From Anisus vortex (Eukaryota > Mollusca > Gastropoda > Planorbidae), in the NCBI GenBank assembly GCA_949126835.1, contig OX421501.1, positions 5,278,499-5,342,498 of the forward strand: a stretch of 64,000 nt of DNA, in the 5' to 3' direction. The notes under the pieces were generated by a model. It worked only from the letters and a program-made list of their open reading frames with translations. It did no database searches and had not been told where the DNA came from. Below are positions 1 to 64,000 of the stretch, piece after piece; position 1 is the stretch's first letter; the number at the start of each line of letters is the position of its first letter. The position numbers and the translations under genes were made by a program.

Positions 1-254
1 TAATACAAAATTCTAATCAAAAGACAAGTGCAGCTATGCAACATAATATACAATACATGTATTGCTATAGAAAAAATAAACAGAAACCTTTAGTTGACAT
101 GTAAGTTGACATACTGTACTTTCAATGACGATGTGACTATGACTAATAGGTTAACAAATAACTTTTGTTTAGACCTATCCACAAATGTCACAAGAAATAA
201 ATATGTGTTTATTTCTTCTTAATTCGAGCTTTTGATTTAAACAAAAAAAATATT
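1..254. other. AT-rich sequence, nothing recognised
   Basis: No coding exon, repeat end or RNA gene could be supported here. Confidence 0.5.
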
Positions 255-320
255 TTGATTTATCTTATCTTATATCTTATCTTATACATTAAAGACGCTC
301 CTTCTATAAAGACGTATCCA
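255..320 (-). mobile_element. 3' tail of LINE-S (5'-truncated)
   Basis: The TTATC-rich tail followed by ACGCTCCTTCTATAAAG is the reverse complement of the 3' end of the LINE whose best copy lies at 28139-28700. Only the last ~60 bp are present, as expected for a severely 5'-truncated insertion. Confidence 0.65.
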
Positions 321-410
321 TATTGTGCTTTTAAAAAAAATCTTACTATTGAAAAGTTTACGCTTTTCCTATAAACCATCTTACTTATTAAATACACATT
401 AAAATACCGA

Positions 411-851
411 AGACTATAAAAAGATGGACTGCTTCCTTTGAAATTTCTTCTATTTGAGATCTTAAAACACTTAGTTTCGGAATTCCCAAATCGCACAAGG
501 TCCTCTAGACTCTAGACGTGCGGTATGATTTTCTCAATGGAAATTAGGATTAAAATCAAAAATTGTATACATTGAATTGAATTGTTGTATTTCCGACCCA
601 TCAATATCGAAGGTTATATAAGGCCTTTTTGTTAACTTGTTGTCATGTTTATCTTGTATCCATTTTATTGTTCTTATATTATTGTGTTGTACAGTTGGAT
701 GTCTATAATTCAGTTTATTATATATTATTGTTATATACAGCTTGAGCCTTTAGGGAATTTTAAGAGTAATTAAAGACAGTGTTATCGTCTGCGCACGGAA
801 AAAAAGTGTTAAGCTCTAAGAATAGAGCGAACGGCCCATCTTATTATAGTC
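411..851. mobile_element. MITE-A, decayed palindromic copy
   Basis: The left end AGACTATAAAAAGATGGACTGC and the right end CGGCCCATCTTATTATAGTCT form inverted repeats shared with at least five other copies (21567, 22880, 24932, 46521, 47256). The interior is longer than in the ~280-bp copies, so it probably holds extra inserted sequence. There is no coding capacity. Confidence 0.65.
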
Positions 852-1164
852 TTTGAAAATAGAAATTACTTCATTTATATAGCGCTATTCATAACAATAA
901 TTACTATTCGAATGCGCTTTACATTTACGCTATGCTGTTAAATAAATTGAATAAGTGTTCTTTTCTTTTTTCTCCTATAAATGTCAATATTATCTGTTGT
1001 TTAATTGTGTTCGGTGTTCGGAAGTTCATTTCACCACACTTGGTGTCAGCAATATGAATTATGTACCAAAGACAAACAAGTACCATGACCCAACTATAAA
1101 ACCGTGTTGTGTCTTCTGCTGTGTATAAGTTAGTAAACTATATGGGTATCATAATACACTACCA
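852..1164. other. No gene; short SINE-B-like piece
   Basis: About 868-935 (TTATATAGCGCTATTCATA...GCGCTTT) resembles the 5' part of the repeat at 44500-44790. Nothing else was recognised. Confidence 0.35.
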
Positions 1165-1560
1165 CGGTTCATAAATCAACCCTTACCGAAACATAAATAA
1201 ACCATTTATTGAAAGATAAATAAACCATTTATCGAAACATAAATAAACCATTTATCGAAACATAAATAAACCACTTACCGAAACATAAATAAACCATTTA
1301 TTGAAACATAAATAAACCATTAATCGAAACATAAATAAACCATTTAACGAAGCATAAATAAACCATTTACCAAAACATAAATACAACCATTTACCGAAAC
1401 ATAAATAAACCTCTTACCGAAACATAAATAAACCAATTACCGAAACGTGATCAAAGCACTTATTGAAACATAAATAAACCATTTACGGAAATATAAATAA
1501 ACCACCTACCAAAATTTAAATAAACCACTTACCGAAAAAAAAATAAACTAATAAACTGAA
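1165..1560. repeat. Minisatellite, ~22-bp unit
   Basis: About 17 imperfect tandem copies of a 20-22 bp unit close to CCATTTACCGAAACATAAAT. Units differ by point changes and small indels, so the array looks old. All units face the same way and there are no unique spacers, so it is not a CRISPR-like array. Confidence 0.9.
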
Positions 1561-2049
1561 GAAAAACATTTTCTTAGATGCACAATGTTTAGATAAAACA
1601 AAATACCAAAAGCTTTCCTTGGAAAAAAATTCTACACAATTCTAACAGAAATTTACTTTGAATAGCTATAAAATATACTCAACTAATTAATATCTGTTAT
1701 ACATACATAGGTTATTTTATCACTTAAAATTTTGATAGGCTATATTCTCATGGGGAATACAAAGTCATACACAAGCATTCCCTGCTGGCGTATATATATA
1801 TATATACATATATATGTATCGCAATTTAATGAACATAATATTAATTATCTAAAGTGAAAACTATCATGCCCTACGCAAATTAGTGGTTTGAGGCATGACT
1901 TTTTTTGTTTTTTTTTAAAATGAAGGTTAAGTTATTGGTTGTTAGCTGTAATAAAACTTACAACACTGTTTTAAAAATGATTTTCATTATTTTAAGGCTT
2001 ACTTTAGTTACATACAATACATGCATATTCTAGTAGAAAAGCGATACCT
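1561..2049. other. No gene; short (TA)n tract
   Basis: AT-rich sequence with a short (TA)n tract near 1791-1818. Nothing else was recognised. Confidence 0.45.
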
Positions 2050-2225
2050 CAGAAAAACCCAACGACGTCAGCTACGCTACGCACCCGTGCTCCCAATGCA
2101 AACGAAACTTCCAGGCGAGAATTGGCCTTATCAGCCTGTCTCCCGACCAACAAGCAACTACGACTTCGTCAGAGGATAGATTTCATCGAAACCGATGGAC
2201 AAACATCATCATTATCAGTAGGAAT
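2050..2225 (+). mobile_element. LINE ORF2 C-terminal zinc-knuckle fragment
   Basis: One frame reads HPCSQCKRNFQARIGLISL, then RFHRNRWTNIIII. This matches the C-terminal CxxC-type knuckle and 3' end common in molluscan LINE ORF2 proteins. Everything upstream is missing, so it is a 5'-truncated, non-functional piece. Clade not determined. Confidence 0.6.
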
Positions 2226-2386
2226 AATAAAGTTTCTAACTAATTTAGGAAGCAGTAAAATTATATATTCTAGTTACATTTATAAAAATATATTTCTCTA
2301 ATTAATATATAAAAGAAAAAATTACATTAAAATAGCTGACGATTATTTACGTATTCTTTGTTCAGTAGTTGATGTAGTTTCCTCCT

Positions 2387-4246
2387 ATTGACAGGTCTTG
2401 ATGAGGCTCGACCTTTTGGGTTCAATGCATACATGAAGTTCCGGTTTATTTCCGGCAAACAACTTAAAATAATACTTTCGACTTTTTTTCACGTATTTAG
2501 AAATATGCAAAGGCTTCTTGTTTAGTTATGAGTTATCCGTTTTATTTTTTCACTTCCGGGTCGCTGCACTGCAGGCGACCTGATTACGTTTTTCCGTTTT
2601 TCAGCTTTTCAATCCAGGATTTCAACATTTTGTATTGCTGAAGTATGTTAGTGGTTTGTATAATTGTAACTACTGTTCCTATGTTTTTATATGTGAAGAA
2701 CCGTCTGTGTAAAACTATTTTACACCATTAGTGTCCATACAAAAGAACAAACCGCTATCGTGGATTAAAAGGACAACATATAAGATAGAGCATTTGCAAT
2801 CACGTGACAAAAAGCCCGTCTTGTTTGTTTACTTTGTGTAGTGGTGAACGGTGGAAGCTGTATTAATACAGGTTTAAGAAGGTTTTATTTTTAAATATCC
2901 TCATTTCAACAATATGGAGTAAAAATATATAAAACACTGTCATGCGATGAAAATTAACATTTAAAGCTAAAATTTAAAACATTAATAATCAATGGAATAG
3001 GTTTGGTAAGCGTAGAATATTAAATGTATGATGTCGATTGTCGAAAGTTAGCTTAACTTACTATCTAAAAGTAAGGCATAGAGCAGGCTGTGAAATGTTT
3101 CACAATAGCTATTGAAATATAAAAATATAAAAGCCTAAAATCTTGTTTATTTCGTGGACGGACTACTAAGAACTATTATCACAGTTAAAAATCAAGATTT
3201 CTGGAAACAAATTCCTTATATTTTGGGTTGTAAGTACACATGGTAAAGAGCAATTTATTCCAACATGACACCATCATGGCTTCTATTTACATAGTTACGT
3301 CACCTAGAAATCTAAGCCACACCTATTGAAAATGCTCTATAAACATGTCTTTACACGAACAAGACGAAATAAATGTGGCCGTAGAGAAGAAATATGTTTG
3401 TGGATCTAGAAGAATTTTATCTGCTTCGCTCAGACAGACCCGTCTACAGTGACAAAATTAAAGGTGGAATAATGGCTATCTATAAACAAATAATATTAAA
3501 ATATCAACTGCATTACAACAAAAATGATATGTACACCAGGCATATAATTATTGTGCGTCAGCCCCAGACCATACTATCTACCATGAGAATTCACACAAAT
3601 ATACGTAACAAGAAATATATCGTCAAGACTTCAGTCAGCCAAAAAAAAAATAGCTGACTATTAATGAACATTTTATTGTATGATAAATTGTGTGATAGTG
3701 TGCGTGCATGTCTATTTTTATAAGTATTTCTTTGCTTGAGTACAAATAATTATTTTACATATTGTTTAAAATATGCTGAAAGACAGAACATCAGTAATCA
3801 AGTCACATTTCCGATTGTTTGGATCAATAAAGAAATATGATCGTATCTTTTCTCTTAACATCAAAAGTGAGTATGCAATAATTAATAGTCGAGGTGTTAC
3901 TCGCATTATGTTTCATGAAAATGTGTTTGTTAACAACTAGCATACAATAAACTATATATGTCAGGGGTCAATGCATACATAAACTTCCCTTTTTTCTTCC
4001 GCTTGAAAGAATTTTAAAAATATCTTACATTCAAAATAAGTGATTCTTCAAGTCTGACGTTCAAAACCAATCGTGTTCTGTTGGAAATTATCTAATCCCT
4101 TACACTTTATCTTACTCGCAAAAACCACAAGTAACGCAGCACATAGGCATGTTTTGTTAGTAAATAATTGAATAGGACCGGAAGTGCTGGAGTGCATTGA
4201 CGTTTTTTGTTCACCATGCAGCATAATCGTTAAGACTTTGTCAAGA
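2387..4246. mobile_element. Element C, putative copy with nested insertions
   Basis: The left end (TTGACAGGTCTTGATGAGGC) and right end (CGTTAAGACTTTGTCAAG) resemble the inverted termini of the ~600-bp elements at 20106-20705 and 24326-24914. The segments near 3840-3900 and 4035-4230 resemble the interior of those copies. It is three times longer than they are, and 2788-3341 is a separate MITE inside it. The boundaries of other insertions are unclear, and assigning the whole interval to one element is inference. Confidence 0.45.
2788..3341. mobile_element. MITE with GAGCATTTGCAATCACG-type TIR
   Basis: GAGCATTTGCAATCACGTGAC at the left end and TATTGAAAATGCTC at the right end are imperfect inverted repeats, flanked by TA on both sides. 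That suggests a Tc1/mariner-type target site. It has no coding capacity and sits inside a larger Element C copy. Confidence 0.45.
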
Positions 4247-4329
4247 CTTTCTATAGAAAGATAAAAATAACATGACGACTTATATGCTGTTGGTACTGTC
4301 ACATATTGGTAGTTCCAAATACTGGAACA

Positions 4330-4760
4330 CATTACTTATTTCTTCTATCTCTCCAACGAGAGTTTTGTGGGCGGTACTAAGAAGCCTGGACTGTTCTAAG
4401 AATCCACTCTCGTGCCGATTCCAAATTATCGAAATGGCTAGGAATAGTCTATTATTTCTCGTACAGGGGAGTTCATGTTAAAACTATTATTTTTATTATG
4501 AGTTTCGTAATGATACCATTATTTTCACCCCTCCTAGTAATAGGTCTGTTCCCCGCTCTTCTCCTCGAGTATTTAATGCTAGGGTCCGGCTATTGCAGGA
4601 GTAGTTTAGTACAGAGTTTTGTGCAGAGTTTTTATGTAGATAGTTTCTTTTGAGTCTGTTGGATGGACGCTTGTTTTGGCACTATTTTATTATCTGGACC
4701 ATAAGAACTGAACATCTACAAAAAGCTGTATAATATTAAATATTCAATATGTCATTGAAA
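4330..4760 (+). repeat. Dispersed repeat, possible solo LTR (copy 1)
   Basis: Shares ordered blocks with 39640-40130: TTTTGTGGGCGG, GTAATGATACCAT then TTTTCACCCCT, GTATTTAATG, and TTTTGGCACTATTTTAT or its like. Length and a promoter/polyadenylation-like layout fit a solo LTR, but no second LTR, primer-binding site or internal region was found, so this class is a guess. Confidence 0.4.
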
Positions 4761-5098
4761 CCTGGAAATGGCACCGGAAGTTCTTGATCTCTTCCATTTG
4801 AAAAGTTCAGACCCCATTAGGACCTGTCTATACATGTATTTTTTAAGATAGTCACGCACAGAGTAAATGTATTTATTTATATAATGAATGTTTAAAAGAT
4901 GTATTTAAAGCTTGAACTCGTGTACAATAATAACATTCCACTTGTCTGGTCAATCATGGGGCAGGATGACTGAGCGGCAGCGCGTTCTAAATGATCTAGC
5001 AAAACATTTTCAAATACAATATAAACTATTATTACATCATGGCCACTAAAGTAAACTACCAATAACAAAAACGAATCATTGGAGAGATTAATCTAGAC
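4761..5098. other. No gene; end fragment of Element C
   Basis: About 4770-4836 is the reverse complement of the Element C left end (CTTTTCAAATGGAAGAG region, then CAGGTCCTAATGGGG). Nothing else was recognised. Confidence 0.4.
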
Positions 5099-5303
5099 CA
5101 GGGGTCGGCAACCTTTTGATAACAGTGTGCCGAAGTATGGTTTCTAATTCATTCAGCGTGCCAACAACCTAAACGTGATCCTGCTGTAGCGCTAAATGTC
5201 TTGTAGAATTGACATGAATAGGCTTTTAAGACTTCTTCCACGTGCCATTAAAAATCCCTCGGCGTGCCAATTTGGCACGCGTGCAGTAGGTTGTCGACCC
5301 CGA
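5099..5303. mobile_element. hAT MITE (CAGGGGTCGGCAACC family), intact ends
   Basis: A 205-bp non-coding element starting CAGGGGTCGGCAACC and ending GGTTGTCGACCCCG. It is bounded by perfect 8-bp direct repeats ATCTAGAC (5091-5098 and 5304-5311), the hallmark of hAT insertion. Related copies lie at 17982, 43081 and 44264. Confidence 0.9.
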
Positions 5304-5354
5304 ATCTAGACTACAGTAGCTACACTGTTGGTAGGTGGTTAAGAGAATTTTTTA

Positions 5355-5420
5355 GTCTAAGAGAGGTAACTGAGTAAATATTCCACCAGTGTAAAAATTA
5401 CTCGGTTATTTCTCTTAGAC
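5355..5420. repeat. Short perfect-loop inverted repeat
   Basis: Arms GTCTAAGAGAGGTAACTGAG and its near reverse complement (CTCGGTTATTTCTCTTAGAC) are about 22 bp each around a ~20-bp loop. It could be a tiny MITE or a hairpin; no function assigned. Confidence 0.6.
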
Positions 5421-5779
5421 TATATATTGAACTCTTGGCGCCCCACATATTTAATTGTTATATTGCAATGCAATGCAATATTTACTCTGGGTCAGTGGCT
5501 CTCATCCATGGACACACTGATAGGAATACTTATTGCATGTAAATGAATGATGGTTGTTCTCTAAAGAAAGTTTATGCGTATACTAGTTCTTTTATATGTT
5601 ATAATGTGAAAAAAAAGGAACCAATAGTAATATAGGGGCCTAATAAATAGTAATGGTTTGAATTACAGCCCACACAATCACCTAGTATGCCGTGGCCATA
5701 GAAACTGGGGACGCTGCTCACTTTAATTACATTGCTCTTAGTCTTTTCAAAAAAGGCAGGAATTAGTAGAGTAGTTCTG
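5421..5779. other. Nothing recognised
   Basis: No exon or repeat end could be supported, apart from ordinary AT-rich sequence. Confidence 0.4.
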
Positions 5780-6031
5780 GAAAGTAGAAATGAAAGTAAA
5801 GTACCATACGCCGGACTGGTTCGCCAGTTTCTGTGGTCACGGCAAACAAGGGGATGTGTGGCCAGCACAATGCCCAGCCGTCTTTACTTTACGCCAACCA
5901 AAGGCAGGTGGATGGGCTCAAAGAAAACTTCGAATCCTGATAAAAAAAAACATGGCCTTCACCAGGATCCGAACTCAGGAGATTTGGTTCGGCAAACGAA
6001 CGCCCTGCCGCTCAGGCACCGCGCCCCATGC
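5780..6031 (-). mobile_element. SINE-A, near full length
   Basis: Minus-strand copy of a ~250-bp tRNA-derived SINE. The tRNA-like head is at 5955-6031, with the reverse complement of a B-box-like GGATCCGAACTC. The body contains the reverse complements of TTGGCGTAAAGTAAAGACGG and GTGGCCAGCACAATGCCC-type blocks shared by all copies in this window. Confidence 0.8.
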
Positions 6032-6461
6032 CGGATAGTAGGAGGAACTCGTAAAGTTAAATATTTTTAATGGGGTAAGGGAGTACACAAAAAAAAAAAA
6101 AGTAGTGGGAACCACTACTCTATGTGCCCAAGTCATTGTAGTCTAATGGCAGAGATATAGATTAGCCGACCTGAAAGAGTCTGGTTAAAATACAAGTCTT
6201 CAAGCTAAACGTCAATTCTAATCATTTAAATAAATAAAAAAGTTTCACTTTTTCAGACTTGACTTTTTTCCGCAGTTTTATCAAATTCACGACATAAATT
6301 AGTTTCGAGCCGAAAAAAACTAAAATCAGACAAATGAAGATAATCATTAGATAGACCAGTATATGTTCTTAACATTCAATGAAAACAATTGCAAACTATT
6401 AACTTAATTTTATGTCTTAAATCGCATTTTACGAAGTGTCCTTATAAAAAGACGCCAGCTG
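6032..6461. other. Nothing recognised
   Basis: AT-rich, with no supportable gene or repeat end. Confidence 0.4.
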
Positions 6462-7306
6462 TAAACGGGTTAAATGGACAAACAACTAATGCAGGAAATG
6501 TTTATTTACAACAGTTTAACGTGAATTAATTGTATATCTCTAATAATTAAATCTTGTAATGAGTACCATAATGCTGATTTATACAAATTAATAATAATTA
6601 ATCAGTAATATTTGTTATAATATTACAAAATATTATTTGTTTGGCATTACTATTGAATTAAATTTTGAAACATTTTTTTATTAAAGGGGGATAATTAACT
6701 CGTTTTTTAATAGATAATATTTCAATTATGTTTCACTTAATTTTTTTTTATAAAAAAAGTAAATGGGCTAAGACTTCATTTTTATAATTATCTAACTGTA
6801 AAAAGGTATTGCAATTAATATAAATTTATGAATAAAGAATTTATATGCACATTTTTAAACATTTCACGAACTACCCAATTTGTATGTCCATCAAATAACG
6901 TTTCTTCTCAACGTCATTCTCTAAGACTTGTTGTAAAACATCAATGAAATAAATTTTCAGATTAACTGGTTACTGGTAACGAAATGTAATCAATATTTGA
7001 ATTTGCTAGATCCTAATAATGACAACCATATTATTAGAGACCGACCGACCGAAAGCAAATTTTTATTCCGGCCGAAAATGAAAACTTACCGAATATTATA
7101 CATTGACTTTCGGCCAAAACCAAAAGTTTAACTACAACTTCGGCCGAAACCGAAAAATAAACCGAAAATGCGAAACAAATGATTTCAAAAGACTGCACAT
7201 TTATGTGTAATATTAACTAGTTTATGGGCACTCCATTTGAGTAAACCATTCTTTGGAGTGATTAAATAATCCGTTATTATTATCTTCATTCTTCTACTTC
7301 ACATTA

Positions 7307-7466
7307 AGTTTCTTATAAGTTTACAGACGTTCTTTCTAGTTAGAAGATTATTAAGCCCAAAACTCCTGAAGGGCGACAGGGATCCGTCGATGGCAGGGAT
7401 AGAACCCGCGACGAGTCAGTTGGTTTTTGGTTGACAGTCCGGTTAACTGACCGCTGGACCAGTGGG
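7307..7466 (-). mobile_element. SINE-B insertion (duplicated at 9769-9928)
   Basis: This ~160-bp segment is absent at the matching point of the sister hAT element (near 25772), so it is a clean insertion. Reverse-complement tRNA-like features (a B-box-like GCGGGTTCTATCC) and the block CCCAAAACTCCTGAAGGGCG recur at 44625 and 62940. It was copied along with the tandem duplication. Confidence 0.7.
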
Positions 7467-7762
7467 GATGTTAATATCTCCTTTTTTTTATCAACACCTA
7501 TTTTCGGTTCTAAATATCCGATTTTGTTACCCATTTTCTTTTCCCCTCTCCCCCGGGCAAAGTAAGTTATAGTTTGGAAAAGACAAATTTGCATTGATTA
7601 TACTAAAAAAAATAATACGAAGGACCATTGATCCTTAGAACGTGGTGAAATCTTTGTAAAAAAACATAGTTGATTTTGGATTAGCAGAAGCTGTAGTGTC
7701 ATGAATTTAGACCTTTATAATTATAATATAAATCAGTGGAAATTAGATCTATATGTTACACA

Positions 7763-8923
7763 CTGTTAAGGATCCATTTATGGACTTAAAGTTATTTAAA
7801 CAAAAGCCATTCCCTCCTCTAAAAATCCCCCATCCCTATTAATTAGAATGTTATGATTGGGAGGATTCAGACAACAAGTCCGATAGTTGTAATGAACTGC
7901 GCCGTGGCTGTCAGTTGCTCTAGTCCACCGAACAGTTTGTCGTTGAGGGTAGCCCCAAGGGGCCAAAAGGCTGACCGGGTAGAAAGATACAGAGGGCAGG
8001 TCTGAAGGACATGCTCCACATTTTCGGGAGCTGTTTCGCAGGGGCACATTTCACTTGCTCCGATTCGTAGTTTGCGGAACATATGTTGCTTTAGCCTGTT
8101 GTGACCAGTCCTTAGTCTGAAGATGATGTTTTGAAATTGGCGGGAGAGTTTGTAGTAAGCATCAATCTTTGGGTTGTTTTGTTGCAGCTCAGACCATCTT
8201 TCGGATTCATTCCTTTTGAGTATTGCCTTTATTTCTTCGGGGTGTAGAGATGGGTCTGTCTGGTTTTGTCTGCCTCCAGCTTTAGCTAAGGTGTCGGCAG
8301 TGTCATTTCCTTCATTTTGTATATGCCCAGGGATCCATTGGAGAACCAGTTCTTTAGTTATTTTGCTCAGTTTTAAAAGTTCTGTACTGAGTGACTGGTT
8401 GATCGGGGCATTTTGTTTTTTTAGAGACAGGAGTACTGTTTTGGCGTCAGAGAAGATGACAATCCGGCTGTTGGGGGATTGAGTGTGGCTTGTTAGTATA
8501 TTTGCAGCAAGCTCAATTGCTTTTCTTTCTGCTCTTTCTGTCACTTCTGTGACAGTGGCTCTTTCTAGGAGTTCTCCATTTGGCCACTCTATGAAAATGC
8601 CGGCTCCTCCATTTTTCAAATCTTTTCCAGTTGACCCGTCAGTATAGACTCTGGTCCATGCATTTTGAGGGTATTGTTCTCTAATGATGTTGTTTACTGC
8701 TTCTTTTAGTATTTCGGGCGTGTAGTCAGATTTTTTTCCTATGTTGCTTAGTTCGTCTCTGATTTTTAGAGTAGGGCTTGGGTCCCAGGGGGGGAAGTGG
8801 CTGTGGGGTTGGGTAGGTTCAATTGCAATGTTTTCTATTTTATATTTACTTTTTAGATGTTTGGCTTCTTGTATAAAATTGGATCTTTGAAGTCTTTTTG
8901 TTGAGGAGGTTTTGAGTTTTGAG
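7763..8923 (-). pseudogene. LINE-N (I/Nimbus-like), truncated first copy of duplication
   Basis: This is the C-terminal part of a LINE ORF on the minus strand (readable 7867-8619 and further to ~8916), identical in translation to the longer copy at 10329-11531. It ends at the tandem-duplication junction, so the RNase H N-terminal side is cut off there. The TSD-like ACACAC and the 3' UTR near 7763 mark the LINE 3' end inside the hAT element. Confidence 0.8.
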
Positions 8924-10224
8924 TAAACGGGTTAAATGGACAAACAACTAATGCAGGAAATGTTTATTTACAACAGTTTAACGTGAATTAATTGTATATC
9001 TCTAATAATTAAATCTTGTAATGAGTACCATAATGCTGATTTATACAAATTAATAATAATTAATCAGTAATATTTGTTATAATATTACAAAATATTATTT
9101 GTTTGGCATTACTATTGAATTAAATTTTGAAACATTTTTTTATTAAAGGGGGATAATTAACTCGTTTTTTAATAGATAATATTTCAATTATGTTTCACTT
9201 AATTTTTTTTTATAAAAAAAGTAAATGGGCTAAGACTTCATTTTTATAATTATCTAACTGTAAAAAGGTATTGCAATTAATATAAATTTATGAATAAAGA
9301 ATTTATATGCACATTTTTAAACATTTCACGAACTACCCAATTTGTATGTCCATCAAATAACGTTTCTTCTCAACGTCATTCTCTAAGACTTGTTGTAAAA
9401 CATCAATGAAATAAATTTTCAGATTAACTGGTTACTGGTAACGAAATGTAATCAATATTTGAATTTGCTAGATCCTAATAATGACAACCATATTATTAGA
9501 GACCGACCGACCGAAAGCAAATTTTTATTCCGGCCGAAAATGAAAACTTACCGAATATTATACATTGACTTTCGGCCAAAACCAAAAGTTTAACTACAAC
9601 TTCGGCCGAAACCGAAAAATAAACCGAAAATGCGAAACAAATGATTTCAAAAGACTGCACATTTATGTGTAATATTAACTAGTTTATGGGCACTCCATTT
9701 GAGTAAACCATTCTTTGGAGTGATTAAATAATCCGTTATTATTATCTTCATTCTTCTACTTCACATTAAGTTTCTTATAAGTTTACAGACGTTCTTTCTA
9801 GTTAGAAGATTATTAAGCCCAAAACTCCTGAAGGGCGACAGGGATCCGTCGATGGCAGGGATAGAACCCGCGACGAGTCAGTTGGTTTTTGGTTGACAGT
9901 CCGGTTAACTGACCGCTGGACCAGTGGGGATGTTAATATCTCCTTTTTTTTATCAACACCTATTTTCGGTTCTAAATATCCGATTTTGTTACCCATTTTC
10001 TTTTCCCCTCTCCCCCGGGCAAAGTAAGTTATAGTTTGGAAAAGACAAATTTGCATTGATTATACTAAAAAAAATAATACGAAGGACCATTGATCCTTAG
10101 AACGTGGTGAAATCTTTGTAAAAAAACATAGTTGATTTTGGATTAGCAGAAGCTGTAGTGTCATGAATTTAGACCTTTATAATTATAATATAAATCAGTG
10201 GAAATTAGATCTATATGTTACACA

Positions 10225-11637
10225 CTGTTAAGGATCCATTTATGGACTTAAAGTTATTTAAACAAAAGCCATTCCCTCCTCTAAAAATCCCCCATCCCTA
10301 TTAATTAGAATGTTATGATTGGGAGGATTCAGACAACAAGTCCGATAGTTGTAATGAACTGCGCCGTGGCTGTCAGTTGCTCTAGTCCACCGAACAGTTT
10401 GTCGTTGAGGGTAGCCCCAAGGGGCCAAAAGGCTGACCGGGTAGAAAGATACAGAGGGCAGGTCTGAAGGACATGCTCCACATTTTCGGGAGCTGTTTCG
10501 CAGGGGCACATTTCACTTGCTCCGATTCGTAGTTTGCGGAACATATGTTGCTTTAGCCTGTTGTGACCAGTCCTTAGTCTGAAGATGATGTTTTGAAATT
10601 GGCGGGAGAGTTTGTAGTAAGCATCAATCTTTGGGTTGTTTTGTTGCAGCTCAGACCATCTTTCGGATTCATTCCTTTTGAGTATTGCCTTTATTTCTTC
10701 GGGGTGTAGAGATGGGTCTGTCTGGTTTTGTCTGCCTCCAGCTTTAGCTAAGGTGTCGGCAGTGTCATTTCCTTCATTTTGTATATGCCCAGGGATCCAT
10801 TGGAGAACCAGTTCTTTAGTTATTTTGCTCAGTTTTAAAAGTTCTGTACTGAGTGACTGGTTGATCGGGGCATTTTGTTTTTTTAGAGACAGGAGTACTG
10901 TTTTGGCGTCAGAGAAGATGACAATCCGGCTGTTGGGGGATTGAGTGTGGCTTGTTAGTATATTTGCAGCAAGCTCAATTGCTTTTCTTTCTGCTCTTTC
11001 TGTCACTTCTGTGACAGTGGCTCTTTCTAGGAGTTCTCCATTTGGCCACTCTATGAAAATGCCGGCTCCTCCATTTTTCAAATCTTTTCCAGTTGACCCG
11101 TCAGTATAGACTCTGGTCCATGCATTTTGAGGGTATTGTTCTCTAATGATGTTGTTTACTGCTTCTTTTAGTATTTCGGGCGTGTAGTCAGATTTTTTTC
11201 CTATGTTGCTTAGTTCGTCTCTGATTTTTAGAGTAGGGCTTGGGTCCCAGGGGGGGAAGTGGCTGTGGGGTTGGGTAGGTTCAATTGCAATGTTTTCTAT
11301 TTTATATTTACTTTTTAGATGTTTGGCTTCTTGTATAAAATTGGATCTTTGAAGTCTTTTTGTTGAGGAGGTTTTGAGTAGCTTGGGTTTTAGAGGGTGA
11401 TGACCTGATGCTTCTAACTTGGTGAAGTGAGTAAGGATTTTGGTTTCTCGTCTAGTTTCCATAGAGCTTAGGTTAGTTGCATCCTCCATTGCTCTGATCG
11501 GGGTAGTTTTCATTGATATATAGCTACACAACCTCGTCGATTATTTTTCTGTGAGACTGCTACTTAAAAAAGAAATAGGTGTGAACGTTTACTCCATACT
11601 CCAAGACTAACGCGCCTCACGTTTAACTCGTGACACA
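10225..11637 (-). mobile_element. LINE-N (I/Nimbus-like) 3' end with RNase H ORF
   Basis: The ORF at 10329-11531 (400 aa, minus) is the C-terminal third of a non-LTR retrotransposon polyprotein. Ribonuclease H motifs follow in order: YTDGSTG (first Asp), the AERKAIE glutamate, FSDAKT (Asp), and WIPGHIQNEGNDTADTLAKAG (His and Asp). A C-terminal CPCE...HVLQTCPLY knuckle comes next. Having RNase H after the RT places it in an I/Nimbus-like clade by family knowledge. The endonuclease and reverse transcriptase are missing, so it is 5'-truncated and not autonomous. It sits inside a hAT element, with ACACAC-type sites at both junctions. The Met at 11531 is only the first Met of a truncated frame. 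Confidence 0.88.
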
Positions 11638-12593
11638 CACATTAAAAGAATATTTGTATAATATGAATAAAATCCCAGACACATCTATCTAGGGTTGATA
11701 GACATCCGACAAGAAAATTAACAGTTTTTGAAAAGAGCCTTACATGCTCTGCAAAATAGTTTTTTTTAATTGCCCAAGTTGCTTCTCAATCTACATTAAA
11801 TAAAATGTTGGGTCAGTTTTACTAATATACAATTATTGACAGCTAATGTAATAAAATAAAGATAAAGACTAAGGAGGAATGTAATAAGACTAAACTGATT
11901 GTGGATTGTGAAACACTAAATATGTCTTTTTTTTGTCTCTCTATGTCCGTTTTTGAAGTCCAAGTATCTCGCAACCTTACGTCTATCGGTATGTTTGTCT
12001 GTTAAAGGAGCGTTCAGCATTAGTGTGGTAATTCTTTTTTTCTTTGTTTTCGAATACGTAGATCAAATGTCTGTACCGACGACTAGCGTTAACATCTGCA
12101 TTATCTGTTGTATGTGCTTGCATCGCAAATTCACAAGCAATATTAGGAATTCGAAAAAAAAAAAAATAAGTTGCCTCTGACAACAAACGAGTATTTGCAA
12201 GGGATCTAATGTTAAGGAAAACAGGGTTTACAAATATTTCTTCAGATAAAAAGGTAAATAAATCGTGTGACACTATTACGAATGATTTCCTCCTGTAATC
12301 CGGTTTTCGTTTAACATCCTACTTCACACAGAGTTAATTCGCAACAGTTTTAAGTAAATGAAAGTATCAATAAGTAGAGTAAGTTAGATACAACACTAGA
12401 GTAGCATTTTGAACTTTGAAAGTTAAAATAGATATTCGGCTGATGACCGAAAGTCAATATCAGTTTCGGCCGAAACCGTAAACAAACCGTAAACTAACCT
12501 TTTGTCTTCGGCCGAAACCAAATCCACTTCGAAAAAGAGTTTTTGTCTATTTTCGGCTCCGAAACCGAATATCGGTCGGTCTCTACATATAAT

Positions 12594-12989
12594 ATTGTTT
12601 AGAAATTAATTACCAAAGTGAAAGTTTAGTAATACGAAATGTATGTAATCTAGTAAAATTTCCTTTTATTTGGATCAATTAATATTAAGTAATCTTATCT
12701 TATCTTACCTTATCTTAGTCATTTTTATTTTGTATAAATGCAAATAAAAAGGTTGATAATTGTGTTATTAAATATAAAAATAAAACGCTTTAACGATTTT
12801 CTCAATAAATTTCCCTTATTTTTGGCCTTGGTATAAAATTAATATGATATATTATATACATAATATGATTATATATGATATAATATTAGCAATGCTTCGA
12901 ATATAAGCAATGCTTCGGTAATTAAGGACAAAAACACTTTCAATATATATGCGCTATATAAGTCTTCTTCTTACTATTATTATTATCAA
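12594..12989. other. No gene; short TTATC-type tract
   Basis: A (TTATC)n-like tract near 12690-12720 resembles a LINE-S tail. The rest is AT-rich with nothing recognised. Confidence 0.4.
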
Positions 12990-14420
12990 TATCCCTTATG
13001 CGAAAACAATTTCATATAAGTACTTTTTCTTTCCGAGTGGCATTCGGGAATGGAAGAGGTTGCCTGAACAAACCAGGAAAATCAGTAACCTAAAATCCTT
13101 TAAAACATAGGTTCTCAACCTTTTTCGGCTCACCGCCCCCTTTTAGAATTTTTTTTCCGCTCACCCTTCCCCCCCCCCCAAACTTTCTTTTAGCGCCAAC
13201 TCCCCCCCTCCTCCCGCTAATCTGGACTATAGTTTCCGCAATTTTTTTAGACTTTTTGTGTGATTAATTATCTTTAAAATAACTGAAAAGGAAACATATT
13301 GTAAGAATTAATAGATCAAAAAAGTGCCTTAACAAAAGGTTTTAATAAATCAATGTTAATGCGAATCGTTTGCCTATTGTGTTGCTAGCAATTTGTCTAT
13401 TTTTGTTTCAATTTTGGTTGCTTAAGCCTTAGGTCTAATAATCAGTAATATTTGTTATATTACAAAACAGAACTTGTTCGGCATCACTATTGAATCAAAT
13501 GTGGAAACATTCTTTTTGTTAAAGGGAGATAATTAGCCCGTTTTATTTGAGCTAATATTTCTGTTTTTTTTCTTATATAAAAAATAAATGGCTTACAATT
13601 TATAATTTTGAAATGATCAAGCTGTAAAAAGTATTTGAAAATTATATAAATATTATTATGACTAAAGAATTTATTTGCATATTTTCAAACATTACAATAA
13701 CTACCTAGTATGTATGATTACAAGTTATCTATACCGTCTATAAGTATAATTATACTCAAAACGGTTTTAAACACATTACAGATTTGTATTTCTTTCCCTA
13801 TCTTTCGTTCAATAGTTCATGCCGACTGGGGAACGGCTAAACGCTATTTGAAACATATTGGAAAAAAAAAAAAAAAAAAAATAAGGACATCTCCATTAAA
13901 CTGAGATCAAAATATCATCAATAGATGTTAGGGTGACAGTGATCGGTCAGCATAGTTGACAGTCCGGTAAACCAACCACAGGACCAGCCGGCCGCACACC
14001 ATATTTGCCAAAAACTGAACCCTACTTCATCGAAAAGTTACTGCGATTCCTATTTTTTATTTAATATAATAATATGTAGGCATACTGTTGTGGGATATCA
14101 GATATTTAGCAGCACTTGCGTTTACATCACATTTCATCCTCCAAAAAAACGAATCGATTTAAATAGCTGGTAGCTGAGGTGTTCAAATATAACAGGTTCG
14201 TTTGTACCGCCCACTTGCCCATCATCGCCCCCCAATCGCCCCCGGGAATGTCAGCGCCCCCCTAAAGCTTCTCACCGCCCTCCGGGGGGTGATATCGTCC
14301 CCGTTGAGAACCTATGCTTTAAAACATTAATAAAGTTGCAAGAATAGATTAGGCTTACAAATTAGCGTAGTACGCAATAATCTTTCTTATACAATATCTG
14401 TAATGTGACAGATAAGATTA
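12990..14420 (+). mobile_element. LINE-S 3' end split by a hAT element
   Basis: 12990-13105 (CCCTTATGCG, then TTTCCGAGTGGCATTCGGG) and 14317-14420 (TTAATAAAGTTGCAAGAATAG, then GTACGCAATAATCTT) match the two halves of the LINE-S 3' region at 28485-28700. They are separated by the hAT element at 13106-14316, whose target duplication CTTTAAAA is LINE sequence. The coding frame is degenerate. Confidence 0.85.
13106..14316. mobile_element. hAT element, 1,211 bp (CATAGGTTCTCAAC TIR)
   Basis: Ends CATAGGTTCTCAAC and GTTGAGAACCTATG are perfect inverted repeats, flanked by perfect 8-bp duplications CTTTAAAA (13098-13105 and 14317-14324). Subterminal C-rich blocks (TCACCGCCCCC) flank an AT-rich interior with no transposase. 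A SINE-B-like piece at ~13925-13995 is also present in the sister copy at 31177-32238, so it was part of the element before it spread. Confidence 0.93.
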
Positions 14421-14555
14421 ATTATAGGTAATATCAAAGGCATTTAAAACTAGCTTGTACAGTGTCAACAAAAATGTTTCAGTTGTACAAAGCTCTTCTT
14501 TGTTGTGTCGACCTTCAGATTGGCCTTAATAATTATTATTATCTTATCTTATACA

Positions 14556-14895
14556 CTAGCTTGAAAGACTTATTACTGGCACGCATTGAGCCCAACACGT
14601 GGGAATACTTGGAATATACATAGCATACTTGTTAATCTTCAATATTATTTCTTGCACACCCTTGTATTTGCCAGACATATTGGCAGCATTATCATATGAC
14701 TGACCTCGACACTTACTAAAATCTTTTTTGCATTCACTTGTAAGGTAGTTGTGCACTATCTTAGCCATACTTTCTCCTGTGTGGCTACCCATCTCAAGGA
14801 AAGTTAGAAACATACTTCACAGTAACAGTGAGCTGATCAATGTGGGACCGGTCTGGAGTGGAATCTACAGATAGACTGAACTACCATGCAATTCT
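14556..14895 (-). pseudogene. hAT transposase fragment (ZMYM1/DUF4371-like)
   Basis: The minus-strand translation contains SVDSTPDRSHIDQLTVTVKY in one frame, followed after a frameshift by GSHTGESMAKIVHNYL and CRGQSYDNAANMSGKYKGVQ. These match the conserved block of domesticated and mobile ZMYM1-type hAT transposases (the SxDxTPD and RGQSYDNAxNMSG motifs, family knowledge). The frame decays after KYAMYIPS, and neither the N-terminal zinc finger nor the C-terminal dimerisation domain is visible. A dead fragment. It lies beside several hAT MITEs but cannot be shown to be their source. Confidence 0.8.
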
Positions 14896-15249
14896 TAAAT
14901 CATCTGTATACTTAAGCCGTTAAATGTGATTTTGCCTTAATGTAATCGAATATAAAGTCACAACGTTAATTCAGATGCATTCGCGAAAATAAATTGAAGA
15001 AATCAATTCCAATTATAATCGTTGTCATTTTGGCAATGAAAAAGTTAAATCTTGTTGAAAATATTTACGAAAAATGCTACTTTTTTAATTATTCAAAGTC
15101 ATAGGCCTAAAACGAAAAGTAGTAAATTATTTAGATCTATGCCAATGGCAGCATTTAAATATAATTTTATAGGTTTGAAGGCGTTAACATCTTCGTTCTT
15201 CTTTTTAAAAAGGGGGCCATTCAGGTTAAACAAGCTAAATAGTAAAAAC
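14896..15249. other. Nothing recognised
   Basis: AT-rich sequence, no supportable gene. Confidence 0.4.
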
Positions 15250-15898
15250 CAGTGCTGTATTTAAGATTGTGGGGGCCCTGTTCCCGAATTTATTAGGGAG
15301 CCCCTCGTGGACTCGCCCTGCCTTCAGAAAAGTGCCTTAAATTCATGTTACATTCTGTAAAACCATAAATTTTATGTTGCGCATAATTTGTTGGACTAGA
15401 GTGCTTAAAATTGTAGGGGAATAAATGAATTTTATTTTAAATTTTCAACGAAAGAATGGGGATGTTACTTTACAATTTCTTTTTGTGATGTGTGGGGGCC
15501 CCTTTTCTGTGGGGGCCCCTGTTCCAATGGAACATGTGGAACATGCCTAAATACGCCACTGGTAGAAACTTGGAGATGTTATGTGCTATCGATAATAGAT
15601 ATATCGGTATCCACGATCAAAAACAAACGCTGAATAGAAAAAAACTAAAACACATAATTTTTAAAACTGCACAATTGTATCTTATTTTAAACCTTTTTGA
15701 AAAAAATTGGGTGAAGAGCATGGAACGTTTCGGACGTGTGGCATTGGGACAAATAATGCTGCAGTCTATGTAAGTATATTTGTCTTATGACAATTGCTAA
15801 CTCTGGCTACTTTTTTTTTTTTGGGGGGGGGGGCCCAAAACAGTGGGGGCCCTAAGCTATAGCTTGTCTAGCTTATAGGCCTAGGTAAATCCGGCCCT
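15250..15898. mobile_element. Probable hAT-like MITE with CAGGGCCGGATTTAC end
   Basis: The left end CAGTGCTGTATTTAAGATT and the right end GTAAATCCGGCCCTG are imperfect inverted repeats. GGGGGCCC blocks lie near both ends. It is related to the element at 52303-53060 through the terminal TTTACCTATAGGCCTA-type sequence. No clear 8-bp duplication survives and no transposase is seen. Confidence 0.55.
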
Positions 15899-17098
15899 GG
15901 GCGGGATAAGCTTAGATCTCGTTTCTAAATCAAATTGACATTCCTTATTAAGCTGCACACGTTTAGTTTTTTCATGATTGTTTGTTTTATCGTTTGTAGA
16001 TATTATCATTCCGTCGTAGTGTAATTAGCACAAGATTAATATTGTTAAAAGAAGGATTAAATGTGGTAATCTGTAAATTTGAGGAGTTTGTAAATGTGTA
16101 TATTTTACGTAGCTTTCTGTTGTTTTTTTGTTAATCTCTTAAACCTTTACAGCCGTTAGGGGGGCTTGGTGGACTTGGCGGCACCCATCTCCTCTCCAAG
16201 TCAGATGTGGATTTTTTTATTATTATTTTGGGTCGAACGCATGATGTCGAGATTGTCATTCAAGCTCAATGTCGACTTTGCTATCCAGCAGCCGAGTTAC
16301 TGATTAACTATTTAGCTACTTACACATACATGGTTGGAATAATTAAGCTCAATTTATTGTTGTAGGGATTCTTCTCTTGTTATATTTAGAGAACTGACAT
16401 GGATACGACAAATAGCCTAGAGACAGAGACAAAGACAGAGAGAGAGAAAAAGAGACAGAGACACAGTGAGAGTTAGAGGGAGATACAGATAACTAAAGAG
16501 AGAGAGAATGAAAGAGACACAGAGAAAGCAGATTCAAACCACTGCAAAGAGCTTAGCAAACTTAGTTCCATATTGCTAGTGGATAATCTGTTTCAAAAGT
16601 ATTGTGTGGTTAGCGCAATGTGTCTCTCGTTACTACCAAGTGATCTAGCGACAGAGTGCTCGGATTATCGGTAACGAAGGTCCTATACTTTCCAATGTAG
16701 TGTTTACACTAGGGACTTTTTCCCCAATGGTCTGGACGGTATCACTGAGTCATCCCGGAGAAAAAAATTTTTTAGTTTAACTAACACGATTTGAGCCCCC
16801 CCCCCCCCGCCACTACCCTTGCTAACAGTTAACATCTTATGCTGTTACGCTACCAGCTGCTAACTGTAATAGACTTTAAATCTAACGCAACAATAAATAT
16901 CTAATCTATTGCGTTCATCAGTTTCTTGTCACGGGCGTTTAACGATAATGATTAATTCTGTGGGCATTGTTTCTCTGATATATCCGAGTCGAGAGCTCTC
17001 GCTTAGGCCTCGGAGACTAAACGCTGCAGTGTGCTTAAAGTATATTAGTGCTGCGGAAGGTGATATCATTGGAGAGAAAACAGAAAGCACCAGCTACG
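15899..17098. other. Upstream region of Kunitz gene 1; GA-rich tract
   Basis: A GA-rich purine tract lies at about 16410-16530 and a C-homopolymer at ~16796-16808. No TATA box could be assigned with confidence before the ATG at 17099. No other gene seen. Confidence 0.4.
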
Positions 17099-17339
17099 AT
17101 GAACATAATTCTGTTTGCACTCGTGTTCCTTATCTTGTCATGCAGCACTCAAGCACAAGGTAGATACTATGCTTTAAATTACTTTAGCTGTTCTGTATAC
17201 ATCTCATCTGGCAGAATATCTGTTGTTTTTTTTCCTGTCTATCCACTGTCTATCTATCCAAGTGTCAAATTTAGCTATCTATTGCTCTGTCTATCCATCT
17301 GTCTTTCAGTCGTCTCTCTCTCTCTCTCTCTGTATACTT

Positions 17340-17427
<88 letters not shown>

Positions 17428-19833
17428 ACTTTTTCTATATGTATGTATGCTTTTAGTTATTTATGTATCTACCGAAGGTCCAGGGTGCATGTAGTCTAGG
17501 ATTAATTCCTGGATATCGAGGCTCTGAGTCAACCCAGCTATGATGCTTTCTTGACATTAGTTGGGGTAAAGTAAAGGCGGCTGTGCATAGCGCTGGCCAC
17601 ACAATCATCACGTTTGACGTGGCCACGGGTTAATATTATATTGAGGTATATTATAAAGGATGCAAATCAATACTACATTTATATTTACACTATAACGAGG
17701 GTGAGATTGCCATAATGAAGATCCAGAATTTGATTCCAGATACAAAACAACAACAGCAGAATTTTGGTACAAGATCTAATGGATACTTGACATTAGTTTT
17801 GGGTGGAAATTTAAAGACGGCTGAACATTCAGCTGGCTACATAATCCCCATGCATGCCGTGTCTATTGAACATGATCCGACATCGATTGCCTATCAACAC
17901 AAATAATTTTTTTTTTGAATTAGCATCATGTTAAAACGAGTAATACATGTAGTTAAATAACTAAACTTAGAAATACTAGAGCAGGGGTCGGCAACCTACA
18001 GACCTGGCACGCAGTGCCCTTTTCAATGGCATGTTCAAGACTTCGAAAAAGACAATTAGAGCATCTACGACAAGAAAAGATTGGGTTAACTTTTAGGCAC
18101 GCTAAATCAAAAGGTTGCCGACCCCTGCACTAGAGGACAAAAAAGCAAAGAGTAAAGAAGTAATAATACATAAGGCATTAAACTCTAATTTAGAAATACA
18201 ACCGAATAACAACCTGTTGCACTGCGCAGATAAACGTAAAACGAAAAACACAATTATTATCCCTTATGCGAGAACAATGCATATAAGTAACTAGCCGGTA
18301 TGTGCCCGGTCCTCCGAACCGGCTAATAGTTATGCTTACATACACTCTAACTACTCAAGCAGTTATAATGAGATTGCCCGCATAAACTACACATTTTATA
18401 TTTTGTATAAGACACGAATTTAAACGTGATGGAATTTTTTATTTGCCCGCTACAACATAAATTACCCATTAAAATCATTACCCATTACCCATTATAACAA
18501 TTTAAAAATTGCCCGCTATAAATTACGACGCAAATTAAAACGTGAATATATTTTGTTCTATTCTTCATAAAGAACATTAGCAAACATTGAAGCAAAGTTA
18601 ATTTAAAATGAATACGCAAAGTTTGATGACGTCATACAAACATTAAACATTAGCTTTGGGTGTTCGAACTTGTAGATTTGAAGAAAAAAGACATTGTAGG
18701 CTAAATAAGCATAAATATTATAGAGTGTAACCAGGACCGCTGCGTTTAAATAAGCTTAGTAAGGCGTCGGTATTACTTCCCGAAACAGAAAAAAATGCGA
18801 TTGCGCATTCTGTTCAATACCTATTCTGTGGACGTATACGACACGAATTAAAACGTGAATGAAATTTTGTCACCGGCAATTGAAAAATTTCCTGCTAAAA
18901 AATTAATATAAGTTCTTTACGACACGTAGGCAATTTAAACATGAATAAAATGTGTTCCCATCATTGATAAAAAAAAATCCATGCACATAGTTTGATGACG
19001 TCAATTTAAACGAATGATAAATGTCCCTTCATTGCTAAAAAATCCATGCGCAAACTTTGATGACGTCATCCTGAAAAAAATCTCAACGCCATCCTATTTT
19101 TTTATTTTGTGAAGACAAATTATAAAAAGTTTTACTGGCGAAGTCAATGTGAATCAAAAGTTGTGTTTTATTCGCGTTTTTTGACCAAACTGACCACTGC
19201 GGTCATTTAAATTTTCTTTAAAACTTGACAGTGTTCACCGCCGTAACGCAAAGAATATTTGTAGCAAATTTCACGTTTTTATGTCCAGTATTTAAAAAGA
19301 TTATGTGGTACGTACATACCCACACACCCATACACACACATATTCCTTTTGAGATTTTTTTTATATATATTTATGATGATCTTTCTTTCTGAGTAGCATC
19401 CGGGCATGGAATGGGTTACGTGAACAAACAAGGAAAACCAGTAACTTAACATCATTTAAAACACAAATAAAATGCGAGACTGGGCTAAGACCACGAAGAA
19501 GCGAAGGACGCAATAATCTTCTTTATAGAAGGAGCGTCTGTTTTATATACGATAAGATAACGGAACTCTATAGCGTTAGAATGTACTTTTTCGAAGAAGA
19601 CTCCATTGGTTTTCAATGAAATAAATATATTAATTTGATTTTATTTTTGTGTCATTTCAGTTCCCAGTAACTGTCTATTGGATCGTGATGCTGGAAAATG
19701 TAGAGGGAATTACCCGAGATATTACTACAACAGGTCAAGGAATATATGTGAACGTTTCGCATACGGTGGTTGCCAAGGCAACGCCAACAGGTTCCTTACT
19801 CTCGCAGATTGTCGTGCCAAATGTATTCTGTGA
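17099..19833 (+). CDS. Secreted single-domain Kunitz (BPTI-type) inhibitor, two exons
   Basis: Exon 1 (17099-17159) encodes a 20-residue signal peptide ([16 protein letters not shown]...) and ends in phase 1 at a GTAGAT donor. Exon 2 (19661-19833, after TTTCAG) encodes one Kunitz domain with the exact six-cysteine spacing C-8-C-15-C-7-C-12-C-3-C, then stops three codons after the last Cys. Total 77 aa. The residue after Cys2 is Arg (P1 position), which by family knowledge suggests trypsin-like protease inhibition; related folds can also act on ion channels, so the target is unknown. The 2,501-bp intron is filled by a (TA)n tract, SINEs, a LINE, a MITE and a Helitron-like element. An AATAAA lies at 20070. 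The coding frame of exon 2 is hidden by a longer overlapping frame that lacks the cysteines. Expression not demonstrable from sequence. Confidence 0.9.
17342..17425. repeat. (TA)n microsatellite
   Basis: About 40 TA units within the Kunitz intron, preceded by a short CT-rich stretch at 17314-17332. Confidence 0.95.
17476..17635 (+). mobile_element. SINE-A copy, 5' part decayed
   Basis: Contains CATTAGTTGGGGTAAAGTAA and GCGGCTGTGCATAGCGCTGG, diagnostic of SINE-A. A second, more decayed plus-strand copy follows at about 17735-17870 (TTGACATTAGTTTTGGGTGG). Both are inside the Kunitz intron. Confidence 0.75.
17982..18127. mobile_element. hAT MITE inside LINE-S
   Basis: A 146-bp element, CAGGGGTCGGCAACC to GGTTGCCGACCCCTG, with 8-bp flanks TACTAGAG / CACTAGAG. 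Same family as 5099-5303. Confidence 0.9.
18291..19379 (-). mobile_element. Helitron-like non-autonomous element
   Basis: Read on the minus strand, the element starts TC (19379-19378) with an AT-rich head (ATAAATATATATAAAAAAAA). It ends in a hairpin (CCGGTTCGGAGGACCGG) followed by CACATACCGGCTAG, with A and T flanking the insertion, as Helitrons do. There is no target duplication, and LINE-S sequence continues on both sides. The interior has repeated GATGACGTCA and AAACGTGAAT modules and no Rep/helicase ORF. The exact ends are set by the host alignment to within a base or two. Confidence 0.65.
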
Positions 19834-20105
19834 AAATATGAATGCATGCTGGGAAGATATTTAAAAAATGGCCATTTAGTGTTTACTTCTCATTAAGACA
19901 ATACAATTAAACATTAATGTAAAACAGTGTAAAGAGTAGATATTATTATTTAAGTATAACTTTAGAATATTGTCTTTGTAATGAAAAGCATTCTGTATGT
20001 GATGATTTTTTTCAAGCCATTAAAAATATTAATCTAGGATGAAATTTGTTTAAGCATTTGAAATTGACAAATAAACACAAAAATGCATTTGATGTTTTTG
20101 TATTT

Positions 20106-20705
20106 ATTGACAAGTCTTAATTAGGCGTAACCTTTTCAAATGGAAGAGGTTACGTGCGTCTGTTGACATTTCCCGCCATTTTCGTAAAAAAAAAATACTT
20201 TGTTTTTGGTGATGCTTGACAATCGATTTCAAAATCGACGTCCAGTTCTGGTCTTTTCAAAATATACAACGGCTACAAGATGTGTTATGCGGAAAGCGTT
20301 TTTAACATCAAAAGTGAGTAGGCGATTATTAATACTCAAAGTGTTAGTCGCGTAAGGTTAAATTTAACTTTTTGTTTATAAAATAAATTAGTCAAGAGTT
20401 GCGTCCTTGGTAATTAAAAAACACAATGCAGATATTTATAAAAAACAACAACACAAAAATTCTTTTGCATCAAGCAATCAGGTCGGGATCATAAATAGGT
20501 GATTCTTCGAATCTGACATTCACAATCCATCGTTTTCTTTTGGTGCCATATTTTGGAAATGAAATCAAAAAATTAATTTTCTACATATTTTCGTACAAGC
20601 AGTAACGCAGCACACAGACATGTTTCGAAGTAAATGATCGAATAAGACCGGAAATGTCTTTTTTGACGACCTTTTATGCATGCATTTTTGTTAAGACTTG
20701 TCAAT
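20106..20705. mobile_element. Element C, 600 bp, intact inverted termini
   Basis: Starts ATTGACAAGTCTTAA and ends TTAAGACTTGTCAAT, perfect 15-bp inverted repeats. The interior has no coding capacity. A sister copy is at 24326-24914 (e.g. CACAAAAATTCTTTTGCATC-type block), with end fragments at 4770 and 35648. Superfamily not determined, since no target duplication was evident. Confidence 0.85.
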
Positions 20706-20809
20706 TGTGGACGTTTAGAACGTAATAAAACAGCTTTGTAGTTTGATTTTAAAATTTGACTATTTACACATTTATATAGACCTTTCTATTTTGGTGTAAA
20801 ATATCCCGT

Positions 20810-21075
20810 CGGAAACTGATTGATTCACGGAGCCGGTGAAGGTTAGCGCTCACCAGTTATTGTGGCCACTGCATACTAGGGGGTTGTGTGGCCAGCACAA
20901 TGCCCGTCCGCCTTTACTTTACCGCTACTAGAGTCAGGTGCCCATTAGAACTGGGTAGACTCAGGGGCACCCTACAGACTCCAGACCCGAAAACTTTAGC
21001 CTTCACCAGGATTTGAACCCCGGATCTTCTGTACACCAGCCGAACGCGATTCCACTCGACCACTGTGCCGCTGTC
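20810..21075 (-). mobile_element. SINE-A, near full length
   Basis: Minus-strand copy with tail at ~20810 (CCCGTCGGAAACTGATTGAT). The tRNA-like head ends near 21075 with the reverse complement of a B box in GGATTTGAACCCCGG and an A-box-like region in CGATTCCACTCGACCACTG. Confidence 0.85.
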
Positions 21076-21153
21076 TATTTATGTATATAATTCCGCATGT
21101 TGTTAAAATATTTAGATAATAATTATAACTATAGATTATAGATACATATTTCA

Positions 21154-21335
21154 ATGGGCCGTATTGCTGCTGAGAGTTAACACCCTTGCCCCTTATACAA
21201 GTCAAACTTATATGACTGACTTATAAAGATATTGATGCTGAGAGTTAATACCCTTGCCCCTTATACAAGTCAATTTTATATGATTGACTTGTAAAATGGG
21301 CAAGGGTGTTAACTCTCAGCTACAATACGGCCCAT
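21154..21335. mobile_element. Palindromic element D (ATGGGCCGTATTG TIR)
   Basis: Bounded by ATGGGCCGTATTGCTGCTGA and its reverse complement. The inner units (GAGAGTTAACACCCTTGCCC, ACAAGTCAAACTTATATGAC) occur as both direct and inverted copies. A longer version with four units is at 56680-56975. Non-coding. Confidence 0.8.
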
Positions 21336-21511
21336 TAATACTGATGTCAAATTATACAGGGTTTTAAGATAATTAAATGACCAGTCCCATATTGTAAAAA
21401 TATAATAAGTCATCTTAAACTGATTTTAAATAATTGGACGTTATATTTTTACAACATGGGACTAATCATTTAGTTATCTTAAATCACCCTATAATTTGCC
21501 ATCAGTATTAA
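21335..21511. repeat. Long hairpin MITE flanked by TTAA
   Basis: Arms of about 70 bp (TACTGATGTCAAATTATACA ... and the reverse complement ending TTTGCCATCAGTA) face each other, and both ends abut TTAA. It begins directly at the end of element D. TTAA flanks suggest piggyBac- or Kolobok-type mobilisation; inference only. Confidence 0.75.
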
Positions 21512-21566
21512 CTATTTGATTGAAAATCTGACGCGCCTTTAATACTTTAGTACTTAGAATTAGCAT

Positions 21567-21847
21567 AGACTATAATACACATGGACCGCTTGTTTTAGTA
21601 TTTCTGCTATATGATGACATCAAAACACTGATTCTTTCGGAATTCCCAATTCCCTTGTGCAATGTAACTTCGTTTTATTTAATCGCTATGATTTCTCAAT
21701 GACTAACTAAAATCGAAAGTAGTATACAGCGGAAACATTTAGATGAACGAATGAGCGTAGAAGTCATTTAAGTCAGCGTTATTGGATACGCACGAACAAA
21801 AAAACATAAGCTTTAAAAATAGAGCAAGCGGTCCATCTTATTATAGT
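21567..21847. mobile_element. MITE-A copy
   Basis: Inverted ends AGACTATAATACACATGGAC and AGCGGTCCATCTTATTATAG, ~280 bp. The subterminal TTCGGAATTCCCAATTCCC block is shared with other copies. Confidence 0.8.
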
Positions 21848-22162
21848 GGCCATATGTTCGTTCAAGCCAAACTGACAAGGGTCACCAGGGGTCACCAAAA
21901 GAATGTGACCATCAGATGAGTTAATTAATTCTAACCTCATCCTCGTGCATCACAAGTGCAATAAGAACGAGTAGGCGAAAAAAGTTATGCTCAGCTCTTG
22001 TGCCAAATTTAAATGTAACTTCCCACACACGCGCGCAACACCTTGTATGACGTTCTCAAATTCATCCTTGCTGATTGCCAGAGTGGAGATTAGGCGCTGC
22101 ATGAGCTAAGATAAAACTCATTACATTTGCATGTTTGGCCTTTGATAATTTCTCATACAAGT
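21848..22162. other. Nothing recognised
   Basis: No exon or repeat end could be supported. Confidence 0.4.
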
Positions 22163-22705
22163 ACGTGAAAGTAAAGTTAAGTGTGATCCCCGTCGTTTGA
22201 ATATTCCTACATTGTTCCGGTGGAGCAGCGTTTCACCAGTTTGCATAGTCACGGTTTGCGAGAAAATGTATGGTCAGCACAATTCTCTAACCAACCAATG
22301 GCAGGTACCCATTAGATGTGGGTCATACTCGGGGAGAGGAGGCACGGTGGGGAAGTGCTTTCGGCTGGCATACCGAAGGTCCTGGGGTTCGAATCCTGGT
22401 GGATTTTTTCTCGAGTCTGGAGGGTGTCTCTGAGTCTACCCAGCTCTGATGAGGTACCTGACCTTAGTTGGGGTAAAGTAAAGGCGGCTGTGCATAGTGC
22501 TGGCCACACAATTACATAGTATGCCGTAGAAACAGTAACTAGTGAACGCTGCTTCATCCCTATGATCAATTTGGCTACTTTACGGTCTTTCATTTTCAGG
22601 GAGACCCAAAGGAACCGAGATAAAAATAGACGAGCCATCACTAGGATTCGAACTTAGGACGTTCAATGCGCCAACCGAAAACGCGCTACCACTTTGTCAC
22701 CTTGA
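22163..22705. mobile_element. SINE-A inserted into an older opposite SINE-A
   Basis: 22163-22325 and ~22595-22705 look like the body and tRNA-like head of a minus-strand SINE-A. A plus-strand copy (about 22327-22595) sits between them, with the tRNA-like head GGCACGGTGGGGAAGTGC, B box GGTTCGAATCC, and body TTGGGGTAAAGTAAAGGCGG. This plus copy is the best full-length SINE-A in the window. Confidence 0.75.
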
Positions 22706-22879
22706 CGTAACGCAAGTTAGCGGTTAGGAACAACAAATGCCCCTTATTAGACAATTACCAAGCACCCATGCAGCTTCAAAACAATTTTTTTAGATGATAA
22801 ACAAAATTTATAAAGTACAAAACAATTAATTCGATTAATTGTATCATTGTTTTAGTTTGGACGTTTCAAACTAACCCAA

Positions 22880-23164
22880 AGACTATACTATGAATATTGG
22901 CTTGCTCTATTTTTAGAGCTTATATGTTGTTTTTCCGGTGCGCATCCAATAACAATGTCTTAAATGACTTCTACGCTTCTACGTCTGCCTAAAAGTTTCC
23001 GCTGTAAACCACTTTTGATTTTAATTTTTCATTGAGAAAATCATAGCGATAAAATGAATCGGAAGTTTACAATACAACAGGGAATCGGGAATTCCGAAAA
23101 GAAGTCATTCGAGTCATCAAATAGCAGAAATATTGAAGAAAGCGATCCATCTTATTATAATATT
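22880..23164. mobile_element. MITE-A copy
   Basis: Inverted ends AGACTATACTATGAATATTG (diverged) and AAGCGATCCATCTTATTATA. The interior TTTTTAGAGCTTATATGTTG is shared with 46521 and 24932. Confidence 0.75.
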
Positions 23165-23329
23165 TGAACTAACCAATTATTACAAACATTAGAAAATTGT
23201 CTGCTCACAGCCAAAAAATAATCCTATATGGTTAAAACTCATGCCCCTTGACACATATACAATCTCTCTATCAATCAGACTAACTCTATTTTCAACTTTA
23301 TAGTCTCTGTTACTCTGTTAAACTCGGCG

Positions 23330-23760
23330 TTAAGCTTTAAATTGTCAGTTAAACTGTCAAACAGTTAATATGTCATAATCCTTTTTAAACTGCATATTTT
23401 TTGTTTCACTAATTCTGTCAGTTAAATTCTTGGCTAAAAAGTAAAAATCGGTATTATAAAAAATAACAAACTGATTCTCTCTGTTAAACTTTCGAACTAT
23501 ATGTTAAACTGTCAAACTCTTTTTAAATTATCAAGCTCTCAGTTAAACTCGAAAATTCTATGTTAAACTGCCAAACTCTCTGTTACACTGTCAAATTATC
23601 TGTTCAAGTGTCAAATTCTCTGTTAAACTCATAAACACTCTCTTAAACTCTCAAATTCATTCTCTGTTAAACTCACAAACCCTATATTAACTTGTCAAGC
23701 TCTGTTAAACTCTCAAACTCTTTGTTAAACTCTCAAACTGTCTGCTACATTTTCTACTCA
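23330..23760. repeat. Degenerate minisatellite, ~17-18-bp unit
   Basis: Many imperfect tandem copies of a unit near TCTGTTAAACTCTCAAAC. Unit length and sequence vary. No ORF. Confidence 0.8.
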
Positions 23761-24172
23761 TCGTCGCACCATGTTTATTCAAATTTGAATAACCAACATA
23801 CATTCCATTATATTATTATTTCGCCCACACATTTCTAACCCAAACTGTTCTACTTTGAACACCTACATATGTAGCTTGTCACATTCTTTATGCGTCGACA
23901 GACAGACAAACATACCTACGCATTGAGTCACTGCTATCGTCAATACCACGTGTTACAGTCTGGTCTAACTAAACACTGCCCTACTGCCCAAAAGTTATTT
24001 AAAATTACAAAGTTACATAAAGTTTAAATCAAGCATATAATATATGTTCTTATAAACAGAAAATATATAAAATTACACTTAAAAAAGAAACATATAAAAA
24101 TAATATTTGTATGGCGCTGCCAAGAAACATAATGTAAACTCAGAGCGCATTTAATAACATACAACCATAGGC
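23761..24172. other. Nothing recognised
   Basis: AT-rich with no supportable gene. Confidence 0.4.
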
Positions 24173-25211
24173 TATAATGTACATGGACCGCTTGCTTTAG
24201 TTTTTTTTTTGGTATTATCTTCTTTTTTTTAGCAATTCCCGATTCTAAATGAAGTAATTGCTATACAAGTTCCGTTTTATTAAATCGCATTTTTTTTCGA
24301 CTTTAAATGAATACTTGTAGGCCTATGGACAAGTCTTAATGAGGCGTGAACTTTTGAACCCTAATGTTCGTAAACGTCCTGTTCTATTTTTAAACTAATA
24401 ACAAAAAAAAAGCATGCTTTTGCTGGTGTTTGACAATTGATTTCAACGTCGACGGCCAGTTCTAGTCTTTTAGAATTATACAAAGGATACAATATTAGTT
24501 ATGAGGAATCCGTTTTTAACATCAAAAATGAACAGGCGATTATTAATACTCAAGTGTTAGTCGCGTGACGTTAAATTTTTATTTGTTTACAAAATAAATG
24601 AGCCAAGAGTTGCGTTTTCTTGGTAATTGAAAAACAAAATGCGTAAATTCATAAAAACAAATAACAAAAATTCTTTTGCATTAAGCAATAAGTTTGATAT
24701 TTTGAAAAGGTGATTATTCCCTTCTGACTTTCACAATACATTGTTTTGCTTTGTAAACATCTATTGGAAATGAAATAAATTTTAATCCCCAACAAATTTG
24801 AGTACAACCAGTAAAGTAGCACGCAGACATTGTTTCGAATAAAATGATCGAATAAGAACGGAAATGTTTTTGCACGTGACCTTTTATGCATGCATACACG
24901 TTAAGACTTGTCCATTAATCCTATTCACATTGACTATAATAAGATGGACCGCCTGCTCTATTTTTAGACCTTATATTCTTTTTCCGTGCGCACACAACAC
25001 TGATCTATAAATGTTTCCGCTCTGTACAACTTTCGATTTTATTTTTTCATTGAGAAAATCATAGCGATTAAATAAAACGGAACGTGTATATCAATAGCTT
25101 TATTTCCTGTATAGCAATTACGTTTTTTAGAATCGGGAATTCCGAACATCAGTGTTTCAAGTCATCATATAGCAGAAATACTAAAGCAAGGGGTCCATGT
25201 ATATTATAGTC
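24173..25211. mobile_element. MITE-A fragment, Element C, then full MITE-A
   Basis: 24173-24310 is one end of a MITE-A (TATAATGTACATGGACCGCT). 24326-24914 is Element C (589 bp; TGGACAAGTCTTAA ... TTAAGACTTGTCCA). 24932-25211 is a full MITE-A (GACTATAATAAGATGGACCG ... GGTCCATGTATATTATAGTC). None of them codes for protein. Confidence 0.8.
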
Positions 25212-25492
25212 TATGATACAACTAACAACACGTATATAATCTCTAGGCTAAGAAATATAAAACTAATTAAAAAAATTATTTATATATATATTTTCCAAAA
25301 CTTCACAACAATAGTCTAGTACCCAATAAGTCAATACGACTAAAAGTAAAATATTTGCCAACAATCAAGTGCTTTAACTAGCTTATTGTTGATGTCTTTT
25401 TTTAAACATTTTAAATTTAAAACATCGAAAGAAAAACATAATACTTTATAAACCTACAAAATAGCAAAGGTTTGCTGAGAAGTTATTGCACC

Positions 25493-27006
25493 TAGAGACC
25501 AACCGAAACCAAATTTTAAGTTTCGGCCGAAAACGAAAACATACAAAATATTATACATTGACTTTCGGCCGAAACTGAAGCCGAAACCAAAAGTTTAACT
25601 ACAACTTCGGCCATAACCGAAAAAAAACATGAAAATGCGAAACAAATGATTTCAAAAGACCGCGCGTTTATGTGTAATATTAACTAGTTTATGACACTCT
25701 ATTTGAGTAAACCATTCTTTGGAGTGATTAAATAATCCGTTATTATTATCTTCAGTCTTCTACTTCACATTAGGGATGTTAATATCCTTTTTTTTTCTCA
25801 ACACCTATGTTCGGTTCTAAATAACCGATTTTTACCCATTTTCTGTTCCCCCTCTCCGCCCCCGGGCAAAGTAAATTATAGTTTGGAAAAGACAGATTTG
25901 CATTGATTATACAAAAAAATAATACGAAGGACCATTGACCATTGATCCTTAGAATGTGGTGAAATCTTTGTAAAAACAAAATAGTTGATTTTGGATTAGC
26001 AAAAGTCAAAAGCTGTAGTGTCATGAATTTAGACCATTATAATTATAGTATAAATCAGTGGATGTTACATCTATATGTTACACACATTAAAATAATATTT
26101 GTAAATATAAATAAAATTTCAGACACATCTATCTAGGGTTGATAGAGGTCCGGCTAGAAAATTAACCGTTTTTTAAAAGAACCTTACATGCTCTGCAAAA
26201 TAGTTTTTTTTAATTGCCCAAATTCCTTCTCAGTCTAAATTAAATAAAATGTTGGGTCAGTTTTACTAATATACAATAATAAAACTGAACTGAACTGATT
26301 GTGGATTGTGAAACACTAAAAATGTCATTCTGTTTATCTCTCTATGTCCTCCTTTTGAAGTTCAAGTATCTCGCACCTACGTCTATCGGTCTGTTTGTCT
26401 GTTCAGCATCAGTGTGGAAATTCCATTTTTGTTTGTTATCGAATACGTAGATCAAATGTCTGTACCGTCGACTATCGTTAATATCTGCATTATCTGTTGT
26501 ATGCGCTTGTATCGCAAATTCACAAGCAATATTCGGAATTAAAAAAAAAACAAAAAAAAAAAAAAACTATAAGTCGCCTCTGACAAACGAGTGTTTGCAA
26601 GGAATATAATGTTAAGGAATTGTTTTGTGCTAATCAAACAGGGTTTACAAATATTTCTTCAGATAAAAAGATAAATAAATCGTGGGACACTATTATGAAT
26701 GATTTCCTCCCGTAATCCAGTTTTCGTTTAACATCCCTAATTCACACAGATTAATTCAAAACAGTTTTAAGTAAATGTTTTAAGTAAGCTTAATAGATGC
26801 AACACTAGCGTAGCATTTTGAACTTTGAAAGTTAAAATAGATATTCGGCTGATGACCGAAAGTCTATGTCAGTTTCAGCCAAAACCGTAAACAAACCGAA
26901 AACTAACCTTTTGTATTCGGCCGAAACCGAATCTACGTCGAAAAATGTTTTTTGCCTATTTTCGGCGCCGAAACCTAAGTCGAAACCGAATATCGGTCGG
27001 TCTATA
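25493..27006. mobile_element. hAT-like element, 1,514 bp, perfect 8-bp TSD
   Basis: Begins TAGAGACCAACCG and ends CGGTCGGTCTATA, flanked by perfect ATTGCACC repeats (25485-25492 and 27007-27014). Subterminal TTCGGCCGAAA motifs are clustered at both ends. The interior matches 7035-12593 without its LINE and SINE, so this is close to the ancestral form. No transposase ORF. Confidence 0.93.
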
Positions 27007-27227
27007 ATTGCACCATACAGTTTTATCACAACTCTTTTTGGACATTCGCATATTTTAAATGCAATCAAACATATTACAATACTATAAGCTTTGTGTTTGC
27101 TTTTTGGCTAAAAGTGCTTCTGGAATGAGTCCTATATAATTTTGTTGCAGCCCAAATTGACGATCATAATAACTGCAAATAAGATAAATCAATATGAATG
27201 CAGAAAGCCTAGCATCCCACTAATATG

Positions 27228-27370
27228 TACCCGGTAAGCCATAATATGGCCCAAGGAGGCTACCTTCAATGACAAACTGTATGGTGGACTAGAGCAACTG
27301 ACAGCCACGGCGCAGTTCATTGCAGCTGTTGGACTTGTGTGAATCCTCCAAATCATAACTTTTGAGAAGA
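27228..27370 (+). pseudogene. LINE-N 3' end remnant
   Basis: GGAGGCTACCTTCAATGACA, then GGTGGACTAGAGCAACTGAC and GCGCAGTTCATTGCAGCTG, then TGA. This encodes the same C-terminus as the LINE-N ORF at 10329-11531 (ATFNDKLYGGLEQLTATAQF-like). It is a separate, highly 5'-truncated copy on the opposite strand. Confidence 0.85.
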
Positions 27371-27844
27371 AAAAAAAAGAAGATACTGATATGTACACTG
27401 AAGAAACCTATTGTTTGTAAGCTCAGTCCGTCTCCAATCTGTCACTGGAAGGCCCTTTTGGTTGCCAGCCCAGTCTGACAATAATCTGTTCTGTCCAATA
27501 ATCTTACGGTTGATCCAAAATGTCTAAATCAGAATCTGACTAAAGGAGTCGTGTTTACTTTAGACCACCCGTTGCCTTCTATGAGTGTACTCATTTCAAC
27601 GCTATGATATCGCTTATCAATACAGGAATAACAACTTCTTTCCTGATAGTCCTCTAAACAAATATGTTTCGCGTTAGGACTTATCGGCGTGCCGCGGGAT
27701 GGCTGGCGACCGAACAGGATCTTGGTGTGGCCCCCTCTTGTTCCGCCCCAGAGCATCGTCACGCCCTTGATTTAAGGCCATTTTTTTAAAGGCAATTATA
27801 GCATTTGTTTGTTTGTTTTAGATATAAATATGGTTTATCTTAAT
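27371..27844. other. No gene recognised
   Basis: Moderately GC-rich for this window (e.g. 27680-27765) but no frame could be matched to a family. Possibly decayed transposon. Confidence 0.35.
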
Positions 27845-28112
27845 TAGAGTTGCTAGGTCAGGGAAATATTATAAGAACTTTTGAATTTTTTGAGTGTTTA
27901 AAGACAGTTTCTCCCATCACAAGGTCATTTTGTACACAGGAGTTTGCAAATAACTCTGCGTATTCGATCGTTTCTCCAATGTCCAGTTCGTCGCATGCTG
28001 AGTTTCCTGTTTCGTTTGTTTGTCATCACTTTGGCATTAAAACCCCCCGGTGTCACCTTTATTTCCTTTCTTGATGACGAATCCAATATTTCCTGGAGTT
28101 GATGATAAAACA
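27845..28112 (-). pseudogene. LINE endonuclease-domain fragment (RTE-like)
   Basis: The minus-strand frame reads FYHQLQEILDSSSRKEIKVT, then GGFNAKV, then an ELF/CAQND-like stretch in shifted frames. This matches the apurinic endonuclease domain of RTE-type LINEs (the GDFNAKVG motif, family knowledge). The catalytic Asp of GDFNA is changed to Gly in this copy, and the frame is broken, so it is inactive. Confidence 0.75.
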
Positions 28113-28138
28113 TGGTCCTTAGTGTATTTTACAACTAG

Positions 28139-28700
28139 ATGTTTCGGTGCAAATGTAATACGAATATAAAACTAAAATGCTATCTCACATTAGTTATGCC
28201 TATAATAGAATATGCAGGATCTGTATGGGACCCATCAACTAAAGAAAACATAAAAAAATTAGAACAAATTCAAAAAAGAGCTGCAAGGTTTATAACTAGT
28301 GAATATTCCCAATTGACAAGAGTAACACCATTAGTCAAATCACTAAACCTAGAAACACTAGAAGACAAAAGGGCAAAGAGTAAAGTAGTAATAATACATA
28401 AGGCATTAAACTCTAATTTAGAAATACAACCCAATAACAATCTGTTGCAAAGCTCAGATAAATATAAAGACAAAAACACCTTCCTTGTCCCTTATGCGAG
28501 AACAAATGCATATAAGTACTCTTTCTTCCCGAGTGGCATTCGGGCATGGAATGGGTTGCCTGAACAAACCAGGAAAACCAATAATCTAACATCATTTAAA
28601 ACATTAATAAAAATGCAAGACTAGACTCGGACCACGGATGAGCGTAGGACGCAATAATCTTCTTTATAGAAGGAGCGTCTGTAATGTATAAGATAAGATG
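28139..28700 (+). mobile_element. LINE-S, RT C-terminal end and 3' UTR
   Basis: The frame 28139-28624 ends a non-LTR reverse transcriptase: LTLVMPIIEYAGSVWDPST, then [26 protein letters not shown], and the terminal FFPSGIRAWNGLPEQTRK. These are typical of the thumb and C-terminal region of CR1/Jockey-type ORF2 (family knowledge). The catalytic YADD box and endonuclease are absent, so the copy is 5'-truncated. The 3' UTR ends with GGAGCGTCTGTAATGTATAA and a (GATAA)-type tail. At least six other 3' fragments of the same family lie in this window (255, 12990, 17957, 37586, 41613, 61770). Confidence 0.88.
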
Positions 28701-29159
28701 ACATTGGATGATGGTCACTTTGTGAAACTTAGAATAAAATATTGCCTTCAGAATTCTTTCTTTTACTTGTTCCCACTATATTTGGCTTTTTATTGTTTGT
28801 TTTTTTCGTCATTTTGAGCGACACCACCATTTTTGTGGTCATATTATTTATAAGGTAGTCCTGAGTAGATTATGGTATGTCCACTACTTGTGTAACTTGC
28901 CCTGATGTAGTCCATATGACTTTATTCAGCTATAACATCATAACTTTTGTATATCTTCATTTTGGTTTTAAAGGTTGTTATCGCAGAGGTGGTAGTTGGG
29001 ATAAGCTCCCAATTCCTATAAAATGCTCCCATTGGCATGCGTCTCAAATAGCCTCTGACAACCAAGTCCAGCTCCTGGCCTTCCCGTGTGGCTTAGCTAC
29101 TAAGTTTGGCAAAACCGTTTCTATTGACAGGAGAAGGGGCATAGGCGTTCCACTGGCGC
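28701..29159. other. No gene; possible unclassified repeat
   Basis: The GC-richer block at 28975-29150 (GCTCCCATTGGCATGCGTCT, TCCAGCTCCTGGCCTTCCCG) may be a repeat, but no second copy occurs here. Confidence 0.3.
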
Positions 29160-30105
29160 CTCAAAACCATCTTCACTGACGACGCAGCCTTGACATCACA
29201 CACTGAAGACGGACTCCGGCAGGCTGTCACTTGCTTTTCCCATGCATGCAAGGAGTTCGGCCTGACTGTAAGCCTGAAAAAGACTAACGTTATGGCTCAG
29301 GGCACAGAGACCCCTTCAAACAATGTCATCGACGGACACACCTTCCACTATCTCGAGCTCGCAGTCCATCGAATCGGAGATCAATAGCAGGATCGCCAAG
29401 GCAGCCATAGTCATGGCCCAACTGAAACAGCAAGTGTGGGACAACTCCAGCATCACCGATAAGACCAGACTGCACGTCTACCACGTCCGTGTACTCAGCA
29501 CTATCCTGTATGGCTGAGAGTCATGGACCACCTACGCGAGGCATGAAAGGAAGCTCAACAGCTTACACATGAGATGCCTACGGCACATACTGCAGATCCA
29601 GTGGCAGGATAGGGTCTCCAATACAGAGGTGCTGGAGCGAGCCAACCTGAGCAGCCTTCATGCTGTGCTCATCGAGAAACGCCTTAGGTGGCTCAGACAT
29701 GTATGCAGGCCGCATTCGCAAAGACCTATTCTACGGAGAGCTGGTCGAAGGTGAAAGGAAGACAAGGCGCGTGAAACTGCGCTTCAAGGACCTATGCAAA
29801 AGGTATTTGATCCAGAGCTCCATCGACCTCGACACATGGGAATCTCAAGTTGCTGATTGACCAACCTGGAGGCTCGCAATTAGGCGTGGCACATCCTACG
29901 CATAAACTGGGCGTAATGAGACTGCCATTCAGAAAAGAATGAGGCGGGGCTAAATCAGCCATCCACCTTCAAATGCCTCAAGTGCGGCAGTGATTGCCAC
30001 TCCTGAGTTGGTCTACACAGCCATTTTCGGCGGTGCAGTTAGATACCTCACCCATAAAGCTATACCATCGTCTCTCGAGACGGACGGATGCCGACGATAT
30101 CTTCA
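29160..30105 (+). pseudogene. LINE ORF2 fragment, frameshifted
   Basis: Successive frames read FTDDAALTSHTEDGLRQAV (the RT Asp-Asp box), VSLKKTNVMAQG, SEINSRIAKAAIVMAQLKQQ, then ESWTTYARHERKLNSLHMRC after a stop, SNTEVLERANLSSLHAVL, RVKLRFKDLCKR, DLDTWESQVAD, and a degenerate KCGSDCHS knuckle. It is clearly an endonuclease/reverse-transcriptase LINE from the RT palm to the C-terminus. Several frameshifts and an in-frame TGA (29516-29518) break it. The higher GC content than its surroundings fits a relatively late arrival. Clade uncertain. Confidence 0.88.
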
Positions 30106-30437
30106 TTTCCATGGCCATCTGTGATGTTCTATCGGTTTTTGTAAAGTGTTCGAACGTCCCATCCCCATGTTCTGGTAATATACTTAAAATGTACACTAAA
30201 AGAACATAAAATATAAAGTCAACAACTATGTTAATTTGTTCACCTTGATTTATAGTCTGTGTTTGTTCAATAAATAGTAGTGACTGTTTAGAACTTTTAG
30301 TATATGACTGGACAGTCGAGGCCTAAACGTTCACTAAAGTTCCTTCTAGTGTACCAAGTAATTTGTTTTATATATTCATAAAGATTTTATGCCTGGTTGG
30401 ACGTAGTGCAAAGCAAACGAATACCTAGGTAATACCA
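30106..30437. other. Nothing recognised
   Basis: Possibly the 3' UTR of the LINE above (GACGGACGGATGCCGACGAT) at the start. The rest has no assignable feature. Confidence 0.35.
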
Positions 30438-31133
30438 TATATCTATATATATATATATAAAAAGACCGTGTTAGGCCCCCCCCCCCCCGAGGATCCCCAT
30501 TGGTCAATTTGAAAACACGTGTGTCACTGACCTATCTAGGCCTAGCCCTATATACCGTCTAATAATTTTTCACATCGGACATGTGTCTTCGATAGCTCAG
30601 TGGTAAACGTAAAAAATAAGTAAAGTACCCTTCGGACCAAAGTGATCATAGGGCTGGTGAAGCAGCGTTCACCAGTTTCTGTGGCCACGGCATACTAGGG
30701 GATGTGGGCCAGCACAATGCCCAGCCGCCTTTACTTTACCCCAACTAATGTCAGGTACCCATCAGAGCTGGGTAGACTCAGGGACACCCTCAATCTAAAC
30801 GTAGCGGACTTTAATACGGGTGACCCGGGTTCGATTATCCAGTTAGACTATACTTTTTTTTTTCGACAATTAATTTTTGAAACTTTTTAAAACAAAAGAC
30901 ATTGTAAATCTACAGGCAATTTAGAATTTGTTAAATAAAAATATTTGCCTTTTTTTTTACCCGATTACAATATTTATTTACTTTCCTAAAAGTATTCAGT
31001 AAAAAAATTATAATTTAAATATAAGATTTATAGCTTTCTTTTAACTTTTAAGTGTAGTTTATAAATTTGTTATCTGCACCTCAAACAGTCCTGTTTTTTT
31101 TTTCACCCGGGCAACGCCGGGCAATGTAGCTTG
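30438..31133 (+). mobile_element. Element E: (TA)n start, tRNA-like core, terminal GC hairpin
   Basis: Begins in a (TA)n tract, carries a tRNA-like segment (TCGATAGCTCAGTGGTAAACG ... GACCCGGGTTCGATTATCC), and ends with the hairpin CCCGGGCAACGCCGGG followed by CAATGTAGCTTGT. Related copies are at 40287-40785 and 59590-59705. The GC hairpin near the end recalls Helitrons, but the last bases (CTTGT) do not fit the usual CTRR, so the class is open. A SINE-A is inserted inside it. Confidence 0.6.
30612..30795 (-). mobile_element. SINE-A, 5'-truncated, with 8-bp TSD
   Basis: A 184-bp minus-strand SINE-A with exact flanking duplications TAAACGTA (30604-30611 and 30796-30803). It splits the tRNA-like core of Element E. 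Confidence 0.92.
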
Positions 31134-31176
31134 TATATATATATATATATAGAGAGAGAGATAGATAGATATAGAC

Positions 31177-32238
31177 CATAGGTTCTCAACGGGGGCAATA
31201 TCGCTCCCCGGGGGCAGTGAGAGGCTTTACGAGGGCGCTGACATTCCGGGGGGCGATTGAAGGGCAAGTGGGCGGTACAAATGTATCTGATATATTTTAA
31301 CACCTCAGCTATTTGAATCGATTACTTTTTGGATGAAATGTGAGGTAAATGCTGCTAAATATCTGATATTCCCCATCAGTATGCCTACATATTATTATAT
31401 TAATAAGAAATAGTAATCGCAGTGACATTGCGATGAAGTAGGGGTCTGTATTTGGCAAATATAGTGTGCGGCCGGCTGGTCTTATGGTTGGTTCACCGGA
31501 CTGTCGCCCTAACATCTGCTAATATTAGTGATATTTTTATATCAGATGTCCTTCATGTGTTATATGCCTTAATGCCGTCAAGGTGGAATTAGCACTATTG
31601 TTTAGCGGGTATAGATTAGTGGTAATCATACAAACTGGGTAGTTATTGTATTGCTTAAAAATACACATATAAATTAATTAGTCATATAATATTTAGATAA
31701 TTTTCAAGTATTTTTTACAGTTTAACCATTTTAAAATAATACATTTTAAGCCTTTTGTTTTTTCAAAAGAAAAAAAAACCAGAAATATTAGCTCAAATAA
31801 AACGGGCTAATTATCTCCCTTTAACAATTTTTTTTTTACATTTGATGCAATAGTGTTGCCGAACAAGTTCTGTTTTGTGATATAACAAATATTACTGATT
31901 ATTAGACCTAAGGCTTTTACATCCAAAATTGAAACAAAAATAGACAAATTGCTAGCAACACACCAGGCAAGCGATTCACATTAATATTGATTAATTTAAA
32001 CCTTTTGCTAAGACAATTTTTTTATCTATTAATTCTTACAATATGTTTCCTTTTCATGTCTTTTTAAAATAAAATCACACAAAAAGTCTAGTCCGCCTAA
32101 AAAAATTGCGGAAACTAAAGTCCAGAAGGGCGGAAAGGGGGGGGGGGAGTTGGCGCTAAAGAAAGTTGGGGGGGGGGGGCGGTGAGCGGAAAAAAATGTA
32201 AAAGGGGGCGGTGAGCCGAAAAAGGTTGAGAACCTATG
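31177..32238. mobile_element. hAT element, 1,062 bp (CATAGGTTCTCAAC TIR)
   Basis: Same termini as 13106-14316 but in the opposite orientation. The flanking 8-mers ATATAGAC / ATCTAGAT match at 6 of 8 positions. It sits in a GATA-type microsatellite (31140-31176 and 32239-32385). G- and C-rich subterminal blocks; no transposase. Confidence 0.88.
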
Positions 32239-32385
32239 ATCTAGATAAATATAGATCGATATATAGAGATGGATAGATTGATATAGATAAATATATATTG
32301 ATAGATATAGATATATCGATAGATATATAGATCTAAAGATAGGTAGATAGATACATAGATAGAGAGGGAGAAAGATAGAGAGCAT
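32239..32385. repeat. GATA/TAGA-type microsatellite
   Basis: An imperfect (GATA)n / (TAGA)n tract continuing the repeat on the other side of the hAT element. Frames through it give meaningless Tyr/Ile/Ser-rich ORFs. Confidence 0.85.
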
Positions 32386-32577
32386 GTATGTCTGTGTGCG
32401 TGTGTTGGGGTGTTAATGCTATGTGCGTTCACATTCTTTGCATATATTATTATGCTAACTAAGGCTACGTGTCAATTTTTTTCTAGTTTGACAGCTGTAT
32501 CGAATCGTCCATGGCTTCAAAAAATTTGCTAATTAAATAATCATACAGGTGTTGCATGTTTAATATTCTATTTCGTG

Positions 32578-32585
32578 TATATAAG
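32578..32585 (+). promoter_or_regulatory. TATA box of the knottin-type gene
   Basis: TATATAAG at 32578-32585. The sequence ~30-75 bp downstream forms a plausible non-coding first exon ending at 32652 before GTACGT. The acceptor TTTTACAG lies at 33050-33057, so exon 2 starts at 33058, 100 bp before the ATG. Start of transcription inferred near 32608. Confidence 0.55.
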
Positions 32586-33157
32586 AAGTCATCAAACTAT
32601 TGGGATTTTCAAACCATTCTACATTTTGACAAGTTTCAAGTCTTTGCAAAAGGTACGTCAGTTTCTGTATGTTTTTTTTTGTGTATTTAAGAAATGATCC
32701 ATCTATTACAGTTCCAATTATACTCTTCTTATTGACAACTTAATAAGTGTTTGTATAAGTTATATGTGTTTCAGCTTCTTATATTATTTTTTTTTCTTAT
32801 AGACTATGTCGCGAAGTGTAAAAATAAAACTTCATTCTTATGACAAATTTTTTTTTTACATGCTGGAAATGTGGTAGACATATATTTTCATATTTTAAAC
32901 TAACGACATAACTTCTATTCTAATTATATTATATATGTTCAATCTATTTGTTTAAATCACTTCTTATCTTCTGATACCTTTTGTTACCATTGATGATGTT
33001 CTAAAGAAAAAAACTTACTAAGCCTGAAATTTTGTATATACAATTTTAATTTTACAGATATTTTCCAAAAGTCAATGTTTCAAATCTTAGTAAAGCGTTT
33101 TCAATACTAACTTTACATCAACCTTTATTTAAAAGTAACATCTGATCTTCTTACAAT

Positions 33158-35294
33158 ATGCAGAACCATACAATCATGAACAAACTCAGTCTGATTGCAA
33201 TTTGCATTAGCATCCTGGTCATACAGTCTGCTTACTGCGAAGGTAAGGGTCAGTGTAATTGTTAAATTTACTACAAAGTAAACACTGTATGGGAATGGGC
33301 AGCACAAATTCCAATTGAACAACAAATACAAATAAGAAAATGCAGATGGATAGGCTACACATTGAGAAAACCGACTACAAATTTGACTAGACAAGCTCTT
33401 GCAAGGAACCCACAGGCTGCAAGATGAAGAGGTAGACCCAAGAAAACCTGGCAGAGAGAATTAGAAAAGGATGTGCAGCTGATCGGGAAAAGCTGTAAAA
33501 AGTTAGAGAAGATAGCCAGAGATAGGCAGACATGGAAAGAATAGTTAATTGCATATGCTCCACTAGGAGTTGATAATGGCGAAGAAGAAGAAGAAAGGCT
33601 ATGATTACAAGCAAATACAAAATAAATGCATACGAAATTAATTACAAAAATTCAAATTTAATGTGCTAAGTTATTTCGCATTTCTTTCAATTGCATACAA
33701 TCAGAATTGCTGAATCTAGTGTTAATTTGTTCTGTGTTTGATGCAAATGCAACTCTAAATCTAATCTTCTATATCCATGGTTAGTAACTCTATTGATTTA
33801 GTTTTCTTTTTCGTTCAGTCTATTATTCGCCTGAGAGTATAATAGAAATCTACATGTTTTTTTACATTCCACATTTAAGCATTAACTATTAGACCTAATC
33901 TTATATAAATGATTTTTATTTCATTTTAGTTGTGTTTTTTTATACTAAGATCTCAATGGTGTATGCTATACTTTGTATATTTTTGTTTCAGATGACGATG
34001 CCACCAGCATTGATAAAAGGTACATGTATTTTGTATACTGTTTTTATAGTGTGAAATAATGTAAGGCAGCGTTTACAAGTTGGCAATTCTTATCCACCTG
34101 TATGTTTCTCCAACTAATGCAAGACACCCATCACAGCTAGGAGGACTCACATGGCTTTAGCCGCTAGATTTCCATAAAAACAAAACTAAAAATATAATCC
34201 CCATACATATCAAAATATTGAACACGGTGGCCCGCTCGGCTGGTGTACCGACTGTTCTGGGTTCGAATCCCTGTGAAGGCTAGGATTGTTTTTCCAAGCG
34301 TGTGGAAGTGTACTTCTTAGTCTGCCCATCTCTGATCTGAACCTGACATTAGTTGGGGTAAAGTAAAGGTTCCTGGTCATTGTCCTGGCCACACAATCTC
34401 CTAGCATGCCGTGGCCACAGATACTCGTGAAAACTGCTTCTCCGAAGGATACTTTACTTACCAAAGTATCCTGGAAATGTCTAAGTTACAAGTATGGCAA
34501 ATCTTTTCATATACATCTAGACTCTAGACTAATATTATACAAATGAAACTTCTCAATTCATAAATAAAACGGGTTTCAGTTTGAATAAAATTAATGTTCG
34601 TCTCTTAATAGACAATCGTGTGCTAAATTAGGAGAAGAGTGTATGCCACTACCTTGTTGTGGGGAGTTTCCCGGCGCTCGTTGCACGTGAGTTTCAACAG
34701 GAAAACTTTGTTTTCTTTATAGTTTTCTTTGTTATTATCTTCGATAAATACATATAATATATATAAATGATCCATTTCTACATGTTACACAAACTAACTA
34801 GACTAAGTGATTGAGGCCAGCAACAAAAAAAGCATGAAGTGCAAGGGACGTTATCGTTTCATTGATCAACTAATACTGGTCAGCTCTGACATAAAACGGA
34901 TGTTGTTGTTTTTTTTTATGAGACTAGGAGGATGTGGTACAGACGACTATAAAAAGCTATTTTCACGCGGGTTTTTGACCAAGTGATTTTTTTTTAAAGT
35001 TCTTGATTGAAATAAATAAAAGTTCATTGTTCCCGCGCCTTCCCGCTTCCACTCGAATAAAGATGACATCGTCCGAATGACATTTTATGGACTAGACCAA
35101 CCTTTATATATAGTGTACCTAGACTTGTAATACTGGACTTATTGATAAATAGATTGAACGAATGCATAGATACATATATAATAGATAGATTAATGCACCG
35201 ATAAATAATTATATATTATTGGTAATTTGTGTTTCTTTCTTTTAATAGGAAAATGCCTTATAGAACTGTTAGCATATGTGATACTCCATGGTAA
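33158..35294 (+). CDS. Secreted cystine-knot (knottin/conotoxin-like) peptide precursor
   Basis: Four coding exons join in frame through GT-AG introns: 33158-33242, 33992-34019, 34612-34686 and 35249-35294 (78 codons with stop). Exon 1 is a signal peptide; a second in-frame Met at 33176 could be the true start. Exon 2 is a short acidic pro-region ending in Lys-Arg, a likely prohormone-convertase site. Exons 3-4 encode a mature peptide beginning with Gln (which can cyclise) and carrying C-6-C-4-CC-7-C-10-C, the inhibitor-cystine-knot order also seen in conotoxin framework VI/VII. The last two loops are longer than in classical omega-conotoxins. An intron (phase 2) falls between Cys5 and Cys6. 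It could be a neuropeptide-like, defence, inhibitor or toxin-like peptide; the role is unknown. Introns hold a LINE and a SINE. No fixed polyadenylation site assigned. Confidence 0.82.
33298..33600 (+). pseudogene. RTE-like LINE 3' end in knottin intron
   Basis: Reads RKCRWIGYTLRKPTTNLTRQ, ALARNPQAAR, then RGRPKKTWQRELEKDVQ and KIARDRQTWKE, with an internal stop, ending in a (GAA)n tail at 33581-33594. This is the typical C-terminus of RTE-type ORF2 (family knowledge). It is inserted within the first coding intron and does not disturb the splice sites. Confidence 0.85.
34221..34460 (+). mobile_element. SINE-A, full length, in knottin intron
   Basis: The tRNA-like head AACACGGTGGCCCGCTCGGC with B box GGTTCGAATCC, then TTGGGGTAAAGTAAAGGTTC, and a GGATACTTTACTT tail. 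A decayed minus-strand piece precedes it at ~34080-34165. Confidence 0.85.
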
Positions 35295-35649
35295 CTGAGA
35301 AAACCCCGAAAACCCTGCAAATTTAAAACATATAATTAGATGAAATATTATAGTTATTATTTTTAATATTTCTATAGATTTGTTCACATATTTAAACGTA
35401 TTTATATTAAAATTAGTTATCAATATAAAATTGATCCAAAAAGAACCAACTTTATTTTAAAACGTAGTTTTAAATATGTTTCTCTTTTTAATTACACCCT
35501 AATAAGAGTTTAAAAACAATAGGTATGCCATTCTTTTAAATAATACTCATTAATGTTATTTTTATTAACACAAAATTCAATTAAAGAAACAAGGACAATT
35601 GGTTTGTTTTGTTGTTTTTTTAACTTCCTTCTCTACTAATTATGCTCAT
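35295..35649. other. 3' flank of knottin gene
   Basis: Likely contains the 3' UTR, but no AATAAA could be assigned with confidence. Otherwise nothing recognised. Confidence 0.35.
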
Positions 35650-35737
35650 ATTGACAAGTCTTAAATATTATGTATGCATAAAGGGTCGAAATGGAAAACA
35701 TTTCCGGTCCCATTTGTTCATTTGATTCAAGGACCAC

Positions 35738-36082
35738 TTGAATAGATTTGCATTGAAACTGGACATATCTTGCCGTGAAATCAACTTCAAAACATTTAAC
35801 TACAAGTACCTCCATACATTAAGGTATATATTAAGATATATAGTTGGGCTTCTTTTCAGAAGTACATTGAAGCACTCAAAGTTTTCTAATCATTGGCAAG
35901 ACTTTCAAATTGATGGATTCATTTTTTTCATATCACATAATCCTAACTGGTTTGATATTACTACAACCTTCTTAGATGTAGATCATTATTTTTTAAGTGG
36001 AAGGATGTTGAAATTTAAAATTAATGTTAAAAAACATCGAAATATGCAAATTTGGAAAAATATATTGAAGGAAGCTGCTTAA
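35738..36082 (+). CDS. Unrecognised 114-aa ORF, doubtful
   Basis: An open frame of 114 codons starting MNRFALKLDISCREINFKTF and ending KNILKEAA, with the stop formed at the TTAA site of the next element. No family recognised. Preceded by an Element C end (ATTGACAAGTCTTAAAT at 35650). The composition is Phe/Ile/Asn/Lys-rich, as expected from AT-rich DNA, so it may be a chance frame or a decayed transposase exon. Confidence 0.2.
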   Translation: MNRFALKLDISCREINFKTFNYKYLHTLRYILRYIVGLLFRSTLKHSKFSNHWQDFQIDGFIFFISHNPNWFDITTTFLDVDHYFLSGRMLKFKINVKKHRNMQIWKNILKEAA

Positions 36083-36975
36083 GGGTAGGGACGGCAGTGA
36101 AATTGATCTAAATGCCAGAAAATTCAATATTTAAGTTTTTGCCTAAGTTGTATACTTTAACTATTCCTGGATCTAAAACATATAGTTCGGAAATTTTAGT
36201 AACATTATTTAAATGTATAAATTGCATTTGTAATAGGTATAAATCAGAAGTTTATTTTTTTTTTTAAACATATTTACACTACAGTAATATAAAAAATAAG
36301 TTTAATTATTTATTAATAGACATGAAATTAAAGGTTAACATTTTGTCTTTGTGGGGGAAAAATCTTACAACAAACAATTAAGAAATAGATGAAAAAATTG
36401 CATTTATCAATTTTACTCCCAAATTATTTTTTTCCCTAAAATTGTCAGTTTTTCCGGTTTTTCTCAAAATACTACATTTTTTTCTTCTTTTTGTATTAAC
36501 TTCCTTATTTATGAACCAATCTTTATGAAATTTTTTACATACATTTATTACATGTTAATAATCATAGTTACAGGATGAATTTTTGATATCAGTTATAGTT
36601 TTCCTTAAATTAAATTTTAATTTAAAAAAAATTATAATTACATTTTTTTTTCATATGTCCTACAAAAAAATTCATATAAATTTTATTTATCAATTTAACC
36701 AAATTTCATCCACAAAATTTATAAAAATATAGTTTATAAATATTTCCGCCAAATTGCAATACATTATCTTGATAAATAATCAAGTTGATACATTTTGTAT
36801 TGCGTGGTAAATCGTTAATTAAAAAATCCGAAATGGCCGCTATTTCCATCACAACCATCAGAAATTATTTTTTTAAAATATGCTAACTCGGACCTGTTTA
36901 TACTATCTATATACCAAAAATGGTCACGATGCGTGCACAAATAAAAAAAAGAGCTATCTACTGGCTCCCCTACCC
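36083..36975. mobile_element. TTAA-flanked element, 893 bp
   Basis: GGGTAGGGACGGCAGT at the left and ACTGGCTCCCCTACCC at the right are imperfect inverted repeats flanked by TTAA (36079-36082 and 36976-36979). TTAA targets are typical of piggyBac and Kolobok (family knowledge). The interior is very AT-rich, with no transposase. Confidence 0.8.
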
Positions 36976-36979
36976 TTAA

Positions 36980-37490
36980 GTAAGCCATCTGCTATTCTCA
37001 ACTGCTAGGCATTCACTCTTTTACCTTCAGCTTTTGGTTCAACTTATACTTGTGAATAGATTTAAACGCACATGAATGCTGTTTTAGCATCTAAAGACTA
37101 AAGAATTTATATGTATATTTATAAACATTACATTAACTACTTAGTTTATATGATTACTACGTATCTCTTCTGTCGATTGTTAGTAACTGGCTGAGACCGT
37201 AAGTAAAATGATACAGTAATAAGACTTCTCAGTTTAACTAAGATCGGAATGTAATTCACATATTTAGGTGTTAGATCCTCATCTTGACTAACAAATAATA
37301 CAGTTTAGAGTTTAGACAATACTTACCATAAATTTGAAAGCTTAGTAATAACATATCGTATTTCATATACATGAAAATTAATTTTGTATTAAATATTTAA
37401 CGCTTTAAGCGATTTTCTCTATATATAATCTCCTTTGCTTTTGACCGGAGTTAAACTATTAATTGACATATAAAAATAATTTTATAAAAG
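36980..37490. other. Nothing recognised
   Basis: AT-rich, no supportable gene or repeat end. Confidence 0.4.
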
Positions 37491-37915
37491 TATAATAGAG
37501 CAGGGTAACCTTAAGTCTGTTGGCACGCTGAATGTCTTAGAAATCCTAGTTTGGCAAACTGTTAGCAAACGGTTGCCGACCCCTGCACTAGAGGACAGAA
37601 CGGCAAAAAAAGGTAGTAATAATACATAAGGCATTAAACTATAATTTAGAAATACAAAACAATAACAACATGTAGCAAAGCTCAGATAAACATAAGGACA
37701 AAAACACTTTACTTATCCGTATGCGAGAACAAATGCATATAAGTATGGCATCCGGACAATAAATAGGTTGCCTGAACCAACCGGAAAAACCAGTAACTTA
37801 GCATCATTTAAAATACTAATATAAATGCAGGACTAGACTCAATCCACGGATATGCCTAGGACGCAATAATCGTCTTTATAGAAGGATCGTCTCTAATGAA
37901 TAAGATAAGATATAA
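37491..37915 (+). mobile_element. Truncated hAT MITE joined to LINE-S 3' region
   Basis: 37501-37585 is the right half of the CAGGGGTCGGCAACC-family MITE, ending GGTTGCCGACCCCTG. It is followed directly by LINE-S from CACTAGAGGACAGAACGGC to the tail GGATCGTCTCTAATGAATAA. The MITE/LINE junction is the same base as at 18127/18128, but the sequence left of the MITE is not LINE-S. Confidence 0.75.
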
Positions 37916-38399
37916 CATATTATATAATAAAGATATTGATTGCTGTGATAAGATTGATGGTCTACAAGTATCTGCTTTAGCCATTGGGCCTCAAAGCTGG
38001 ACCAGTAAGCTAAACACTGGAACATGTTAGGGGTCAACTGGTAAAACGGACACAACGATCATTTCACTGGCACCTGCAGCGCACTGATACTTGTTAGGAG
38101 GAAGGAACGGAGCAAACAATACACGTCTCGCCAAGCCCGGTGTAAGACGAAAGCTAGCCCGACCGTGCTCGCCTAACTGAGGTACATGTTCGTTCAGAGC
38201 CTAGTCCTAGTCTGTACGAAGCCAGGCAACATGGCAGGAATACAAGATGATAACCCTCCTTTTAATGATCCAAATCCATAGTGGGTTAAAATGGAGTATC
38301 GTAGAAATACGCGTCCACAAAGGGCCTACTACTTAGTGCTGCTCGGGGAATTTATCGCTATGAGAAATCTGTTCCCCCCCCCCCCCTCAGTGCCTCGGA
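37916..38399. other. No gene; probable decayed repeat
   Basis: GC-richer than its surroundings (e.g. 38040-38210) but no family recognised. A C-homopolymer lies at ~38372-38386. Confidence 0.3.
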
Positions 38400-38655
38400 A
38401 AATAAAAATCCTGCATAAATATCTCCGAAACTGAACATTATCATGCGGTTTAGTCGGTGGAACACACTGGACCAGGCTTCCATCACTGCCCCTTCTGTGC
38501 CGGCTTTCAAATCTTCACTGAAGGGCTGGTCGAAATACCTCAAGTGAAACTCTGTTATCTGTTTGTAATTGTTGTTTGTGATGTTTTAAAATTAGTTCAA
38601 TTGTGGACTTTTCCCTCGATTATAAAGGGGTCTCCACAGTAATATGAAGAAGAAG
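38400..38655 (+). pseudogene. LINE 3' end, CR1/L2-like C-terminus
   Basis: One frame gives MRFSRWNTLDQASITAPSVP, then AFKSSLKGWSKYLK and a stop, then ~110 bp of 3' UTR and a (GAA)n tail at 38645-38660. The pattern WN-L-(x)n-APSV-x-AFK-x-x-L is characteristic of CR1/L2-type ORF2 ends (family knowledge). Confidence 0.65.
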
Positions 38656-38694
38656 AAGAAAAACCGTCGTTAAACATTTTCTTACCCTATTGAC

Positions 38695-38775
38695 TTAACC
38701 CTTACAGTCCCGGGCGCGTATATAGCGGAACTGAAGGCAGAATAGATAGAAGTAGGTCGGTACGGTAAGGGTTAA
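38695..38775. mobile_element. 81-bp TTAA-flanked mini-transposon (copy 1)
   Basis: TTAACCCTTACAGTCCCGGG ... TCGGTACGGTAAGGGTTAA. The terminal CCCTTAC / GTAAGGG inverted repeats inside TTAA flanks fit a piggyBac-type internal-deletion MITE. Its twin at 47169-47249 differs at only two positions. Confidence 0.88.
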
Positions 38776-38789
38776 TCTTATATTAAGTC

Positions 38790-38970
38790 TGTTAGTGCTA
38801 CATTTATTTTGCTTTGTCCAATGTCTGTAATGTTATTATTATTTTTTAGCCTAGAGAATAAGACTATATCTGTGTTTTTAGTTGTTTGTTGCTCAATATT
38901 AAGATTAAAGGCGCTCTGAGCTTCCATTATGTGTGTTGGCAGCGCTATATAAATAGAATTATCATTATTA
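38790..38970 (+). repeat. SINE/LINE 3' tail with GGCAGCGCTATATAAAT end
   Basis: GGCGCTCTGAGCTTCCATTA, then TTGGCAGCGCTATATAAAT and an ATT-rich tail. The same tail occurs at 55880-56005. This end is widespread in invertebrate LINE/SINE pairs. Confidence 0.6.
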
Positions 38971-39216
38971 AAATGCGAAACATAAAGTGTAATAAATCTG
39001 TAAAGACTGATCTGTGTTTGTTGGGGTAAGGGGCAGTAACGCTGCCAGGTTTTGACACTAGGAGGAGCGAACTCTTAGGAAAAGATGCCCTACTTACTAA
39101 AAAAACGAATTTGATTAAATTAAATTCATAATTATTATCCGAATCTATTTGGTGGGAATATTTTACGCTTAACTCTCAACAGGTGACAAAATACAATGTT
39201 TTATATGTATTGTTTA

Positions 39217-39415
39217 AGCCAGGGCTCCTCAACCATTTCGATTTTTAATTCACACATCGCGCCAACAGCCTTCAATTCAACCTGCGCCAATAATATTTTT
39301 CTTGTAGAAGAGATTTGAATTGCATTTTTAAGAGGGGGGGGGGGGAAACGTCCACGTGCCATGAACTATCGCTCTGCGTGCCAAGGCGTGACACGCCGTC
39401 CCCTTATGGTAGCAA
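39217..39415. mobile_element. Decayed hAT MITE
   Basis: CAGGGCTCCTCAACCATTTC at the left, and CTCTGCGTGCCAAGGCGTGA near the right. It resembles the 5099/44264 family but both ends are eroded. Confidence 0.5.
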
Positions 39416-39514
39416 CTAGAATTGTTTTTCTTAAAAAAACATTTCGCGAAAGCCTTTGTGCAATCCAATTTAAAACCAAGATACAACCGTCAATGACATC
39501 AAACCAGAAGAAAC

Positions 39515-39516
39515 AC

Positions 39517-39582
<66 letters not shown>
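39515..39582. repeat. (TA)n microsatellite
   Basis: About 30 TA units. The Tyr/Ile-repeat frames through it on both strands are artefacts. Confidence 0.95.
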
Positions 39583-39585
<3 letters not shown>

Positions 39586-39639
39586 CATATATATTGTTTT
39601 TCCAAGAATTGGAACACGCAATGTTTATTCTTCTTCCCC

Positions 39640-40130
39640 CTCTTTTTCTCATTAAAACAGGATTTTGTGGGCGGGGCTTAGGCTTCCGATCGCCTGAAGC
39701 TTAGTGGGAAGACAAAAGATTCTACTTAATGTTGGGATTCTGTGTTGATCTCAAATTCTCAGGGTCTGGGAACGACTCATTATTTAATAGGGGAAGTTCC
39801 TATCGTTTTGTTAAGAGTTTTGTAATGATACCATGATTTTCACCCCTACTGGTAGTTGGTCTGTCCCTTGCACCACTAGGATGGTATTTAATGATTTGTT
39901 TTGTCTGATAGAGAGTGAGTTTCAAAATATGTTCCTTTGAGAACGTTTGTGTTTGCACTATTTTATTCTAACTGTACATAATAAATATATTGTATATATT
40001 GAACATATCACCTGAAATAAACTATCAACAACAGTTACACTGAAGCTTCCTTGTCAAGTTACTATTCTATTGTGTTGTATACATTACTATAAGATTTATC
40101 TACTACTCTAATGTCCAAGAAAGGAAATGT
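39640..40130 (+). repeat. Dispersed repeat, possible solo LTR (copy 2)
   Basis: Aligns in order with 4330-4760 (TTTTGTGGGCGGGGCTTAGG, GTTTTGTAATGATACCATGA, GGTATTTAATGATTT, GTTTGCACTATTTTATTCTA). This copy is longer and better preserved. The class remains unproven. Confidence 0.45.
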
Positions 40131-40281
40131 TGGAACACAAATACTGAGTTTGTGCCCAGGACTATAAGAAGAGTTCGTGTAATACTGAAACATAAATAAT
40201 AATAATTAAAGTCTCCCCTAGGACTAACGAGAATTATCAGCAAGATCTACACAGCTCTGGCCACAAGGGGATTGTGGACGT

Positions 40282-40286
<5 letters not shown>

Positions 40287-40325
<39 letters not shown>

Positions 40326-40785
40326 ATATATATAAAGTATATTATGTGAATTAGTTAATTTAAAGACACGTGACCTAATTGTCTCATATTATAGTTTTGC
40401 GATTTCACTTCGCACTTGTGTCTTCGCTAGCTAAGTGGTTAACGTATCGGACTTCCCCGCGGCGACCCGGGTTCGAGTCTACACTTAGACTTAAAATACC
40501 CTATTTGTTCATATACTTTTCTTTTCAATTAATATTACTTTTAAAAAAAGAAAGATTGTATATCTACAAGCATGACCGGACAATTTAGATTTTTCTGAGA
40601 ATACAAATAATTGCAAATGTTTTTAACCCGATTACAAAATGTATTTTAAATTACATTCCTAAACAGAAAAAATTTTATTTAGTTGTATTTCTGTCTGTTC
40701 ATTGTAGATTATAAAGTTTTGATCTGTAGCAAATACAGGCCTGTTTTATTTTCACCTGGGCATCGCCGGGCAATTTAGCTTGTTA
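40287..40785 (+). mobile_element. Element E copy with tRNA-like core
   Basis: Starts in a (TA)n tract. The tRNA-like segment at ~40422-40498 carries an A-box-like TAGCTAAGTGGTTAACG and B-box GGTTCGAGTC. It ends with the hairpin CCTGGGCATCGCCGGG, then CAATTTAGCTTGT. Same order as 30438-31133, without the SINE. The tRNA-like part lacks a pairing acceptor stem, so it is not a tRNA gene. Confidence 0.65.
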
Positions 40786-41174
40786 TTATTATAGAAACCA
40801 AAAAAGGTATAGGCGCCTAGTCTAGCAATACATCTGTACAACATATTTCTAGTTATGCCCGCTCTCAACGGTTCTGTTAGTTTCTCACAACAGCTGAGAT
40901 AGAATACATTATCTCATCGATTTTCAATATGTTTACAGTTTATCGAGACCATTAACCCAAACACTAGCGTAACGCGCAAATAACCCATTGACAGATTTTG
41001 GATCTAATTAATGATGTTATTACACCGTGACGGCAAGGAGATTTAATCAGCTGCACAATGTGTTTCTACTGAATGGAATGTATGTCAATATTAAAAATGC
41101 AGTTAAGTACGTTGCTCTAGATAATGGCACGTTGGCGTAAGCGTTGGAACAAATCGAATGGCCCATTCCATAGG
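40786..41174. other. Nothing recognised
   Basis: No supportable gene or repeat end. Confidence 0.4.
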
Positions 41175-41530
41175 TCTTCTTCTTCTTCTGTTAAGCCAGT
41201 CTGCAGAGCTGTTTGCTGTCTTGCAGTCAATGAAACATATTTAAATGTCTTTCTCAAGTTCTACTATATTGTTATTTAGTGTTATGGTAATGGTAGGTTG
41301 AGGGGGGAGCAGCGTGTATCTGAGGTTGGTTAGCTCAGGGCATTCAAGCAGGAAGTGGTCCACAGTTTCTTGTGAGCAAGGGCCAATTCTTCAGTTCGGT
41401 GGGTGAGTTGGGTTTATTCTCTTTAGGTGTGAGTTGAGTGCTATGTGTCCTGTTCTCAACTGGAATATAGTGCAGTGTTCTTTGTAGGGGAGGAACTTTA
41501 AGTTGTCTTGGTTTTCCATAGGCATCGAAC
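41175..41530 (-). pseudogene. LINE-P 3' end (RNase H-type LINE C-terminus)
   Basis: Minus-strand frames read ENRTHSTQLTPKENK, or in register RTGHIALNSHLKRI, then CSQETVDHFLLECPELTNLR and LLPPQPTI. The cysteine/histidine pattern and LLPPQP block match the 63515-63732 copy. It ends in a (CTT)n tract (the (AAG)n tail in sense). Frameshifts present. Confidence 0.75.
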
Positions 41531-41612
41531 ACACACAATTCTGTACCGAGGGTTCTCAAAGCTTGCGAAGTGTGCAAACCACCTACAGGCCCACTGGGTA
41601 CACTGGGTTATC

Positions 41613-41830
41613 TTATATATCTAATATATTACCGACGTTCATTCTATTAAGGAGATTATTGCGTCATACACTCATCCAGGGTCTAAGTCTAGCCATCCAA
41701 TTTGATTAGAGTATTAAATCATTTTAAGTTACTGGTTTTCCAGGTTTGCTCAGGCAACCCATTTTATGCCCGGATGCCACTCTGGGAGAAGGAATACTTA
41801 CATGCATTTTTTTCTCGCATGTATCCCGAC
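41613..41830 (-). mobile_element. LINE-S 3' fragment
   Basis: The reverse complement contains ACTCTGGGAGAAGGAATACT-like C-terminal coding sequence, GGCATCCGGGCATAAAATGG, CAATAATCTCCTTAATAGAA, and a TTATC-type tail, matching 28500-28690 with decay. Confidence 0.75.
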
Positions 41831-42306
41831 AGACCGATTAATAAAAGATCAACAACTGGAAGGCATATGGTATTCTCACCTGCGTCATTTGACCTCCTCT
41901 CAGCTTCGTAAAAAGAGTTTACAACTGTAAAAGCTGTTTTAAGCCTACAAAGAGCTCGCTCACACTTGATCATCCAGGTGCGACTAAATATGTACCTGAG
42001 ATTGAACAACTAGCGCAATGCACTCAAGAACAAGGAGCACATTAAGTGATACACGGAGCACATATATTATTATTTTTAGAACAAATTCATTTGCTTCATT
42101 ACTTTAATACATACAGGATACATCTAGGAGGCTAAAATACTAGCATTATATTTTGTAATTGTTATAAATTTAAATATTTTAAACGTGAACTCTTTAATTC
42201 GTTTTTTACAATGAGGGAAAAGTTAAGTTTCAACTGTTTAACATAAAATAATTGTATACCACTCAATACATCTTAAAAGAAAAAAAAATGTAATACTGGA
42301 TTTGTA
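41831..42306. other. Nothing recognised
   Basis: No exon or repeat end supported. Confidence 0.4.
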
Positions 42307-43040
42307 TCACTGATCTATAAAAAGAATGGATTGCGACTTCTTAATAAACTGGTTTGAGCAAAGTGAAGAAAAGCACTGATCTTTTAGAAGAAAGGAAAAA
42401 CTAAAAATTTCAACTGCACTTACCGATATAAACAAAATTGTGTCTAAAACTTACTGTGCCACTGATCTATAAATAGATCGGAACAGAATCTATGTTGCTG
42501 CCATTTTACACAATATGCATATGAATTGTTGCTGTCAAACTTCCCACTTATAATTAAATATATAAAACTAACAATAATACGATCAAAAGAAAACAAATAC
42601 CAAACAATAAAAAAAGTTAATAGTAAATAAAGTAGACAGCAATATTTCGCAGTACGGGAAAACCCGGTCCCGAAACACAAAATTTGAACGCATTTCAAAT
42701 GAACATCATTTGGAAACTGCGCGCATTGTATAACCTTAACATACGGTGATTAGTGTTAGGTATAAGTTTATTTTAACAAATAAATTAACGAATCAAGCAA
42801 TATTGTTGAAAAAATAAAACTTGTTTTTTTTGGAGGACGTTTCCGATTTATACATTTAACTTTTAACCCGATTAGTCAAACGGCTCAAGAGAATTTAGAG
42901 CAGAAACAAACATCTAAATAAATAAACAAACTCACGGTAAATATATATATATATTAATCAGTGCAGTGGAAACAAAATGTCGGAAATTTCTTCAAAAATT
43001 GTACTTCCATGCCCTATCCATTCTTTTTATAGATCAGTGA
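42307..43040. mobile_element. Inverted-repeat element (CACTGATCTATAAAAAGAATGG TIR)
   Basis: TCACTGATCTATAAAAAGAA at the left and TTCTTTTTATAGATCAGTGA at the right are perfect 20-bp inverted repeats (extending to ATGGAT). An internal third copy of the end (CCACTGATCTATAAATAGAT) is near 42460, suggesting a nested or composite structure. Superfamily unknown. Confidence 0.8.
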
Positions 43041-43080
43041 TTTGTCTACAGAAATATTAATTAATACATAATAGTTAGGC

Positions 43081-43278
43081 CAGGGTTCGGCTATCTGTGG
43101 CACGCGTGACAGACTTGGCACGCTTAGTGTTTTTCAATGACACGCGGAATAGCACAAAAAGAAGTAATTTAAGTCTCCTCGACATGAAAAGAGCAGGGTG
43201 ACTTTTAAGCTGCTGTCACACTGAATGATTTAGAAGTGCTACTTTGGGAACTCTATTATCAAAAGGTTGCCGACCCTG
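43081..43278. mobile_element. hAT MITE
   Basis: CAGGGTTCGGCTATC ... GGTTGCCGACCCTG, 198 bp, with 8-bp flanks AGTTAGGC / AGTAAGGC. Same family as 5099-5303. Confidence 0.88.
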
Positions 43279-44263
43279 AGTAAGGCTATATTACAAAACA
43301 TAACCCGTTTTAAATCACTAAAATTAATTTTATCTTTCACGTAGACACTAATTGTCGAAATAAAAAAAATCCTTTGACTTCCTGCCAATTTTAAATTAAC
43401 CTATTAGATTCACCTTTTTTTACATAGACACCCAAAAAATGGCCGATAAAAACATTTCAAATTGTTCTATAATTCAGGATTGACTGTTATGATTTTATAT
43501 TAATTTTAATGCCATTTAAATCAAACAATATAATTGTTTTGAAAGAGATGGATCGAAAAATTTGGATCTTACAAATGGAATCGGTTTCCGAATTCTGGAC
43601 AACATCCGAGTTAGGCCTACCCACACTTCCCATTCCCGGTTCTAGAAGCCTTACGTGAAAGTATTTTTTTTTAATTATTGAAAATCTAACATTTTGTAAC
43701 GAGTCTTGGTACAGCTACGGCGCATTATAAATTGTCTTATAAATATTTTTTGTAAACATGGTAGAGCAAGAATACTTTTAGGCTGTTGGCAATGCTGAAT
43801 GAATGGAAAAGCCTACTTTAGTACTCTATTATCCAATGGTTGCCAATCAACCCTTGTGATATACTGCAATTCTGTGCATCAAAACGGAGAAGTGTGTACA
43901 CCACCGGTACGCTTGCATCAAGGGCGCACCGGTGGGCTAACAACTCCTAGCTGCGCGTGGTGGGTAGAAAGAAATGGAATGCATCGTATCCGCCTTAACC
44001 CCGCCCTGGTGCCTGGATGCCCATAACTATAATATGGGATGGGCTCTACCGGGCGATATTGCAGGTATACGGGCGAGCTAACACGAGAATGATCGGAGGG
44101 AAATTTCGCAGTGGGAAAAAATAATGCATGTGGCTGCGGAAACTGTGCCCGGACAGAACCATGTTGGGCCTCCCCCCCCCCCACTACCCTGGTTCACACA
44201 TGAACATCGTCACAACCTGGCTCGTCCGATTTTTTTTTTAGGCAATTATACTATAGTCTAGAC
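43279..44263. other. No gene; decayed MITE and unclassified GC-richer block
   Basis: About 43757-43855 resembles the interior of the hAT MITE family (AGAGCAAGAATACTTTTAGGC ... CCAATGGTTGCCAATCAACC). 43880-44180 is GC-richer, with no recognised frame. Confidence 0.35.
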
Positions 44264-44463
44264 CAGGGGTCGCAACCGAATGATACTATTGTACCAAAGT
44301 GGGATTTCAAACTCATTCAGCATGCCAACAGCCTAAAAGATATCGCACTTAATATCTTGTAGAAGAGACGTGAATTGCTTTTTTTTTTCTGTCTTCCGCG
44401 TACCATTGAAAAAACGCTCTGCGTGCCAAGATTGGCACGCTTGCCTTAGGCTGACGATCCCTG
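44264..44463. mobile_element. hAT MITE
   Basis: CAGGGGTCGCAACCG ... GGCTGACGATCCCTG, 200 bp, with 8-bp flanks GTCTAGAC / GTCTAGAA. Confidence 0.9.
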
Positions 44464-44499
44464 GTCTAGAATGCTAATGGTAATGGTATGGTAATGGTA

Positions 44500-44790
44500 A
44501 TGGTAATTTATGTAGCGCTTCTATCCATGCTATTTTAGCATGCTCAGTGCGCTCTAGAAGACTATTAATCTGTGAGAGGTTTCACTGCTGCCGGTTAAGC
44601 GCATGTGATAACAACTCAATATTAACGTCATCTAGTCCCAAAACTCCTGTAGGGCGACAGGGATCTGCCGCTGGCGGGGCTCGAACCCGCGACGTATCAA
44701 GTGGTTTTTTTGCTACAACTTGAGAACACCATGAACCTGGAATCTGCGGCTAACCATTTTTCCAATCTACCGCATAACTCGATACGCCAC
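44500..44790 (-). mobile_element. SINE-B, long copy
   Basis: Holds CCCAAAACTCCTGTAGGGCG and the reverse complement of a B box in GCTCGAACCCGCGACG, shared with 7307-7466. The upstream part (TTTATGTAGCGCTTCTATCC) is also seen near 868. Confidence 0.6.
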
Positions 44791-45042
44791 ATTAGCTTCA
44801 AATTCTAATTTTCTGTCTGTAACTAACTAACATTAGAACATAAAAAGTGTGTTGAACACTTAATGCCTTGATCAAACGGTAAAACCTGAACTGTTAATCG
44901 ATAATTGAGACTGCTGTTGAATACCAATGATGTGGATACATGGAGTCGTATAAACATGACCGCCCGATAAGCGATACATTATTTATTACGTTCATAGCGA
45001 TCTTGAGAAGGTGTTTAAATAGTTTTGCTCTGCGGGAAATAA

Positions 45043-46346
45043 ATGACAATGAAAACATTACCTGTCATACTGGTAGTCATTGGACTTTTGGTCACTATGT
45101 CTCTGGCAAGTAAGTAAAGGCTACCTTTTGTTTTACTAATTGAATATGTATCTGTACATGCCCTTGTATGTATAGTTTTCGCCTTATGATAGCTCTATTC
45201 ATTGTGCCGATGAAACTCATTTCGATGGATTAATTAAAAAAAAATTGTATGCACAAATCAATTCAGCCAGAAATGTCTATCAATTTTTGTGGTGTGTGGG
45301 GTAGGGAGGGAAGGGGGCTCGGTGACTGAGCCGGCTGCGCGTTTGGCTGGCGTACCAAAGGTCCTGGGCTCGAATCCTGTTCCCGGGTCTGCAAGGTGGA
45401 AATTACGTTGGCCAAATCAATCCCTTAGTATCTCGCGGCCACAGAAACTGGTGGAACTCTGCTTCGCTCTGGCACCCTTGGATCAATTTGTTCTGAAGGG
45501 GAGACTTTACTTTACTATGGAATTGGTTGAAGTCACGTCGTTACAACGTGAATCTCTTTACGTTGGAGCAATTCCTTTTGGGCCATATTTATGTTTAACC
45601 AGAAAGCTCTCGTGCAATTTAGTGCGAATTAAGAAGTGGATTTGTTGCCCTGCTATATGTTGCCCTGCTATATGTTGCCCTGCTATATGTTGCCCTGCTA
45701 TATGTTGCCCTGCTATATGTTGCCCTGCTATATGTTGCCCTGCTATATGTTGCCCTGCTATATGTTGCCCTGCTATATGTTGCCCTGCTATATGTGGCAT
45801 TTCTTTTTCTTCTCCACAATAGCAATGTAACTAACTAATATCAGTAAAAAAAAATGTATAGCGTTTTTTAAGCTTGTAGGAATATGTAAAAAAAAAATTT
45901 ATTCAATTTTTTGATTATGATTAAAGAATTTTTGGTTATGCACCGAATAAGAAAAAAACAACTGAACGGTATTTGTAAAGTTGGCTACGGAAAGAGTGTA
46001 TTTCTCTCTGAAATTGTTTTCTTGCAGCTCAAAAATTATGATATTGTTACCCTGCTGACCCGCGACCTTTGAAGAAATGTTTAATTGTATTTCTGAAATA
46101 GTTTTGCTTCTACCCGCCTGACCCGGTATCTTGCAAGGAATGTAAAGTTTTTTTCTATGAACTATGTTTGCAGCACCAAAATCTTGCTATTACCCAGTTG
46201 ACCCGGGACCTTGCAAGCAATCCATCCGAAGGTACTTCTACAACAGTTCGACAAAGAGCTGCCACATCTTCTATTTCGGCGGGTGTGCAGGAAACACGAA
46301 CAACTTCGAGACGGTTCAGAAGTGCAATGAAGTCTGCGAACGTTAA
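45043..46346 (+). CDS. Secreted single-domain Kunitz (BPTI-type) inhibitor 2, two exons
   Basis: Exon 1 (45043-45109) encodes a 22-residue signal peptide (MTMKTLPVILVVIGLLV...) ending in phase 1 at a GTAAGT donor. Exon 2 (46174-46346, after GTTTGCAG) encodes the mature domain with spacing C-8-C-15-C-7-C-12-C-3-C and ends two codons after the last Cys, 79 aa in all. Exon 2 is 173 bp, exactly the length of exon 2 in the gene at 17099, and the intron phase is the same, so the two are likely paralogues. The residue after Cys2 is Lys (P1), again favouring trypsin-like targets by family knowledge. AATAAA at 46469. The 1,064-bp intron holds a SINE-A, a 15-bp minisatellite and broken copies of the exon 2 start. 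Confidence 0.92.
45312..45512 (+). mobile_element. SINE-A, internally deleted
   Basis: The tRNA-like head CTCGGTGACTGAGCCGGCTG with B-box-like GGCTCGAATCC, then the distal body CTCGCGGCCACAGAAACTGG and a tail. The central TTGGGGTAAAGTAAAGG block is missing. Confidence 0.75.
45647..45797. repeat. 15-bp minisatellite, ~10 perfect units
   Basis: TGTTGCCCTGCTATA repeats head to tail with no visible variation. Since 15 is divisible by three, all frames stay open (e.g. Cys-Cys-Pro-Ala-Ile repeats), giving a false 177-aa ORF. Uniform units imply recent expansion. Confidence 0.95.
46028..46143 (+). pseudogene. Broken duplicates of the Kunitz exon 2 start
   Basis: Two segments resemble the acceptor and first ~45 bp of exon 2: 46021-46072 (TTGCAGCTCAAAAATTATGA ... 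CTGACCCGCGACCTTTG) and 46105-46143 (GCTTCTACCCGCCTGACCCG ... CTTGCAAGGAATG). The true exon reads CAGCACCAAAATCTTGC ... GTTGACCCGGGACCTTGCAAG. Both remnants lose the frame and end quickly, so they cannot encode a domain. Confidence 0.7.
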
Positions 46347-46520
46347 AAGGATAATCATAAAAAACAGAAACATTGACCAATTTAAATTGATCTCTATATT
46401 AGACAAACTCTTCGCTTCTTTTTTACAGTTCTTCTCCGTTATTCAGCGGTAAATTTCTTGGTTAGAACAATAAAATCTGTATAGCTTAAACGTTTCTTCA
46501 ATTCTATTAGTTTAAAACAA

Positions 46521-46796
46521 AGACTATAATAAGAAGGACCACTTGCTCTATTTTTAGAGCTAATATGTTATTTTTTCAATGCGCAGCCAATTACGCTGTC
46601 ATAAATGACTCTTACGGCTGCCTATAGGTTTACGCTGCATACAACTTTCAATTTTAATTTTCCATTGACAAAATAATAGTGATTAAATAAAACGGAAGTG
46701 TACAATACAAAAGAAAATCGGGAATTCCGAAAAGAAGTCATTCGAGTCGTCCAATACCAGAAATATTAAAGCACTCGGATATATCTTTTTATAGTC
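46521..46796. mobile_element. MITE-A copy
   Basis: Ends AGACTATAATAAGAAGGACC and CTCGGATATATCTTTTTATAGTCT-like, ~276 bp. Interior TCGGGAATTCCGAAAAGAAG shared with 22880. Confidence 0.75.
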
Positions 46797-47168
46797 TTTG
46801 GATATAAGTTTACCTTTGTCAGTATGATTAATATTCTATAAACGTCTTTGATAAATTTATTTTCTATGTATTTATACCAGAAATGTTACCTGCTACATTG
46901 TTAACTAAACATTAAGTGTTTTTTTTTTTTTTTTAAACTAAAGTGTTTACTATTCTAATGATTAGAGATTTGCATTTAAATGTTTGAACCTTGAGAATTT
47001 TCTCTTTTTGATCTGTTTTGTTTAGAAATTAGATTCACTTTTAAATAATTCATTCGAAAATAAAAATCATTGTTTATTGATCAATTTAGTTTGAGTCATT
47101 TTGAATAATTTAATTTTTATCTGACTTTTTAATAAATAAAAATGGGAACAAATACTGTAAGAACTTAT
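46797..47168. other. Nothing recognised
   Basis: AT-rich with a T-homopolymer near 46920. No gene seen. Confidence 0.4.
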
Positions 47169-47249
47169 TTAACCCTTACAGTCCCGGGCGCGTATATAGC
47201 GGAACTGAAGGCAGCATAGATAGAAGTAGGTCGGTACGGGAAGGGTTAA
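47169..47249. mobile_element. 81-bp TTAA-flanked mini-transposon (copy 2)
   Basis: The same 81-bp element as 38695-38775, with two base differences. TTAA on both sides. Confidence 0.88.
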
Positions 47250-47255
47250 TTAAAA

Positions 47256-47730
47256 ACTATAATAAGATGAACCTCTTGCTCTATTTTTAAAACGAATATG
47301 TTGTTTTTTTGTGCGCAACCAATACGGCTGTCTTGAATGATTTCTACACACCTACGATTGCATTAAATGTTTCCGCTGTATACAACTTTCGATTTTAATC
47401 TTGATTTTCCATTGAGAAAATCATAGCGAAATACTAAACCGTAAGTCTAGAGGACTTAGTGCGATCGAAAAATCCGAAACTAAGTGTTTCAAGCAGTACC
47501 CTCACATAGGGGAGGGCAGATGGGGGCATATGCCCTGGGGCTGCACTTTCAAGGGGGGCGGCAAATGTAGTCTAAATATAGCAATTATAGCACTAAACAA
47601 GCAGTTACAGTATGCAAGGGGGCGGCACTGAAACTTTTGCCCTGGGGCGCTACATAAGCTTGTAAAGGCTCTGGCTTCAAGTTATCGAATAGAAGAACTA
47701 TCAAAGCAAGCGGTCCATCTTATTATAGTC
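47256..47730. mobile_element. MITE-A copy interrupted by a hAT MITE
   Basis: Ends AACTATAATAAGATGAACCT and CGGTCCATCTTATTATAGTC. The copy is ~190 bp longer than usual because 47494-47674 is a separate insertion. Confidence 0.85.
47494..47674. mobile_element. Second hAT-type MITE, 181 bp
   Basis: CAGTACCCTCACATA ... GTAAAGGCTCTG, flanked by 8-mers GTTTCAAG / GCTTCAAG. G-rich blocks (GGGGGCGGC) occur inside. No coding capacity. Confidence 0.75.
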
Positions 47731-48663
47731 TTTGATTCAATAAAATATTTCCTTGCCAGTTGAAAAAAACGGATGTGCGTAAAATATAAATTGTTGATGC
47801 TATAATTATTCGTCTTTATTCTTTTTTTGATTATTTATAAAGCTTTAAATATGCCTCATTAGTCTACATTTTCCTACAATTTGTTTCTTTTTTCATTTTC
47901 GTTTAAAAAACAAAAATTGAGACTGGCCTAGACCAAATATCTATAAACATATTTTATATCTTTATTTAACGTTACATATTTTAAATAATCTTACTGAAGA
48001 TAAAAGGCATAATGGGCCTGTTATCAAATCACAAAAATGAAAAGGTCAAGGAACGCAAGTGCTGAGCTCTATTATAAATATTGGTAAAATAAACTAAACT
48101 CCATTTTGTGTGTGTGTGTTATATTGATGAATCTATCATTATAATTAACTTACAAAAACTAGCTTTGGCGACTTAGCTAATTATTGATTTTAAAAAGAAC
48201 GAGAAAGTAATTTTGAAAATAATGACATTAATTTCTATGTTGATAGACGACTGTCTTTAAGACCTACATTTAAACACCTGTTGAATTAAAAAGTGCTAGC
48301 ATGCTGCTTTCGTTAAGATCAATTAAACGCGGTGTAGGAATATTATTAGTCAACGATTTCTTGTATTAATTATTTTAAAAAATTACAACTAAAAAAAACA
48401 ACATTGTCTAGACTTAATAATACCTTTCTGATGCATACGTTTTATCATATTATTAATTTTTTGTCTTATTAGTACATTGTATAATTAAATATGGATTTCT
48501 ATTAGTCGTCGTGTGTGCATAGTATAATATGGAATAGATAATTATTACTTAAGAGAATAAGTCAGTGTTAAAAGTAGGACAAGAATCTTCTGTATAGAGC
48601 GAGCGCCTGTAGCATGTAAAGAATGCCAACAGACTTTGCAATAATCTTCATACAGCGTTGATC
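47731..48663. other. Upstream region of GPCR 1
   Basis: AT-rich with no gene. 48582-48625 (AGAATCTTCTGTATAGAGCG) resembles a LINE-S tail lying just upstream of the GPCR start. No promoter motif assigned. Confidence 0.4.
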
Positions 48664-49704
48664 ATGGAGAGGGACTGGATTGACGAATCGAGGGTGTGGT
48701 ACATATCTGACGAGGTCCTGGAGTACCTGAATGTGTCTCTGTCCATCTCATTCCACGGAGTCCTGGCCGTCTTCGGCGTTGTGTCCAACGCAGTGAGCAT
48801 GGTCGTCTTTGTCCAGCTTCGACTTCGGTCCAGCATGAGCGTTGGGCTTTTCGCCTTATCCTTGACGGATTTCTTGGTCACGGTATTTCAGCTGGCCAGT
48901 TGCTGCTCCTACCTCATTGATGTTGTCTATCCCGATTGTCCTGTGGATCCGTGGACGTTGGGTGGCTACATTTTCAGTTGGGCGCACTACGAGGCGTATC
49001 TAATATCGTGTTGGATAACTACGTATCTATCGGTTGAAAGGTGTTACTGCGTGGTCTCCCCTTTCACTGTCCGTCAAACTTTCACCAGAACCCGGTGTAT
49101 CTGGTTTATCATAGTGATCTACTCAATCCATATCGGTATCCATATACCGATCTTCGTGTATGCCGAGCTGAAATGGACATCCGTGGCCAGTAGTGTTAAC
49201 TCCACTTTGTCCGAAATATATATACTAAGAATAATATTGAATGATAACTCAGCCAGATGGGAAACATTATCTGACATAGTCGCCGGCATAAGTTTCTTGC
49301 TTACATCACAAGTGATACTAATTGTTTGCACTTTGTTCATGATAGCTTCTCTGAAAATTTCATCGATGATACGCCAAAACTCCGAAGACTTTGGGAAAAT
49401 CTCTGAAAACCTCGGGAATAGTTCTTCAAATGTAACGGATCTTTTGTCTCCCAGAGAAAAAAGAATGGCCAAAACAGTTCTCTGTCTGGCTGTAATAGTG
49501 ACCGCTTGTAACATCCCAAGATTTATGACAACTGCTGTGCATCACATAGTGCCTGGGATGAATGTGGGTGCAATGCAGAACTTGCAGATATTTTTGTGGG
49601 ATGTCTCATACATGTTTGGCACAGTCTGCTGCAGCTGTAACATATTTGTGTATTTAAAGCTTAATTCTAACTATAGGGGAGCTCTTGTGCGCTTCTTTAA
49701 ATAA
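48664..49704 (+). CDS. Rhodopsin-class GPCR 1, single exon, gastropod chemosensory/peptide-receptor type
   Basis: 346 aa from ATG at 48664 (an in-frame TTG six bases earlier is not a credible eukaryotic start). Seven hydrophobic segments lie at about residues 27-50, 59-82, 102-128, 145-166, 203-230, 267-290 and 306-333. The DRY box is replaced by SVERC (123-127), and TM7 has N-x-x-x-Y (N326-Y330) rather than NPxxY. Likely N-glycosylation sites at N23 and N179. A Ser-rich third intracellular loop (233-265) precedes a basic stretch before TM6. A paralogue of 58240-59280, with the same length and shared blocks such as MSVGxxALSxTD and TSQVILxVCTL. By family knowledge these resemble gastropod chemosensory-type and peptide-type receptors; ligand unknown. 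The lack of introns fits either retrocopy origin or family habit. Confidence 0.9.
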   Translation: MERDWIDESRVWYISDEVLEYLNVSLSISFHGVLAVFGVVSNAVSMVVFVQLRLRSSMSVGLFALSLTDFLVTVFQLASCCSYLIDVVYPDCPVDPWTLGGYIFSWAHYEAYLISCWITTYLSVERCYCVVSPFTVRQTFTRTRCIWFIIVIYSIHIGIHIPIFVYAELKWTSVASSVNSTLSEIYILRIILNDNSARWETLSDIVAGISFLLTSQVILIVCTLFMIASLKISSMIRQNSEDFGKISENLGNSSSNVTDLLSPREKRMAKTVLCLAVIVTACNIPRFMTTAVHHIVPGMNVGAMQNLQIFLWDVSYMFGTVCCSCNIFVYLKLNSNYRGALVRFFK

Positions 49705-50667
49705 CCTTTTAACTGTAAAAGGGCATATTTTAGCAACCGACGTGATATTACTGGTAGGTTATGATATCTAAATTATAAAATAAGCGTAGTTAATGTTTTT
49801 GTTTATGAAGATAACTTTTTATCCAAGTAATAAGGTTTATCAATATTACTCTAACTTAATTAAAATCATTAATCAAGTATTTTAAAATGTGAAATTAATC
49901 TTATATGTGTATGCATGTGTACTGTACATGTTACAATAACACTAACATTGAGTTTTTTTCAAAAAACATAACGTACATTTTTGTAATACTAAACTACAAA
50001 TGTCAATATTTATGGCATAATATTTTATCATAAAATTGTTGATAAATAAATATCAATATCTCTTTTAAAATCTTCTTTCTGAGAAGTTTGTTCTAGATAA
50101 TTTTTTTTTTCTCTTTCAAATGTTACTAATTTGAAAAGTATTTTTTCTAGATTTACATATTCTCTTCTCTTAGATATTTTTTTTCTTTTTAGAGATATAT
50201 GTATGACATTATCAAACAAATAAAATATGCATGGCTTAACGCAATATGGCATCATAATATATAGATATAAAATAATTAATATGGTATTTAATTAAAGATA
50301 ATTCTTATAAATTTAAGAATAAATTTGTCAAATTATCAGTTAAAATTCCTTCACCAAGAATAAACTTAGATTCTTACACAAATGAAATTGTATTTTATAA
50401 AAATATTCCAAATATAATGTGATAATGCAACTAAGGTAATTAATATCTATAGTGTTGTTATTTTAATGACAAAATGAAAGTATTATATTTACATAGCTAG
50501 TTTCATAGTCTAATTTTTAGTTATATTTACAACGTATAATAATGTATCATTTCATAGTATTTAATTTAGACTACTGGTTCAGGGAGAGATAATGTATTTG
50601 CCACTATTATCTTACTTAGTTACAGGAACTATTTTCAGAGTATATGATTGTAAAAACAAACTCCATC
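49705..50667. other. 3' flank of GPCR 1
   Basis: Very AT-rich. No exon, RNA gene or repeat end recognised. Confidence 0.4.
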
Positions 50668-50975
50668 TCAAAATTCTTTGATTTTGCCTAATTTAATCTT
50701 TGATAAGCACACTAATGGATTATGGTCTGTATATATTTCAATAGGAACATGAGAACCATGTATGTAATAATCAAAATGCTTCAAAGAAATGATAAGGCTT
50801 AGCAGTGCTTGTTCTATGGAACTGTAATTAACCTCATATGAAAGAAATTTCTTAGAACAATAACTAATGGGATGTTCCAGAGAATCATCTCCTACCTGTG
50901 AAAACACAGCCCCCATTCCTTTATTACATGAATCCACCATTATTCTAAAAGGTTTTGTTATAGTTGGGTTGTCAC
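50668..50975 (-). pseudogene. Ty3/gypsy RNase H-like fragment
   Basis: The minus-strand frame reads PFRIMVDSCNKGMGAVFSQV, HPISYCSKKFLSYEVNYSSI and EIYTDHNPLVCLSKIK. These match the RNase H region that follows the RT in Ty3/gypsy polyproteins (GAVLxQ, YxSKKL, NYS, TDHxPL; family knowledge). A short RT-like stretch at 54640-54735 (minus; SPITSVLKDKYMVVGF) lies beyond the Harbinger element, so that element may have landed in this retroelement. No LTRs found. Confidence 0.75.
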
Positions 50976-51209
50976 TATATCATTAGATATTACAGAAGTT
51001 ACGCATGTGGCTAGATGAGGAATAAGAAAGGTGTGCATGTTATTATTATGTACGAGATTGCACTATGGTATGAAATGGAAGTGCAGAGAGTATGAATGAT
51101 ATAGCAACGCTGAATTCTAAAGACACTACAGTTGGGATTCTGTCTGGACATGAACAAGACGTATATGAAATCAGTCTTCGTCCAAGTTGGTAATCGTACA
51201 GACTACTAA

Positions 51210-54200
51210 AGCCTAAGCCACACTATATTCAAGAATCAGTGATTCGCTGCGATTCAATTCAAAAATCACGATGATTCACCCCGTTTCAAATGTGGCATAG
51301 CGCGAAACTGATTCAACACAATCAGTTTCAGCAGTGATTCGCAATGTTTCACAGAGTTAGAACATGTTCTAAAATTTGGCAACATGATTCTTGATTCAAG
51401 CAGTGTCAGCCAATGGGAAGCGCTAAAATATCATGTGATTATTAACCTAGTTAAAAAAAGACAACAAAAATGGCTGCTACTAAATCGACAGGCGTTCTGA
51501 TCAACTTACAGAGAAAACAATTATTTTTATTGAGATCTACGAAATACATTAATGTATTTGGAATATTAAATTATCTAGCTATCGAAATGTCATAATGAAG
51601 AAAGCTGTCTGGTCAATTAGTGTTAGAATAAATGTCACTTAACAGACTGGGATCGAGTGCACCGGTAAGTAGGCCTACTTTCGTTTTTTATTCACTGTAA
51701 TGTAAATGTAAACGTGTAGTGTAGGCTGTAACATAGTAATTATTACTATTACTAGTGTATAATAATAATATTATAGTGTTATGAATATGATCATGATGAT
51801 GTAGCCTACTGCCTAGCTAGATGTACTAAAATACTAATATAATAATAGGAATAGGCCTACACGTCCTACTAGTCCTAGACCCTAGGCCTAGACTAGAAGC
51901 CTAGAGTCCTAGAGCCTAGACTAGAAGCAGTAGACCGCTACAAGTGTCATCATCCACTCATAAATTATTCATAAATAAAAAAATTTGATATACTGCTGGA
52001 CCAGTATAGGCCTGTACCATGCTTTATGTATTTAGTAGGCTACTCCCAATGGTCTACGCAACTATTGAACTACAATGCAGTAAATAGTAAATAATGAGTA
52101 AAGCTACTTATGATGAGTATCATGCTTTATAGGCTATACAGTACTAAAGTACTGGGTCTTGAATATGAAGTGTCCACTCCTGTATTGGTCTTGGACACCA
52201 TATATTTTTGTATTTATAGTTTTTTTTTAGGTAGGACATTCAAGGAGCATGACTATAATAATTATTGATGAAAAATATTATAATTGCACTTGATATAAGC
52301 AGGGACGGATTTACCTATAGGCCTAAGCTAAACAAGCTATAGCTTAAAGGCCTCCACTATATTGTTCGAGTTAGCAATTGACATATATATATAAATGTAC
52401 TGCAGCATTACAATAATTGATAGTTATGATGGAATAAATGATGCATTGCATCAGCATATTGTTACTACTTAAATTATGAAAATAACAAATCAAGCCATAA
52501 AAATTTAGGAAAAAATATAGGAGTTTGAAATTATGATGTTAATTATATTAGTTAACTAGTTCCTTTCTGGATGAATTTCACAAGACTAGTAAATCACTGC
52601 AATACTCTCAAATTAGTCAATATGTATGTAGGAAACTGTATTCTTCACTTTAGGATTTTGTTAAAGATTTCAGTGATATGTTTGTTCATTATGAAGAAAA
52701 ATAAAATAAATAATATCTTGATGTTGATTACAAGAACAAAAGTTATGGATGAAGGCATATTAATTAAAATAATTACTGAATACTTATAAAATGTTTCAGA
52801 GATTAGATAATGGTCCTTTGTAAATTTTGCATGATAAAAATAAAAGAACTTTTTCTTCTTTTTATCATAACTTGTCTTTTTAAGTTTCTTATGAATAAAA
52901 TGATTTTAAAGTAAAGAATTATTATTTATCTATCTATATACTTCTTTATTGCATTTAGCTTTAACTCTCAATTTAGCACTGATATATAATATATTGACTT
53001 ATAAAGGGCCCCATATATCAAAAAGGTTAGGGTATTATAAAGTCTAAATCTGTCCCTGCAGAAAAATAGAGACTTATGATATCATTATGCCTTGATTATT
53101 ATGGGGGCATAAACTAAAATCATAAACGATCTACATATTAAGAATAAGAAAATTTGTAATAAACATAAGCTTCAAATAAGACAAAAATCACATGTATAAA
53201 TTTCAACTGTTTATTTTTTTTTTTCAGATGAAAACATTAAAAAAATGCATTCTCTGGGGAATAATTATACCAGGGAGCTGCGCATTTGCCTATCTACTAA
53301 AAAGAGTGATGCTGGAACTGCAGGTGTAAGGATCAGCAAATGGCTTTTTTTTTTAATGCCATGACTTTTCTAAGAGGATTGAGTAATATCAGCACAGGGA
53401 CTATATCAAATATGGTAATTTAAATTTTCAAAGTTAAACAAATTAAATTAAATATTTTTTTCAAATAAATATATAACTCAGTGGGTCATTGTAGCAAACT
53501 ACTGCCAATCATTTGCACCATGTTGCTAAATGCCAAATTAATTCTGTTATGTTCTCATGGCTGTGCTTGCCTCCCATATAAATGTTGCCACTTAAAAGGC
53601 ACTTAACCTTCGTTCCAGAAGTACTCCTTCAGTTCTTTCCTCAATTGTCTGGCTTTATTAGTGCTGTTGCCAGTGGAAAATTTTAAAGTGTGGAAACTGC
53701 CACTTTGTGTTGTAGTCATCAGCTACATTTTTCCATTCATCAGCAGTTTTGGGAAGCTAAAATAGAATAGTATTTCAATTTAATATGCTGTTTTCACTCA
53801 TAATAATACATAATGTATGGTCTATAGCAGGCACCTGCAAAGAGCCTTAATATTACTGATTACGTTTTTTTTACTGTTAATATACAATGTGTATGTATTG
53901 TCTTTTGCAGGCACCTGCTACAAGCAGCAATGCAGAGGATGCTGACACTGCCATGTCTCAGCAAAGCACTTCTTCATTTGACAGTCATGAGCCAAGCCAG
54001 CCAGCAGAAGATGAACCAGCAGAAACAATTTCCTTACCACAAACAGCAACCCTTTCTAGACCAGTAGCAGCAACCCCTTCCAGACCATTCAAGAGAAAAC
54101 AGACAGAAGATTCCCTGCCCTCTGTTTATTTTGTGTCTGATATATTGGTTATAATGTGTATGTTATATGTACACAGCACAGTCATCTCAATCGGTGTATC

Positions 54201-55393
54201 CAATACACCAGAAGTAGCTGTGGCAATGTGTAATTAATGTTTTTAGCATATAAGTAAACTTGATGTGAATACTTTTTTTATCTTCATTGAGTTCTCAATT
54301 AGTTGGTTTAAAAAAAAAGGAAATAAATGTTTGTATACTTTTGCTCTATTGTACTTTGTAGTTTTGTTATTTCTATTTTCTTTTTATATGTTTTTCTTTG
54401 ATAGACTGAACATTTTGTAGGATCTATGCTTAGCATTCATATTGCTGAAACCAGATTTAATTAACACAGATATTTTGTATATAACAATGCAAATGAGTAC
54501 AGTTGTATATATTAAATTAAAGCAAACAAACAACAAGTTACTCTTCCACTTTCATCTCCATTGTTTCCATAGTGCTTATTGGTGGTATTTAGTATAATCA
54601 AAACGTGAATCTTGAATATAGTGTGGCTTTAGCTTATCAAGTTAATATCTGAAGGAAACCTACCACCATGTATTTGTCTTTAAGAACACTTGTGATAGGA
54701 CTACATGACTCTGGGATCATTTCTCCAATTGTAGATTTTCCTATTCTATACAGGAAATGCATAGATTTTGTAATAAAGAATTTATGACAATTAAAAATAA
54801 TTCATGAAATGTCATATTATATTTAGAAGCAGAGTTTGCAATTATAGGTAACTGGTATATAGGTAATTGGTATATAGGTATAGGTAAACTTAGACGTAGG
54901 GTAAGGGTTAGAATCATTCATTTATTCCAATCATTTCAGTGCAGACATGAGGTGGTGGGCACTGGGTTGTAATTTGAACTTATTAACAACTTGGTTTAAA
55001 ACTTAGATTAGATCACTTCTGGTTTTCAGTAAGAGAAAATAAAAATTTTATGAAAGATAAAAGAACCAACCTGAAGCCAAAAATGGAAGTGAGAGTGTAA
55101 GTATTTCTCTTGTTGAGATCGCCTCTGGCAACATTTTTGACTGTATGCAAGAAGATAGGCGCAATCATGGCATGTATTCAAAAAGTTTTTAAAAAAAATT
55201 GGCGCTGGCGCGTCAAGAATAGTCACTCTCAAAACTTTCAGTAACTCGTGATTTTATGTGAATCGTGTTTTACGTGTGGAATGGGTGATTGTGAAACATG
55301 TATTTCTGATTCGCTCTGCAACAAGATTCTAGTGATTCGCTGAATCATGATTCCAGTCAAAACGTGAATCTTGAATATAGTGTGGCTTTAGCT
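51210..55393. mobile_element. Decayed PIF/Harbinger element, 4.18 kb
   Basis: The left AGCCTAAGCCACACTATATT and right AATATAGTGTGGCTTTAGCT ends are inverted repeats flanked by 3-bp TAA (51207-51209 and 55394-55396), as Harbingers are. Plus-strand pieces of a MADF-type DNA-binding protein: ~51480-51660 (DQLTEKTIIFIEIYE; SSYRNVIMKKAVWSISVRIN), 53228-53345 (YTRELRICLSTKKSDAGTAG) and 53887-54115 (Ser/Pro/Glu-rich, ends RPFKRKQTEDSL). Minus-strand transposase pieces at ~53600-53762 (LPKTADEWKNVADDYNTKWQ; KARQLRKELKEYFWNEG). Opposed MADF and transposase genes are the usual Harbinger layout (family knowledge). Frames are broken and the catalytic core is missing. A further copy of the right terminus at 54598-54636 suggests a nested or duplicated end. 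Confidence 0.8.
52303..53060. mobile_element. Nested MITE in Harbinger (CAGGGACGGATTTAC TIR)
   Basis: CAGGGACGGATTTACCTATA at the left and TAAATCTGTCCCTG at the right are inverted repeats. The adjacent AGGCCTAAGCTAAACAAGCT is shared, inverted, with the right end of 15250-15898. hAT-like ends, but no clear 8-bp duplication. Confidence 0.65.
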
Positions 55394-55396
55394 TAA

Positions 55397-56289
55397 CTCA
55401 AGAATGTTTGTTGAGTAATAGCTGATTCAATTGTTACAGACTTAGTTCATAAAAATATTGAGATAGATAAGTAAGAAATATAAATAGCATTAGTTTTAGT
55501 CTAGTCTCGCATTTTGATAGCCTACGGTTGTTAAATGGCGTTTAATATATATTGTTCCTACTAGACCGGGTAGCCCATTCAATGCCAGTCTGCCACTAAG
55601 AAGTAAAGAACATGTACAAGAAAAAAAAAATTCGCGTGGAATACGTTATCTATTTTGTTTTCTTTAAGTTTAGCAGATAATTATATTACACTTGTATGTT
55701 GAATTTTGAAAAACTAAAAACATAAAGCGAATGAAGGATAAAGAGCATACATGTATTAGTAAAAAGACCAGAGAGCAATGTATTCTAATTAACATTTAAC
55801 ATGCTTTAGAAACTTACTATCTTACTTATGGGTTGGGTCGGTTAATGTTATATTTATTTGTTTCGGCTTTTTTTAATCATCAATTTAGCTCTGTCACCTG
55901 GCCTAGGGTAATATCCGTATTCTTAGTTGTATGTTAAACGAGCTCTGAGCTTACATTATGTTTGTTGGCAGCGCTATACAAATACTATTATTATTATTAT
56001 TATTATCTATAAATACTATACGATATTCTATTGAAATACACAGAAACACACTTAAGCAAAAACAAACGCTTATAAATTATATTACTTTCCGAGGGGCATA
56101 CGGGCGTGCAATGAGTCACCTTTACACATCAGAAAACACCAACTTAATTAACATTGATTAAAACCCTAATTACAAAGACAGGTTAGACTCAAAACATGAA
56201 CAAAAATTAAGTAGAAGGCACATACCTCCTGTATACAAGGAGTAAAAAATAAAATAGAAGGCACATACCTACTGTATACAAGGAGTAAA
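55397..56289. other. No gene; LINE/SINE remnants
   Basis: 55880-56005 is a SINE/LINE tail (TTGGCAGCGCTATACAAATA, then ATT repeats). 56020-56215 is a decayed LINE-S C-terminus (TTTCCGAGGGGCATACGGGC). 56208-56285 holds two tandem 38-bp copies of AGAAGGCACATACCTNCTGT-type sequence. Confidence 0.5.
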
Positions 56290-56530
56290 AAAATAAAGTA
56301 CCTTTTACACCAAACTGATCATAGGGCGGGTGAAGCAGCATTCACCAGTTTCTGTGGCCCCGGCATACTAGTGGGTGTGTGGCCAGCACAATGCCCAGCA
56401 GCCTTTTTTTTACCACAACAAATGTCAGGTACCCATCAGAGCTGGGTAGACTCAGAGACACCCTCAAGTCACGTGAAAAAAATCCTAGCCTCCAACAAGA
56501 TTCGAACCCACCCTGCCCCATACAAAGGGT
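56290..56530 (-). mobile_element. SINE-A copy
   Basis: Minus-strand SINE-A with tail near 56290 (AAATAAAGTACC), body GTGGCCAGCACAATGCCCAG, and a partly eroded tRNA-like head (AAGATTCGAACCC). Confidence 0.85.
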
Positions 56531-56679
56531 GCCTTTTCTTATATGCGAAATATAAGATAAGAAACGAAAAGTAGTCTTAACTATTGGCCTTTATGTTTTT
56601 AGAAAGAAAAAACAACAAGACATTTTAAGCTTTGATAAAAAAAAATAATACGTATGTCAGTGTTTTAAATTCTTGTTCA

Positions 56680-56975
56680 ATGGGCCGTATTGCTGGCTAT
56701 TTTACAATTCAGTCATATAAGATTGACTTGTATAAGGGGCAAGGGTGTTAACTCGCAGCAATATCTTTACAAGTCAGTCATATAAGTTTGACTTGTATAA
56801 GGGGCAAGGGTGTTAACTCTCAGCAGCAATATCTTTACAAGTCAGTCATATAAGTTTGACTTGTATAAGGGGCAAGGGTGTTAACTCTCAGCAGCAATAT
56901 CTTTACAAGTCAGTCATATAAGTTTTACTTGTATAAGGATCAAGGGTGTTAACTCTCATCAGCAATACGGCCCAT
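56680..56975. mobile_element. Element D, long form with four ~63-bp tandem units
   Basis: Inverted ends ATGGGCCGTATTG / CAATACGGCCCAT bracket four head-to-tail units of TCAGTCATATAAGTTTGACT + TGTATAAGGGGCAAGGGTGT. Each unit contains a small hairpin (AAGTC...GACTT). The short form at 21154-21335 holds fewer units, some inverted. Confidence 0.85.
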
Positions 56976-58239
56976 TTCATAAGGTCCTTTTTCTAAAAAA
57001 TAGTTTCACCGATTTAAAACACACTTATTGTACATTATACGTTTTCTAAAAGAAAATAACATAGACCAAAAACATTGACATGAAACGTTTACATACAATG
57101 ATTGATTTAAAACAATAGTTAACTTTTGTTTATGGTATATATTTATAAGTACACGATATAGAAAGCCTTCCACTACAGATGTAATTATAGATTTTCAACC
57201 GTATTTATAAACGATCAACGTTTGAATAGTATTTAATGCAGTTTATGGTTTTACTTGAAACTCACTAAACAGTAATTAGGCTACTATTCAATCAATAATG
57301 ATACGGCTAAATGCTGCTCTATAGACTCAACTTTATAAAGTTATACTCATAAAACATATCATTACTCCGTAGACTCATAAAAGTAAATGAATACACTGTA
57401 CAGGATACTTGTATACCATTCACTGGACGATTAAACACAGTTAATGATCTTTTAATTTACTGTAAAATATAGGCTACTGTGTTTCAACGTTCTTTTTAGC
57501 TGACTTTAATTTATATCTCTCGCTGAACAACAAAGATTAAAAATATCCAGTATTTTCTTCTCCGCATGAGTCAAGAATCATTCAACAGTAACATTTGTTT
57601 ACCGTAATGTAACATTAATGCCAAACACAAAGATTATAGATTCACTAAAAGTAAAAACAACTACTGTGTAATAAAAGACACGGAATAGATAAGACACGAA
57701 AACAATATTATTCTAGATGCGAAAAGCACCCGCCAGTGTTATAATGCTTTCACTTATCTATAAAGTTTATTTTCAAAACACTGATTTGTAAATACCTTTC
57801 AAGTAACTATGACATCCATTTTATCGTATGTGTATGTTTTATTCCTATTAGTCGATTTATAAGAATAATTAATTGTGCTGTGTAGGAAATGAGAATTGTA
57901 GATTTATCTTGCATTTATATATTAAAACCAAATTTATTAAGAAAAGTCCATCCATACTTTTTGTAGATCATTGAAAAATTTATAGGCCTAACTTGAATGT
58001 TAAAATCCTTTATCCTGCTTCGATAATATATTACACGTATTCGTTGCGAAACACATATTTGGTATAACCAAAGACTATTAAGTGATGGAGCGCATGCTCA
58101 ATTTTTAGAGCTTAAGTGTTAGATATTGTCATATGGCAAAAAGATGAATGAACAATGTTTAATGAGGAAAATAAAATAACTTCTGGTGTACTTATTCGGT
58201 TACAGAATTTGATAAGCAATTAACGTAAAAGTCTAAGGG
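56976..58239. other. Upstream region of GPCR 2
   Basis: AT-rich with no gene. 58072-58130 matches one end of MITE-A (AGACTATTAAGTGATGGAGC ... TTTTTAGAGCTTAA) without its partner. No promoter motif assigned. Confidence 0.4.
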
Positions 58240-59280
58240 ATGGGTCAATTGGTGTCCGACGATGACCTCTCAGTCGAGCTTCTAAACACACTGAGAGTTT
58301 CTCTAGTCTTTCCCATCAACATCACAGTCACTGCCATCGGGCTACTGGCCAATATCGTCAACATGGTCGTGCTGACCACTCTGGGCGTCGCCAACTCCAT
58401 GAGCGTCGGCGTGTTGGCCCTCTCCTTCACGGACCTGCTGGTCAGCTTCCTGCAGCTGGTCATGTATGTTCTCTACGTTCTGAACAAAGCGTACCCAGGA
58501 CAGAAGGTGGACCTGGCAGCGCTGGGGTCGTTCGGCGTCGGCTGGATGCGGTACGCGTGCTTCTTCGTCTCCAGCTGGATCACCACGATGATCTCCGTGG
58601 AAAAGTGCGTATGCGTGGTGTGGCCCTTCATGGTGAGACGGGTATTCACCAAACACCGCAGCCTCCTCGCCGTGGTCTTCATCTACTTTGTCCACATCGC
58701 CCTCATCGCGCCGATCTACTTTGTCCAGGAGTTGCGGTGGACGATTCTGCCGCCGCAGGGCAACGACACCGCCCCGGGTAGACCCATTTTCACGTTCGTC
58801 TACTCCGAGGAATTCGTCAACGTGGAGACAATCGTGAACAATGTCTACGCCGTCGGGCTCGCAGTGACATCACAGGTGATACTGCTCGTGTGCACTCTGT
58901 GGATGATATACTCTCTGAAGTCCTCGTCTAGAATCAGGCAGAGCACAAACCACGAGACATTCGTCCCCAACGAGAAAACAGAAAATGCTCTGTCGTCCAG
59001 GGCGTCCGCTTTATCTGTCCGAGAGAGGAAGTTGGTGAAAGTGGCCCTTGGGTTGGGCGTCGTCCTCACGGCCTCCAACATACCGAGATACGCCGTTGTT
59101 GCGACGTATTACGGAATTCCAGGGATGAGCAGTGGAGCTTATAAAAATCTCTCAGACTTTCTCTGGGACACTACAGATTTTTTCAGCATCATCAACTGTT
59201 CGAGTAACTTTTTGGTCTACTGGATGCTGAATACAAACTTTAGGAAGTCATTTTATGAGATTTTCTGTGGCAGTAGCTGA
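58240..59280 (+). CDS. Rhodopsin-class GPCR 2, single exon, paralogue of GPCR 1
   Basis: 346 aa from ATG at 58240. Seven hydrophobic segments at about residues 20-48, 55-80, 100-125, 141-163, 200-226, 264-287 and 303-330. The DRY position reads SVEKC (119-123), and TM7 carries N-x-x-x-Y (N323-Y327). Possible N-glycosylation at N27 and N175. The third loop (228-262) is Ser/Glu-rich. It shares with GPCR 1 the blocks MSVGxxALSxTDxLV, TSQVILxVCTL, IPRxxxx, and LWDxxxxF near TM7. The first two thirds are strongly GC-rich in third positions, unlike the surrounding AT-rich DNA and more so than GPCR 1. Ligand unknown. By family knowledge it is a gastropod-expanded chemosensory/peptide-receptor type at the cell surface. 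Confidence 0.92.
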   Translation: MGQLVSDDDLSVELLNTLRVSLVFPINITVTAIGLLANIVNMVVLTTLGVANSMSVGVLALSFTDLLVSFLQLVMYVLYVLNKAYPGQKVDLAALGSFGVGWMRYACFFVSSWITTMISVEKCVCVVWPFMVRRVFTKHRSLLAVVFIYFVHIALIAPIYFVQELRWTILPPQGNDTAPGRPIFTFVYSEEFVNVETIVNNVYAVGLAVTSQVILLVCTLWMIYSLKSSSRIRQSTNHETFVPNEKTENALSSRASALSVRERKLVKVALGLGVVLTASNIPRYAVVATYYGIPGMSSGAYKNLSDFLWDTTDFFSIINCSSNFLVYWMLNTNFRKSFYEIFCGSS

Positions 59281-59589
59281 AAAGTTAAGTGAAATCTATA
59301 ATGTGAAATATTTATCTGACGTTTTAATGACAAAACAGGCGGCACTTCAAAAAAACGAAAAACTCCAGTTTGACTTTTTGGCAGATGCCTGTATAGTAGT
59401 TCTTGTTTTTATATTACATAGATCGTCAGATCCAAAACAACCTATAATAGATTTGTTTATCCGTTTAGTATATGTGGGTTGGATGCTGAATGCAGAGGCC
59501 TAGAGAAGAATTTATGCCTTTGAGAACAAATGAATATGTCTTGCTCCAGGTCCATAATCTGGCGGGAAACAGGAGGCACTGCTTTCAAC
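59281..59589. other. Gap between convergent genes
   Basis: 3' flank of GPCR 2, facing the end of the STELLO-like gene. No feature recognised. Confidence 0.4.
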
Positions 59590-59705
59590 CGTTTTATTAT
59601 TAGATCGATAGCTATCCGTTCATTGTAGTTTATAAAATTGTTATTTGTAGCTTATACATGCATGCGTTATTTTCCCCTGGGCAACGCCGGGGAATTTAGC
59701 TTGTA
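59590..59705 (+). mobile_element. Element E 3' end fragment
   Basis: GTTATTTGTAGCTTATACATG, then the hairpin CCTGGGCAACGCCGGG and GAATTTAGCTTGT. Matches the last ~110 bp of 40287-40785. Confidence 0.7.
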
Positions 59706-59839
59706 ATAATTAAAATGTTCAGTGTAAAATGGTATACCGTACAAATTCGTGTTTTCATAGTTTTTTGAAATAAGATCGACATTGAAATGTCAACAGTGAT
59801 TGAATAGGCTAGAACATGTTATTTGTCATTTTGTATCTC

Positions 59840-62800
59840 TCAATTTATAAAACCAAAATTTTTACTTAAAATATCTGGTGCATACATATCACAGATTGCT
59901 TTAAGTGTCTGTGTATCAGATATCTTCATAGGGTGGAAAAAGTGCTTAACGCTTGAGTAGATTCTGAAGGGATTTTTGCGATCCGCATTCCATAGACTTT
60001 GGCCTCGAATCAAGAACACACTGGTCTTTTGTTCCAGTCCTCGCACAACCGTTGCTACAGTAATTGACAGAAAAGCGCGATTCTGGTAGAACTTTTTCAA
60101 GTACCAGATCGCTTCTCTTTGTTTACATGCAGGAATGTAGTACAGGTCACTGGTCGAAACCTCAATCAAATCCTTACTTCCTGTAAAATTTGTCAAGTTG
60201 TCAAAGAAATTTGTTGCGTTTATGTACCCTGGAACATGACGAGAATTCTTTATATCACTCATGGTTTTGTAAAACGCCTGTTTTCCAACAGGGACCTGCC
60301 ACCAGTACCAGGATTGTACAGATTGGGTAACGTTGACTCGATCAATATCTTCTGTAATCCAAAAGTGATCTTTGCTTGTGTTTAGAAATTCCCAATGTTT
60401 GAACATGACATCGTCTCCAAGGATGAGGTAACCTTTGACATTAAGGTTCATCTCCATTGCTTTGATGGCACAGAGGTACCCGACATATCCTTTCTCAAGG
60501 CTGGCCTCGATAAAACTAACCTGCTTCCCCATGCGCTTGGTTGCCGCTAAGAAGTTGTTGGCATTGTCTCCACAGTAGAAGAGGTTTGGAAATACTTTGC
60601 TGTACAAAGCGTCAAGATAAATTACATTGTCGTAATGCCCGGGAAAATTAAAAACAACTATCACTAAGATATCATTGTAATAGTTTAAGACGGTAGCACG
60701 ACCCAATGACCAATTTATATTGGTAATATTCGGACATATTTTAGATATCCTCTCTGTAGCTTCCTGTGAAATCGATTTAGAAAAGTTGGCTTTGTTAATC
60801 ATTTGTAATTCTTGCTCAGCTGGTAGAAATATTACTTTGGTCAAACTTGTTTTGTCTTTATATATGTCATCATGGAGTTCGTTAAATTTTTCCAGCGGAA
60901 GTGTTTCATTGTTGCTTAATATTGCAATTTCTCTTACTCGACTAGGCTCGGTATATCCTACATCTAATAAATCTTCCAGCCATAGACGAGTTAGCTCAAT
61001 TTCTTCTTGTCTCCAGAACTTTTGATCCACCATTGATGTGGTCAGCTCAAGAACACACCCAAAGAATGATACTCTTGCTGGACATGTCCAGTTGGTCAAA
61101 AAACTGATCAGAGATTCGGTTTGGAAGTACATATCCTTTTCATCTTTGGCATCGTCTAAGTAAGAATGAGGACTTCGGTTCTGATAGGCGTTAGCTGGAA
61201 AGAAAGCCAGTCTGTCTCCAATCTCCCACATGAGTCTCTGTGCCCAGTACCCACGCCAAATGTCACACATTCTGAAAGTGGTGCCAGTTGGGATAAGCAA
61301 AGCCCAGAAAGCTCTTTCGTGAAACAAAGTGTTTTGGGAGTTGAAAGGGCAGAAAACGCCTTGCGGGAGGATGACAGGGGGCGCGCGAGGGTCGAAGGTC
61401 ACGTTGATTGGTGCTGTGACAGATTTCCTGGTCAGTCTAAAGATGGCGTCAACATCTGGATCTCCGTTGACAATACCTTGTTGTATAGTAGGCGTAGTCC
61501 AATGGCTGGATAACCTGTGATGATAGAATGTCGTTATTAATAATTCGATATAAACAATATTCTATATGCCGTTTTATTTTATAATAGCTCTTTAGCATTT
61601 GAACTTTACAATTATTTTCTCGATATGAAATACAAAAAAAAGTATTTCTTTTTGTCACGTATAAAAAAAATAATTTTTGTTTACTGCAAGTGTAAGATAA
61701 AGAGTAGGCTATAGCCTAATATGATAGTAATACAAATATACTACGTTAATGTTAACAAAGAAATAATATCTTATCTTATACATTACAGACCCTCCTATGA
61801 GGAATATAATTGCGTCCTACGCACAATTGTGGTAAGCATATTCCGAGGTATGAAAGTAAATATTTTTTTGGGGAACAAAAATACATTATTGAAACTAATT
61901 TAGAAAACAGCAATAAATAATCATGGGTTTAAAGAAGTAGTAGAAATTGGAGGCGAATGATCTATTACAGAACAAAAGCTGTTCGTTGGCAAGAGCGCCA
62001 TTAGCATGTACCAATGCGAAAGATGCCATAAGCATTCCGGGTCCATACTTCAAAACAATGACTAGAGTGTGAGGACAGTTTGTAAATGTTCGTGTATCGG
62101 TGTTTCGCGCGCGCGTGTGTGTGTGTGTGTGTGTAGGTCAGTTGTTGTTTAACGTGGACAGAGAGCGTGCAAATGAGGTGATGAAATGAAGCGTGAAATT
62201 ATCTATCGAGGCAGTGTGGGTGTGTAATGTGTTTGGACGGGAACTGTGTGCGATGACCGCTTGAAGTGTGGCTGGGGCTGTTGCTTTTTGCTGGTATTGT
62301 CAAAGTTACTGGTTAGTTATTTCGTTCTTGTTATTTGGTTATTTTATGATTTGATGTATTGAATTTGGTTTCATTGATACGAAGACTTGAGATGGTGTCT
62401 CTAATAAACTGCACGACCCAACAGTCACCACACAGAGACAAGTTCTGTCCAACAGTCTCTTTGCTAGATACAAACCTTGACTGGAACTTCAAGAAAGTTC
62501 TGACCAGTCTTACAGAAATTATGACTTTGCTTTTTCTTTATTTTACAGAGATCATAAAAGTAAATCATTGAGACCGAAAGTAAAATACAGTATACCCGTC
62601 GGACCAAATTGATATCTCAGGCCGGTGAAGCAGAGCTCACCACTTTAAATGCTCACGGCAATAGTAGGCGAATGAATTTGTGTTAAGCATAATGTCATAG
62701 CGTCTCTACTTCACCATGACTGATTAATACTTTTTATAGCTGGGTAGACTCAAGAACACCTTTCCAGAACCAGAAAAAAAATATAGCTTACGACAGGATT

Positions 62801-64000
62801 CGAACATTATGTCCTCCAACCACGCCGGTCGATCGCGTCCCCCATTTGAAAACTATAAAGTGAAAAACAATATTATTTCAAAAACTGACACCACTCTTTT
62901 TGTGTGACTTATAAGTTTACAGAAGTTCTTTCTACATAGAACAATATTACTTCCACTCAGCCCAAAACTCCTTTTCAGGACGGCAGCGATTGGTCACGGC
63001 AGGTCTAGAACCCGAGACGTTTTATTGACAGTCTGGTAAACTAACCGCAGGACCAGCCTCCCTCACCAAATAAAAGTGACATTTTAATATTTTTACAAGT
63101 TCACTTTCTTTCTATGGGATTTAACCAAAATATTCAACAAGATAACGAAAGTTCTTCTTTCTTAGCTTCACGTTAACTGTAAAATGAAACACAAAAAAGG
63201 TCCGAGATTATTAAACATTCCGAACGCCTTTTTTTTCTCAAAATGAGTAATTAATTTTAGCTAAAAAGATTGGTCCCTAGTGTACATTATCAATGAGTTG
63301 ATATGTCATATCATCATTCATATGATAACTTAAAATGCAGAATCAAATAAACTTATATTATAAATAACAGTCTTTTTTTAATAACATTTCAAAAACAGCT
63401 CTTATCGAAACAAAAATATTTGGCTTTTCAAATTTTATTTTAAAAAATAATTAAACTTTTAAAAGAGATTTTATATTTTAACTTATAAACCCATGACATC
63501 CATCTAACTGCAGGCAATCCCCCTGCTCACAATAAAATGTCGACCTCTTCCTGTTTGAATGCCCTGAGCATTCCTACCTCAGATACAATCAGCTCCCCCC
63601 TCAACCTATCATTACCAACACACTATATAGCAATATGGAAAAACTGAAAAAAAACATGTAAATATGTTTGTCTGATATTGACTTCAAGAGAGCAAAAAAG
63701 CTCTGTAGACTGGCTAAAAGAAGAAGAAGAATAGTTTAACTTAAGCCATGTTGATTAATGGTACTAAATACTAAATATGTACCAGTAGGTTCTGTTTGAG
63801 ACATCTCCAATTTTAGATAACGGATAACCTCTTGGCCACAGTGTGGATTGACCGAAATGATGGTACGGGTTAAAGAGATGTTTGCCACCAAACATAAGTC
63901 CTGAGGTTTCTTCAGTGTAGATAAATCCATCCAGGTTGACGATTGGTCTGGAAATGTAGTGAGGAACAAAAAATCTATCAAAATAGCAAGTATACTTGAG
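59840..64000 (-). CDS. STELLO/DUF288-like putative glycosyltransferase, 3' part
   Basis: Two coding exons on the minus strand: 64000-63783 (open at the window edge) and 61514-59840 (stop TGA). They join in phase 2 across a GT-AG intron (61515-63782), giving a continuous frame of ~630 aa. Upstream-exon landmarks include HYISRPIVNLDG, FGGKHLFNPYHHFGQSTLWP and RGYPLSKI. The downstream exon has QQGIVNGDPDVDAIFRLTRK, PQGVFCPFNSQNTLFHERAF, CDIWRGYWAQRL and an ILGDDVMF Asp-Asp motif. By family knowledge these mark DUF288 proteins related to plant STELLO and reversibly glycosylated proteins, usually Golgi-associated. The animal substrate is unknown. The Met at 61402 is internal, not the start. The N-terminus and any signal anchor lie outside the window. 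The intron carries several retroelements. Confidence 0.9.
61770..61815 (-). mobile_element. LINE-S tail in STELLO-like intron
   Basis: ATCTTATCTTATACATTACAG then CCTCCTATGAGGAATATAAT and TGCGTCCTAC, the reverse complement of the LINE-S 3' end. Confidence 0.65.
62104..62134. repeat. (CG)n(TG)n microsatellite
   Basis: A short CGCGCGCG followed by about ten TG units, in the STELLO-like intron. Confidence 0.9.
62590..62840 (-). mobile_element. SINE-A, diverged, in STELLO-like intron
   Basis: Contains CCCGTCGGACCAAATTGATA, GGTGAAGCAGAGCTCACCAC, AGCTGGGTAGACTCAAGAAC, and the head ACAGGATTCGAACATTATG. Confidence 0.75.
62905..63062 (-). mobile_element. SINE-B in STELLO-like intron
   Basis: Matches 7307-7466: ATAAGTTTACAGAAGTTCTT, GCCCAAAACTCC, and the reverse complement of a B-box-like GGGTTCTAGACC. 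Confidence 0.75.
63515..63732 (+). pseudogene. LINE-P 3' end in STELLO-like intron
   Basis: Encodes CSQ, a stop, then NVDLFLFECPEHSYLRYNQL and PPQPIITNTLYSNMEKLKK, then a 3' UTR and an (AAG)n tail at 63718-63731. Same family as 41175-41530. It is opposite to the host gene and ~50 bp from the splice donor at 63782. Confidence 0.75.

Follow-up and report, generated by a model that had tools for sequence, protein, structure and literature searches.

A predicted cystine-knot peptide gene with its cysteines in conotoxin order lies on the plus strand at positions 32578-35294 of the window, i.e. the whole 64-kb stretch of DNA that was analysed. It had been pointed out in an earlier note made from the sequence alone, and its presence was confirmed. 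Five exons, the first presumably non-coding and the other four coding, were read directly from the DNA. As that note had claimed, the four short coding exons join in frame into a signal peptide, an acidic pro-region ending in Lys-Arg and a mature peptide with the cysteine spacing C-6-C-4-CC-7-C-10-C. The joined frame measures 234 nt including the stop codon and is open throughout, giving a 77-residue precursor. The positions of the exons, together with those of the other features of the window, are listed in the table.

Features of the 64-kb window around the predicted cystine-knot peptide locus
Feature	Position	Strand	Remarks
Single-Kunitz gene: signal exon (phase 1) and Kunitz exon	17099-17159, 19661-19833	+	Pfam PF00014
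TATA-like box TATATAAG	32578..32585	+	weak evidence
Presumed non-coding exon 1	32608..32652	+	5' end placed ~30 nt past the TATA-like box
Exon 2, 5' UTR and signal peptide	33058..33242	+	phase-1 donor gtaagg
Exon 3, acidic pro-region (most of DDDATSIDK) and AG of the Arg codon	33992..34019	+	phase-2 donor gtacat
Interspersed repeat inside the pro/mature intron	34258..34443	+	seven further sites in the window match parts of it at 78-89% identity
Exon 4, end of the Lys-Arg site and Cys1-Cys5	34612..34686	+	phase-2 donor gtgagt
Exon 5, Cys6, C-terminal Asp-Thr-Pro-Trp, stop TAA (35292-35294)	35249..35294	+	
Possible polyadenylation signal ATTAAA	35580..35585	+	weak evidence
Two rhodopsin-type receptor ORFs	48613-49701, 58237-59277	+	Pfam 7tm_1; no visible introns
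STELLO-family glycosyltransferase, long ORF	59843-61561	-	E 1.2e-39

The introns between the coding exons measure 749, 592 and 562 nt and are in phases 1, 2 and 2, respectively. The second, at the junction of pro-region and mature peptide, cuts the Arg codon of the Lys-Arg site between its second and third bases (AG/A), while the third separates Cys5 from Cys6 and is the extra intron previously described there. The statement that no long ORF reveals the gene was also borne out: among the ORFs listed, the longest stop-to-stop piece that holds a coding exon has 39 residues. The splice sites had been called good. Two of them count against the model. Exon 3 ends in a weak donor (gtacat), with an in-frame alternative six bases on (34020-34026), at 34026, whose use would add Tyr-Ile at the N-terminus of the mature peptide. 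As for exon 2, its acceptor (tttacag before 33058) is a by-eye reading that fails the acceptor rule of the analysis, the acceptors satisfying this rule being those at 33136 and 33164. Exon 2 carries an ATG at 33158 and an alternative Met2 at 33176; with the 33164 acceptor, translation would begin at Met2, and a start there gives a 71-residue precursor with a more ordinary signal peptide. The presumed exon 1 ends in the donor AAAAG/gtacgt after 32652.

The TATA-like box and the polyadenylation motif were given little weight, since both recur in the window: TATATAAG is found three times per strand, and its looser form 160-174 times, whereas ATTAAA occurs 57-87 times per strand (87 on the plus strand). 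That this is a live gene, for which the TATA box had also been invoked, is likely, the box itself adding almost nothing. Open stretches were also seen in the intron between exons 2 and 3 (33266-33544, plus strand); Pfam gave no match for them, and we take them to resemble the end of a retroelement protein.

The mature peptide has 39 residues. Its six cysteines stand in the C-C-CC-C-C order required of an inhibitor cystine knot (knottin), which is defined, in the available part of PMC6832493, by the disulphides C1-C4, C2-C5 and C3-C6, the third passing through the ring. Four basic and four acidic residues give the mature peptide a computed pI of 6.21, and its C-terminal Trp is directly followed by the stop codon, without a Gly for amidation. 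The signal peptide reaches a hydropathy peak of 3.44 over 11 residues.

Besides the knottin locus, the window holds a second hidden secreted gene, judged genuine from its Pfam match. This gene is located 13-15 kb upstream and is predicted to encode a protein of 77 residues with a single Kunitz domain (PF00014, E 3.2e-19), for which 139 solved sequences were found at E up to 0.001. It has an Arg at what is presumably the position of the inhibitory residue. Small split genes do therefore occur in the window, as the Kunitz gene was read in the same way and has Pfam support. A wider scan for a signal exon followed by a cysteine-rich terminal exon returned the Kunitz gene only, with at least one hit in 51 of 400 shuffled windows; the scan alone thus proves nothing, and it is the Pfam match that counts as evidence.

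Downstream of the knottin gene are the two receptor ORFs and the STELLO-type ORF. Seven relatives of the second receptor (ORF 58255-59277) were found in the protein database at E up to 0.001, the closest being 68% identical. Six of them are named, coming from Biomphalaria glabrata (53% and 35%), Bulinus truncatus (47%) and Physella acuta (41%, 39% and 38%), and two relatives are called neuromedin-U receptor 2 or 2-like. Since these six are all from freshwater pulmonates, the window must come from a pond snail or a near relative and not from a cone snail, which upholds the initial impression of a non-Conus snail. Freshwater pulmonates are grazers with no known venom gland, and a venom role is unlikely in such a pond-snail host.

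Two repeats were also observed elsewhere in the window. A direct repeat at about 6461-11540, with an offset of 2462 bases, is 100% identical in at least four pieces (D4, D9, D11 and D18, among the 20 of 38 families listed), and could stem either from a tandem duplication of recent date or from an error in assembly. It contains the look-alike ORFs 7870-8931 and 10332-11540, of which the latter carries an RNase H domain. The other, at 45643-45795, is a perfect tandem repeat of 15 bases in 10.2 copies.

When the precursor was compared with 5.8 billion proteins, no candidate passed the filter of three shared five-residue words. This negative result is weak because the method demands these words: a fast-evolving orthologue is invisible to the filter, and the database, which does include pond-snail proteins, has as closest relative of the neighbouring receptor a protein only 68% identical, so that the snail's own proteins are apparently missing from it. 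The Pfam search for toxin and knottin families, named earlier as a check, gave no family for the precursor up to E 10, with filters that discard most weak matches. It carries some weight, since a shrimp agatoxin-like peptide of 44 residues is picked up by that library (Toxin_9, E 5.2e-7). In the PDB sequence search, no match was obtained for the mature peptide, and the six matches of the precursor were all at chance level (E >1). The PHROGs search gave nothing relevant, three stretches of viral contigs fitted a pattern with none confirmed, and no hit came from scanning the window for Rfam families and tRNAs. In the open-licence literature, searches for conotoxin-like peptides in Biomphalaria and for cystine-knot peptides of pulmonate snails found none, and no title on pond-snail knottins was seen among the matches listed for knottins and snails; one review of aquatic antimicrobial peptides mentions both conotoxin and Biomphalaria. 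The signal peptide was also compared with nine of the 12 conotoxin signals of a published Table 1 (one of its four T rows; O1 absent). The top score, with the O2 signal, was equalled by 19 of 2000 shuffles and, being the best of nine references tried, is not significant after correction.

A chain search was conducted on both strands under loose splice consensus rules. A chain had to start with an ATG-containing exon encoding a hydrophobic segment and to continue, with or without a pro exon, to a dibasic site and then a C-C-CC-C-C core, in which an intron before the last cysteine was allowed. A single chain locus was found in the real window, with 24 variants of the upstream exon ends, including the model presented here. 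No chain was found in a first set of 200 dinucleotide-shuffled windows or in the reversed window, while chains did turn up in two of 4000 additional dinucleotide shuffles and in one of 3000 windows drawn from a third-order Markov model. These rates (3 of 7000 in all) are only rough, as the thresholds were chosen after the gene had been seen. Since randomised windows do yield a chain now and then, some chance chains are expected genome-wide.

The occasional null chains, along with the absence of homologue support among the 5.8 billion proteins passed through the word filter, would fit open segments joined by accident, or a gene in decay, with no expressed peptide. Such an origin appears unlikely. 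The frame, intron phases, splice sites, signal peptide, Lys-Arg site and six cysteines all agree, with no stray stop, and the first-listed endings of the three null chains are simpler, with every cysteine within one exon. Chance alone is an unlikely source of the exon chain, and the locus is most likely a real gene, to judge from its sequence. A search for paralogous exons elsewhere in the window gave a best match at E 0.10 and no second copy.

The locus is probably a functional freshwater pulmonate gene for a small secreted knottin, with an endogenous signalling or host-defence role. The best reading is that it belongs to the broad kind of secreted knottins rather than to the conotoxins, and it is not demonstrably a toxin. 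After predicted splicing of the five exons, the signal peptide would direct the precursor to the secretory pathway, with a probable cut after ...SAYC, and an enzyme of the furin/prohormone-convertase type would cleave after Lys-Arg. The newly exposed N-terminal Gln would probably cyclise to pyroglutamate, and three predicted disulphides (C1-C4, C2-C5, C3-C6) would lock a compact fold. The knottin could then act extracellularly on a channel, a receptor or a protease. Signalling is slightly favoured over defence because the peptide is near neutral (pI 6.2) and not cationic; this charge counts mildly against a membrane-active antimicrobial role, and the choice between signalling and defence is not firm.

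The order of signal, pro and mature parts across successive exons recurs in conotoxin, mussel CRP-I and CCWamide/agatoxin-like genes. Each of these three families fails in a defining feature when set against the snail gene. Two of them, CRP-I and CCWamide, would be special cases within the secreted-knottin explanation.

It is doubtful that the gene is the gastropod counterpart of the CRP-I knottins, a family of defence peptides in mussels. Its plan is the same, with non-coding, signal and pro exons, a mature region after Lys-Arg and the C-C-CC-C-C order; the matching of single CRP-I exons to signal and pro-region is our own interpretation of the available part of PMC10138031. According to that part, the CRP-I array is C(X3-6)C(X1-7)CC(X3-4)C(X3-5)C, placed after a KR/RR site, the mature peptide is encoded by the fourth and final exon, and the family genes are clustered. 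In the snail gene, the last two loops have 7 and 10 residues, beyond the reported 3-4 and 3-5, the mature peptide is shared between exons 4 and 5, and this window yielded no further copy.

Still less probable is a six-cysteine offshoot of the protostome CCWamide/agatoxin-like gene in which the hairpin disulphide (Cys6-Cys7 of eight) was lost. Its appeal lies in the pro/mature intron, which falls at the position conserved in the family: in the part of PMC8557429 consulted, an intron is placed between bases 2 and 3 of the basic codon of the cleavage site. The 10-residue Cys5-Cys6 gap, with a Tyr at position 5, also recalls the Cys5-Cys8 gap of the family, and the peptide ends in Trp. In all 103 family proteins fetched, the eight-cysteine core has the spacing 6,6,4,1,6,1 and the Cys5-Cys8 gap is 10 residues long, with Trp at position 5, a uniformity partly built in because these proteins were chosen by words shared with the query alignment, in effect with its shrimp row. 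They came from a search with a two-row profile of this precursor and a shrimp peptide, and the latter accounts for them; 97 are named, all arthropod by name, and six are unnamed. Passages of PMC8398477, PMC9552230, PMC4888303, PMC3890597 and PMC12604039 gave no molluscan CCWamide sequence that could be used for comparison. These resemblances were spotted after the fact, and several features stand against them. The snail peptide has six cysteines vs. eight, other loops of 4 and 7 vs. 6 and 4, and neither an amidated aromatic C-terminus nor the Gly for it, and it is spread over two exons, whereas the mature peptide is in the last exon in the accessible text of PMC8557429. BLASTP found no alignment with the shrimp agatoxin-like peptide, and in the MAFFT alignment of the two the cysteines are paired in another register. 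The core profile gave 1.5 bits, a score that 224 of 1000 cysteine-fixed shuffles reached or surpassed, and the full-length profile -3.0 bits, with 437 of the 903 scored shuffles as high. These profile scores are no better than those of shuffles, and CCWamide kinship is a lead and not a result.

The fuller scenario of a six-cysteine CCWamide descendant, which would have kept the cleavage-site intron and the aromatic loop, lost the hairpin disulphide and amidation, and gained a new intron within the knot, is very improbable. If true, the peptide would be an endogenous snail signal and, because conotoxin genes have the same intron phases, it could be an intermediate from a neuropeptide scaffold to a conotoxin-like six-cysteine knot.

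Membership of, or direct kinship with, the conotoxin superfamilies as a venom-type ion-channel toxin is the least probable reading, and a remote one: the precursor layout, the framework VI/VII cysteine order and the top, though not significant, O2 signal score speak for it, as do the first two coding introns, whose phases of 1 and then 2 are shared by all superfamilies studied except I2 and, for intron 2, T (PMC3862624), but the neighbouring receptor has freshwater pulmonate relatives, no Pfam conotoxin or toxin model was found up to E 10, the introns are below 0.8 kb vs. all above 3 kb in the genes of PMC3862624, and a phase-2 intron between Cys5 and Cys6 splits the mature domain, to which the third exon of conotoxin genes is as a rule devoted entirely (PMC8152183). 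The label "conotoxin-like" of the earlier note is apt only for the layout of the precursor, the order of its cysteines and the phases of its introns; Pfam gave no match, the mature domain is split, and the similarity of the signal peptide is unconvincing.

The cystine-knot peptides known from snails are mainly venom components of cone snails and of other predators such as Vexillum (for the latter, PMC9363990). A knottin gene preserved intact in a grazing freshwater species would help to ask which endogenous gene gave rise to conotoxin-type peptides, the more so as it would combine conotoxin-like intron phases with a neuropeptide-like cleavage-site intron. It would also be an example of a small secreted gene missed by ORF-based annotation. 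The intron-split knot and the mixed family resemblances are the main points of interest, which we consider moderate.

Concerning the known systems, the secreted-knottin gene proposed here is like the O-type conotoxin genes (framework VI/VII) in its signal/pro/mature precursor, C-C-CC-C-C order and intron phases 1 then 2, and unlike conotoxin genes in its extra Cys5/Cys6 intron, short introns and presumed non-coding first exon. With the mussel CRP-I genes, it shares a non-coding exon 1, a signal exon, a pro exon and a mature region after a dibasic site (PMC10138031, in part), while having one more intron and longer Cys4-Cys5 and Cys5-Cys6 loops. As for the CCWamide/agatoxin-like genes, the likeness is in the short precursor, with the mature peptide last, and in the cleavage-codon intron (from portions of PMC8557429 and PMC7212414), as well as in the 10-residue last gap with an aromatic residue at position 5 and the C-terminal Trp; cysteine number, the other loop lengths and the missing amidation Gly set the snail peptide apart. 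Finally, the Vexitoxins of Vexillum, in the part of PMC9363990 available, have conotoxin-type precursors outside cone snails, some with a cystine-knot motif. They resemble the present gene in that respect, by description, and differ from it as venom-gland products of a predatory snail.
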